Positions 1 to 64,000 of a stretch of 64,000 nt of DNA are shown here, piece by piece. This DNA comes from Owenia fusiformis (Eukaryota; Annelida; Polychaeta; Sabellida; Oweniidae), in contig CAIIXF020000008.1 in assembly GCA_903813345.2 (NCBI GenBank), forward strand, positions 2,241,341 to 2,305,340, in the 5' to 3' direction. Below the pieces are notes generated by a model that made no database searches, was not told the origin of the DNA, and worked only from the letters and a program-made list of their open reading frames with translations. The translations under genes were made by a program, and so were the position numbers. How positions within the stretch are numbered: position 1 is the first letter of the stretch; each line of letters opens with the position of its first letter.

Positions 1-2800
1 ATGTGATCCAACCACCAAAATAGTGTACCGTGTGAATCCATCTACTGGAGATACGACTCCTCTTGCCAAGCCTGGTACATTCGAGAACCCTTGCTATGTG
101 GCATCAACAACATCTGATGTCATCATAGTCAGCGACTTCAGTGCTCATTGTATCAAAGGCTTGGATAAAGATGGTCGGGAAGTTTTTAAATACGGGAAGG
201 ACAGCAGTGGTCCGGATGAGTTATAGAACCCCTGTGTTGTCTGCACAGATGGATCAAAGCACATCATAGTTGCAGACAACACCAACCTCCTGACCCTGAT
301 GCTAAATTCATTCGCTATCTACTGACCAAGGAAGATGGTGTGTTCAATCCATGATCTGTTGTCATTTTGATATTCTTATGCCCTTTCTTCTTGACCCTCT
401 GATGTTCCTGCTAATTCAAACAATATATTTCACAAAGAATTCTATGACGATTGAATTTGAAAAGCAGCTATAGAAGGTGTGAACATCAGTGTTTGACCAT
501 AAGAAAAGATGGAACCAGGGAGATCTTGTTGGTCAGTTTTTATATTATCTACGTATCACTGGTGAAAAAGAATAAGATTTGTTAATATTCTCTAGGAAAA
601 AGAAAAAACTTCATTATTCAATTTCTGATTATTGAAATAAAAGATATAAAGTTATGAATCTTCTACAATGATCTATGACAGAAAATACAAATTGTTGAAA
701 GATCTTAAAAAGAACATCTCTCATGTAACATTAACTTCAGATGGCCAACTAGCATTTACAAACGTCACCAACACTATGGTGTAGATGGGACCCCCGATTG
801 GGGCATCACCTGTAGAAGAGCTGCTTGTATCGTATCACCAAAACAGTGTACCGTGTGAATCCATCTACTGGAGATACGACTCCTCTCGCCAAGCCTGGCA
901 CATTCCAGTGGCCTCGCTATGTGGCATCAACAACATCTGATGTCATCATAGTCAGCAACTTCAGTGCTCATTGTATCAAAGGCTTGGATAAAGATGGTCG
1001 GGAAGTTTTTAAATACGGGAAGGAAGGCAGTGGTCAGGGTGAGTTATGTGACCCTTTGGTGTCTGCACTGATAGTTCCAACAACATTATAGTTGCAGACA
1101 AGTTCCACAAAAGAGTATATCTCCTGATCCCTGAAGGTGAATTCAATGGCTACCTGCTGACTGAGGAAGAATGTGTGTTCAACCCATGATCTGTTGTCAT
1201 TTTGATATTCTTATGCCCTTTCTTCTTGACCCTCTGCTGTTCCCGCTAATTCAAACAATATATTTAACAAAGAATTCTATGATGATTGAATTGGAACAGC
1301 AGCTATAGAAGATGTGGACATCAGTGTTTGACTCTTAGAAAAGATGGAACCAGGAGATATGGTTGATCAGTTTTAATATTATCCATGTATCACTGGTGAA
1401 AAAGGATAAGATTTGTTAATATTCTCGAGCAAAAAAAGACTTCATTATTAAATTTATTAAATATTGTTCAAATAAAAGATTTAAAGTTATGAATCTTCTA
1501 CAATGATCTATGACAGAAAATACCAACTGTTGAAAGATCTTAAAAAGAACATCTCTCACTAACGACAACTTCAGATAGCCAACTTGCATTTACCAACGTC
1601 ACCAACATCATAAGTGACTATGGTGTTGATGGGACCCCGCATGGGGCATCACCTGTAGAGTAGCTGCTTGTATGTGATCCAACCACCAAAACAGTGTACC
1701 GTGTGAATCCATCTACTGGAGATACGACTCCTCTCGCCAAGCCTGGTACATTCCAGTGGCCTCGCTATGTTACATCAACAACATCTGATGTCATCATAGT
1801 CAGCAACTTCAGTGCTCATTGTATTAAAGGCTTGGATAAAGATGGTCGGGAAGTTTTTAAATATGGGAAGGAAGGCAGTGGTCAGGGTGAGTTATGTGAC
1901 CCTTTGGTGTCTGCACTGATAGTTCCAACAACATTATAGTATATCTCCTGATCCCTGAGGGTGAATTCCTGCGCTTCATGCTGACTGAAAATGAAGTATA
2001 CTTCATCAATCAAGAAAGGGAAGTGGTGGTGGGAGACCTGTATCAAAGGCTTGGATAAAGATGTCAAAGAAGTGTTTTCATATGTGAAGGAAGGCAGTGG
2101 TCAGGGAGAGTTATGCGACCCTTTGGTGTCTGCACTGATAGTTCCAACCACATTATAGTTGCAGACAAGTTTAACAACAGAGTATATCTCCTGATCCCTG
2201 AGGGTGAATTCCTGAGCTTCATGCTGACTGAAGATGCCATGCACTTCCCACACTCTGTTGTGGTCAATCAAGAGGGAGACCTGGTGATGAAAGACCTATA
2301 TCAAATGGATAAAGATGGCAGAGAAGTGTTTTCATATATGAAGGAAGGCAGTGGTCAGAAAGAATTACGCTACCACTGTGGTGTCTCCACTGATAGTTCC
2401 AACAACATTATAGTTGCAGATAAGATCAACAACAGAGTATATCTCCTGATCCCTGAAAGTGAATTCAATCGCTACCTGCTGACTGAGAAAGATGGTGTGA
2501 ACTACTCAAACTTTGTTGCCATCAATCAAGAGGAAGACCTGGTGGTGGGAGACCTGTATCAAATGATTGGATAAAGATGGCAAAGAAGTGTTTTTATATT
2601 TGAAGGAAGGCAGTGGTCAGGGAGAGTTATGCTACAACTGTGGTGTCTTCACTGATAGTTCCAACAACATTATAGTTGCAGACAAGTTCAACAACAGAGT
2701 ATCTCCTGATCCCTGAGGGTGAATTCCCACACTCTGTTGCAATCAACTAGGAGGGGAAGCTGATGCTGGGAGACCACGGAGGCAACATATTCACTATCAC
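1..2800 (+). pseudogene. Decayed, tandemly duplicated NHL-repeat (TRIM-NHL-like) coding region
   Basis: The translated pieces look like NHL beta-propeller blades as found at the C-terminus of TRIM2/3/71-like proteins. The best stretch (2113-2574) has two blades with the pattern 'TDSSNxIIVADKxNNRVYLL', each followed by a segment like 'VxxNQExDLVxxDLYQ'. The segment 'VNPSTGDTTPLAKPGTF' occurs three times, at about 23, 846 and 1694, so a unit of 0.82-0.85 kb including non-coding flank is tandemly repeated. Every copy is broken: the phrase encoding 'DPFGVCTDSSN' at 2113 reads 'DPLVSALIVPTTL' followed by a stop at about 1050 and 1900, a frameshift shared by two copies. No RING, B-box or start exon is visible. 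It may be the remains of one gene's 3' end or a cluster of decayed exons. Blade identity is fairly sure; pseudogene status is inferred. Confidence 0.7.
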
Positions 2801-2829
2801 ATACAGGAAGTGAGGTAAATAGAAAACAA

Positions 2830-5600
2830 AAAATTTAGAAGCATTGTAAATGTCATCTAATAATGCATTATATTACATGCATTGAATGTGTTACTTTTAT
2901 TGACAAAATGATAATTTCATGATTACGTTAGTCTTAAGTACTCACTAAAAGACTAACGTAATGAATCCAAAATACATTCACATACAAGTATGATAATGAA
3001 TGATTTCAAACTGAAAAAAATTATATATTCAACAATTTTTCAAGTAAAAGAGGTAAAAAGTGAGACTTCCTGGCTAAATGTACCAAGCCATTAGATGTTT
3101 GTATTGGAAGACTAAAAATCTTCCAAGTTAACGAGAGGTGAACAGCACTAAGGACAGAAATATTTCACATTTGTGGACATGCTTTTTCGAAACTAATACA
3201 AAATTGCCATAAGAACAAATACATTACACAAAAAATTCTATGACGGTTGCATTCAAACAGCAGCTATCTGAGCACAAGTTGGAACTGGACTGTGCTGACC
3301 CTTCAAAAAGAAGAAACAGGGAGAAGTTTGATTGGTCAGTTTGTATTTGATCTAAGGATAAGATTGACTTATTACTTCTAGCACAAAGGGTTCATTTCAA
3401 CAGTAACATAACATGTGGTAATGCCTTATAATTCAATTTCAATGTGAAAATTTGTGGGTGTGACATGAGTAAACTTCAGCACTCTTTGACCAGATCCCAT
3501 CAAGAAGCTAGCTCTTGGGCTGAAAATTCAACTTTCCAGAATTGTTCTAGCCCACAATAAGAAATAAATTTAAGTATTAAGTCCATGGTGAATATCCTCC
3601 TAATAAGTCTAAACACCTACAAGAGATAAAATTGAGTAACCACACAAGGAATAGAAAAGCTAGATTGGTGTTGATGCAAATGACCCTATGTGCAATAGGT
3701 ATCACTGCAGTATTGGGTGCACTTTAGTGCTAAATGAATGATGTCACTTGATGTGATAATGTTGCAGCGAAGTAAAAGGTCCATAGTACTTTTATATATA
3801 ATATGCTAAAATGTACAAAAAAGGTAGAGTAACTATTAACTAAGAGGGTATATGAACTCGCATAGCAGAGCTTTCATCGCTTATACCTACAGTTATAACT
3901 CAAATGTAAAATGTAGCGCTGACCCATGCACAAGCATTGGCACAATGTGCAAAACAGATTCAGAAGCCACCTTGGTTATATTTGTAAAACTGAAAGGAAA
4001 ACTCACAAAAGAGCGTGATCCTGAAAGTAAAAAAATACTTATGGACAGGGCTTCTACTAAGCAACTATTGGTTAGTCATATAATCAAAGTAAATGTATCA
4101 TAAACTTATCAAATGTGTAATGCTTGTAATATTTAAAAAAAACTATTGTCTTTATCATGATATGTACTTTTTGAACCACTTTTTGAAGAATAAGGTTAAA
4201 AAAAGTGCAAAAGAATCTTACTGCTTGGGATTATTGTAAGATACATCATACTTGATTGTGATTGTGTTTTACTTTGGGTTGTTATATATATGGGTTGCTT
4301 TGTAGCCATGTGTTCTGCCATCTTGGAAATTTAGTCTGTAATAAATACAAATTAACCTAACATATTGATTTATGTCTTCTTTAGTACCAAATAATTTTTA
4401 ATAATTACACAAATAAACACTAAAATACAAGGATCTAATAGTAATGGTGATGAGGACGCTTCGCTCTAAATCGGACAGGAAATACAAAAGTGGGAGATGT
4501 ACTTGCATTAACAATACCAGGTGAGAAATACCTTCAGATAGTGAATTTTATTAGGTCCTCTCTAAGAGCAGTCTTAATAGGGACATGGCAACTGAGGGAG
4601 ACACTAGTCTAGTGATGTCAAGCAAGGACCTGTGCCTAGAATATTCCAAAAAATGATAACAATAGCCAAGATTCAATCTCTGGAAATGCCACTTACATAT
4701 CAAGTTTGTGAACCACTAGATCATCCTGTTAACATATCACAATTGAAAAGGGAGGCTTTTCAGGCCAACGTATTGACAAAAATAATATCGTACAATCTGT
4801 TTCAACAGAGATGACATTAAAATCCCAGCAATTGGGTCAACCCCAATTTGCCCCTAAATGACAGGGAACAGTAAAAAAATACTAAACTGACATAGCCAAT
4901 CCAATATAGAACACTCACAACAAAGATCACTCACCTGTTAGTATCTTTCATTATTACTTTACTGTGTGACTATTATACCAGGATACAAGCCTGGCCAATG
5001 GTTTAGTCAACTGGTTGAACACTTCAACACCGTGTCTAAGCAACACTACACACCCCATCAGCATGTGGCAATTGAATAAACTCTATGTGCCATACTCATC
5101 AATGTCTCCTTCAAGCAATACATACGAAACAAGAGACATCCAAGATGGGGAATCAAGTTTTGGGTCCTCTGTGATTCAGTAACTAAATATGGAGTGCATA
5201 TTCATTGTTATGTGGGAAACAGTATGATAGATCTATGAATGCAAGTTGATAACATTTCTATAGAACTATACATTTAGAAATACATTTAGAAAATATAAAT
5301 AAAATATAATAAAAAAACTGTCTTGACATAGGTCTATGATAGATATAATCATTGTATTATGTAACTTGATTATATACTTGGTTCCTTTCACAGCAGTTTG
5401 ACTACAATTAGTTTTTTGGAATTCTGTAGGAACACACGACAAGGATGTAATTGAGTGGTGAACACTTTGATGAAGAAGGTGGGTCTTTTACAGAAAAGAT
5501 AACTTCTTCCAAAATTAGCAGAATTGAAGGAACATTATCTAGCCTGGTAATCAGAAAAAAATGAATGGAGAGGAGTGGCCAATTTCTGCTAGAAAATTCA
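2830..5600. other. Intergenic, no gene recognised
   Basis: AT-rich sequence with only short ORFs that lack recognisable domains. Positions 3220-3340 are a diverged third copy of the non-coding flank found after the NHL units at about 400-540 and 1240-1380, which extends the duplicated block to about 3.35 kb. Confidence 0.5.
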
Positions 5601-5626
5601 ACAAATTTGCAATATTTGCAAGGCAA

Positions 5627-5832
5627 TACAAAACAAAAGATACAAAATGGTATTGGAAACAGGATTCTTGTTTTTCTTGACAACATTCAATACAAAACAA
5701 AAGTTACAAAATGGTATTGGAAACAGGATTGTTGTTTTTCTTGACAACATTCAATACAAAACAAAAGTTACAAAATGGTATTGGAAACAGGATTGTTGTT
5801 TTTCTTGACAACATTCTATTAACAAATCAGAT
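5627..5832. repeat. Tandem repeat, 64 bp unit, about 3 copies
   Basis: The word tacaaaatggtattggaaac recurs at 5641, 5705 and 5769, an exact 64 bp spacing, with near-identical sequence between. The short ORFs on both strands here are products of the repeat. Confidence 0.9.
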
Positions 5833-5834
5833 CA

Positions 5835-7030
5835 AGGTAATTCTTGTCAGGGCAAAATTTGAAAGTGACTGGGGTTTCCAATCAACTGAAAAGTAATTAT
5901 TAATCTCAATGTAAGAGACACCTGAGGGAGATATCAAAATGAAAAACATGAATCTTACATTACCAACAATGAAAATGACAATTAAAAAATTAAGTGCTTG
6001 CCATCAAAAAATATAAATCAGTTTCTAGTCCGAACATAATCACTTACCTTTTACCTTATCTTATGAGTGTTTTTTACTTAATCCACTGATGGCAGGCACT
6101 CAAAATGATGGCTCTCAGGCCAAGGTGACATCTTTAGTCAAAGAAAAATGCAAATCTAAAACATCAAAGAAGAGAGTATGGTGGCTCCAGTTCCAACAGC
6201 TTCAGACAAGTCAGATTGTTGCTTGACAAATAAGCACGCTAAGTAAATAAAAATGCATTTTGGTTCAAGAAAACCTTTATATATGAGAATATAAGAGAAA
6301 AATCTTGAATCACACACAGGTTCCAAAGAACAAAGAATTTAACCAAAGAAAAGGGATGGCTTCACAACACTCAAAACCATGCAAGATTTTGCATGTGATG
6401 GACTGTTTAGGAGGGCAAGTGGGGCAAAAGTTAATCCAGATGACCTTAAAATTCTACTAAAAAGTCTGTTCTTCTACTGGGTCAAGCCTATAAACTGGGC
6501 ACATATTAAAGAAAAAATGTTGAGACTCGTGATTTTGTACAATTTTATATATACATGTAATGCTATTTCCAAAAGATGTTTAACTCAAAATTAATTTGAC
6601 TAAACAAAAGCCGACATAAAATTTGGTGGTAAATTGTGGGCTTTCAATAGGTATGTTGTCTTTATCTTTAATTGTAATGGCAACATCATATATTCAGGCA
6701 TTTTGCACAAACTTAAGGAATACAAACTTGTATTGAACATGAATTTTCTCATAGATATTTTCTCTGAAATCACAGCTGCTTGCCATTTCAAAAAGCTTGA
6801 AGCTGTCCTATATCAATGAGGAAGATTCCTGGGTTTCATTTACAACATTTTTGGACTCACATGAGCAAACCCCTTGAATATTTCAAGACATTCAATTAGC
6901 CCATATGGTCAAAAACAATACAAAACCAGGGACAAATTATTTCCAGGGTCATAGCATACTTGGCTGGGTAGACTGGGTAAACATTACAGAACATGTAAAC
7001 TGAGGTGTAATAAATAATATTATATATAAT
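5835..7030. other. Intergenic, no gene recognised
   Basis: AT-rich sequence. Several short ORFs are present, none with a recognisable motif or convincing splice context. Confidence 0.4.
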
Positions 7031-7049
7031 AAATAAATATTATTGTTTT

Positions 7050-7508
7050 ATGAACAATGTCTTTATAGAAAGAACAACCACGGAAAGACACTGTCCAATA
7101 TGCTTGGAGGAAAAGGGACTCAGCATCATGTTTTTTAGTGCCCTATCATTTGTATTACACATGTCCCAGGACCATGCTGAAATGCCATCCGGAGATCTTG
7201 CACTTGAGCTTCTGGACGAAAGTGAAAAAGAACGATTGGAAGAAGATGAAGTAATGAGCACCAGTAGTTATGTCACGCTTGGCGAAATAAAGAGCACCTC
7301 TTCCCTGCCATCTGTCAGTGTCTCTACCATTTCATTTGAACAAGTCAAATACACTGAATCAATATATACAAAGGACTCTGAGTTCACGGAAGAAGAATCG
7401 GATGATAGCGATGGAGATTCTTCCCTTCGTTACTATGGGGACGAATGGCTATATTGCATTTGGTGTGAAATGAGGTTCTTTACTCCACAACTTCATTACC
7501 TAAATTAA
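7050..7508 (+). CDS. Hypothetical acidic protein or exon with zinc-binding pairs
   Basis: A 152-codon ATG-to-stop ORF, long for this AT-rich sequence. Near the N-terminus is a C-x2-C pair (HCPICLEE) followed by H-x4-H about 20 residues later, which resembles a C2H2-type finger with a long loop. The middle is Ser/Glu/Asp-rich (residues ~50-125) and a second Cys pair (CIWC) lies near the end. I do not recognise the family. It could be a single-exon gene, the last exon of a longer gene, or a domesticated transposon piece. No splice acceptor is obvious just upstream, so the ATG is only the first in-frame Met. Confidence 0.35.
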   Translation: MNNVFIERTTTERHCPICLEEKGLSIMFFSALSFVLHMSQDHAEMPSGDLALELLDESEKERLEEDEVMSTSSYVTLGEIKSTSSLPSVSVSTISFEQVKYTESIYTKDSEFTEEESDDSDGDSSLRYYGDEWLYCIWCEMRFFTPQLHYLN

Positions 7509-7519
7509 ACAAAGGAAGA

Positions 7520-8070
7520 CACATAATCAAAATATACTGAAAAATAAACTTCTTAATTTTGTGAATATTCAAAACACACCATGAATTTTCTCAATTAAAG
7601 GTTCACCTTAACAGAAATCAACAGGAAACTAAAAGGTTCTTCAGGAAAATGTCTACAATAGCTATGGGAATGGGATAGAGCATTAGATCACTGGATCCCA
7701 TGGAACAAAGACAGAAATTCATAACGAATAGTTACGACATAATTTTCATGGCTATGGGATATTACTACTCTTGTAAGATTATAGCGGAGGCAATAGAGAA
7801 CAATCTATACCTTCAATTGGAAATTCCGTTCCACAGAAATGCAGAATTTTATACCTTATATAAAATTAACGCTTTTCCTGTTTTATTACATAACAGCAGA
7901 TCAGCTTCAAAAATCATCTCAATACCCGACTACATTGCCATTTCCAAAGAACAATAGAACTTTATTGAAATTTCACAGGATATAATATCAGGATGTCACA
8001 AACCACATGGTGACTTCCAGTTGTGGCGTTTCATGTTTGTGAATAATAAATGGCCGGCGACTTAGATTTC
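7520..8070. other. Short intergenic stretch
   Basis: No convincing coding sequence. The 85-codon ORF at 7700-7957 has no recognisable domain. Confidence 0.4.
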
Positions 8071-8081
8071 AAATCTATCTA

Positions 8082-8275
8082 ATGCCCAAAGCACGGCAAT
8101 ATTTAAGAAACTGGGAAGGTGAATTTGATTGGCTTAGATTCGAAAATGGTGGAATGAGATGTGGTATATGCCTTAGGTCGGGAAAACGGAATGTTTTCAC
8201 ATCCGCATCTGGTTGTAAGGACCTTCAACATTTCACATTGGCAAGACATGCTTCATCCCCGATGCATGGGGACTG
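8082..8275 (+). CDS. Probable first exon of a hAT-derived/ZNF862-like zinc-finger protein
   Basis: The 64-codon stretch matches the layout of the TTF/BED-like zinc finger found in ZNF862, KIAA1586 and other hAT-transposase-derived proteins: an aromatic start (YLRNWEGEFDWLRF), a CGIC pair, a basic Lys/Gly loop with N-x-F-T, then HFTLARHASSPMH supplying the His pair. Such fingers bind DNA or mediate nuclear protein contacts. The ORF runs straight into a GTAAGA splice donor at 8276, so the in-frame codons after it are probably intron. No downstream exon was found. It may be a live first exon or a fragment of a hAT element. Confidence 0.5.
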
Positions 8276-8289
8276 GTAAGACAAGGAAA

Positions 8290-10010
8290 ACGATTAGAAC
8301 ATCAATTTGTTAACCAAGGTCAAGCGGTGGAAGACTCGCAGTGGGTGCTCTGATGGTGTTTAAACCAATTTGTAGTTTCAAATATTTTTGGGGGGCTTTT
8401 AAACGAAGTTTGGAATGGGACTCACATTTTATCATAGGAACTCAGATTTTTTAATGATTTACTTATGAAACCACTGCAAATGTGTCTTGATTCAATGTCA
8501 TTATGATCTTTTCCACAGACTCATGTTTATGATTATTGTGTTTCCCATTTCCTATTTTGTTATTAAATCATGTTAGTTTATATTTGTTTATATTTTATTA
8601 CAACAATTGTTTTAGTGATCTTTGAACTTAGTGTGATATTTCACAATATCAACAATTTAATTTCCTATGTTTATCTTCACATTGGAGCAGTTTTTAGGCA
8701 TGATATACAATAATAATAGTAATATTACCAAATGTGCTAAATTCTTGAACCAATCAAATGAAAGAATTTTTCTTGAGATATAAGTGACAGACATTGATAT
8801 ATGAAGTTAACTGATGTGAAACTTTGTAATGTTTAGTTAGGATGTTTATAAGTTTCTATAATTTTTGGCATCATATAGAAGACTGCAGCTTTTTGGTAAA
8901 CAAAGTAAAAACCAATTAACTTTAAAGTCTTCGAGAACAACTGACCAAAACATCAATATTGCTGCACATGCTTTGCAAATGTTTATACCTTTTTAATCTA
9001 CATCACATTTCATGAATAATTGTATACTTTTTAAGATGAAAATTTACTTATAAATAGATGTTTTGGACATTAATTAGATAATGAATTAAATTGAATAATT
9101 AGATTATACATCCAGAGTTCATGAGATGAGGCTCAGAGGTTTTGTCTAGACATTTCTTTCCCACCAAAATCTGGCAAATTACGGTAAATATTCAATGTAT
9201 GAAGTGTGAGTAATAACACATAGTCTAATTCTTATCTTTCTCTTAGCCACAGATTAATATAAACAACATTATTATTGGAAACAAGAAACAAGTATCTCGT
9301 TTATAAACAAACTTGTAATAATAGCTAGAAATATTGTAAACATACAATCACAGAGTTGATTGTGTAATAAATGTACTGTCTATTTGTATAAACAATTATA
9401 CCGATGAGGAATCTTCGGTCTCAGGAAAGAAAGCTGGATGATTTTGCCACACCAAACTTGGCACCAGTTTTCTATTCTCTGCGACCTACGATTCCATCAT
9501 CGGCTAATTTAGTTAGCTAATTTTTAGTCGGCTAATATTATTAACTAATTAACAAAAAGAAAACCAGCAGACTATAAAAAGAAATGTTACAATGAATTAA
9601 TTAGAATTAACATTTAGATTTTGACAAAGAGCACGTTACAAGAAAGATATTAAGACATGGAATATAAAAACTATTGTAAAAAGTAAAAAATAGAATAAAA
9701 TATGAATCAATAAGCAAATAGAGAATTTATGTTAACTTTATATCTGATAGATATAAAAAGACTAACAGAAGGCAGAAAATCATCACAATTGCTTATTGAC
9801 TTTTTACAAAATTAAACATTCAATTTTCGGCCAACTTTTGTAAATGGGATTTCTAGATATTTTATTGGATAAGACCTCTTATTTTGGCTCTGCCAACTTC
9901 AAAATTAAGAAATAAAAGAGGCATTTTTGGCATTGAAACCTCAGAACATGTTGCGTGAACTTGGGACAAACCAAAAACTGTAAGAAGATGAACGAAATGA
10001 TATTTTTGGA
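8290..10010. other. Long AT-rich non-coding stretch
   Basis: No coding exon, RNA gene or clear mobile-element end seen. It could contain introns or UTR of the gene that starts at 8082. Confidence 0.4.
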
Positions 10011-10015
10011 CTTAA

Positions 10016-10467
10016 GGATGCAGTACCGGGTCGGTTTTCACGTCTGTTTGCGCAGGTTTGACTTCCGGTTTGAGAAAGCTAGCTCCCAAGAACGTCATTT
10101 TCGCATTTAGTCTTATTCAAAAATTATAGTTTATTTCGATAATGGTGTTTCCAGAAAAGAATTAAATTGCAAACATTTTATCAAGCATATGTTATCCCTT
10201 TCACTTTTATGGGAAAACTTGTTCTTGAGTCGCAATTAGTGGATACGAAAACCAGGGTTCGAAAGGTGCCAGCTCTATTGAAAACTCAAAAAAGTAAAAA
10301 GATTCATTTTGGGTGGGTAAAATACTTTTTTTATTTTGTAATTACCAGATGGTCAATCCTCTTCATATTGCACTTGGATGATGATAACATCATAGTGATA
10401 CATTGTAAAAAATATGAGCAAAATCTAATGTCTGGAGCTTTTTCTACGCTGACCTGGTACTGCATCC
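10016..10467. mobile_element. MITE with TTAA target-site duplication (452 bp)
   Basis: Inverted ends GGATGCAGTACC and GGTACTGCATCC are flanked by TTAA on both sides (10012-10015 and 10468-10471). A TTAA duplication is typical of piggyBac and Kolobok elements; which family cannot be decided from the ends alone. No transposase is present; the 107-codon ORF inside shows no domain. Confidence 0.75.
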
Positions 10468-10881
10468 TTAAACTTTTCTTTAATAAATGAATATCTTAAA
10501 CTGCATTTGTTTTCATCTTTTGAAAAAGAGAGACTCAACTTCACACAAATACATTTCCGCAACTCAAACAAACAAATGATAAGAAAGAATCAGCTTTCCT
10601 TTGTAGAATGGCAATCTGCCTTTAATATTTTCATGATGGTTACAATCCCATTTTTAAGAAAGAAAATGTTAACTCAATCAATATTGTAGTGGTAACAAAA
10701 TAATACATGCTCCCTGACGTCATCATGAAAATGATATAAGTCATGATCTTGAGTCGCCATCTTGGTTCTTAAATATTATATGTCAAATATTGTCACTTTG
10801 ATAGACTTAACAAATGCAAAACTAGTATACATTTGTATAACACATGCTTTATGTGTAACAGTTGTGCATGGTGTCAGATGT

Positions 10882-11463
10882 GGGATACCAGAGAAAGTTT
10901 GATCGGACAATGGTCCACAATATGATTCTCATGAGTTCAAAGAATTTTCACGCGACTACGAATTCTGTCATGTGACAAGCTCACCAACTTTTGCTTAGAG
11001 CAATGTGGCAGTAGAACAGGTGGTAAAGACAGTTAAAAATCTGATAAAGAAATCGGATGATCCTTATAAGGCATTACTAACTTACTGCACAACTCCTTTA
11101 GCTAATGGTTATAGCCCAGCTGAATTGCTCTTTGGAAGAAAATTGAGAAATCAAGTACCAATCTCACAATCTCAACTATCACCTAAGTGGCCATTTTTGC
11201 AAGATGTTAAAGCAAAGGAAGAGAAATAGAGAATCTCAATGAAACAAAATTTTGATACACATCACTCTGCTTCAAAATCTCTAGAATTGAGACCAGGTAA
11301 CAATGTTTTTGTGCGTGATATGCAAAAGCATGCTACTGTGATTGAAAAACATGATTCCCCAAGGTCATACATAGTTGAGACTGCGAAAGGAAGGGTTAGG
11401 AGAAACAGGTCAAGTGTGACACCTTCACAAGATGATATTCCACTAGCCCTTCGGGCTTCGTAG
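10882..11463 (+). pseudogene. Ty3/gypsy-type retrotransposon integrase remnant
   Basis: One reading frame, interrupted by four stops, covers the second half of an integrase core and its C-terminal tail. The catalytic Asp context SDNGPQYDSHEF (about 10909) is followed by TSSPT and the catalytic Glu context VAVEQVVKTVK (about 11005-11040), then the conserved PLANGYSPAELLFGR block and a basic tail ending in RRNRSSV. Integrase joins element cDNA to host DNA. The N-terminal zinc domain and first catalytic Asp are missing, and RT and protease are absent, so this is a 5'-truncated, dead copy. Downstream, a TATA-like stretch (11702-11710) and AATAAAG (11720s) could be an eroded 3' LTR, but no matching 5' LTR was found. 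Confidence 0.85.
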
Positions 11464-11479
11464 AATATCACATGTGAAA

Positions 11480-12360
11480 GATGCACAGGTATTCACCTCA
11501 ATAAAATTAAATATTTGTATAATATTATTTATCACATTATTCATTATCTAAAACTATGCAAAAAGCACCACGAGTTGTTTGTAGAATGAATCAGGAGAAT
11601 TTTTCATGCATTTCACTTGTGTTTTTCTTCTATTCAACGTATTCTCTATATTGTATACACCCACAAGGGTGTCATGTAAAACCTTGTAAATAATACTACA
11701 TTGTATATATAAGAAAAAAAATAAAGCTGAATTGTATGAATGAATCTAAAAAGCATCAATACACTTTAAAAACATTTTATTTTATTAAGATTGCACCACA
11801 TAATCCCAAAAAATATTTCTCGCTTTCAAAGATTATCTATGTATTAACACCCAGGTATTTTTATTTTTTACAAACTTCAGAGGACTGGGAATCATTAATC
11901 TTAAATGATTTTGGATAATATAAATGCTGTTTCAAACAGGTTTTATGTATGTCAATAATTTTTCAAATTGTGTATACTGTACACATTCCTTAATCCCAAG
12001 AATTTTCTCTGAGGAACTTCCCATAGAAATCCAATGGTACAGTAACAAGCAGATTTTGAGATAACAGGAAAGTAAATCATTAATACACACCTTATTGGGT
12101 TGTTTGGGTTTATATCACAAGGTATAGGTCGAGTAAAATTTTCTATTGAAGAATATGAAACCAATAAATGGAAACTAGACTGTTTAGCCTATAATAACTT
12201 AGCAATATTCAAAACTGTACATCATTTCATTAAGCCAATTATTTGGTGGCAACTAGCCAAAAAAAACGATCCATGTATTCTCCATAACTGTAGATTAATG
12301 GTATAATACTATTGAATGGAGGTATGCTATTTAATGACAAATGTTTAAGGGTGGTCAGGT
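11480..12360. other. Intergenic, possible eroded LTR at its start
   Basis: AT-rich. Positions 11640-11730 contain TATA-like and AATAAA-like words after the integrase remnant. No gene seen. Confidence 0.3.
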
Positions 12361-12369
12361 GGACTTGAA

Positions 12370-12501
12370 TCAGATCTCTGTATGGTAAGTAAACTTGCTC
12401 CAGAAACTTTACATCTAATACTTGAATGTCCAGGTCATGATGATGAACGTAAAGAAATACTGAACATATATACAAAATTATTTCCAAGTCAGCCTCTCTG
12501 A
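12370..12501 (+). pseudogene. Possible C-terminal tail fragment of a non-LTR retrotransposon protein
   Basis: A 43-codon stretch reads with the pattern C-...-PETLHLILECPGHDDER, resembling the Cys/His motif (C, ET-x2-H-x4-C-P, R) found after the RT or RNase H domain of several non-LTR retrotransposons. The first Cys pair expected upstream is not clear. Short and weak, so tentative. Confidence 0.35.
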
Positions 12502-12996
12502 GTAGTGTATTATTGCCAATACTATTTCATGGAGCGGATTTGGTACTTGATGATGGTGATTATGACATAATATGTAAATATGTGTATAAAATGTATTTCA
12601 ACAGGCCTGAAAACAGGTATTTTCACACCAAGGACGTCCTTGTTCACACTAATTATAATAGTTAAATATCATGATCACTAAACATTAAACTTATGAATTA
12701 TATGTTTATTGTATACACATCATCAATAGTGGATAAAAAAAAACAATATAAATACAAGTATGTATAAAAGATTTCAAAGGCATGACTCCCTAAAAAATGA
12801 GAGAAAATGAATTAATTAAATGTTCTACAAATCAGTTTTCTAAACTTTCATACAGTTGTTTCTTACCTAAATCGTCCTTCAGTGTTTATAATAGAAAGAT
12901 GTTGCATGGCTTTTTCTTAACAGCTACAGCTAGCTACGAGCCCTTGTATAGAAGAATCCACAGTAGACTAGTAAGCAAGACTAATATAATCTAATA

Positions 12997-15900
12997 GACA
13001 GGTTCCAATTCAAATAATTCAAGTTTTTGAGGCATTTTTTAGAAAAAGCAACAGACCTATTTTTACTAGATCAGTTTTTCATGCTGATAAAGATATTAAA
13101 AGATGACAGCTCAACGGGGTGGCCACGACACTAAATTTTGGCATTTTTACCCCCCTAGGAAAATATTCTAGGGGGTACTATGAAACTAGTTCATAACTCA
13201 AAGGATACATGAGCTATTGTTCTGAGTTGTACACCATACATTGCTAGTACAAATATGAATACTATCCTAAAGTTATGGGTTGATACCCTTATTGGTCTCA
13301 GAAAAATACAAAAAAACAGGAAAAAGATACGCAATTTTTGTCTTGCCAATTTTATATTTGTAGCTTCAAGCACAATATGACAGCTTCAACAGCTCACAGT
13401 AGTATTCTAAAAACATTTCTAAGCTATATGTGGTATTGTAATACATCTATTTTAGTTATGAAGTACTATTTTGTAATTTTAATATGACTTTATAGTGCCC
13501 TACCCCTGGAAAATTGAAAAAAGTGGATGTGGTGAATTTTATCATTTTGCAGCATTAAGTTAGAAACATGTATTGATAGACACCAAATCAATAAATTCAT
13601 ACCATCATCAAATGTTAGGTGGCATTCTAATTCATTTATTACTAGAATTTAGGACTTACGATATTTTATATGTAAGTTTTCAATTAAGTACATGTATCAT
13701 AATGAAATCTAGTGTAATCACATACTAGAGAGGTTGGCATACAGTCTGGACATTGACATAAAGTCTAAACATTATAATCATCAATTGATCTCATTTGAGC
13801 AACTAGACTATGGTGGTCATCATGCACAAGTAATGTACAGTAGCACCTGCTAAGTGGAACACCTCTGTAAGTGGAACACCTCCCAAGTGGAACACCTTTT
13901 CAAAGTCCCATTTTAAAAACCCATTGACTTAATGTTAATTGAACCTCTGTAAGTGGAACACCTCCAAACTTGAACAGTGAACACCCCATATTGAATTAAC
14001 CTGCTAAGTGGAACAGTCAATTTCCATAGATTTCAATATTGTGATATATGTAAACAGAATTAATCTCCTTCAATGATATCTGGGTATGAAAACAGGTTAT
14101 ACTGTGATAATTGGCAAATTAGGATTTTAATGGATTTTAATGGATTAACCTCCTGTAGAGGTCAACATGTGATGCAACCAATAATTAATTTGATAATCAG
14201 CAAATTAGGATTTCATAAGATTTTCATTCAGAAAATTGGATTAACCTCCTGTAGAACTGGACATGTGATGCTACCACTAATTAATATCCCTTGCTGGTTG
14301 TTTCAAACTTAATAAGTAAGATTACAAATGTCATTTAAAAACAATTGAATTATTAGCAGTAGAAACAAGTCTTTAAAACTTAATTGCCTAATCCTTGTAC
14401 AGTTGTACCTGAGACTGGCACAATTAGGAGGATTAAGAATGTCAGAAAACATTTTTGGCAGAATGAGGAGGATTAAGAATGTCAGATACCTTTTTGAGTA
14501 AAATAAATGGATTATTAATGGTATATACCTGCCCTGTAATGAAGGGAGAATCATATTTCCAATGATACATATAAATCCTATATTTGATCTTGTATGTTCC
14601 CTGCGAACCCAAAACCTCCGTAAGTGGAACATCTTCTAAGTGGAACGCAGAACGGAGAGTGTTCCACTTACACAGGTTCTACTGTATTTACATAATAATG
14701 TTATAAAGGAGCATGTAGGTTATCGCAAACAACTTCAGACAATTCTAACTTCAATTATGAATTAAAGGGAATGGCCCAATCAACATACTTTTTACTAAAA
14801 ATGTTGACCTTATTTTTACCAAAGATGCAACCTTTAATTATATTGTTGAATGCATAATTAGAATATCCTTTGAGACATGTTCTATTTCCTAAGAGGAAAA
14901 CTGGATTGCTCCAGGGACTTTAAAGACACTGAATTTGGATGACCAAAATGAACTGAAACCAATGGATAGCATGAACTTTTTCAAAGGGGAAATAACATGG
15001 GGAACACTAATCTTAAGGGAATTCAGTTTTCTTTTCAAGAGCTATTTGATTCATTAAAATAAAGAATAGTAATGCATTAAACATTGTTAAAATGATTGCA
15101 TTTTTGGTGAAAATGAGGTCAACAAATTTGAAAAAATATATTGATGGGTTGATTGCTAGTGAAATATCTCCGAGTCCGATTGACTTTATTATCCCTGTAT
15201 ACCTGTCTTCATTGTCAGAAAAAAGTCATAATAATAATATAACTGTCTGAAATTGTTTGTGATAACTTACCTGAACATTTCCAGGTCAAATCAGGAGTGA
15301 CAAAATTATTTCAACCAAATTTTTGACATGTCTTCAAATACGATAATATTTTCTTCATAAGATAGAGTGTCACTTGTTCATTATTAAAATCTTGCCTTCC
15401 TTTGCAGTTGGAAAAGATTCGGCATTAGGTGTTATAAGTCCCAGGGCACGATAAATAAAAAAATAACAACAAAATGACATAGAACTGATAGACATTTTCT
15501 CCTGTGCGTGTCAGCCTTGGTCTACCAAATTGCTATTCAGTAGGAAGAAACTCATTTTTTCAGTTTCCATTTTAATTTCCTGACAAATAGAGCGTAGCAA
15601 CTTCTGTTTTAGAGAACAACAGAGCAATAGAAAAGATTACTTTACCATGATTTTAATCATCCCACATTGGAGACATATTTAGAATTAAAAATATGAAGAG
15701 AATGACAAAACCTCTTAAAACACATTTATTAGGAAACAAATAGTGTCGTATTCTTGTTACTATGGCAACAGAGTTTTTTCTTTTTGTCATTTTGTCATAC
15801 AGATTACCTATCATACCAGGACCAAATCCTGAAAATTTGAATTCAGTATCTTCATTAAGTATCTTAGATATATAGGTTTCTTATAGTGTCCCCTGCAGAT

Positions 15901-16641
15901 TTTATCGGATTATATAAGGAAAATGCTCTGAAGAGGGTTGCCCAAGGATGCCACTTAACAGTTCTGGTATTTTTGAGGTTCCAACCCTCTATTCATGGGA
16001 ATAGTTAACTATTGTAAAGCTTCTCATGGTTAACTGACAGAATTGATTGTATCTTCAACTAAGAAGACAATAAATGTTAAAACCAGAAGAAAACCACACC
16101 AACTTTCTTCTATTTACCAGGGGTAGGGCATAGTCATATTAAAATTACAAAATAGTACTTCATCACTATAATAGATGTATAACAATATTACACATAGCTT
16201 GGGAATGTTGTTAGAATACTACTTTGAGCTGTTTAAGTTATCATATTTTGCTTGAAGCTACAAATATAAAATAAGCAAGAAAAAATGACAAAAATTGCAT
16301 ATTTTTTTCTAATTAATTGTATTTTTCCGAAACCAACAAAGATATCAACCTATAACTTTAGGGTAGTATTCATCTCTGTACTAACAATGTATGCTGTAGA
16401 ACTCAGAACAATAGTTTATGTATCCTTTGAGTTATGAACTAATATTATAGTACCCCCTAAAATAATTCCCTAGGGGGGTAAAAACGCTAAAATTCAGTGT
16501 CGTGACCACCCCGTTGAGCTGTCATCTTTTAATATCTTTATCAGCATGAAAAACTGATCCAGAAAAAATAGGTCTGTTGCTTTTTCTAAAAAATGCCCCA
16601 AAAACCCTTTCCCTTGAGATATTCTGAAATTGGAACCTGTC
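12997..16641. mobile_element. 3.6 kb DNA element with ~550 bp terminal inverted repeats and TA duplication
   Basis: The left end (GACAGGTTCCAATT) and right end (AATT..GGAACCTGTC) are inverted copies, and the match continues inward for about 550 bp (12997-13550 against 16080-16641), including the distinctive CAACGGGGTGG and ACCCCTAGG/CCTAGGGGGGT blocks. TA lies directly outside both ends (12995-12996, 16642-16643), consistent with the Tc1/mariner/pogo superfamily. No transposase is visible between the arms; the interior carries a second element (13838-14684) and AT-rich filler. Probably non-autonomous. Confidence 0.85.
13838..14684. mobile_element. Pogo/Tigger-like MITE nested in the larger element
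   Basis: The ends CAGTAGCACCTGCTAAGTGG and the inverted CCACTTACACAGGTTCTACTG pair with each other, and TA flanks both sides. Several internal copies of 'AAGTGGAACACCTC' follow the left end. Similar ends (CAGTARAACCTGT) mark Tigger/pogo elements in many animals. It sits wholly inside the 12997-16641 element and so inserted later. Confidence 0.8.
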
Positions 16642-16694
16642 TATAAAGTTTTGAACCAATCAAAGTTTTAAACCAAACTAAGTAAGAATTTGGA

Positions 16695-16918
16695 ATTCCA
16701 ACTAGGATAACACAATTGCTCAGTTAGAATTTCACCTAGGATAAAACAATTGCTCAGTTTAGAATTTTAACTAGGATAACACAATTGCTCAGTTAGAATT
16801 TCAACTAGGATAAAACAATCGCTCAGTTTAGAATTTTAACTAGGATGACACAATTGCTCAGTTAGAACTTCAACTAGGATAGCACACTTGCTCAGCTAGA
16901 ACTTCAACACATTGTTCA
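16695..16918. repeat. Minisatellite, about 34-36 bp unit, six copies
   Basis: The unit 'AACTAGGATAACACAATTGC' plus 'TCAGTTAGAATTTC' repeats about six times with small changes, directly outside the right end of the long-TIR element. Confidence 0.85.
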
Positions 16919-16929
16919 GTTTCATAATG

Positions 16930-18900
16930 AGCAATGTGTTATCCTAGTCTCTGTTCTGAACATATATTTGGTTGATTTTTTTACATATACAGGGGCATTA
17001 GGATAGTTTAATATTAGACGTTAGTAATTATGTCTTTAGTTATATAGTCTCCACCATTTTGTACAATCACCAGGCGTGATGTCATAACATCACAAAGCAC
17101 CAGGGAAGTTAGGTAGAACTCTCCTTGCTTTTTGTTCCATTGGGATCTATGTTAAATTGACAAAGTCCAACTAAGAATTTCTCAAATCTCAGCACATCGA
17201 TTTTCAAAGAATTTCTGTGAAATACTGCAAAACATCTTACCTTCCTGTCAAAGAAATATCAAAAAAGACATCCCATGAAAATAGAAACTTCTGCTCGCTA
17301 TATGTAGATGACGTTGAAAATGTGGCCATATTTGTATATATTAACCAATCCACCACTATTAAGCATGTCCAACAGTTAATGATCCAAAATATTTTACCAT
17401 TCACTGCTATGATCACATGTCTTCCAGTTATTCTGTACACTAAATGTCTGCAAATTAGAGTATTCTATCCAAAGATGGAACTGTAAAATAAGATTGATGT
17501 CCCCAACAGCTTTTTTTTATATAACAACTTTCATCATATCACAAAATAAACAAAACATGTAAGGATAAAACACTCTTATCGCAACAGATTTCAGATTGTA
17601 TATTTGAGTGTGGCTATTTTCTAAAGGTTTAAACAAGTGCATATGTTAAACCAGTGCGGTGACTTAAGGACAAGCACTCATAGAGGTGATAAAATAATTT
17701 GGACTTTGAGACAGTGAAGGTCCAAACACCCCACCTTTTTCTTTTTCTGAAATGTTGAAAACACATCTCCCAAAGTAAAGCTAGTAGATGAGCTGGCACT
17801 TGTCCTCTGCCTAGAGGAAGACATGTTTATTTATAGTAGCCCGGTAAAGGCTTGTCACAATAGTTTGTTTACAGTATTTCTATTGCAATTATTGGTAAGC
17901 ATTTTTGAAAAATATTAAAAACAGGGTTGAACTAATCTAATTGGCCCCTGTCCAATCTGAAAGAATGTAAGGCTAATACCTAGAATGAGATATTCAAGAA
18001 AAAATTATTCTACCTGAGATTTTTTCCCCCAGTTGAATCTCCCGTGCATGTCATCTGGGCAGTGTTTCTTTTATTTCAGGGGATGATTCATAACATACAA
18101 TATTAAGAATAGAGCTGTACGTAAATCCACTGAGGTATGGACCAAAAGACCCACACATAGAGGCCGACTAAGTTCATCTATTAATCACATCTATTGACTC
18201 TAACTTGCTGTTCAGCCTTAATTTACCAACCGAGATCAATATACTTGAATACTATTCATCCACTGAAGATTTGGTGGGAACAATGTTGAAAGTAGCAGTT
18301 CAAACATTCAGCAACAATGAATCGTCAACAATGATTCACATTTTGGTCAGGACAAATGTAATTCATCAAGATATACCATGTTTAATGAAACTGTGCGCCC
18401 TCTATAATAGCACGGTATTACAGAACCATCAGAAACTGTTGATAAAAAGGAACAGTGGCCTTTAATTCCTGAGATGGCTAATAAGATGGATGCAAATGAA
18501 TGGAGCAAAGAGTACTTTCACAGAGTGTAAAATGCGAATGTTTCAAATAAGAAAGTACAATGCGAGACGCAAATTTAGTATTATGGAAGGGAATTATGTA
18601 CACCGGTGACAATAATGAATCTGATCCTGAGGGGGAGGCTAGTGAGCCAGATCCAATGAATCTAAACAGATAAGAGTTAAGATACTTGTCAATGTGTATT
18701 GTAAATAATATCATTGAAATATAAAAATGTTTTGACTATGATGTATCAGTTGTCTAAAACAATTATTGTTGGAAGCATACATGTATTAAGTTGACAATTT
18801 GTCTGCTTTGTTTTAGAAAACTGTATGATGTGTTTCAATATAATAACAATTGTCAATTAATTACTGTGCATTTCAATTACATTTTAATTATATAATATTG
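16930..18900. other. Intergenic, no gene recognised
   Basis: The ORFs of 78-89 codons at 17.2 and 18.2-18.7 kb, on both strands, have no recognisable domains and overlap each other in antiparallel, as expected for chance ORFs. Confidence 0.4.
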
Positions 18901-18907
18901 TTTTCAG

Positions 18908-19183
18908 CCAGACAGAGCCACTCCAGAAGCGCCAAGAGGCTACCCATGGTTAGCTGTTATCTTACTATATTATATACAATGGGACAGTGATAGGCCCAAC
19001 AAACAATCTTGGGCATGCCTTCAGGGCTGTCTTTGCCCTGTACTATATCTTGGATCTGTCATATCCAGAGAAGTTTGGGATAAACCTTCTCTTGTTGCAG
19101 CACCTATTTATTGGCAAAGCAACTGAGCAAGGAGACATAAAAGTCCTCAGAAGAAAGGCCAGAAGCATCTTAATCCACCTCTA
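18908..19183 (+). pseudogene. Possible exon or fragment of an uncharacterised animal protein
   Basis: An acceptor-like TTTTCAG (18901-18907) leads into a frame that reads YNGTVIGPTNNLGHAFRAVF then ALYYILDLSYPEKFGINLLL and stops at 19182. The 'FALYYILDLSYPE' pattern resembles a segment common in uncharacterised, repeat-associated proteins of fish and invertebrates, where a short hydrophobic helix ends in N/LxYP. A stop lies upstream in the same frame at about 18950. No function is assigned. Confidence 0.25.
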
Positions 19184-19249
19184 GGGACACAAGCCAGCAT
19201 AACATAATTAGAGTCTGTGAACCCATATTACATGAGTTATGTCCATTGT

Positions 19250-19760
19250 CCATGCAAAAGTGAGATTGACCTGGGTGTAGGAGTCACAGGGAACCTAAAA
19301 ATGGGGTCACACATAAGAACAATAGCAAAGAAAGCCAACAGTATCCTTGGTATAATTAGAAAAAGTTTTGAATATTTAATCCCAGACACTATGACTCAGC
19401 TATATAAAGCATTAGTCAGACCAAGACTTGAATATGGAGCGACAATTTGGTCCCCTTACCAGATAGACGACATTGAAACTCTAGAGAGGGTGCAGAAACG
19501 AGCTAAAAAAATAATACCAGGATTCAACAACATGGAATATCCAGATAGATTGAAGAAATTGAAATTGACAACCCTGGCCTTTAGGGAGAAAACGAGGTGA
19601 CATGATCGAGACATATAAGCTTATGAATGGACTCTACAATATGCCAGTGGAAGGGTTAGATCAACCTAGACAATCATTGGAAAGATCACCCAATCAGATA
19701 TGATTATAAGGATGACTTCTAGTGATGTACACAACACCAATATCCATGAAAGGCCAGTAA
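19250..19760 (+). pseudogene. 5'-truncated non-LTR retrotransposon (CR1/jockey-like RT C-terminus)
   Basis: Starts inside the RT palm/thumb region with EIDLGVGVTGNL (expected 'DLGVxxxxxL'), followed by KKANSILGIIRKSF, LYKALVRPRLEYGATIWSPY, and ERVQKRAKKIIPGF: the standard order at the C-terminus of CR1/L2/jockey ORF2. A frameshift at about 19597 moves the RGDMIETYKLMNG block into another frame, and stops follow by 19700. The catalytic FADD box and the endonuclease are missing, so it is a dead 5'-truncated copy. Confidence 0.85.
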
Positions 19761-19774
19761 GGTAACCCCTACCC

Positions 19775-20125
19775 CTTAAAATCAAACACCCCCCCCCCCC
19801 TCAAGGCGCACAACCTCAGTTTTGAATGGCAACAGGCAGAATGCCTTCGCTTAAATAAGTCATAAAGTCTAGAAGTGGTATTTTTATATGGAGGAATAAC
19901 TAATCCCTTTCCAAGTAATAGTTTTCATTTACTAAGAGCAAATATAGAAATCCCTCACCGGGTAATACTTTCATTTACTAGATAATGTAATAAAACAATT
20001 ACTCTGGTCAGTAATTCCATATCAGTTTTAATTCCTATATCTAGTAATGTTATGTTCAAGTAAATGAATTACTGACCACAGGGAAATATGTCAAGTAATT
20101 ATTTGTCCTTGTGAATAAATGATAA
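19775..20125. other. Short non-coding spacer with a poly-C tract
   Basis: Contains a C-run at 19791-19800 and AT-rich sequence between the RT remnant and the start of the DIRS-like block. No gene seen. Confidence 0.5.
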
Positions 20126-20129
20126 GTAA

Positions 20130-22640
20130 TTTTTTTTACTGGTACCAACAACAAATGGAACAAGGTCCCACACTCCCTCATCCAGGCCCAATACAAAATG
20201 GAGGGCCCCAACAACAAATGCAACAAGGTCCCCAAATTCCTCAACTAGTGTTACCACTCACTTTTTAACATTAATTAGTCAATTAATTAATTTATTATAT
20301 TATTTAATATCATTGATATTTATTTTGATATCATTGATATTTGTACCAATATTGTAAAGAATCTGATAGTAATTGTTACTATTTTGTATTATGTTGGTTC
20401 AACCAGGTAGCAGTCGAAGGAGTTAATATTTGATTGACACCTGAGATTGTACTTGATAACTTGATACTAGTTTAAACCGGTTGAGCTAATAATAGTACAA
20501 GATTCTATTTTTAAGCTTATTCTGTCAGGTGGAACTAATATATCAGTAACCACTTTTAGCAGGTTTTGAACAGGTTTCTGATGCAATATGCGTGGGCGAT
20601 TGTGCAATTATTGCACAACTTTTGCCTATTATTGCGCAATCCTGACAGAATGATTTATGTAATTTTACTTGTATATAAGCAACCACGGATTCACAATCAA
20701 ACATTCTGAATTGGGATCGCCTTCTGAAACATTCAACATTTGGATCACAATTACTATACTCTAGATTCATATTTTGGATCGCACAATCTGATGTTCTAGT
20801 ACGAGATCACCTTCACGAATACTCTTAAGCTGAGAATACAACAACTCTTAGAAGGAAGAATTATCTCAGAGACGACAAAGATTGTGAATCCAGGTTGCAG
20901 ATGAAGACATAAATACAGAACACACAATTTACGACAACTTTTGTTAATCGATATCGTGATGAGATACCTGTGAGTACCGGAAACCTACAAGATCTTTGAA
21001 TAATTAAACTACAATCACGTAACCGTCACGGGTGATTGGGTTCACTAGGACCAGTACAAAACGGAGGACCCCAACAACTAATACAACAAGGTGCCCCACT
21101 TCTTCAGGCGCCAGCAGGCATGGGCCAGCAGCAAGGGGGACAGGCTATGGGACCAGCGTTTATGGGCCTCCAAAACCAGTAGATAGGTTAGATCGACATG
21201 GGGCATTTAGGCGTAATGGGTCCAGCAGGCAGGGGCCAGCTGGATCTTCAACAAGATCCAACAGGCAGGGGCCAGTGGGATCAACGTCAACGAGGGCAAC
21301 AGATAGGCATGGACCAAATACGTTACCACGTCCCAGGATACCAGATCAACGGGGATCACATGAATCTAAATCAAATTCCATTTCAAGCTGGCAGGGGCTT
21401 GCTAGGGATGGCAACTGGTGGAGGCCAGATAGGCATAGGGATAGAACCTAGGATGATTCAACCCGCGCAAGGAATACAGGCTGGTATGGGCCAGCCCATG
21501 ACGATCGCCCCCACAAATATATGGGACAACTCAAGAATATAAGGTACACATCTTGATAGCCATGTTAGTACTACTTAAAGGCAAAAAATTATAAATGACG
21601 AGTATGTTGATTTCGCTTCGTTATCCAAAGATGAAAATAAGCAAATTTTGCAATGCAATACTCAGAAAAACGATGATAGTTTAATAACATCAGTCACCCT
21701 TGCGCCAAGTGATAAGAACAAAAAGAAAGTCTGGTCATTTTCAGATGGCAAAATGCTTTTTATGTATTCATGACGGTTTATATCCCATACCATCCAAATG
21801 AAGCTTTAAAATTTTTCAAATATGGGGCTCATATTCTCAACCTTAGCTTATCAGATTGGGTTAAATATGATGAAAATTTCCGTAGGAATAAAAAATTTGG
21901 GTTAGATTGGGCAATACCAAATAACAATGTTGGGAGCCACTTGGTAAAATCCTCCACTCAAAATTACACTCAGAATAACAAAAGTAATGTGTCAAGTGCG
22001 AATTCTTTTCGTGACGGAAAACCAATCTGTATCCGCTGGAATAAGGTCATTTTTGCAGATACTCTGACTGTAAGTACAAACACATTTGCTCAGAGTGTGG
22101 GGGAAAATTCCATAGAGCATCAGAATGCTCTTCAAAATCAGGATCCAATAATGAAAACAAACTCCAAAACAACAAATTCACGTCAAGAGCTCCATATACC
22201 AAAAATAGAGGTGCCTCAAGATTTAACAAAAGATAAATCAAACCCAATCATCTCTAGCATAATAGCCAATAGAAAAGCATTGACAATTCCCAAAAAATTA
22301 CCACTCCGATTAATGCAAACGCCTTATTGACAATTTTGGATGGTTACGACTTGGATAAGAAAAACTTTCTAGTTAATGGTTTCCGCCAGGGCTTCAAAAT
22401 ACCTTTCTATGGGAAAATTCCAAAATCCACGACGTGTAATTTATTATCAGCATGCGAACACCCTCTTGCACTACAAGGAAAAGTGCAAGCAGAAATAAAA
22501 TTAGGAAGAATTCCGGGTCTCTTGCCATGTAAACCCACTCCATTTTTTGTTACATCTCCAACAGGGGTGGTTCCAAAGCTTGAGGAAGGATTTATACAGT
22601 ATTGATGAGATATCATCTTATTCACCCTTTATCAAGCTAA
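20130..22640 (+). pseudogene. DIRS-like (tyrosine-recombinase) retrotransposon: gag and start of RT
   Basis: A degraded element read in several frames. First comes a Gln/Gly/Met/Pro-rich gag N-terminus (20150-20248, resumed at 21045-21543). A gag core follows (21770-22044) with LSLSDWVKYDENFRRNKKFG. A one-base deletion near 22044 shifts frame, after which a CCCH-like finger (C-x8-C-x4-C-x3-H) and a zinc knuckle (CSECGGKFHRASEC, C-x2-C-x4-H-x4-C) appear at 22028-22130. The RT start (about 22311-22600) has LVNGFRQGFKIPF, AEIKLGRIPGLL and SPTGVVPK, the conserved N-terminal RT blocks of DIRS/Ngaro elements; 'YHLIHPLS' continues in another frame to about 22630, after which the RT is lost. Finger order and RT start are typical of DIRS gag-pol; the recombinase is not present. 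Confidence 0.75.
20249..21044. mobile_element. Solo LTR (796 bp) with CTAG target-site duplication, inside the DIRS-like gag
   Basis: Begins TGTTACC and ends GGGTTCA (TG...CA), and is flanked by CTAG at 20245-20248 and 21045-21048. Removing it and one CTAG restores the Gln-rich gag reading frame (QIPQL continuing into GPVQNGG), strong evidence for a real insertion site. A TATA box (TATATAA, 20672-20678) lies in the right place for an LTR promoter. No internal retrotransposon sequence is left, so it arose by LTR-LTR recombination. The parent family is unknown; orientation follows the TATA box (+). Confidence 0.85.
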
Positions 22641-22644
22641 TTCT

Positions 22645-23780
22645 TTTAGGTAAATAGAAGCTAAAAGTCAACCTCAGGAGTAGTTAATAAAGGGCAATTA
22701 ACTATGGTTTAAAAATTTGGAAAGAATAAATATAATGCGATCCTAGATAAAACAGCAAATAGTCTGATTGACATAATGTTAAATCCTGAGTGCCAATCAG
22801 ATGATTTGTCTGTTTTTTTAAATAAAAAAGGTCTTCTGATACCAATGTGATTGAAAATCAAACTGGTAAACTGGTATGAATTGTATATGTGCTGGAACAA
22901 AAACACAAAGGTTCCCTCAAGTTATTTCCAGTTTATTATGTCTCGCATAGCGAGCTGAAAAGAAAATGTCAACAGATTGGCATGAATAACTGATTAGTAC
23001 TACTTTTCAAAACAACACTATGTTGTATTAACCCAAGGAATAAACTACACTGTTACATGAATTTCCGTTAGTACAGCTATTACATTTGGGGCATTGAAAA
23101 TATAGAATGTGCACCAGATTTAATTGTCATAATATTATTAGGAAATGCACGCTATAATATTAAAAATCATAATCAATGCAGGCATCCTCGTGAATAAAAT
23201 TTTAAGCTGTAAATAGTGAATTTAACAGAAAAGACACTAGTGACATCCAGCAGCAAGTGGCTAGACAACAACATAACAGTGTCTTTAAAGGTTAAAGAAT
23301 TACACCACATGAATAACCTATAATAGAAAGCTGAAAAGTTGTATACATACAGAACATGTATTCAAAAACATTTTAAATCTAATTCATCAAATTTGAGATT
23401 ACAGATTTTGAAAACAGTAAAATGCAGTTTGATTAAAAGTAATTTAGTCTCTGTCATCTCATTCTCTGGTACTGTTTTAAACACCATCATCTTATCTTCT
23501 GTTACCTACCAATCCAGTTTTGTGCCCATCAACTTATTCGCACCCGTCATTTCAATTATCCAATCTAATACTCAAGGCTGTCAGTCCATTCACCAATCAA
23601 ATCAAAACATTTTTTACACTGACCAATCACAATCATCTGCGATTTGCAAAAGTTTTGAGTTGATTGCCCAGATAGAGTAGATGGCCCAAGTGTATCAACC
23701 AACTGCATTTGACTGTGATTTTCAAATTTTATACTCATCATTGAAAATGCCATTCCATCATTAAGAGGCAAAATCCTGTA
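22645..23780. other. Non-coding spacer
   Basis: No recognisable coding sequence. The overlapping ORFs at 23.34-23.79 kb on opposite strands look like chance ORFs. Confidence 0.4.
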
Positions 23781-23975
23781 ATTACCTAACAAAAATTAAT
23801 TTTTTTAAAAATGGTGGAACCGGAAGTAGTGCATGCCCTTCCTCTATAAATTAATTCAATCCATCAGATCAGATCAGATCAGATCAATGTAAGAGCATCA
23901 GGCTCTAAAAACTCTGACAAAGAGTGGCTGAATTCACCCAGTCACACTGAAGATAGCAATATTTCAAAAAAGATC

Positions 23976-24975
23976 ATGTGGGACTTTGTCAATAAGATAG
24001 CTAAAAGAAACATTTCTAAGAAAAGAAAACATTCCCATTCTAGATCTAAACACAAAGCAAAGAAGTCCAAAAAGAGAAAGTCTGGCTCAAGCTCCTTTTC
24101 TTCTAACAGTTCATCGACTCTGACAGTCTGGAAAACATGTACAACCCGACAGCTTCAGATAAGTCTGAATGGAGTTTAACAGACAAAAAGGTGAAATATG
24201 TGAAGATGTTTTGGTTGAAGAAAACATTACCCTATGAAAACATACGTGAAAAGATTCTGAAACACACACCTGTACCTAAAAAGAAGGAGTTGAAGTTTAA
24301 GGAAAGAGATGAGTTTGTGACACATCTCTCTCAGAACCATTTTGTACTAGAACAGGAGCATAGGTTTAAAACTTTCCAAGACAAGATGTTACATGCCCTT
24401 GAGGGCTGTTATGGTCCTTAATTGAACAAGGCAAAAATGGAACTAAGGTCAATCTTGACAATCTTAAGCGGCATCTTGAAATGTCTGTTTTATTATTATG
24501 CCAACCCCATAAGCTGGGTATGTTTCATAGACATATTACATGTTTGTCCCAAGTTGTGAAATATAACAAGATCAAAGCCAAATAACTGATGAAAGCACAT
24601 GGAGGTGTTCTTAAAAAATCAGGTGATAAATCATTTGGCGATAAGATTAAGAAAATCCTCATTCAAGAATCGAAATTCAAGAAAAAGAGGTTAGAAGTAT
24701 ACTTAGAGGAGATGGTCATGACAGGCCCTTTAAAAAGACCCCTACCCCGAGTAGCAGGTATATGGGAAGACCCGGAAGAGTCTAGCCAACTTCAAACGCA
24801 ACAAGAACCTCCCCTAAAGTTGAACACTAGGATGCAACAACCAGTCATATCTGACAAAAGTAACATTGGATCTGGAATCAAAGCCGGAGATATCTTGACG
24901 GATATCTTAGATGGATCTTTGGAATGCAGATCCGGGGGCTTCATTGGGAATTTCTTCGATCACTGTCAACATTGA
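23976..24975 (+). pseudogene. Gag-like protein remnant of a DIRS/Ngaro-type retroelement
   Basis: Three ORF pieces in different frames read as one protein: a Lys/Ser/Arg-rich basic start (KKRKHSHSRSKHKAKKSKKR), a middle part (24137-24421) with WSLTDKKVKYVKMFWLKK and EHRFKTFQDKMLHALEG, then a frame with LLCQPHKLGMFHRHITCL and, after a stop, KKSGDKSFGDKIKK (24589-24660). The order resembles the gag proteins of DIRS/Ngaro-like elements, where a helical block ends in 'LLGNA..hxRR..IL..In' and then 'LFGxxF...K'. Two frame breaks and a stop make it non-functional. No RT or recombinase follows. Confidence 0.4.
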
Positions 24976-24989
24976 TTCTTGCAAGATCC

Positions 24990-26270
24990 TTGCTTTATTT
25001 TAGCGATCTTTATCATAATCTCTCGAGTAACATTAACATATCATTATTGTGAAAATATGCTGTTACTTTGTTGCAAATAAGGCATTCTTGTTGGCAGGAA
25101 AAATTGCATGAAATTCCCTGGGATTTTTGACTTCTTTCATAAACTGGGACTTATTAAAATGGTCTGAAAGATGTATTTTCAATTTTCTAAACGCCCTGGC
25201 ACTAATTACAGAGAATGCGGTAACTAACTAATGAAGAATGTATATCATTGAGTTTGCATTCCACAGATAGAAATCTTAGTTAGTCTTTTGGACAGTAACC
25301 AGTTATTGATTTGAACTGTAACCTAGTGTTACAGACACTTTTGGATAGTAACTAGGTGTTACTAATGGTAATCAAAAATCAGTAATCATTTTGGACCAGT
25401 GACCGGATTACTGATTTTATGAAGTAATAGGATGTTTATCATTTGCACTGTAACCTAATACTACAGAACTTGAACTGTAATTAGGCGTTGCATCTTTTGT
25501 CCTACTGTAAGAAGTCTTAAGTTTTACTATGAGTACTTCATGTTTTGAGAAATTAGGTAAGTTTTCTTATTTTTCTCTTGATTTTGATTTATCAATTAAT
25601 TTGGACTGAGCCCAGGTTATAATGAAAACATGCGCTACGCGCTAACGCGCTAATAGAAAATGATCTTTCCCCCATGATGAGTGTTTATGATTGGTCTATA
25701 TCCTAGGCCTAGGGACATGTATACTTAGGGTTATGATTCCCTGGGAACTTGTCAAAACATTGACACTTCAAAGGCTTTAACGAAGAAATTTTCGTTTTTA
25801 ATCGCAATATTTGCTTGTGATATTTAACTTATTTCAACCGTCAAATTCCTTCATTTATTGGTACTTCCGGGCCACTTCCAGGCCAGTCAAACGGGGAATC
25901 CACTTTTAAATCCAACTGCCATCTTGAAAAGAGATGAAATCTCTCTCGATGAAAAACAAAAATGTTCCCGTTCTGCTGATAAACCCAGATAATAATTGTG
26001 GATTCAACTACACAAAAGAATACTAAATCATCATATTTAGGAGGGTGAGGTGTAATCCTGTGTTATCCTCCCTTCTGATCATTTGTTTGTTACATGACAT
26101 ATTTTTATTGGTTTTAATTTCTTTGGTATTTTATTTCCCATAGACAGTTAGTTGAGTTGATTATTTAAAGGTGACATGGACAGAATCTAGTGTAGTGTAA
26201 ACTGATCATCATAGGTCTGTGAAAATACCCAGTAACCTATTGATGTAGGTATCTTAAGTGTAAGAGGTAT
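24990..26270. other. Non-coding spacer with short imperfect repeats
   Basis: Positions 25290-25480 contain diverged copies of 'GTAACTAGGTGTTAC'-type words. No gene seen. Confidence 0.4.
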
Positions 26271-26271
26271 A

Positions 26272-27150
26272 CCTAGGTATTGACATCACAAATAACTTAC
26301 GCTGGACTACACATATTCAAACTATTGTATCCAAAGCCAATAAGGTGCTTGGATTCCTCAGGCGCAACCTCCATCAATGCCCTGAAAAAGTGAAGGCTCA
26401 GGCGTACAAGTCACTAGTCCGGCCTAATTTAGAGTATGCCAGTTTGGCATGGGATCCATACCGACAAAAAGATATTGATATGTTGGAACAGGTACAGAGA
26501 AGAGCAGCTAGGTTTGTAACCAAATGTCACTCGAGGGAACCAGGCTGCGTCACCAAAGCTCTTCAAGACCTACAGTGGGAGCCACTGAAGGAGCGTCGAG
26601 AGGCTGCTAGAGTTTTCCTCTTCTACAAAGGAAAGCAGAACCTAGCAGCCATCCACGTGCCTCCATACTTCCGCCAACAGATCAATACCAACACTAGGTT
26701 GTATCATCCTTCTAAGTTCATACAACCATCAACTAGAACGGATGCATACAAATTTAGCTATTTCCCTAGGACAATAGCTAAATGGAACACTCTACCTGAT
26801 GACATCTTAGACTGTGACAGTCTAAGTAGTTTTAAATCATCATACTATGCCTATGTCAATAACTGCAATTAAATAGGTGTATTTTTAATATAGATCCATG
26901 TTTTAATGTAAAAGGTCCCCAGTGCACAGCAACAAGCCTGCACTACTGGTAAAGAGGGGTGATGTCAACGCGGTAGCCTGACAGTCGCCCCAGGGTATTT
27001 CAACATAGTGGTAAACCATAGATCTATTTTTAAATGTTAAGGTTTTAAATTATATTCTATTCAAATTCTATCACTGTTAAATTATATATCTGCTTTATAT
27101 GGGCTTATTAGCCTTTTGCAGATTATTGACATAGACATAGACAAGAGACA
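26272..27150 (+). pseudogene. 5'-truncated non-LTR retrotransposon, RT C-terminus with 3' tail
   Basis: Reads YLGIDITNNLRWTTHI, then KANKVLGFLRRNLHQCP, SLVRPNLEYASLAWDPY and EQVQRRAARFVT, and continues without a break to the normal end of ORF2 (FPRTIAKWNTLPDDIL, then SFKSSYYAYV, stop at 26871). Only the thumb/connection end of the RT is kept; the active site and endonuclease are lost. The 3' end at about 27115-27155 carries a short ACATAG-type tandem tail like those that end CR1/L2 copies. It is a different subfamily from the copy at 19.3 kb. Confidence 0.85.
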
Positions 27151-27391
27151 TAGAAAATTCTCCCATGTTGTAATCGTACAGGCAAAAGATTGAGACGTTC
27201 TCAGGACTATTGTCCTAGCAAGGGATGAGCACACACTACTTCCGGTTCCACCTTTTTAAAAAAAAATTAGTTTTTTTGTTAGTATTAGATCTAATAACTG
27301 GATTTTGGCTCTTCCTTGATGGAGTGGAGATTTCAATGGTGAGTATGCTCATGAAATTGTAATTTCAGAGAGTTGCTTTTCTGAAATAGAC

Positions 27392-27800
27392 CTATAGACT
27401 AGAGTCCATTTCACTGTTTCAGTTCGTCAGTAGAACGGCAAAAATAAGAAATTGGGAGACCATTGTGCAATAATATATGGAAAAGTATATTCATAATGTA
27501 CATGAATAACATTTGTATATCTTGGATTGCTTCTAGTTTGGCTTATAAAGCGTGTGGCCTCTTATATTTGGATGTTTCTCTGCCATGTTATTTTCAATAA
27601 GATTAACATGGCTGAAATTCTTCAAATTACAAGACGGCACAGGCTTATTGCACAAAAAACTAAAAAATCTGAAATATACAAATGTCATTGAAGTACATTA
27701 TGAATATACTTTTCCATATATTATTGCACAATAGTCTCCCAATTTCTTATTTTTGCCGTTCTACTGACGAAATGAAGCAGTGAAATGGACTCTAGACTAC
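27392..27800. mobile_element. Palindromic MITE, copy 1
   Basis: Two ~200 bp arms form a near-complete inverted repeat: AGAGTCCATTTCACTG, CAGTAGAACGGCAAAAATAAG and ACCATTGTGCAATAATATATGG on the left reappear inverted at the right end (27700-27795). There is no coding capacity. A second copy lies at 29220-30257. Confidence 0.8.
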
Positions 27801-28036
27801 AGTTGGGGACATAAATAAATGACAGGTGGATTTGCTGAAGTGAGGATTTCCCATGTTAAAAATAAGAGAATTTACAAGAGGCCATACATCAGTGGATGAG
27901 ATTATACAAAATGTAAAATATACAAATTTTAAGGGATATATATCTAGACAATATTGGAAATTATGGGCTTTCAGACCACCATAATTAGGAAATGGTGATC
28001 GAAAATCGACCTGTCATTTATTTTTGTCCCCAACTG
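27800..28036. mobile_element. Short MITE with ~28 bp inverted ends
   Basis: CAGTTGGGGACATAAATAAATGACAGGT at the left pairs with the inverted sequence at the right end (28009-28036). It abuts the right arm of palindromic MITE copy 1, suggesting insertion in or next to it. Ends of this type are common in mariner-like MITEs; the TA duplication is not clean. Confidence 0.7.
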
Positions 28037-28582
28037 TCGTATAATTTTATAAAGTCAAAAATGTGAAGGCTAGAGATTTAGACATACTTTCCAACTCAAT
28101 TCACATCATCAAGTCCTATATCACTGTATAAAATCGTATGTCGACAATCTATAAGCTCAATTCCAATTAATATTTACCGTGCATTAACCAGAAAATACGT
28201 TAAATTTGATACAAATATGCAATTTATAAAAAACACTTACCCACCGCCAAACGAAAGTTGCGTCTCGTTTGATGAAAACGTAATCTTGAAATCTTTATGT
28301 TAATTTATAAATACGAGCAATAATGGTAATAATTTCAGAAGTTACTATATTAAAACAAATCCATATAATTCATTAATGTTACATACTTCGTGTTTAGTTT
28401 TATTTCATCTGTCGATCTATAAAATTCTAAATGTAGGTCAAGCTGGTTACTTTTCTTTTCTAACCAGCCTCAGCCGACATTCTTTCCAAAAACTGAAAAA
28501 TAATTTATTGTACTTTTGGTCTCATATATTCGTTTAACTACAGTGAATAGAAGAATATGCAATCATAATTATTATTCACATA

Positions 28583-31500
28583 ATGGCTGCACACAGTATC
28601 CCACGTCATGTTATACTCACTGGTCCTCCAGGTAAGTGAAATCTGCATAAATTACTCTCGAAATATTGAACATTTTCATTGTGGGCGATAATTGACCAAT
28701 GTATAAATATAATATTATTGTATTCAAAATACTGCTACAATCTGAACAATAATTGAACTTCTTTACTTGTCAAACATATCATACTTATTCTGAACACGGA
28801 ACTAAAGAAATGAATTGGAAACTCGAGGAATTTTGTCTCACACTCTTATTTTGAAAATTACAGACACTCTAAGTTTTAGCAGAAAATATAGGCTGAGGCC
28901 CAGGCCCGTAGGCAGATTTTGTCAAGAGGGATTCACTTTTTAAAAAGATCCAGGGCTTCACATTTGACCAATTTGGCACATCACTTGAAAAGAGCTCAGA
29001 ATGGTGAAAAACTGCAAATTGCGGTACAGTTGACAGGCTGCTCATTTTGCAGTCAAAACATCAAAATACACATCTTATTAGAGCCAAACAACAATAAATC
29101 CAATATATACCATTATTTTGCAACTAAAATGTGAATGTATTTTTCCATACAATATTACCCAGGACCATCTTATTGTTTTTTTTTTTTAGGTTTGATTGAA
29201 ACACAGAAAAAGTGATTACAGTCTGTTACACTGCTTCAAAGGCAAGCAGTTGAACCTGAAAAATAAGAAATCTATAGACCATTGTGCCATAATATACAGG
29301 GTGTCCCGAAAGTATGCCCCCCCCCTAGGCAGACATATTCCAGAGTCCTCATAGTATGTGCCATATATCATTTTAAAGTTTGTCCAAAGTTACATTGATT
29401 TGCCAAGTATCATGGTTTAACTCCCAAATCGGAAAAAGTTACAGTCATTTTAAAAGTTAGTGTTTTGTCAAAATAAAGTTCAATTTTACACGACATTACT
29501 AGTCAATGTGTCCCCCCTTGGCCATGTTAAGAGCGGCAATTATTTTCAGATATGACCTTAAAAGCCTTTCAAATAGGAGTGTGGAATTTTATAACCCTCT
29601 TAAAACCTGTTAAGGGACTTTAGAAGAGTTTCCTTGGAGTTTCTACCCTCACCATTCTCTTTTTCCAACTCAATATCCATCCGACCCGAAAAGAATTGCT
29701 GCTGTTAAGATGGCCCGGGAGGACACATTGACTAGTGATTTGGCGTAAAATTGAACTTAATTTTGACCAAACACTAAATTTTGAAATGCCTGTAATTTTT
29801 TCACATTTGAGAGTTGAACCATGATACTTGGTGAATCAATGTAACTTTGGATAAGCTTTAAAATGATATATGACACTTACTATGACGACACTGGTATATG
29901 TCTGCCTAGGGGGGGGGGCCCATACTTTCGGGACACCCTGTATAGAAAAATATATTCATATTGCACACGAATGACATTTGTATATTTCAGATTATTTAGT
30001 GTTTAGTGCAATAAGCCTGTGCCGTCTTGTAATTTGAGGTCTGTCCGCCATGTTATTTTTTGAGAATTAACATGGTAGAGAAGCATCAAAATATAAGAGG
30101 TAACAGATTTTATGAGCCAATTTACAAGCAATCCAACATATACAAATGTCATTCGTGTGCAACATGAATATATTTTTCTATATATTATTGCACAATATTA
30201 TTTAGATTTCTTATATTTCCGGTTTAACTGCTTGCCTTTGAAGCAGTGTAACAGACTTTAGGACTGTATTGGCTTTCAACGGAGTAGATTCAGTATCATT
30301 GAATATTAAATACTAATCGGGAATTCTTGAAAATGATTGTCGCAAGTCAGCAATTATGTATTATTAATTTGTCACCAAAATACCCAGAAATACAAGTATG
30401 ATGCTTGGAATTTTTCGGTTATATGACAGTGATTTTGATAAAAAAAAAAACGTCCATGTTTAACTAGAAATTTTTCATTTTCAGATAATAAAATACAGAT
30501 TTTAAGGGAAATGTTAGCACACTTTTTGAAAAATCATTTGAACATTTACTCAATTCTTTATGGCCCTTAATCATTACCCAGAGTATCAAATACTTGAATC
30601 CTGATGTTTGAATGCATGCATATTTTTTATTCTTTCAGGAATGGGTAAAACGACAGTGGTGCGTAAAGTTGTTGAACAACTTGTAAAGGAGGATCTGCCA
30701 ATACAAGGGTTCTACACTGAAGAGCTAAGAAAGGATGGGAAGAGAATTGGATTCGATTGCGTATCTGTAACTGATACTGATAATCGAGAACCTTTAGCAA
30801 GAGTAGCGTAAGTAATTCGCAACTTTTATTATAATTTTTTCTAGTTTTTTATGGCTAAAACAATTGTCACAAATAATTTACAACAAAACATGCTTTTATA
30901 TTTTAACTGCATTAGTTAAAATTGTATAAACGTTGAAGTACAATGTTTCTTTTTCTAATGTCCCATCAATTTTCTTGTGCAAAGAACACCACTTATTCAT
31001 GCACGCTAAATAAGTAAAAAATATACTTGAGAGTTTACGTTAAGATAGACATACTTTACTCCCTGCCAATTCTTCTACTTCATTTTTTCCAATCTACTCA
31101 TTACATTGCACAATCATGATGTCTTTTAATGTTAATTAACTACAGAGAAGGTCGACCCAAGAAAATGAGTGTCGGAAACTACAATGTTGATATAGAAAGC
31201 TTTGAGAAGATTGCATTCCCGAGTCTGAGTCATGAAAAGGGACAAGTGATGCCAATTTGGATCATAGATGAAGTAGGGAAGATGGAAATGTTTAGCGATA
31301 ACTTTACTCAAACTGTCGTTGATCTTGTAAATGCTCCAAATACTACAATTCTGGCAGTTGTACCTGTCCCCAAAGGCCGTCCAACTCCAATATTGGATGA
31401 AATAAGACAGAGGAAAGATGTTAAGAGCATTTGGGTTAGTGAGATTTATTAGATCTGGTTCTGATCTGGAACTTCATTCTAATTTGTATGAAAGGATAGT

Positions 31501-31730
31501 CAATTTAAGTAATTTTGATAAAACTTTAATAATTTTGTGGTTTCAATTGGAAATGTTTATACATAAACTGTTTAATTATACTGTTTGTCATACCGTCATG
31601 TTTATCAATTCATATTTTTCAGGTTTCTAAATTAAATCGGGACAATATTATCAAAGATGTAACAGAGGCATTGACTGAATCGTATCACACTTATGCCCCA
31701 CAAGATGACACATCAGATGACGTGACTTGA
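28583..31730 (+). CDS. NTPCR: Cancer-related nucleoside-triphosphatase (NTPCR/THEP1 family), 4 exons
   Basis: Hydrolyses nucleoside triphosphates; the family is a small P-loop NTPase (THEP1) found from archaea to humans. Exons 28583-28631, 30639-30807, 31146-31434 and 31623-31730 join in frame (49+169+289+108 = 615 nt) to give 204 aa, against 190 in human. The Walker A loop GPPGMGKTT (residues 14-22) is split by intron 1. It is followed by GFYTEELRKDGKRIGFD, VGNYNVDIESFE, the Walker B-like IIDEVGKMEMF (112-122) and PVPKGRP, all family signatures in the expected order. All introns have GT-AG ends (GTAAGT, GTAAGT, GTTAGT). The start ATG encodes MAAHSIPRHVILTGPP, close to the human N-terminus but longer. 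Intron 1 (2 kb) is filled with MITEs. The gene looks intact. Confidence 0.95.
28895..29135. mobile_element. Fragment of a 'GGCCCGTAG' repeat in NTPCR intron 1
   Basis: GGCCCGTAGGCAG and the following ~120 bp match the left half of the element at 60314-60520 (CACTTGARAAG, GCTCARAATGGTGAAAA). The right end is missing. The short ORF here is a by-product. Confidence 0.6.
29220..30257. mobile_element. Palindromic MITE, copy 2, split by a nested insertion (NTPCR intron 1)
   Basis: Outer ends AGTCTGTTACACTGCTTCAAAG and its inverse at 30230-30257 pair, and the interior (TAAGAAATCTA, ATTGTGCAATAATATA, CACGAATGACATTTG) is the same family as 27392-27800. The left arm is interrupted at TATA by the element 29297-29940; the uninterrupted right arm shows the empty site. 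Confidence 0.85.
29297..29940. mobile_element. Mariner-like MITE with ~260 bp inverted repeats, nested in the palindromic MITE
   Basis: Ends CAGGGTGTCCCGAAAGTATG and the inverted CATACTTTCGGGACACCCTG are flanked by TA duplications (29295-29296, 29941-29942). The arms extend to about 29540 and 29700. No transposase. A G/C homopolymer lies next to each end. Confidence 0.9.
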
Positions 31731-31734
31731 TGTA

Positions 31735-32790
31735 ATAATGATCTCAGTTGACTCTTACAAACTGAATATTCTTCCGATCGCAATCACATTCTGTATCTTT
31801 AAATAACTGGAACTCGTTTCATGGGATAAAGATGAATATAAAGGACAATTGAATCAATAAGTTAAAGAATTGAGATGTTTGGTGCAATTCTAATATGATA
31901 AATATGTGAAGGGCATTCTTTAATCAGGCCATTTTCTATTACAATCTCAAATTCAGTTCTTATCTTTATATTTACCTTGGCGTAATTTATCATATGAGAA
32001 TTGACAATAATGTCTAATAATATTCAAGTGATTTGGTTCATATTTTAGTGAAGGAATGATCTTAGTCATTTTCAATTAGGTGACAAATCCACAGAATTGA
32101 AAATCATTGAACTATGAAATAGTCAGTTTTGGTTATATGGCTTTCAGGATAATCTTTATGGGAATTATGTTATAATATAAAACGTTGCTGGTGACAGAAT
32201 CAATATCAAGAATTCTGTCGACAAAAACTTGTGTAGAACACTGAATTACTCAAGACAGTTGTATTAACGTATTGTTGGGCTCAGTTCCATTATTGAGGTA
32301 TTATCACTCAAGTGAGGCAAAATCGTGAATGAATGCATTAACCATCAATCACTTAGACTAAGTGTAAGTACTCTGACTGAAATCCTGGAGCATAAATTAT
32401 AAAAGGTTGATGTACCTCTTACGATTTTAAAAAGGTAATTGAGAAGCAAATTTTTGGTCTTTTTTTCAAACTGCATTACATGTTTATACAGAATAGTAGG
32501 TTTGTGTCATAGTCTATGATGGTGCAGGTTATAGATTGTTTTGAGTATTAAGGATCAGAATTAGAAACTGAGTCTCTTAAATGAACTGTTTATATCTGTT
32601 GCATTAAGAATTCAATGATATGTTTTCATGTATATGCAGTGTCAACAAACAAGATATCATGGGTAGGGTGTCAACATGTTTATAGACTGAGGTAAAATTA
32701 AAATGAAAAAGCAAAGGAGAAAATATGGGCTTAATTACCATTGTATTTCTTGACATATTTTGATATTAAGTAACATTGTGATGGTCAACA
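31735..32790. other. Downstream of NTPCR: 3' UTR and spacer
   Basis: Probably 3' UTR at the start. No further gene on either strand and no canonical AATAAA close to the stop codon. Confidence 0.4.
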
Positions 32791-32794
32791 TCTC

Positions 32795-32935
32795 ATGAAT
32801 ACAAATCACAATAAATGTAATTGTAGATTTGAAGAAATGCCAAATCACAATACATGTATATGTAATTGTAGATTTGAAGAAATGCCAAATCACAAAATAT
32901 GTAATTGTAGATTTGAAGAAATGCCAAATCAGACC
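32795..32935. repeat. Tandem repeat, ~50 bp unit, three copies
   Basis: 'TGTAATTGTAGATTTGAAG' followed by 'AAATGCCAAATCACAA' is repeated three times with spacings of about 54 and 47 bp. Confidence 0.85.
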
Positions 32936-33133
32936 TTTCGAAGAAATGTTTTAGATAATGTGTAGGAAATTCTACAAAAACATGTTCACACAGGCCTTGT
33001 GTTCCCTTTAGTGAAAATTATGTTTTTGATAAGTTTAGATTTATTATGTTTGCACAAATAGTTAAAGAAAATTAAACTGCTCTAAAAAGGCTGAGTTCTT
33101 ATGATTAAGTTGAACAATTATGTTGATGTAGTT

Positions 33134-33425
33134 TGTTTTACATTATGAAATATTGTATCAATCATGTATATACAATGTATTATTGTATCCATGGATACAC
33201 ATGTACAATGTATTATTGTATTTATCATGAGATACAATGTTGTATTGTATCCATTGTGTGCATACAATCTGTTATTGTATCCATTAATGTACTCATGGAT
33301 ATCCTATACATTGTATTATTCTATTCACTGAGGTATTATTGTATGCATCATGGATACACAACTCTTATTGTATCAATGTATGTACAATGTATTATAGATG
33401 TACTATATCACAATACAATACCTTA
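33134..33425. repeat. Degenerate minisatellite built on TACAATGTATTATTGTATCC
   Basis: About seven diverged copies of a unit around 45 bp. The 102-codon ORF across it is Tyr/Ile/Cys-rich repeat translation, not a gene. Confidence 0.75.
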
Positions 33426-33429
33426 CATT

Positions 33430-34540
33430 AGGTTTTCATAAGCTACCCATTTGGCTAATCATTGATCAATTATGTTGATTGTTTCCACATGTTTTTCCTT
33501 ATTATAGGTTTATTGGATGATTACTAAATGATCCAATCAGACAAATGAGGTAGCTGTGTTTATTTCGAAGCATTATGGGTATTATCTATTATTAGGTATT
33601 GTGAGTGTATGTATTATACCCTTATGTTATATGCCATATACATATGTGTTGTAAATAAAAGTCATACCTGATATATAATATATATTTTTAATATTTGTTA
33701 CTTCAGCGTGCTTGAGGGGCGTCTCTTTTATTGATTCTTAAGTTATAGAAGGAAAGAAGTACAGAAAAATTGACATAATATAGCAATGGCTCACTTTATA
33801 AGTCTGTAAAATTGTCCTGTCTCCTGTCTTTCTTTCACCCATCAAAAGTTTTTGGACAAATGTAAGCTTTTTTTATTGGAGTTGATGTCCGTGATTTGCA
33901 CTAGTGGTCCTGGGTCCTACTTTTGCCTAATTTTGGATACTAATCAGCTGATCTAAAGTTGCCATTTTATTCCAAGGGTATATAAAGGAGTATATTATTC
34001 AAGAAATCGTTACAAAATCAAAAGAATAATATTCAGTATAATTTTATTTTACCATCATGTTTATTACATGTACCGGTAGCATTCATTCATATTTTCTGTT
34101 GTATAAATAATAAGCTATAAAATCAGTCATAATAAGACATGCATTTTCTTCATAAAAATTCAAGTGAACATAAATAGTTCCTGTGAGCCTTCATTTTCTA
34201 TTTATAAATAGTTATTTTCAACATTATATGAATATAAAATGTGAATTTTACATGGATTTCCTGCCATCAAAATTGTTCAATGTTCTCAATAACAATCAAG
34301 TTGAATAATAATTACACAATTGAATGTTCAGTTAGTCTCAACACTTTTTCAGCATTGAGTGATTTTCAGCTTTGATAAAATGACCTCTTTGGAAACGAGG
34401 TTTCCTTTAGGTTCAAATATCATTTTTTTCAAATAAGATGACTGTGAACTAACTTAATTTGATTGATATTACAAGGTCTTCAGGAAATGCTATAATTCAA
34501 AAAGATCTCTCATGAATATGAGTAGAATGCACATAGAGAT
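33430..34540. other. Intergenic, no gene recognised
   Basis: AT-rich spacer between the convergent NTPCR and PPP5C genes. Confidence 0.4.
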
Positions 34541-34550
34541 CTTTTAGATA

Positions 34551-34556
34551 TTTATT
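34551..34556 (-). promoter_or_regulatory. Candidate polyadenylation signal of PPP5C
   Basis: AATAAA on the minus strand about 390 nt downstream of the PPP5C stop codon. Confidence 0.4.
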
Positions 34557-34943
34557 GCCTTGTTTTTATTATATCACTCTGACTCCAGAGTGCTAAGTCA
34601 ACTTTCCTCCCTCCTCTCTCTGAGATACTTCCTTGATTCTATTATCCAATGCGTTTAACTTTGTAATGTCAGCAGTTCCTTATAAGGCATATGCTTACCC
34701 AAAAATTTAAAGTTCAAAGTTCTTCAAGTATGCCTTGGATGTCAAACCCCAGAGCAAAATCTAGCTCAACTCTGATTGGCTTATGTTAATGTTTTATGAC
34801 CATATAAAGAAGTGAACCAGAGGAAGAGAAATGATCAAAACCAATGTTGCCATGGTAACTTTACTGTCCAGTGGTCACCATGACTTCAATACTGCTGGCC
34901 TATGAGACAATTTAGTTATTATCCTATGTATCACCGAGTGTCA

Positions 34944-37900
34944 TCATACACCTAACATGGACATCCATGAGTTAGCATAAGCCATGGGTTTCACCTTTGG
35001 ATGTGGCTGAAAGTAAAAGGATCAACATATGAGCCATAAATAGAGAAGAATGAATTCATTTTCAATAACTCAAGATATATACAGAAAGAGACATTCTCGA
35101 AGTATTTCAGCTTAATTTCAATTTTTACACATGAAAGACTAAAAATAAATTGACCATCATCAACATTTTATGTTTCCTTAACTAACCCAAGACTCATATG
35201 ATGTGTTGAAAACATGAATATGAAGAGAATTGCTACTTACAACAGCTCTGTATGATGTGAATTTTGGAGTGAGATCTCCTCCCTTGAGTGTTATGAAGGC
35301 ACCTTGGTTTCCCATAGTGTCACTGAAATAGAGAGGGAAATATGAAGTCCCACTGTGGCTCCCTCCTTTGAGGGCAAGAAGGCTCTTCTCATGATATAAA
35401 CAAATCTGGCCTATATACCTTAATTTCATTGGTTCCCTAAAAGGGGTTTGGATTTATTGAAAGGATCTATCGAATGTGAACCAACTAATAGAAGCAAAAT
35501 TGAAGTTAGTGTATTGGGAAAATCAGATATAGCATCAACTATTATTATAAAACTTACCAGTAGTTTGGCGCAGAAAACACAGTAATACATTTCCCATCAT
35601 GCATCACTTCATACCCGTCTTGTTTCACTTCATGGCTACGTATGATATAATCAAGCTGATTATGTTGTAAGAACTTTTTGGTGATATCTGGTCCAAACTG
35701 TACGCCGACACCACGCTTTGAGGGAGATCTCCCACACTGAGGCTGTGGGTCGGACCATAATAAATCACACATTATACCTGAAACAGGGGAAAAGTAATAT
35801 AAACTAAGAACTAACACACACCTCCATACGTTTGGCAACTAGATGTAAAAGCTTATCTATGTTTGATGATTTGAAAAAAATCATCAAATCTGAAGGCTTC
35901 TGGTTACTTAGGTGTATTAAAAAAGTCTCAGATATAAGTTTCAAAGATATATAATCAAAGGACAGTCATAATATATGCCAACCCCCTAGTTGTTGAAGCA
36001 GAGGTACTATATAGTTCACTTTACAGGGACTTATTAACCACACAGTGACAGAATTCAGTGAGATACGAGTAAGACAAGATTTTGAAAGAAAATACAGAAA
36101 TACAAAAATCAAATGAAATTTCTTAAATACCTGAATCTGGCGGTTGTCTGTTTCTTTCTTCTTTCCTGATATCATCTAGAGTCACATCATCCTTTGCGAA
36201 TAAGCCACCATGCATGACCTACAATAAGACATGGTTACAATAAATACATTTTCCTGATATCATATAGAGTCACATCATCCTTTGCGAATAAGCCACCATG
36301 CATGACCTACAATAAGACATGGTTACAATGAATACTTTACCTGTTACACAATCAAGAAATCTTTATACAAAGCTTTTGTTCAGGTAAAAACAGATATAGC
36401 CTGTATATATGTTGTTTCAAGTTAAGTTTCAAGAAAAACTCTAGCACAGTAAAACTTGTCTTATCGGAACCCCAGTGGAGCCAGTCAAAAGTGTTAGCAG
36501 GTGTTCATATTTCAAGGCTTTAATATTTCAGTCAATGGTAGATAAAAAATTGGAACTGAGAAAAAGTGTTTACATTGAGAAGTGTTCGGATAAGAGAGGT
36601 GTTCAGAAATACAGGTTTCACTGTAATTGCAGAAAATGCTCCAAATACATATACATATAGATTGTTTACACTTACCAGAACCTTCTTTTCTATACAGTGA
36701 CACAAGGGTAGCCAATTATAGACTTCTGTGAAGAGATCTGCCATCTGAGCATTGTACTTTGACTTCACCTCACCATCAAAGCCATACATTTGGTTCATTG
36801 TAGAACTCTCATGATTACCTGCAATAAGAAATAACATGATTGGTCAAATCCAGGTCACCTGACCATCAAAGTCATACATTTGGTTCATTGTAGAACTCTC
36901 ATGATTACCTGTAATAAGAAGTAGTATGATTGGTCAAATGCAGGTCACCTGACCATCAAAGCCATACATTTGGTTCATTGTAGAACTCTCATGATTACCT
37001 GCAAGAAGGAATAACATGATTGGTCAAATCCATGTCACCTGACCATCAAAGCCATACATTTGGTTCATTATAGAACTCTCATGATTACCTGCAATAAGGA
37101 ATAACATGATTGGTCAAATCCAGGTCACCTGACCATCAAAGCCATACATTTGGTTCATTGTTGAACTCGCATGATTACCTAAAATAAGGAATAATATGAT
37201 TGGTCAAATCTAGGTCACCAGGTTAATTTGTAGAACTCACACAATTACTTACAATAAGGAATACTGTAATATGACTGGCTGAATCCAGGTCCTAATTAAA
37301 TACGTCACTGAGAGTCACAAAACCTGGACTCATGATGGGAAAATCTAACCATCGAAGTCAACAAATGAAAAAATAACTTAAACTGTAATTCTCTGTGATA
37401 AACAGTTTCACTTACCTCTGGACATGTAAAAGTGTTTAGGGAAAAGCAGTTTGAAACCGAAGAGAGTGAAAATACACTCCACCGAGAAGGACCCCCTGTC
37501 TACGAAATCACCATTAAATAACTGAACTCTGTTAAGGAACATGTCAACTAGACACCCAATTAGATTCAATATTATTAAAGCCTGATTGTATAAAATGACG
37601 TAAGATGTGATGCATGGGGCAAGATTATAATGAATTGTGTGAAATTACAACCGCATTATTACAGATGCCAGCCAGATCGTATTTATGGAAGTAGGCTTGG
37701 CTCAATGAATAAACCTTTTTGTGACAAGGTATTATCCTTGAGCTACTGATACTACTACACAAATGATCATGCCGGCATCTGTAACACCAATGGCAAAATA
37801 TTTCTTTCCAGCCTTTCCATGTAATAAACATTCACTTCATCAACTCCCCTTTTATAGCTCCTTTAACTGATTTATTTGATGGTTTAAATTATATAAATAT

Positions 37901-40900
37901 TTACACATTTATCAATTAAGGTAGGTCAAGTGCAAAAAGTTGCACTATGTCCACCTTAAAAACATATTTCTTGTAAAGGATACATATGGATTGTCTTCTG
38001 ATGGGAGACCATTCAGTTCAAATATGTTGAGCAGATCGTAGAACTGTCCGTGGATATCTCCACATACTGTGAATTTCTTGTCCTATAATCAAGAGTGAAG
38101 CAGTTTTATAAATACATTAAGGAGATTTTATAAATATCATACATTTCAGTCATAGAGAATGGTAACAACAATGTATACTTTGTTTCACTTTCTGAACAGT
38201 GTATATTTTTTGTATTTGTAAGTGTAAGCTAACATAAAATACAGCAAATTGAGCTAATTTTTGCCTCTAAAATTGCATTGCACTTACCTTTGGAATTGAA
38301 ATATCTACTAAAGTTGGTTGTTCTTGGAATAATTTCTTTACATCTAATAGAATCTGAAAATTAAATGCATTCAGCTTACATAATTTTGGATAAGGACATA
38401 TAACATTGGATATGGATTATCACTGGCTCACCGATCTTTTCAGAAAGAAAAAAACAACATTTTTTCTTTACAGAGATAACAACTGTATGTTTCAAATATT
38501 TAGCAAGTTTAAAATTCTTTTTATCACATATTCTTACCTGATAAGCATATCGTTTGTCTAGATTTTTTTGATTTTTATAATGTTCTAAGAGGTCCTTCAT
38601 AAACTGCATGGTGATTTTGCCATTTTCTATTTTTGGCCCCTGGTAACTGTCATCTATGGCTGAAAAAATAACATCTCTTTCATCATTTCAATATTTTAAT
38701 TGTTTAGATCTTACATTTTTTGAAAATTGCAAAACACTGGCAAAATCATGAATTTTAATCATCAGAAAATTTCTAGTTTTACAGTACTTGTTTATAGATC
38801 TATAAAAAACTCAATTTACAACATAATATAAATGTATATACATGTATTGACATATAATATTATACTTCTCTTACTCATTGATTCTAGATTGATTGAGTCT
38901 GCTATACTTGACTTGTTGTCTTCAACTGATATTGCTTTCTCAAAGGCTAACCGCTTTACAATCTTGTTACATTCATCATATTTCTTTTTAGCATCTTTAT
39001 CATTGGGCTTCGCTTTTGAAACCTATAAGTAGAACAAACATTTCAATGAACTTATTTGCAAAATCTCTAGAAAAAATTCTTCCGATTCCTGTATCCTGTT
39101 GCAGGAAAGGTGAGGATCCGATATCCGCCATGAAAACCATAAGCAGGGCGGAACATTAGGTGAGGCAAAATCAATATTGATGAGGCAAATGAGATACACT
39201 TCTACAATTTGTCCTCATTTCCACAGATTTAGTTGACTGGCCATGCGCATGTATATAATATGAACTGCCTTAGTCATATCTATGTATTGATCATAATAGT
39301 ATGACTATATACTAGGATAGTTGAACTTGAACAATATACTTACTGCTTCAAAATCCTTGAGTGCAAGTTTGAATTTTCCCAAAGCCATATTAGCGGAAGC
39401 CCTTCTGTAATATGCCTGTAAAATAAAGCAATTAAGAATATTATGATTATGATTAGCATGAGACAAGATCTATAGTACATATGATTCTACCTTTTGTATC
39501 AAAACCTTAACTGACCTCATCAATGACCATCGAGACACATTTTACTGTGAAACATATTCTGATATTCATATATTATATTGTACTTTATATCCTGTCATTT
39601 CCAACATTCCACTTAAAATACATGTATACAAAATGGCAGTAAAGCATCTATTAATCTACCACCATTAATATTTACAAATGATACTCTTCTGAAAACATGT
39701 TATGTTTAAATGAGAATAGTTTCTCTTTTTGTCTCACCTTGAGGTATGTTCTATCCAGTTCCAAAGCTTTGTTAGCGTCAGTAAGTGCATATCCATAGCA
39801 TTCTGTTTTGAGGTAGGCAAAACTTCTGTTGCCATAGTAGGCAGCAATTGTGGGGTTGGTTTCAATAGCCAAAGTATAGAATGTAATTGCTTGGTTGAAG
39901 TCTTTGTCTGAAAAGAAACTTTGCAATATGATATCTAGAGTGACAGCACATTTCTCAGAATGTGACCCATATATATAATCCTGAAAATATTTTTGAGTTT
40001 GAGCTACATGTACCTGGTATGGTATAATGTAGTTTATGTACATATTAGGCTGAAATACATCATGGGAAATACATTTTCAAATTACACTATTGACTTTTTG
40101 ACACCTAACTCAAAACCATCTGGCCGTTAACTGTGTTCGGACCAATGGGATTTGGATGATGAGTGGGTTTCGGACAGATGGTGCATTCTCTAGGGCTCTA
40201 ATGGTTTCATAATTTCTCATTTCATGCGTACCTTTAGATTACTCGAGTCTCTAGCCAATACTTGGCTAGAGGGGATTTCATCTGGAATACTGTGAACTCC
40301 ATTTGGAAAAAGCTGGCCGTGGTGACATAAATTTTTTGAATATTTTAAAAATCGCCATAAATCATTAATCAAAACGGACCCAGCTCGGCTCCTTGATGAG
40401 ATATGACATGATTTCATCAGGATTTCGTCTAAAATTAAAACAAAATGGCTCAAAAATGGCGATGTTCGAAAACTGGACGAAATGTCGTTAACGTCTGACA
40501 TTAGTAACTGGCTGTAAATTCTAAGTTAGCGATCCAGAAGATGTGAATTAATACACTGATCACTTTATGTGTGTTTTGGAATTTTGGGTGAGGTAATAAG
40601 ACCAAAACTCGCAATTCAAATTGTGATGTGGAAAAATGGCGGACATATGATTTCAAATTTTATGATTACGAGTTACGACATGACCAGTTGTTCATGCAGG
40701 AATATATCTTTACTGGAAGGCCACGATACAGTGGCCTTAGAAGAAGGTAACCTTTAGACAGCATTACATTTCACTTCACTTTTGTGAACAACAATATTTT
40801 TGTGAATGATAATCTTTTTCTTAATTCACAATCCGTTACAAAACCAAACCAAAGAGATTTCGAAACGAACATACCGACTGAGGCCTAAAAACTATGCAAC

Positions 40901-41287
40901 ACAGCGGCTTTGGTGCACTGTTAGAGCCTTCAGTCATGGTATCCTCATCGCGAGTGGCGTACAAATTACGAATTAAAGGGCTACTTTCAGGACCTACTAG
41001 CTCAGAATCTGATGATAACAATGAAAATTTGAGGCATGAGGAGAAAACGTAGATGTAAGATAATTTGAAAAAAAATCCAATTGTTTTTTTAATTTCGACG
41101 ATTTTCAAAGCTCTGAAAAGAAGTGAGATTAGTGTTTACGGTTGGATGAATACATACCCTTAAAGTACTCATTTGCTTTCTCCTTTAATGTGTCCGCCTC
41201 TTCTTTATTTGATTGAGTAATATCGGGGCCATCTGACGCCCCTGTCGGCGCTGAAACTTCAGAATTTTGATTTCCGGAAATCTCCAT
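34944..41287 (-). CDS. PPP5C: Serine/threonine-protein phosphatase 5, 13 exons
   Basis: PP5 removes phosphate from Ser/Thr and binds Hsp90 through N-terminal TPR repeats. Exons in transcription order: 41287-41158, 39907-39738, 39415-39344, 39022-38875, 38659-38538, 38353-38288, 38082-37984, 37521-37416, 36818-36676, 36218-36131, 35777-35558, 35322-35241, 35006-34944. All phases match, giving 1509 nt and 502 aa (human 499). TPRs span residues ~30-140 ([19 protein letters not shown]). The catalytic PPP motifs are present in order: GDIHGQ (244-249), GDFVDRG (273-279), GNHE (305-308), HGG (355-357), RSHEV (428-432) and SAPNYCD. The Thr of human GDTHG is Ile here. The last exon ends [14 protein letters not shown].., matching the autoinhibitory C-terminal helix. 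All acceptors are AG; the donor after exon 7 (GTATCC) is weak. Introns 8 and 9 carry tandem partial-exon copies. Confidence 0.96.
36252..36338 (-). repeat. Partial duplicate of PPP5C exon 10 with its splice acceptor
   Basis: An 88 bp-spaced copy of the sequence at 36164-36250: upstream intron, the TAG acceptor and the first half of exon 10 ([14 protein letters not shown]). One change turns the Asp codon after TL into Tyr. The copied exon part has no donor and lacks the second half of the exon, so it is probably intronic. Confidence 0.85.
36446..36625. mobile_element. Pogo-like MITE in a PPP5C intron
   Basis: CAGTAAAACTTGTCTTA at the left and the inverted ACAGGTTTCACTG at the right enclose ~180 bp with 'GTGTTC' and 'AGAGAGGTGTTC' words like those in the 13.8 kb MITE. 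The right side ends in TA. Confidence 0.65.
36861..37250 (-). repeat. Tandem 90 bp repeat copying the PPP5C exon 9 acceptor and exon start
   Basis: Four good copies (starting near 36861, 36951, 37041 and 37131) and one decayed copy (~37221) lie upstream of exon 9, spaced exactly 90 bp. Each contains about 30 bp of intron, an AG acceptor and the first ~47 nt of exon 9, encoding [16 protein letters not shown], then diverges to CAGGTGACC and an in-frame TGA soon after. The CAGGTGACC could act as a donor. Copy 1 has a Gly-to-Asp codon change; copy 4 has a TAG acceptor. Confidence 0.92.
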
Positions 41288-41509
41288 GTTGCTCAGCATC
41301 AGAAGTGAATTTCAAATCCACGAGGCACCACATATTGAATATTTTGTGAGTATGTAATGCAAGTATTTTCTGTTTTAAAGTCTATTATTTTGCTATAATC
41401 TCTATATTTATTGTGTATTGTGCATTTTTGAGTATATATTGATGTGTAAATGCTTGATAAATAAGTAAATAAATGACGAGCGTAAAATTAGTATGTGGCG
41501 TTTTTTGTT

Positions 41510-41530
41510 TAAAAATGGCGGAAAGTTTAA
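41510..41530. promoter_or_regulatory. YY1-like site upstream of PPP5C
   Basis: AAAAATGGCGGAAAG matches the YY1 core (AANATGGCGG) about 230 bp upstream of the PPP5C start codon. Position and match are suggestive only. Confidence 0.25.
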
Positions 41531-42072
41531 AAGTAGGAAGTGAGTGAAATAATTACTAATTTAGTGAATAATTACAATTTGCTCTACTAATATCTGATTT
41601 AGACGTAATGGTGAAAAGTTAATTATATGCAGAATAATTTTTTGTCTTATTTTTGAGAGTGTACTTGTGCGAATTGATGACATATGTCTTGAAACAAATA
41701 TTTGATTTCATTTTCAATTTTCAATAAAGAACAAAACACACATACAGATGGTGGTAAAAAAGGCCAACCAAATTCTTGGTCTTATCCGAAGAACTTTCCA
41801 GTTTTGGATCCTTCAAATATGATGATGTTATATAAGGCTATGGTCAGACCACACTTGGAATATGCAAACACTGTATGGTCACCATACCATGACCATACTA
41901 ATACAGGATATTGAAGCTACATGTATTGAAGCAGTCCAGAGGAGAGCAACTAGATGCATACCAGGATTCCAAGAAAAAGAGTACTCCCAAAGACTTATGG
42001 ACCTAAAGTTACCATCACTTGTGTTCAGGCGCTTAAGGTACAGCTGGAAAGTAACATTTTGGTAAAAAATTG

Positions 42073-43486
42073 GAGACCCTATCTGTTGCAAGACTAACGC
42101 CTGGCGTAACCGTCACTATGTTATTCAGTGTTTTTTAAGTAGCGCAAGGATCCTGCCATGACCGTGGTAATGTTATCGTGAAAGCCTGGTATAACCGCGA
42201 CAATGCTGTATTATATTGCAATGCCTGCCATGACCGTGACAATGTAATATAGTTCTGCAAGGCTTGGTATGACCGTAACAATGTAATATAGTACTGCAAA
42301 GCCTGGCATGACCGTGACAATGTAATATAGTATTGCAAGTTCAGGTATGAGAGTGGTAATGTAGAAATTTACGATTAGGACTGCTATAACCGTGACAATA
42401 TGTATTGCAAAGCCTGGCATGACCATGGCAATGTAATATAGTATTGCAAGGCTTGGTATGACCGCCATGGCAATGTGATATAGTATTCCAAGTTCGGGTA
42501 TGAGAGTGGTGATGTAGAAATTTATGATTGCTATAATTGACCGTGACAATGTGTATTTGAAAACCTGGCATGACCATGACAATGTATTATGGGATCGCAA
42601 AGCCTGGTATGACCATGGCAATGTAATATAGTATTGCAAGGCTTGGTATGACCACCATGGCAATGTGATATAGTATTCCAAGTTCGGGTATGAGAGTGGT
42701 GATGTAGAAATTTATGATTGCTATAATTGACCGTGACAATGTGTATTTGAAAACCTGGCATGACCATGACAATGTATTATGGGATCGCAAAGCCTGGTAT
42801 GACCATGGCAATGTAATATAGTATTGCAAGGCTTGGTATGACCGCCATGGCAATGTGATATAGTATTCCAAGTTCGGGTATGAGAGTGGTGATGTAGAAA
42901 TTTATGATTGCTATAATTGACCGTGACAATGTGTATTTGAAAACCTGGCATGACCATGACAATGTATTATGGGATCGCAAAGCCTGGTATGACCGTGACA
43001 ATGTAATATAGTATTGCAAGGCCAGGTATGAGGGTGGTAATATAGAGATTTAGGCTTAGTTCTACTATGACCGTTATAATGTATTGCAATGACTAGTAAA
43101 TATGTATGACATTAATGCCAGGAATATCCTTAACAATTTTAAGTGATCCTCATTACAATTAAACAGTCTAATACTATGATCATGGTGTTTAACTACCTTA
43201 ATCATGTCAAAATCAAAATTACTACTATACATTAATATTCACATTCGCTTATAAACCACAATAAAGGCTACGGTCGCGCCAGGCTTCCACGATAACACTT
43301 CCAGGGTCATGACAGGCCTTGCAATAGAATACAGCATTGTCACGGTTATACCAGCCTGTCACGGTTATACCAGGCTTACACGATAACACTACCACGGTCA
43401 TGGCAGGATCCTTGCGCTACTTAAAAATCACTGATTAACATGGTGACGGTTGTGGCAGGCGTAAGTCTTGCAATAGATAGCATGTG
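42073..43486. mobile_element. Inner 1.4 kb element carrying a minisatellite, with an 8 bp duplication
   Basis: AAAAATTG is duplicated at 42065-42072 and 43487-43494, inside the left arm of the TTAA element. Ends CTATCTGTTGCAAGAC and the inverse GTCTTGCAATAGATAG pair; the match continues through CGTAACCGTCAC, CAAGGATCCTGCCATGACCG and GTAATGTTATCGTG (42080-42200 against 43290-43470). An 8 bp duplication suits hAT-like elements. No transposase; the ORFs here (70-156 codons, minus strand) are repeat translations. Confidence 0.8.
42200..43075. repeat. Minisatellite with a 190 bp higher-order unit
   Basis: A ~48 bp basic unit (GACAATGTAATATAGTATTG, then CAAGGCTTGGTATGACC) is organised in a 190 bp higher-order repeat: the word GGGATCGCAA recurs at 42591, 42781 and 42971. 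The 190 bp copies are nearly identical to each other while the basic units differ, so the long unit spread recently. Confidence 0.9.
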
Positions 43487-44461
43487 AAAAATTGCTATAC
43501 CTGCACATGTTATTTTCTGGTACAAAATAAAGTATGAAGGCATGTATCAATTTCCTTGCTTTTTTCAGGAAAGTATCATTACATTGTCTTCTTTTAGAAT
43601 ATCTGGTAGGCATTCAAAGGGAACTCCAGGGAATTCTGATATTTCACACTTCCTGTTTTTCCAAATTTTCTTTCAAAGTTTCCAGACAACACAGGAGCTA
43701 CCATTGACCTGTTTCTAGGTTTACTAAAAGTAGACAGTGTAATGATGCTTTCCTGAAAAAAGCAAGGAAATACACACATGCCTTCATACTTAATTTTGTA
43801 CCAGAAAATAACATGAGCAGGTATAGCAATTTTTTACCAAAATGTTACTTTCCAGCTGAACCTTAAGAGGGGATATGCTTGAAACTTGGAAAATCCTCAA
43901 TGCCCTCAATGAAAAATATGACATTCCAATTAGCAATATACTACCTCCATCACACAACATAGGAAGGACCAGAGGCAACAATAAGAGAATCTCGAAAAAA
44001 CAAAGCAGATTGATTTTAAGACAAGGATTCTTTACTCAAAGGGTAGTAAACGCTTGGAATTCCCTCCCCCAAGAAGTAGTGGAAGCTGATGACCTGCATC
44101 ACTTTAAGAGTAAGCTTGACAGACTATGGAGTGACCACCCAGCCAAATACAACTATAGAGCCTTGAAGTAGACACAAGTCAATTAATTGGGGTCAATGCT
44201 AAACGATTATGCTCATTTTTATCTTAGAACGGCCAAAGGTCAAGACGACCTAAGCAGTGAAAACTATAACTATAACTAATTTCATTCAATTTCATCATTT
44301 GGCTAATTTTTTTCAGGCCATTGACTGTTAGGATTGATTGGCATCTTGAAGCCAAAGATTTTCAGTCAATAATCTTATATTTTTTGACAATTACATGGTC
44401 TCAAGTAAGCCCCTCCCCCTCCCTCTACAGCCAAACCCAAAAGATTTGGTACCAAGTGTGA

Positions 44462-44692
44462 GTGAGACCCTATCTGTTGCAAGACTTATGCCTGGCACAA
44501 CCGTCACCATATTATTAAGTGTTTTTAAGTTTCGCAAGGTTCCTGCCATGACCGCGGTAGTGTTATCGTGATAGCCTTGGTATAACCGTGACAATGCTAT
44601 ACTATATTGCATAGCCTGTCATGACCGTGGTAATGTTAAAGCCTGATATGACCGTGACAATGCTATACTATATTGCAAGGCCACTTACTAAC
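44462..44692. mobile_element. Partial second copy of the minisatellite-bearing element
   Basis: GAGACCCTATCTGTTGCAAG and the following 220 bp match the left end of the 42073 element. The copy stops at the insertion at 44693 and its right end was not found beyond 45892. Confidence 0.75.
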
Positions 44693-45883
44693 GGGGTCAA
44701 CCCAGTTGTCCGAAACCCAGTTTTCCGAATCCCAGTTGTCCGAAACCCAGTTCTCCGAAAATTAGGGGGATCTTATTTGAAAAATACAATTTTTTTTAAA
44801 CGAATCTCGTTGTCGCAACCTCTGCGAATCACAGCATAACATTGAAATAACGTTGACATCATTGCAAAATTAGGCTAAATATGCTAAGTCAAGACGTTAA
44901 TTGTTTAATGTTTAGCCTACGAAAATAATTCATATTCAGGTGATATAGATGTTCAAACAAACAAAGTTAAATTATGTTATTCTCATTGTAAAATGGCGTT
45001 TACACAACATACACAGGGGTCTACAATTTTTAAACCAATTTTCTTTATGGCCCTTGGGCCTTTTTTGAGAGGGAACAACATTTTTCAAATGGGTGATGGG
45101 CGTTCAAAAAGGAAAAATAGCTTTCCCAAGCCAGTGGGCATTTATTTAGTAAAGTTGACATGTACATCTTTTGAAACCAAAACTTATTCTTCACTTACGT
45201 ACTCTGTTCGAGAAATAGAGATTAAATTAAAAGGATGAAGTGAGTACATGGCGAAAATGAAACTTCTTGCGAATGGGAGAACATCCATTTTGATACGAGG
45301 ACAGCCTGCCTTCGTTTCCAGTTGATCCCAAGTAATTAAGTTAAGAATGTTTTGTTCTTTTACGATTTGATAAAATACAGAGACTAAGAAATTAAATGCG
45401 ACGAAATATTTTGACAACGTAATATGTATACTGTTTTATTCTTAAAGTACTATATGCGTAAACTTATTTTATCTGTTTCAAAATGATTCATTTTATTTTG
45501 CCTATATAAAAGAGATTGAAGAAGATAAGATAAACTGTTCCGTAATATATAAATGTGTTTTGATAACCTTTTTAAGAATCACAATATAAAATAAATCCCC
45601 CGTTCCTGCCATTCTGGTAACGCGTGCAATGGATGCAATTCAAAGTGAGAGAGAAAGAGATCTATGAACATCAGAATGCGTCCATGCCATTAATTTGGCC
45701 AAATACATGGCATGGAACTGGCCTAAGCTTAAGTACGTCCCCCTTTCTCTGGTAAATTATGACTATATTTTTCGGAGTTATGGGTTTTGGACAAGTGGGT
45801 TTCGGAGAACTGGGTTTCGGAGAACTGGGTTTCGGACAACTGGGTTTCGGACAACTGGGTTTCGGACAACTGGGGTGCACCCC
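44693..45883. mobile_element. 1.2 kb element with repeat-array ends and an 8 bp duplication
   Basis: TTACTAAC flanks both sides (44685-44692, 45884-45891). Each end begins GGGGT and carries four to five tandem copies of a ~19 bp unit, CCCAGTTGTCCGAAA, in inverted orientation at the two ends (44700-44765 and 45785-45875). The interior has no transposase; the ORFs across the right end are translations of the repeat (NWVSD repeats). The duplication length fits the hAT group; subterminal short repeats are typical transposase-binding sites. Confidence 0.85.
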
Positions 45884-46017
45884 TTACTAACATACTCTAC
45901 TTAATTTGGTGCTACTTATTTTGGTGGATTTGCTGTTTTGAACATTTGGAGACAAATAACTTAACTGAATACATGATAATAGCATGTAAAAAGGACGATG
46001 TACATGTATAACACAAA

Positions 46018-46115
46018 TTAACCAAACTCGTCTGGCCCAGTTATCTACTCCCCGATTCTTAAATGTCGTAGATCTACAATGTCAGGAGTAGATAGCTGGG
46101 CCAGACGGGTTTGGT
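46018..46115. repeat. Foldback repeat, copy A (~95 bp)
   Basis: AACCAAACTCGTCTGGCCCAG and the inverted CTGGGCCAGACGGGTTTGGTT close a hairpin with ~30 bp arms (continuing TTATCTACTCC) and a ~35 nt loop containing CGTAGATCT. Confidence 0.85.
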
Positions 46116-46309
46116 TAAACACAAATGTGATTTACCACTATTGAAAGGTTATGCTGAAGATGTTTCCACCACACCTTAGATATTTTCTGGTGAGAGCCCT
46201 GTCTCTGATATGTCACTGTCTGGCCAGGTCAGAGGTCCATGATTTAAGTTTCATCATTCACATGCTCTGCACCTTTGGATCTATGTATCCCCGATACCCC
46301 CAGCCCTTC

Positions 46310-46412
46310 TAACCAAACCTTTCTGGCCTAGTTATCTTCTCCCTGAATCTGTAGTGTCGTAGATCTGGGGATACGGAGTAGATAACTGGGCCAGATAGGT
46401 TTTGTCAAGCGC
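46310..46412. repeat. Foldback repeat, copy B (~100 bp)
   Basis: Same family as 46018-46115: AACCAAACCTTTCTGGCC pairs with GGCCAGATAGGTTTTG, and the loop shares GTGTCGTAGATCT. Confidence 0.8.
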
Positions 46413-46575
46413 CTTCCCTCTTATCTTTCTAAGAAACCATGAAGAAAACACAAGAGAAAATATATGTCATGTTGCTTTGTTTTCTGTTTCAGTCAAACGC
46501 AGTAATCCTTTGTGTGTCATTCCATCAGATTGATAGACGGAAGGCTTTTATGTATGTAGGCTATCTTTATAAACA

Positions 46576-48398
46576 ATGTTTAGTCACTTGGTACCAGGAG
46601 CTGCTATCAGAGCATTCACAGGGTTTTCAAGATGTGTCTACCACAGACAGAATTGTTTGACAATATTCAGAGAACACTTTATCAAAAAAGGTCTCAGGAT
46701 TCAGCATCGCTGTATGAGTCAAGAAGGGGCACATCCGAGTGTCATGACCAAACTACGACAAATTGAAGATTCCATGAGAGTCTATGGATACTCCACTCTT
46801 AGAATTGGAATTGGGGTCATTTTTTCTGCAGGTAAGTGCAAAATAGGTCGTCAAGTGAGGCTTGAGAAATATAGAAAAATGGGGATACACCTCTGTGTAA
46901 AGACAAATTAAACTGACTTCCTAATTGGAGATATCTTTCAATTTTGCCAAAGAGTGCATTTTCCCAAAATGGTGAGAATCATCACAAAAAGTAGAAGAAA
47001 TTGAAATGTTATGATCTAGCTGCCCTATGTGTGTACTCATATGTTTTTATTTACTCGATTACATTTTAGGAATATTAATGCACTCTTTTAAGTCAATACT
47101 GGTCATTTTGCTATTTTACAGGTATTTATGTACAGTAAAACCTGTCTCACAGAAGTGGGACATGTGACTCATTTCGTTTTGCCAGGGATGGTAAATTTTG
47201 GTTGATACAAGCCAGGCTTATTTATATTATACTTTTAAGTAACTTTTACACGAGACTCTATTATTTCCTAAATTATTTACCACAACTTATGCTTCCACAT
47301 TGTAGGTTTTGGCATCTACATATTCAGAGATCATATCCGAGGTGCTGCAGCTGATGAGGTGTCCAATGTTGCTAGTAAATCACTGGAACATGAGGCAGTT
47401 ATACAAAAGGCTGAAGATCTAGCCAAAGCTCTCCTACATGCTGTTCTAACAGACCCTCCAATAAAAACACAATCAGGTACATCTATACATGCAGTAAAAC
47501 CTATATATGGGGACACCTCTTAAATAAAATGGACACTGCTCAAAGTGAACACTTTTTTTTCATGCAAACATTATTGTAAGTCAAACTCATAGCAGTGTTC
47601 ATTTTAGACATGCAATGTTTACTATGATTTGTTCTCAGCCAGTTTTATTGAATGAAGTATACAAGTTGAAATCTGTTCTGTATTTTGCACCCTTATTGTT
47701 CATTGAAATCTCCCTTATAAAATAAAATGCACACCTACTGATTAAAAGATAAGTTTGTCAGTACATGTACATAAATAATTAAAATTTATACATTTTTTCT
47801 TTTTTCAGTGAACTTCTTACGTGATATATTCAGTCGTTCAGATACCCAAGAAGGTCTTATTGACTTACTCCTTCATGCGTTAAATGACCCAAAGACAAAA
47901 CAGAACTTTGTACGACTATTAATTCAAGTTGTATCTCAGTCACTAAATGATGATGTATTCCGACAAAATCTAGTCCTTAATATTAACTTACTTTTAAAAG
48001 ATGATAACACAAGGATAACATTACTTGCAATACTCAAAGGAATTTTAGCAGATGAGGAAGTGAAATCGCAAACTAAGGATTTCATAGTTGAAGTACTCAG
48101 TTCAGACAAAGTGAAAAACAAAGCATCTGATTTTGCCAAAGCTGTTCTCAATGATGTTGTTAAAGATGACATTATACGTAAAGATTCAGGAGATGCCATG
48201 TGGGCAGCTTTTACATACTCTGTGACTCCTAGGATAATTAGTAGATTCAAACGCTCAGAGAGCATCCCCAAGGATGAACAAAGCAAAGATGAGTCAATTG
48301 ATAAGGAGAAGGAAGTCAGTGATGGTGATAGTGGTGCAGAGACAAGTGATGGTGAACCTGTGGTTGAGATTGATAATGGAGGGAGTGCACAAAATTAA
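46576..48398 (+). CDS. Uncharacterised conserved-type protein, probably mitochondrial membrane protein, 3 exons
   Basis: I do not recognise a named family. Exons 46576-46831, 47306-47476 and 47809-48398 join in frame (256+171+590 = 1017 nt, 338 aa) with GTAAGT/GTACAT donors and TAG/CAG acceptors. The N-terminus (residues 1-45) is rich in Arg/His and nearly lacks acidic residues, as in mitochondrial presequences. A hydrophobic segment at ~74-93 (TLRIGIGVIFSAGFGIYIF) spans intron 1 and would form one membrane helix, followed by FRDHIRG. Residues ~100-290 are helical repeats of the type 'VxxALLHAVLxDPxxK', 'LLLHALNDPKTKQNFVRLL', 'LLKDDNTRITLLAILKGIL', each ~36-40 residues. The tail is Ser/Asp/Glu-rich. 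An AATAAA lies at 48671. An upstream non-coding exon is possible. Confidence 0.8.
47135..47165. mobile_element. Pogo-like MITE end fragment in an intron
   Basis: TACAGTAAAACCTGTCTCAC resembles the left terminus of the pogo-like MITEs at 13.8 and 36.4 kb. No matching right end was located; a similar word (GCAGTAAAACCTATA) occurs at ~47491 in the next intron. Confidence 0.4.
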
Positions 48399-48670
48399 TG
48401 TCATATTTCTAAATTCTTTCTGTAATTATTCAAATGCACATAAAATGCAAAGTTTTACAGTGTGTAAGTGTGATCCTCAGACAATGTTTGAAATGAAGCT
48501 CTATTGTTGATATTTAATACTACACTAATTGCAGGAAGTATAACAATATAAGAAACAAAAGTTTACTTTTTTATTTTTACACATTTCTTTTTATTACTCC
48601 ATATTAAACTCCAAATGTCACAATTTGGAGTGATTATGCCTTGAAATTAGAGCAGAGTTTTGTTGCTTTG

Positions 48671-48676
48671 AATAAA
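48671..48676 (+). promoter_or_regulatory. Candidate polyadenylation signal of the 46.6-48.4 kb gene
   Basis: AATAAA 273 nt after the stop codon. On the opposite strand an AATAAA at 48846-48851 could serve the convergent NPC2 gene, ~235 nt after its stop. Confidence 0.5.
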
Positions 48677-48879
48677 ATTGTTTTGTACCTTCAGAGTCAA
48701 ATGTGCCCATATTCAAATGTACACACATTTAAGTTAATTTCATCAAATTATGTTGTGAATGTGAAATTCTGATATAGTCATCAATCTCACTTTGTTATCA
48801 ATTATTTCCCTAATAAGTCATTAATGTAGTTTTAAGTCATCAATATTTATTAATTTAGTTACTGAGCAAATTCATTTAG

Positions 48880-49098
48880 CTATCATTGTTGTTTAGTCAC
48901 CAATGTTGTTTAGTCACCAATGTTGTTAAGTCACTGCTCCAATTTTGTTTAGTCTCCAAATTTGTTTAGTCATCAGTGTTGTTTAGTCACCAATTTTTAT
49001 TTAGTCACCAATGTTGTTTAGTCACCCATGTTGTTCAATCACCAAGGTTGTTTAGTCACCAAAGTTGCTTAGTTACCAATGTTGTTTAGTCGCCAATA
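48880..49098. repeat. Minisatellite, ~17-19 bp unit, overlapping the NPC2 stop codon
   Basis: About eleven copies of TTGTTTAGTCACCAATG and variants. On the minus strand the unit reads GGTGACTAAACAACATT; the last NPC2 codons (GGC GAC TAA) are the first unit. Confidence 0.9.
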
Positions 49099-52000
49099 GA
49101 AACAGGAATAACAAAGCAGAACATGTCATTAGTACTGTCATCCTTTAGTTCCCATTTCACAACAAGTTTCAACTGAAATGAAATGAAATAACTTGAAACA
49201 ATTTATAAATGAACATGTGTTCCTCAATGTACTTTTTGTCAAATGTAACAATATCTTGAATGTGAATAATATTTTAGTTTAATTAACTTTACAATTTACA
49301 TGTACCTTGTACAAACAATACAATAAGTTCAACTCAATTATCTGGACAAACAATATAATAAGTTTTACTCTACAATATAATACTACATGTACATAGTATT
49401 TGTTGATGGAGAGTGATATGAATATGTACTGACTATAAAAATATGGCAGTTATTGTACATAGTGTATGTATAATGCTATGCGGCTATTTGATGCAATTCC
49501 TCAGGGGAAAACTACATGGGGAACGTCATGTTATAATTCAAACTGTTGAATACAAATATTAATTTGTTCTTCTGTTTAAATTCAGTAGTGTAAATATTGA
49601 GCATTTGACTGCTTTCTTAATCTTTCAAAGATAATGACTTCATGCAGTCATGGGGATGGGCACAGCTTTTCATACACTTGGTATATTGCATCAAGTTTGA
49701 CAAAACCTTATACCAACCTTTGGGTAAGATGGGTTGACAAATAGGACATTAGAATAGGTGTTCATATCTCCCGACTTCACTGGGCACGTCACATTAGATT
49801 TACATCCATCTGGATTGGGAATAGGGAACGGCACTGGAACCCCCGCAATTATACCATGTACCACACTTGTCAAGGTTTTGCTCATGGCATCTGGAATAAA
49901 AAGGTTGGTAAAATTGTATTTAACCATGAGCTTTCTAACAGAATTCCCATGTCTTGTCTGTATATAATAAAAAATTAGTACCATGACCATTTTGACCATT
50001 TTGAAATCAGGCAAGCTTTTGAACCAGGAGTCATAAGGGAGTTTTTTGTATTGATGTTGAACAAAAATAACTTGAAACTGGAATCCTATCGACAGAGGTT
50101 TTGAGCAAATGGTCCAAAAGAGGATTTCGCGAGACAGATGGACAAATCAATGTTAACTAAAATGGCTGAAAATAAAAAAAACGGATATAATATTTTGCTG
50201 ATTTTTTGTAACAAAATTAATTCATACAACTACCTTTAACAGTGACATGGCTTTTTACAATGCAGGACAGCTGAAATTAAAGCTAAAATGTAAAGCTAGG
50301 AAATGGGCAAAAAGTGAATTTCGCGAAACAAGAATGGCAACCATTTTGAAAATAGGCGAGCTTTTGAATGGGAGAGTTTTTTGTATTGATGTTGAACAAA
50401 ATTAACTTAAAATGGGAATCCTATCGACAGAGGGTTTAAGGTAAATGGTCCAAAAGTGGATTTTGCGAGACAGATGGACAAATCAATGTTAACTAAAATG
50501 GCTGAAAATAAATAAATGGATATAATTTTTCGCTGATTTTTCGTAACAAAATTATTTCATACATCTACTCTTTACATTAATTTACATGGATTTTTACAAT
50601 GTAGGACACTTGAAATTATTTGTAAAGCTAGGAAATGGGTCAAAAGTGAATTTCGCAAGACAAAAATGGCGGCCATATTGAAAATAGGCGAGCTTTTGAA
50701 CCAGGAGTCATAGGGGAGTTTTCTGTATTGATGTTGAACAGAAATAACTTAAAACAGGAATCCTATCGACAGAGGTTTTAAAACGTGCCACAGAAAGTGG
50801 ATTTCGCGAGTCAGATAGACAAATCAATGTTAACTAAAATGGCTGAAAATAAAAAAATGGATACAATTTTTCGCTGATTTTTTGTAACAAAATTATTTCA
50901 TATATCTAATCTTTACATTGACATGGATTTTTACAATGTAGGACACCTGAAATTTTTTGTAAAGCTAGGAAATGGGCCAAAAGTGAATTTCGCGAGACAA
51001 AAGTGACCGCCATTTTGAAAATAGGCGAGCTTTTGAACCAGGAGTCATAGGGGGGTTTTCTGTATTGATGTTGAACAGAAATAACTTAAAACAGGAATCC
51101 TATCGACAGAGGTTAGCTAGGAAATGGGCTAAAAGTGAATTTCGCGAGACAAAAGTGACAGCCATTTTGAAAATAGGCGAGCTTTTGAACCAGGAGTCAT
51201 AGGGGGGTTTTCTGTATTGATGTTGAACAGAAATAACTTAAAACAGGAATCCTATCGACAGAGGTTTTAAAACGTGCCACTATTGTTGACGGACAGACGG
51301 ACGGACAGACAGACGGACGGACAGACGGACGGACGGACGTACAGACGGACGTCATTTGTTGTTGCTGCATTGGTTTCTTCATTCATTTTCTTCTTTCATT
51401 GTCTTGATTTGATTGCGATGTTACTTATCTTTCTTCAGGGTCCACAGACTTGAGACTGCGCATAGGTGGGTTAAACGTTTTGATCCGGCCGGAAAACTCT
51501 CCCCTTCCCCTTACTGTTGGTCTTATGCTGATTTGTCATCTTAGTTTACCCTCTTTGCGGAGAAGATACTGTTTCATATTCATTTGTTAATGTTCTCTTC
51601 TCTCATTAATTTTCCAGTCCTTCATGATGATATTCTCCTGCATATTGTATTTAGTACATATCCATTTATTTCTTGTTATAGCTTTCTCAGTATACGAATT
51701 TAGTATGTTGCTCCTGTAGCCTTGACATTGTAGTTTATTTCCCAGGCTGGTAACTCTGTTTGTTGCATCTTCCAGTTGACTGCAGATTCTTGAAATCCTT
51801 ATTATTTGTGATATAAATATTCCATAAGATTGGTTTCTAGGAATATTTCCAGATAGATCAGGATATGAGACTATTTGGAAATTGAAGTTTTCCCTTTTGT
51901 CGTATAGTTTTGTAGTGATTTGTTTATTTACTATTTTCATTTGTATGTCCAGAAAAGTTGTTTCTGTATCCTTCTCATTTTCCTTGTTTAACACTAGTTC

Positions 52001-54507
52001 TTCAGGATAGATGTTCTTCATATCAGTCTCCATTTCTCCGTCGTTGTTTATAGTACATAAATCATCGATGAATCTTGTAGTTTTAGCATATTTTAGTACT
52101 TTGGAGTAGTCTTCCCTATACATTTTCTCAATGGCTTGAAATTCATAACTGTATAAGTATAGGTTTGCCATATATGGCGCCGGATCGATTCCCATCGGTA
52201 TTCCAATTTTCTGTCTTAGAATTGATTTCCCTGCTTTAAAGTAGGCTGTATCCACGATGAAATCCACTAGATCATTGCACTCTCCTTTGGTATATGCCTT
52301 TTTATTATCCGCCTTTCCACCCCATTTGGCTTCATCTCCACCTACTGTTATCTTTTGGTTAGTTCCTCCTCTGAAGGCTTTATCTATCACCCATTTCAGT
52401 TTTTCCTTTATGTCAGTTAGATTAATCTTTGTGTATAGTGTAGAGAAATCATACGAGGCTATGTTTCTTGCCCCGTTCCTTAAATTTACACTTTTAATGT
52501 TATCTAACATATTTTGGTTATTGTCACTGATCCACATCCTATTGGCACCTGTATAATCCTTAATCTTCTCACAGTATCTTTTGTTAGTATATTGCACTAG
52601 TTTAAGAATTTTGGTCAGTTTTTTGGCAGCTGGTTTTACAGAACTTTTCTTTGAGCCAATGATATATCTAAATTTAATTGGCTGTTTATGCATTTTAATT
52701 GTAAGATGAATCCTTGGTATAATGTTTTGTTCTTCTCCCGGTTCAATCTTGAATTTTGTTTTCATTGTCTCTTTGATTTCCTCCACTATATCTTCTTCTC
52801 CTTTATCTTCTATCCTTTGATAGGTGTCACTCCCAATTTCCTCTTTAATCTTCTTTATGTAGTATTGTTTGCACATAAACCCAATATTATTTGCTGCCTT
52901 ATCAATAGGTACAATGGCATATTTTTCCTTGAGTTGATTGAGTTCTTCCATAGCATTATGGTCCTTTAGTGTCTGCTTTGGATTTTTAATATGTCTAAAT
53001 TTTGTATTTTGAAGTAACTCAATCTTTTGTTTAACCTTTTCCATTACAGTATTTTTCCATTCATTTAAGTATACTTTTGAAACTTTTTCATTTTTTGTCC
53101 AACTTATTGCATATTCATCTATTCCATTCTTTATTTCGTCTTTCGCTTTCCTGAAGTTAATGTTTCGTTTTTCTCTATAGCCAGGACCTTTACTAAATAG
53201 CTTTCTCAATTTTGAATTTTGTATAATCTTCAGATTTCCTGTTATGACGTGACCATGGTCTTCATCCTTAAATTCAGATGTATTACAATCACATTCTCCT
53301 GTATTGTTGCCTTCGTCGATACTTTCTGTAATCTCACTATAGTTGAACAATTTATTCCTTATTGGCTTTGTGTATATATAGACAATTCCTGGTGGTTCCT
53401 TATTTTTGATACTTGAAGGTATTGTCTTGATCACTTCTTCATCTCTTAAGATATTTGCAATGTTGATTACTTCTACTGCTTTGTTTTCAAATAGTATTTT
53501 ACAGAATTTTGTTGGTTTCTTTTTCCTATTCTTGGTCTTTAGTTCATTGTTTTTCCTAAGTTTTGGAAAAACGGACGGACAGACAGACGGACAAGTGAGT
53601 GATTGCAAAAGCTCACCATGTGAGCTAAATAAGCCCTGGAATATTCAAAATTGGTTATGAGTTATCAATATTCCAATGTTCACATTATAACAACTTGGCA
53701 TATCTGAATTAATAAAATTGAAGAACTATTGACATTTCATATCAATTTTGATTATACATGCTTTAACAAGGTAGTAATTATTCAGGAATATACAGCAAAA
53801 CTTGTATATCTGATCACCTCTGTCATCCAAACACCTCTTAATATGAACACTTTCTCATCTAATCCCTTTTTAAGAAACTGCAATGTGAACACCTGTATTC
53901 TGAACACTTGGCCGCTCTTAATTGTTGTCAAATTTGACAGGTTTTACTATACTTATTACTTATTGAACACCCTTCGTATAATGTTTACATGTAACTTACT
54001 AGCAACAAACTGCACCTTCATGGTAACATTACTGTTGTGTTTTAAAACACAGGGCTGGGCTCCACAAGGTGTCACATCCACAGACTTTATGCCTCCTGTT
54101 TTAGATCCTACAAAACATGTTAAATGGTTGAGATATTGTCAGTTAGATTTGGAAGATATTCTTTGCCTGAATGATTGTAAAGTATGATGGTTCTGAATGG
54201 TAATGGTGACATTTATGAATTATGTCCATTAATAAATTCCCTTTTTAAAAACTGTTTAATCACCATATAAACAAGGTGTATTTCAAAATGTAAGTGAAGA
54301 TTGAATTTTGATTATTTGCTATAGATTTTGTTACCCCGTCTAATACAAGGCCTCCCCCTTGAGTATGGGCATGATCTGCCTAAACATAGAAGCACATGGA
54401 TTTTGAAATTTAAATCTATGTTAATACTTACCACAATCTTTCCACACAACTGGGATTGACAGCGCCCCCAGAATTATGCAACTAAATATACAAATCCTGA
54501 GAAACAT
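49086..54507 (-). CDS. NPC2: NPC intracellular cholesterol transporter 2, 4 exons
   Basis: A secreted, lysosomal ML-domain protein that binds cholesterol and hands it to NPC1. Exons 54507-54432, 54107-54000, 49890-49718 and 49172-49086 join in frame (76+108+173+87 = 444 nt, 147 aa; human 151). Residues 1-~18 (MFLRICIFSCIILGALS) are a signal peptide. Six mature cysteines at 25, 40, 45, 91, 97 and 138 match the three family disulphides (25-138, 40-45, 91-97). Signature blocks include VVHGIIAGVPVPFPIPNPDG (71-90), CKSNVTCP and KWELKDD with FCFVIPV near the end. N-glycosylation sites: N52 and N94. Donors are GTAAGT, GTAAGT and GTTGGT (the last weak). Intron 2 is ~4.1 kb and contains a tandem repeat and an RT ORF. 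The stop codon lies in a minisatellite. Looks functional. Confidence 0.95.
49985..51285. repeat. Satellite-like tandem repeat, ~335-345 bp unit, ~3.5 copies (NPC2 intron 2)
   Basis: AGCTTTTGAACCAGGAGTCAT-type words recur at about 50012, 50356, 50688, 51025 and 51177 (spacings 344, 332, 337 and 152), with shared blocks such as AATCCTATCGACAGAGG and AATTTCGCGAGACA. The last unit is truncated by an internal deletion. The array ends at an ACGG-type microsatellite (51286-51350). Confidence 0.9.
51286..51350. repeat. ACGG/ACAG microsatellite
   Basis: GGACGGACAGACGG-type repeats for ~65 bp. A similar shorter run is at 53570-53593, at the other end of the RT ORF. Confidence 0.9.
51587..53608 (-). 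CDS. Uninterrupted reverse-transcriptase ORF (Penelope-like type)
   Basis: A 673-codon ORF without stops or frameshifts. RT motifs are in order: ASYDFSTLYTKI (about residue 385), QKIGIPMGIDPAPYMANLYL (~467) and the catalytic RFIDDL (~510), followed by TFLDIQM and TTKLYDKRENFNF. N-terminal to the RT is a conserved block with CDCN (~107), GHVITGNL and LFSKGPGYRE. This set matches a family of animal RTs widespread in marine invertebrates that I place, tentatively, near Penelope-like elements. No GIY-YIG endonuclease is seen. It copies RNA into DNA. The first ~12 codons (CPSVCPSV) are microsatellite, so the true start may be one of the later Met codons. It lies in NPC2 intron 2 on the same strand. 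Confidence 0.85.
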   Translation of the reverse strand: MQSLTCPSVCPSVFPKLRKNNELKTKNRKKKPTKFCKILFENKAVEVINIANILRDEEVIKTIPSSIKNKEPPGIVYIYTKPIRNKLFNYSEITESIDEGNNTGECDCNTSEFKDEDHGHVITGNLKIIQNSKLRKLFSKGPGYREKRNINFRKAKDEIKNGIDEYAISWTKNEKVSKVYLNEWKNTVMEKVKQKIELLQNTKFRHIKNPKQTLKDHNAMEELNQLKEKYAIVPIDKAANNIGFMCKQYYIKKIKEEIGSDTYQRIEDKGEEDIVEEIKETMKTKFKIEPGEEQNIIPRIHLTIKMHKQPIKFRYIIGSKKSSVKPAAKKLTKILKLVQYTNKRYCEKIKDYTGANRMWISDNNQNMLDNIKSVNLRNGARNIASYDFSTLYTKINLTDIKEKLKWVIDKAFRGGTNQKITVGGDEAKWGGKADNKKAYTKGECNDLVDFIVDTAYFKAGKSILRQKIGIPMGIDPAPYMANLYLYSYEFQAIEKMYREDYSKVLKYAKTTRFIDDLCTINNDGEMETDMKNIYPEELVLNKENEKDTETTFLDIQMKIVNKQITTKLYDKRENFNFQIVSYPDLSGNIPRNQSYGIFISQIIRISRICSQLEDATNRVTSLGNKLQCQGYRSNILNSYTEKAITRNKWICTKYNMQENIIMKDWKINERREH
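53793..53948. mobile_element. Pogo-like MITE in NPC2 intron 2
   Basis: CAGCAAAACTTGTATATCTG and the inverted GACAGGTTTTACTATA enclose ~155 bp with 'GAACACCT'-type words, as in the 13.8 and 36.4 kb copies. TA at the left; the right end is mutated. Confidence 0.6.
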
Positions 54508-54509
54508 TG

Positions 54510-55435
54510 TGATTTATGAGATTTCTAGAATTCAATTGTAAAGTGGTGTCCAGTGTCAAAATCAATGCACGACAGTTGATAATTTCCTCAAAGTAATGTA
54601 AAACCTTTGATTTTGCGATATCTAAATTTTAAGGTCTTCGACAACATTGAGTGATGGAATCAAATTAATGGAACAATGCTTTTACTCAATCTTTTCATGA
54701 AAAGTCTGAAAAAAAATAGATTCAAAGTCAAAATCTTTTCAGGATTATCATAGCCTTTTATTATTTATTTATCAAAGTATCACATGACAAAATACCAACA
54801 ATAAATTGTGTCTGTACAAAAATAATCAATGTGAAAATGATGTTTTACAGTATCAGTGTGACCTTAGTGTGGTATCATCATATGATCGAAAGATTTTCTT
54901 ATTGTTATCTTGAATATTTATTTATATTAACTTTCTAGATAATTTACTATTGTACTGACTTGATTAATTATTAAAGATAGTAAGACATGTTAAATGCCAA
55001 CAATGGTATTTGCCAACAATTTTAAATGACAAAGATTATGTTTATTCCATACATTTTCTCGAAAATGACTTTCTATTTAATGTTGATAACTCAGGAATGA
55101 TCACCAATTGTTTGTAGTTGACCTTGACCCTTAAAAGTCACTAACTTTGCAGGATTGTATTGCATTTAACTTAATTTGAACATTATACACTGCTACATAC
55201 ATGAGAAATGGCATGCTCTGATTGGTTCATTAAGTTAGAGGTTTACCTCAGCAGTGTGAGCCTAATATTCCAAAGGGTAATGGTATGATCCTCACATAAG
55301 ATGATAATGAAAACACCTGTGGACAGGGTGGCCCAATTAAATGAATACACCTTGTTCAAGCTCACTTTAATTTTTCCAAGAATCACTCATTGATGAGGGT
55401 GATTCTATTCTAAGCCACATTGTAAAGGAATATAT
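54510..55435. other. Upstream of NPC2: promoter and spacer
   Basis: AT-rich, no coding exon seen. The NPC2 promoter should lie near 54.5-54.7 kb, but no clear TATA box or other core element stands out. Confidence 0.4.
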
Positions 55436-55439
55436 AAGG

Positions 55440-55577
55440 GTTATGTACTGGGAGGTTTTGGATACAGGGTTTATCCCAAGGGAAATATGTGTATCTCACG
55501 AGGGATCGCAGGGACCGAGGGATATACACATATTTCCTGCGGGATAAACACTGTATCCAAAACCGACCGTACATAAC
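55440..55577. repeat. Foldback repeat (138 bp)
   Basis: TTATGTACTGGGAGGTTTTG and GGATACAGGGTTTATCCC pair with the inverse at 55530-55577; a ~25 nt loop contains GAGGGATCGCAGGGACCGAG. Confidence 0.85.
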
Positions 55578-55580
55578 TGG

Positions 55581-55946
55581 TGTATCTCATACTTGAGTGG
55601 GTTTGGGGTAAATATAACCTTTACCACCTTTTTTAAATGACAAGATAGGCCTATACTGTAAAAGCACAATTTATATTTAACATTTTCATAATATTCCTTC
55701 AGTTCAATACAATAGAATTGTAACATTTAAACTTTTTGAAAAATTTTTAATTTCTGAAATTTAAATTTTTAGAATTTTTAAACTTTTTTAAACTTTTGAA
55801 AAAATTCCCGGGAGCGGGATGGATATATTATATCTGCCCGCATTTGGCCTAGAGCGGGACATATACAATATATCCTGCCCGCTCCTCAGATATGATATAT
55901 ATTCCCGGGTGATATCTACCCCAAACCCACTCAAGTATGAAATACA
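55581..55946. mobile_element. Foldback element (366 bp) with an inner hairpin
   Basis: TCATACTTGAGTGGGTTTGG at the left (55588) pairs with its inverse at 55917-55940. Inside, GAGCGGGATGGATATATTAT (55812) pairs with the inverse ending in CCTGCCCGCTC (~55885), and CCCGGGA/TCCCGGG words flank that hairpin. No coding capacity. Confidence 0.75.
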
Positions 55947-55949
55947 CAT

Positions 55950-57365
55950 GTATATTGTGTCTAGGTTGCGTGGTAGATATTTTCTTGATCTAGGACATAC
56001 AGAAATATCTGTTTTGGTCCTACTCCATTTTAGCAACTCAATTCAACATTCAGATTTTCTATATTTTTCAAAATGTTGGGTTGGGATAGGATATGTATAT
56101 TATTTACTTGGACGTTTCAAATTCCTGATTCATGTTTCAGGCGATATGTTTCACCCCAAAACACCCCCCACCCCTGATAGGTCGCAGTATAAATAAGATA
56201 ACATAATTAAGATATTTTTTTAAAAAACAAGCTATAATTTATTGAAAACATTCAATGCACAATATAAATATAATCTTGAGCTAGAAAATACTCACACATT
56301 TAAAATATGTGTCTTTATACTTATTTCATTAAAACATTTCATTGGAGTATGCCACTGAGAAACACAGTTCTAATATGTACAATAAACAAATAAAATCTCT
56401 ATTTCATTGGTTGACACAAGTTGATAATACATATTTTAAGTAGATATATATCAGTTCAAAGTAAACTGTACCATATAAATCTGTATAATATAATTGAGCT
56501 AGGCTATACAATGTATGTTTGTGTAACACTGTGAGAGCCACGATTTTGAAATATTGAGGAAAACATGATAAGATTCAATACTTTTTTGTAAAATATCGGT
56601 GAGGCTATTGCCTCCTTTGCCTCTTTTGTCTGATGAGGTACACATGCTAAGCCTCCATGTCAGTACTCATAACTTCGATTGTAATGAATTTGATGTTTAA
56701 AGGCATATATTATATCACTAACCTACAGACTTACTAGAGAAAAGCCTAGCCAAGTGCCATAATATTTTCAATACATCTGTGATGTAATTTTGAGATCCAT
56801 CTTGATTACAATTATAGCAAATTAATTTTTTACAATATGATAAGAGACAGGATCAACAAATAAATGTTTACCCATAAAGGTAATTAACTACATTTCTTAG
56901 TACATGTACAGTGTAACGATTTTAAAAATGAATCGATTTATCAAAATTCATTTAAAATTATCAACAATGTTCAATTGTGTTTTTAGGGTAGTAGGAGAAC
57001 AATTGTATATGTAATTAATTGCATTTTGGGACAAAATTGAAATAGTGACATGGCTCCTTATTCATCAATAATATTTAGTTTGATTATTGCATTTCCAAAA
57101 TGCTGTTGTAAAACTACACATTCATAATACACATAATAAGTTCATCATCAAACTTTAAAAAAACAAAAAAACAAGCTATAACACAAAAGTGAGTTATATT
57201 TACAAGTGCTTGTACAACAAAAAGCTGCCCAACAACAACAACACACCATGGAGAGGGGAGGGGGGTCATGCTATCATGGTTTCATAATTTGAATCATGAT
57301 AAAAAATATTTGATTTGAACATTTTTTGACATGAATAATGAAGGTTCAAACCTGGTACATATATT
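55950..57365. other. Intergenic, no gene recognised
   Basis: AT-rich spacer without recognisable exons, RNA genes or element ends. Confidence 0.4.
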
Positions 57366-57372
57366 TGTAGTA

Positions 57373-58002
57373 CAGGGTGGTCAAAAATTGGAAACCCTGC
57401 ATTTTCCTAATATCTTTGTCATCTTAAGGAACTACTCCCTGATATTTCACACATTTGTACATCATTCAATTTCCTACCACTCTACCAAATTTTATGACCA
57501 TCAGACTGATAGTCACAATTTTAAAGCACTTTGAATAACATTTTTTTTTTTTTTTTCAATTCAATTCAATTATTTATTTCATAATTCTTATATAATTTTG
57601 CTTCAAGTTTGGCCATCATCGCGCTGTAGGCAAACCTGCACAGTTATCAATGGGCCGAATGCATTCCTCAGCAGGTATGGCCTGAATGATAAGGATGATC
57701 TCACTTTTGAGGTTTGTGATTGTCCTGAGGTCATTCTCATACACTTTTTCCTTGCTATATCCCTACAGGTAGGGACATTTTGGACGGCGAGTGCAGGTGG
57801 CCCGACAGAGCAATAGTGGGCACTAGGGCATGTTCTGTAAAGTGCTGTAACATTGTGATTATCAATCTGATGGTCATGAAATAAAGTAGGCTGGTAGTAA
57901 ATTGAATGATGTACAAATGTGCAAAATATCAGGGAGTTATGTCTTAAAATGACAAATATATGAGGAAACTGGTGTAAGGGTTTCCATTTTTTGACCACCC
58001 TG
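57373..58002. mobile_element. Mariner-like element with ~165 bp inverted repeats and a transposase remnant
   Basis: CAGGGTGGTCAAAAATTGG and the inverted CCATTTTTTGACCACCCTG lie inside TA duplications (57371-57372, 58003-58004). The arms extend to about 57535 and 57840. The centre encodes the tail of a mariner-type transposase on the minus strand (see next entry), so this is an internally deleted copy of an autonomous element. Confidence 0.9.
57603..57815 (-). pseudogene. Mariner-type transposase C-terminal remnant
   Basis: Two minus-strand frames supply successive pieces: GYSKEKVYENDLRTITNLKS, then IILIIQAIPAE in one, and LLRNAFGPLITVQVCLQRDD in the other. They match the end of mariner/DDxD-type transposases, where 'FLWGYLKxxVY', a helix ending 'AIPAEMLRNAF' and a final 'RVxxCLxxxGxxH' follow the last catalytic Asp. 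The catalytic domain itself is deleted and one frameshift separates the pieces. Confidence 0.65.
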
Positions 58003-58009
58003 TATTTCA

Positions 58010-59090
58010 CTCACACTATTTTTGATAAAACTCTCTTTAACTCTGAAGATATGTTTTATAAGAACTCACATCTTTGTGCTGCTTTCTTATGACCCTGTAC
58101 ATAGAAGTTCTACTAAAGAGTACAATTTTGATTGTCTATTTACAGTGCCTCATATCCTGAGTAAGTTGGCAAATGGAAAATTAATGAATAGAAAACATTT
58201 ACATGTAATCTGTTAATTAATCCCTATGTATTGCCCGATATTGACTTATAAGAGCATTTTTCTATAGAAAAATACAAAATCAATTTCTATACCAAGGGTC
58301 TATTTCTCAAAATATTCTTAACTAAAAACCATTAAATCACTAGCAACCATATAGAATTTATAACATGATGTCATTATTAGAGAACAAGCAAGGAATGTTT
58401 TGAGAAATATACCCCCAAGTGATATCTACTATATCCATCAATTAATAGCATGGTATAAACTACCAAACCCAAAAGTGCAATGAAATAATACAATCTGTGC
58501 AAAAAGCGACTAGTGTGCGTAAAATGCATTGAATTTTCATGAACTCACATATCTCATACAAGTCATAGTCATACATTGGGAGTTCAGAGAAACAACAAAT
58601 GTTTCATTTTTCTCCAATTTTAAATGAAATATCTGCTACTGGACTGGTACGTATACATGGATTCTCTGGCTGTAGTTTTAATATAATAAGATGTGTGTTA
58701 TCTATTACATAGTAAAATAACAATGTATAAATGCAGTCAGCTGAATTGATAGTCTTGCCTCATGTCATAAGAACATGCAATGGGGGGAGGGGGCACAATG
58801 ACTTGAAGCAAGAGTACTGAGTTGAGGAATTTGCATAAAGTCAGTTCACTCATAGGGATTCGATATAAATCTATAATTGAGATGGTTGGAACAGTTTTTC
58901 TGGCTGTAAATGATTCCCAGGATCACTGCAAGGAATAAGTTGGAATGAGTTACTTTTATCAGCTGTGTGGAGTGTGAGTTTGGCATATCAACTATTAGAT
59001 GCTTTGTGAGTGATGCACCACAAATTGGTCTTGGGACTTTGGAGTGTTCCACTTATTGAGGTGTTTCATGTCATTTACATAAATATGGGC
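58010..59090. other. Intergenic, no gene recognised
   Basis: No recognisable coding sequence on either strand. Confidence 0.4.
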
Positions 59091-59099
59091 ACCACTGCA

Positions 59100-59670
59100 A
59101 AAGTATGAGACAGGACTCCATATATATCAGATATCAGTCATATCACTCCTTGGTATGGGATATCACTCAATGAGTAAGGGATATCACTGCATTGGTATGA
59201 GGCAGGATTCCATAAATATAAGATATCAATCACACAAATCCTTAGTATGAAATACCACTCCATGAGTATGGGATATCACTCCATAGGTATGAGACAGAAC
59301 TCCATATATATAAGATATCAGTCACATTACTCCTTAGTATGGGATATCACTCCATGAGTATGGGATATCACTCCATAGGTATGAGACAGAACTCCATATA
59401 TATCAGATATCAGTCACATCGCTCCTTAGTATGAGATATCCATCCATGACTATGGGATATCACAAGATAAGTATAAGACACGACTCAATCATATGAGATA
59501 CCAGTCATAATACACCTTAGTATGGGATATTACTCCATGACATAGGAATATAACTGCATCAGAACGAGACAGGACTCCATAAATATGAGATATCAGTCAT
59601 ATTACTCATATGGGATATCACTCCATGAGTATAGAATATCACTGCATAGGTATCATTGAACAACATTACA
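59100..59670. repeat. Tandem repeat, ~92 bp unit, about six copies
   Basis: 'GAGACAGGACTCCATATATA' followed by 'AGATATCAGTCA' and 'GTATGGGATATCACTCC' recurs at about 59108, 59200, 59290, 59384, 59478 and 59568. The unit itself contains shorter GTATGGGATATCACTCCATG repeats. Confidence 0.85.
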
Positions 59671-60313
59671 TGCTTGTATTAATATCAAAGCACCACTGCT
59701 TCTTGAAAATACTGGAAAATAAAATAAAGCATTTTATAATACAATCTTAATATAATATAATCTTATCTAAAAAAAATAATTAATTAGACATCAAGATTGC
59801 AAGCAATCTTACGGAGACCCTGTATGCATTTTTGACAGAAGGCCAGCTAATATAAAGGTCACATCTGAAATATTAGTTCATAATTGAACTCCTGGCAACT
59901 TGTACAAGATGATTGAAAAAACATTTCGGTCAATTTGACGCAAGTCGAAATTTGGCCTTGAAACCCTTTTTTCGTTTTTGAGCTCTTATGTCTCAAAACT
60001 GTTGCAAATTCTTAAAAGTTAGTCAATAGCTAATATGTAGAACCCTTAGAGGAATGTATATCCTGACTTTCAATTAAAAAAAAAAATATTGATTTGTAGT
60101 CTCGAACTCTCTTCAGACTAGCCAATAATGAAAGCTAGTACCAATGGTATGGGTTACCAGTATGGATCCTATAAAATGGATTATTAGTCCATTTACATTA
60201 GTTTGCAGGTGAATGGACAGAAAGATAATTATTATTCCGAGGGTCCCCAGGGGCAATAACATGGTGATTCTCCAAATTGTTATATGTATGTATGTATGTA
60301 TAACATTTACCTT

Positions 60314-60520
60314 CAGGCCCGTAGCCAGGATTTGCAAGGGGGGGGGTTCAGTTTTCAAAATTTTCCAGGGGGGTTCACATTGAGAATTTTGGCCCAAATA
60401 TGGCTAAAATCACTTGAGAAGTGCTCAAAATGGTGAAAACTGCATGATTTTGAAAGAATTTTTGGCCAGGGGGGGGGGGTTCGCCCGAACCCTGCGAACT
60501 CCCCCTGGCTACGGGGCTGA
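60314..60520. mobile_element. Small inverted-end repeat, 'GGCCCGTAGCCAGG' family
   Basis: CCCGTAGCCAGGATTTGCAA with a G-run pairs with the inverted AACTCCCCCTGGCTACGGG at the right end. The middle resembles 28895-29135. G-homopolymers lie beside each arm. Confidence 0.7.
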
Positions 60521-60529
60521 CCTTTGACA

Positions 60530-61730
60530 CCTTCATCACCAATTGATTTAAATTATTGTAGAATGAGATAAAGAAGTGAATTATTACAGGAGCAAACGTC
60601 ATATACTATAGATCTAAATCTCTAGTCACAAACTATTCCACAATTGCCTGCAAAGGAGATCTAGCAAAGATATATTTGCATCTTATTTAAGAAGGTCTAG
60701 GTATGTTCACATCAATGCACTTTGAAAATGAGGGCCAAGAGGTCAGATCTCTTGAATATCATTTTAAATACTAGGTAAACACAGACCTTTTCTAACTGAA
60801 TTAACAAATATTCACATAATGGCTCATTAGTAACTTTTCCTCATTATCTAATTGCTTCTCTTATCTCTATGAATCCCCTAAGTAAAATATCACTCGTGTC
60901 AAAATGGAAAAAGAATGGAGAGATTTGAAACAGTAAACCAGTATTTGAAAATATGTGGAACATATTTAGCTCTAAAAGAGCTGAAATCTAAGAAAGGGGA
61001 CTTCAATTGAGCAGATCATTGTTCCCTCTTCAAAAGAGACGCGAAAATCTTTCCTTATAAGGTCAAAATATTTCCCATGATGCAGTTCGCGGGGGAACAA
61101 ATTTATATTTCCTTGTTTTCCCCCATAGGTTTAAAATGGGGATTTTCACACCTATTTTTCAAACGATATATTCGTTCATAAGCCCGTATGAGAGCACAGA
61201 AAAAATGATCAGAAACGATTGATCTCTTATCAATCTTAATAATACAGATATTTTTTTCATTACATTCCTTCTTAGCGTTGTGAAAACTATGATTGAAAAG
61301 TGAGAAAATATTCCGGAGGAGAAGGTCACATGATCAAATTTAGTCCTTTTTGAGTACATATTTGCAAACGTTCCGATTCAAAGAGCGAACCATGAAATGG
61401 ACAATTATATCACATCTTATGGATGCTCTATGGATTTGTATTAGGGTTTGACATTAGTTATGCATGATGCAGTGATGTTTTAAACATCAGCAGAATAAAA
61501 TAACAAATATTCTACTTCAAATGTCAAAAGAATTAATAAATTAAATTGACGATTCTGAATGAAAGGCAAACTATTCTGGGAAATTATTATCACTAAACAG
61601 TGAAACCAAACAGATGATTTGAACACTCAATGGACAAATTCATATTGATGGAAAGCATTATTTTAAGTTGGAACAGAAATGATAACTTGGACAAGTAATA
61701 CAATATATCCATATCAAAGGAATGTTATAA
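60530..61730. other. Upstream of the GPCR gene
   Basis: No exon or repeat recognised; presumably contains the GPCR promoter and 5' UTR. Confidence 0.4.
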
Positions 61731-61748
61731 TGAGTGTTACATGTGAGT

Positions 61749-63078
61749 ATGTATCAATATAATGCAAGTCTGAACAATGCAAACTTCAGCAATGCAAGTC
61801 TGAACAATGTACATCTGAACTATACAAGCCTACTGAACTACAACACTACTGATCTGAACAACAGCTTCAACGCTAACAAAAGCCAACTGGACAACCTGGA
61901 CTACAGTGACTATGTTACACACTTTTGGTCCCTTCACATTGTGATAAATACACTACAAATAGTTTTGATTTTATTTGGATTGATAGGAAACATTTTAGCA
62001 CTGATAGTTCTATCAAAAGACACAACAAAAAGCACACGTGTGTTTCTGCTAAAAACACTAGCTGTCACAGACTTACTTTATTTGACATGTTATACCATCT
62101 TTGCATTGCCAGGGAATTTAGAATTTAATTTTGGCTTGAATCTCAATGTGAATGTCAATTACCACAGAGCTGCAAATTGGTTTATCAACACCACTTGGAC
62201 ACTGTCAATATGGATGGTTGTCTTGGTAACAGTTGATCGATATATTCACATAGCAAAACCACTTGAAGCTACAAGTATTGCTACCATCAAACGAATGAGA
62301 GTAGCGGTGGCACTTTTGACAATATCATCCATTGTATCACACATTACAATACAGGTTGTTTGCTGTGAACCAGAACAAGAAAAAATAATGATGTTACATG
62401 TATATGGCATTTTTGCTGTCATCTTCCAATACACAGGACCAGTGATCACAGTGTCAATACTTAACTGTAAACTAGTCCAGTCTGTCCGACAATCAAGGCA
62501 GAATGTTCAACAATTGAGTGAAGCTGGGGCTGAAGACAGGAAACAAACTTTGACAATGATAGCCATTGTGTCTGTTTTCCTATTATCCTCTATTAGTCAG
62601 CTCTTATATGAAGTAATTCTTCACATAAGACATTCCAACTTATATTCCATAAATATTTCATATGATCTAATAAACTTAACAGATTTTTGCTGTCATCTTC
62701 CAATACACAGGACCAGTGATCACAGTGTCAATACTTAACTGTAAACTAGTCCAGTCTGTCCGACAATCAAGGCAGAATGTTCAACAATTGAGTGAAGCTG
62801 GGGCTGAAGACAGGAAACAAACTTTGACAATGATAGCCATTGTGTCTGTTTTCCTATTATCCTCTATTAGTCAGCTCTTATATGAAGTAATTCTTCACAT
62901 AAGACATTCCAACTTATATTCCATAAATATTTCATATGATCTAATAAACTTAACAGATACCGTATCAAACTTTTTGGTAGTTTGTAATTCATCTTGTAAT
63001 GTTATATTTTATTTTATCTTTGGGAAAACATTTAGAAGAGAATTGAAGAGAATTCTGCTGTGTAAACCAGTTACTTAA
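61749..63078 (+). pseudogene. Class A peptide-type GPCR (FMRFamide-receptor-like), single exon, broken by a 274 bp duplication
   Basis: A seven-helix receptor at the plasma membrane, probably for a neuropeptide. The N-terminus is Asn-rich with many N-x-S/T sites from a short tandem repeat (NASLNN, NFSNASLNN). TM1 has GLIGNILALIVL, TM2 LKTLAVTDLLYL, TM3 ends VTVDRYIHIAKPLEA (DRY motif), TM6 is TLTMIAIVSVFLLSSISQLL, and TM7 NFLVVCNSSCNVIFYFIFGK, with NSSCNVIFY in place of NPxxY, followed by FRRELKR; this TM7 form is typical of FMRFamide-receptor-like proteins. Sequence 62409-62682 is repeated at 62683-62956, apparently without a difference. 274 is not a multiple of 3, so the frame is lost after TM6 and ends at 62736. 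I chose the ATG at 61749; the frame opens with a GTG at 61734. AATAAA is at 63095. If the duplication is an assembly error, the gene is intact. Confidence 0.9.
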
Positions 63079-63094
63079 AATCCGCATGAAACAG

Positions 63095-63500
63095 AATAAA
63101 TATTGTTAATATTTTTTAAAGGGTTCTCCAAGTATTGACAAGGCATTAACAAGCAAAATGTCACCACCTGCCATTTGTTAGAGTTACCTGTTACAGACGT
63201 CAAACACCAAATGCCGTCCACAAAAAAGTTGGAGACTACAACAATATGTCATCACTTCTGGTGGTAACATAAAAACTATAGCAGGCCCCTTGACGGGCCT
63301 CCTAACAATGAATCATATGAAATAAATGTACAACAATTTACAAAAATATAAGCTAATAACAGAATGAAATAAATAACTGTACAATAAAAGCATTAGTGTT
63401 TTATTAGTTATTTGAATATTTGAATGTAATAATGAGAGTACAAGATACTTCACTCTTATTCTGTTCCAAAATGAGCAATTATTTTTATTTATTTTAAATC
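63095..63500. other. 3' UTR of the GPCR and spacer
   Basis: AATAAA at 63095-63100. A short inverted repeat AGGCCCCTTGACGGGCCT is at 63282-63300. No further exon recognised. Confidence 0.4.
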
Positions 63501-63508
63501 AAACCTAC

Positions 63509-64000
63509 CTCTTGTAAAGTGAACACTGCATTTCCTGTATTATTTTCATATTTCTTGAATGAATCTGTAATGTAGAAAACAATAGTAGTAATTGGTTTAG
63601 ATAAATAGCCATGTTGCAGGACTTTTACTATACTACCACTTTCCCTAGTGGGGAGTATGAGGTTGTGAAAATGAGGTGGTACATTATGATGAGGTGGTGT
63701 CGGTGAGATTGTGCGGTGATGATGAAACAATGACATATAATCTGGAGAATGGTATTCCAAATTTTCTCAAGACAGGTTCTACACTAATGACACTAAAATA
63801 AGCTTATACCCATGGCTTTTAACAAGGTAAGTGTGAATTGGGCCAACGAGTCCCATGATAATGTATAGTAAGCCAACTTACTACTGAGCAAGATGAGTCT
63901 GGCCATGCAGATGAGGAAGTTGTCGAGTGAGATCTGATGACTTTCATCTTCAAACCTGACCATTAATGCATGCAGCAGGTGCGTTGTGAGCTTGTAGCCT
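63509..64000 (-). CDS. Calpain-like protein, C-terminal EF-hand exons (partial)
   Basis: Calpains are Ca2+-dependent cysteine proteases whose C-terminus is a penta-EF-hand domain. Two exons are visible, 63882-64000 (runs off the edge) and 63509-63564. The first reads GYKLTTHLLHALMVRFEDES and ISLDNFLICMARLILLS, matching 'G..L....L..L..RY.D....I..D.F..C..RL' in the fourth EF-hand area. The second, joined at a split Asn codon, reads NSFKKYENNTGNAVFTLQE, matching the last EF-hand just before the usual W-L-Q-L-T-M end. Donors are GTAAGT and GTAGGT; the acceptor is CAG. The final short exon was not found in the window; if GTAGGT is not used, the protein would end QEVGLI. The protease domain lies outside the window. 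Confidence 0.75.

Follow-up and report, generated by a model that had tools for sequence, protein, structure and literature searches.

Tandem acceptor copies before PPP5C exon 9 in the annelid Owenia fusiformis: a probable neutral boundary-spanning minisatellite

Background

In the PPP5C gene of the annelid Owenia fusiformis, exon 9 is preceded by tandem 90-bp copies of its own acceptor and its first nucleotides, and we consider it probable that this array is a neutral boundary-spanning minisatellite of the type called "mirage", in which the last acceptor is chosen by way of the true exon 9 donor. Many such arrays exist in this genome besides that of exon 9, and the reading of the copies as decoys is right, which suggests that splicing is able to ignore many good-looking false sites. 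Positions without a contig label refer to the window, namely the whole stretch of 64,000 nucleotides that was analysed.

Results

PPP5C lies on the minus strand, and its TPR and phosphatase exons run from about 39.9 to 35.0 kb, as found by tblastn with a human PPP5C query that served exon placement only. Exon 8 (37416..37521, minus strand), recognised by tblastn and by a translation ending in FYMSR, has the donor AGAG|gtaagt with its GT at 37415-37414; then follow intron 8 of 597 nt and exon 9 of 143 nt (36676..36818, minus strand, by tblastn and translation) with the donor CTG|gtaagt. The array before exon 9 is observed directly: TRF gives a 90-bp unit in 5.1 copies at 36765-37219, with 92% matches and a score of 784, and this array occurs a single time in the 498-Mb genome. 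Each unit joins some 43 nt from the end of the intron, including the acceptor, to 47 nt belonging to exon 9. By TRF and unit alignment there are four decoy units, all on the minus strand, namely c1 at 37132..37221 (TTTTAG|GTAATC), c2 at 37042..37131 (TTGCAG|GTAATC, with a T>I change), c3 at 36952..37041 (TTGCAG|GTAATC) and c4 at 36862..36951 (TTACAG|GTAATC, with a G>D change), followed on the same strand by the terminal unit at 36772..36861, which holds the real acceptor and the opening 47 nt of exon 9. The first exon-like base is 37178 in c1, 37088 in c2, 36998 in c3, 36908 in c4 and 36818 in the real exon. AG|GTAATC is kept in c1-c4 as well as in the real exon 9, the decoy acceptors look equal in quality to the real one, and the exon 9 ORF is intact at the 3'-end of the array (tblastn, translation). 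A candidate decoy donor, CAG|GTGACC, is seen after c1, c3 and c4, with CAG|GTGACA after c2.

The initial annotation had described this region as four good copies and one decayed copy of a 90-bp unit, each with an AG acceptor and about 47 nt of the exon, and had stated that all good copies keep both AG and the GNHE codons. TRF and alignment bear out the four copies with their 47 nt of exon, and AG is present in c1-c4; GNHE is retained in c2, c3 and c4 only, since c1 reads GNHA (GAG>GCG). The decayed copy c0 (about 37222-37291, minus strand, by reading of the sequence) does not match the description of an acceptor copy: it has AA for AG at about 37249-37250, and its exon-like part is short by about 20 nt. 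A second duplication in the same gene, absent from that annotation, affects the acceptor of exon 10, where an 88-bp unit is repeated in 2.1 copies at 36162-36343 (TRF, with a duplicate tblastn match). The real exon 10 lies at 36131..36218 (minus strand, tblastn and translation) and the decoy copy of 88 bp at 36256..36343 (minus strand, TRF and tblastn), which reads TTGTAG|GTCATG and has its first exon-like base at 36306.

Every mode of using the exon 9 decoys leads to a premature stop in the computed translation. When one decoy is included as a 50-nt exon, the stop comes 8 codons into the next unit (VIMRVLQ*), in agreement with the frameshift and early stop that had been proposed for such an exon; when an upstream acceptor is used and the exon is extended by n x 90 nt, the translation ends in ...GQVTWI*, or ...GQVTCI* for c3, with TGA as the stop. 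As predictions from the sequence, the earlier decoy anatomy of acceptors, candidate 50-nt exon and early stop is correct.

The surveyed exons were collected by HMM family searches for CCT, SNF-transporter and myosin-head genes, with the DNA around 90 positions taken; 146 matches had enough context, and the removal of two of them, one a decoy copy and the other a match that read through, left 144 exons, around which arrays were detected by self-comparison and TRF. Among these 144 other exons there are 11 boundary-spanning arrays, which belong to unrelated genes and affect both donors and acceptors, so that recurrence in the genome is a direct observation. The acceptor arrays are L013 (9 units of 83-89 bp), L018 (4 x 96 bp), L077 (61 bp x 4.5), L083 (2 x ~94 bp, diverged and 79% alike) and C10:13378697 (2 x 30 bp), and a degenerate acceptor array at L042 was left out of the 11. 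The donor arrays are L008 (2 x 154 bp), L007 (48 bp), L018 (105 bp), L014 (28 bp x 16.6), L071 (34 bp x 4, 100%) and C12:25400384 (35 bp). A kinesin motor exon at G000:C2:23266359-23269174 (L092, L093) gives 19 matches spaced 159 bp apart, with the real exon as the final unit and decoys that are almost identical. We considered whether acceptor arrays might be restricted to exons that start with GT, where decoys could be re-spliced, and rejected this rule: the first four fitted it, and L077, L083, the kinesin array and C10:13378697 did not.

Arrays of period at least 25 make up 8.9% of the 244 kb that were surveyed, and in the window their share is 8.8%. A boundary-spanning array leaves the exon intact only if the boundary sits in its terminal unit, and this holds for 9/288 boundaries (3.1%), compared with 2.3% when intronic positions are counted in the same way (p=0.32). 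The test is coarse, since adjacent intronic positions depend on one another and the HMM edges give the exon edges only roughly. L077 and L083 are outside the count of 9/288, therefore the true boundary rate is slightly above 3.1%. A cruder control, the 9.1% of intronic positions that fall anywhere in an array, was dropped because the boundary must sit in the terminal unit. The suggestion that arrays are drawn to or barred from splice sites was rejected as well, with strong attraction or avoidance excluded; the rate at boundaries is about that at intronic positions and therefore the arrays appear blind to splice sites.

With regard to selection on the decoys, the variable sites in the exon 9 array are 4/47 in the exon-like part versus 11/41 in the intron-like part (p=0.044), and those in L077 are 1/35 versus 7/22 (p=0.004). 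The exon-like part is not less variable in L018 or exon 10, the variability figure for L013 is inflated by an alignment indel, and a pooled test was left unused because it included the failed L083 case. Lower exon-like variability could mean constraint on the decoys, and it counts against the neutral reading. In the alignment of the PPP5C exon 9 units, however, selection on decoy coding content is not seen, and 3 of the 4 exon-like changes in the decoys replace an amino acid, with GNHE lost through one of them. It would be simpler to suppose that the decoys arose, not all at one time, as copies of a terminal unit with a constrained exon part, so that older and newer copies would differ in the intron part and not in the exon part, and a function of the decoys would be unneeded. 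In L077 most of the differences set the upstream pair of copies apart from the downstream pair; the upstream pair has a group of intron differences in common and no exon difference. Nothing shows any selection keeping the decoys.

Several other features were noticed in the genome and in the window. At L071 (C4:17297275, oriented 2305-2440) the 34-bp donor-array units run GT...AG, are 100% identical and follow a myosin exon ending in ACAG. At G000:C9:37986009-37994334 an N-terminal exon of the myosin head (profile positions about 27-81) occurs at least 10 times in a row, and the copies are probably alternative exons. In the window, an exact (100%) 274-bp tandem duplication at 62409-62958 lies in the open frame of a GPCR-like gene (61734-63078), whose frame is shifted since 274 is not a multiple of 3; it is a very recent event, a broken allele or an assembly error. 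The 262-bp repeats at 2024-2726, with a partly open frame like that of a repeat protein, are probably coding repeats or a decayed gene. A 685-aa open frame at 51587-53644 looks like a retroelement reverse transcriptase, and further fragments of this appearance are found at 19208-19600 and 26264-26872.

Discussion

For the exon 9 array as a neutral minisatellite, the following course may be proposed, in which the neutral origin, the selection of the acceptor by exon definition and the clearing of wrongly spliced RNA are our inferences. A segment of about 90 bp across the junction of intron 8 and exon 9 would have been duplicated in tandem towards the intron, and would then have expanded via slippage or unequal exchange. 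Since the complete exon 9 would remain at the 3'-end of the array, the protein would be unaffected while the last acceptor is used. Exon definition favours an acceptor that is paired with a downstream donor, and it probably picks the last acceptor here, because this one alone opens straight onto a complete exon whose donor, CTG|gtaagt at a distance of 143 nt, is good; as the decoy acceptors look equal to the real one, acceptor strength is unlikely to decide. The decoys would have a weak donor at most, and their use would otherwise lengthen the exon by 90-360 nt; occasional mis-splicing into a decoy would meet an early stop, and the mis-spliced RNA would be removed.

The decoys had been proposed to be either poison exons or harmless, and the latter is better supported, by 11 of 144 exons with arrays at donors and acceptors, by a rate at boundaries much like that at intronic positions and by amphioxus arrays that are reported to splice normally (PMC3087553, PMC3902484), while positive support for a poison function is lacking. 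As a poison exon, a decoy acceptor and the donor CAG|GTGACC would form a 50-nt cassette whose inclusion causes a frameshift and NMD and by which the level of PPP5C is tuned. We regard this as very improbable, although the premature stops after inclusion of a single decoy (VIMRVLQ*) and after n x 90-nt extension (TGA), together with decoy acceptors that match the real one in quality, are what it would need. The donor is without the +5 G that most strong donors of the genome have by a rough matrix; the donor-creating G>C is common to the units and is thus explained by a single event whose product was multiplied along with the array; and a comparable donor is not seen in the exon 10 decoy or in the decoys of the other acceptor arrays that were read. 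Moreover, the decoys freely change amino acids and c1 is without GNHE. An assembly artefact, with copies that are collapsed or expanded reads, has the least credit with us: array regions are indeed hard to assemble, and the copy number of the exon 9 array in the assembly may be wrong or polymorphic, but most units differ by several substitutions, unlike stutter copies, and like arrays recur in many genes of a chromosome-scale assembly.

Recursive (ratchet) splicing, which we think unlikely, takes AG|GTAATC as an acceptor and a donor-like site at once, so that each unit would be a 90-nt GT...AG segment. The exon 9 array would accordingly be a chain of 90-nt recursive steps, a self-correcting array of 3' splice sites in which joining any decoy regenerates AGAG|GTAATC and is re-spliced onward to the last acceptor, with any first choice corrected and the correct mRNA restored; such a scheme has a small chance of being right. 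It is consistent with the presence of AG|GTAATC in every one of c1-c4 and in exon 9 itself, and with exons starting with GT in 4/8 intact acceptor arrays (exon 9, exon 10, L013, L018). However, about 24% of exons in the genome start with GT, against which 4/7 gives p=0.06 and 4/8 gives p=0.10, and the arrays with other exon starts keep AG equally (L077 GC, L083 AC, kinesin AT, C10 GA). The sites GTCATG, GTTGCC and GTGTTA have very poor donor scores, GAG|GTAATC is without the +5 G, and intron 8 has just 597 nt while ratchet points are known from long introns. A ratchet point would call for a strong regenerated donor that exceeds the donor of the downstream RS-exon; by two rough matrices, the regenerated GAGGTAATC scores 2.3/2.1 versus 4.8/1.0 for CAGGTGACC, where raw scores alone are used because the donor matrix was built from score-preselected donors and its percentiles are biased.

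Taking the boundary-spanning minisatellite as the preferred reading, the single case is of moderate interest, and the main interest is in the genome taken whole, a collection of natural experiments on competition between splice sites. It offers many natural cases in which near-identical tandem splice sites compete, and rules of splice choice, such as exon definition, nearest donor and re-splicing, could be deduced from standard RNA-seq data with no need for constructs.

As for known systems, NMD-coupled poison exons introduce a premature stop when included, and the exon 9 decoys share this in the computed translation, where inclusion creates a premature stop; their donor, however, is weak. Recursive splice sites and RS-exons (PMC8605326, PMC6224609) are like the decoys in having an acceptor followed by a donor-like GT with a competing downstream donor near. 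The AG|GT of a ratchet point is found at the intronic acceptors of c1-c4; the exon 9 array differs by a short intron of 597 nt instead of a long one, by a regenerated donor that looks weak and by its origin as a tandem array, and most comparable arrays of this annelid genome are without a usable regenerated donor. In intron gain by tandem duplication of an AGGT-containing exon (PMC4974935), a duplicated AG|GT likewise gives a spliceable GT...AG segment, whereas the exon 9 duplication lies inside an existing intron and makes no new intron position.

The closest likeness is with the mirage minisatellites of amphioxus, known in the globin genes BflGb6 and BflGb9, Adh3, TnC and PGBD5 and reported not to disturb splicing (PMC3087553, PMC3902484). 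In both, exon-intron boundaries are copied in tandem with the authentic, intact boundary at the array end, and AG/GT signals are retained in many copies. The BflGb6 array is of the acceptor type like that of exon 9, with the intron 3'-end and the exon 5' part in 3-6 units, and the unit lengths of 150-160 bp in BflGb6 and of 60 and 108 bp in PGBD5 are near the 90 bp found here. The exon 9 array agrees with mirages in a unit that spans the boundary, in the authentic boundary at its end and in recurrence in several genes; it disagrees in the host, mirages being of cephalochordates, since matches to the annelid haemoglobin-linker family PF16915, a window GC of 34% and chromosome-size contigs numbered to 12 point to an annelid, and Owenia fusiformis is an annelid with 12 chromosomes (PMC9539403). 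This mismatch is a matter of taxon and not of structure, and the filing under the mirage type stands. Boundary-spanning arrays outside lancelets were not found in the literature searched, in which such minisatellites are reported from lancelets only; in the annelid they are present at 11 of 144 exons, including those of essential chaperonin and motor genes, and their frequency is measured across exons and set against intronic positions. As far as the papers found go, the exon 9 array is thus a known kind of structure in a new phylum.
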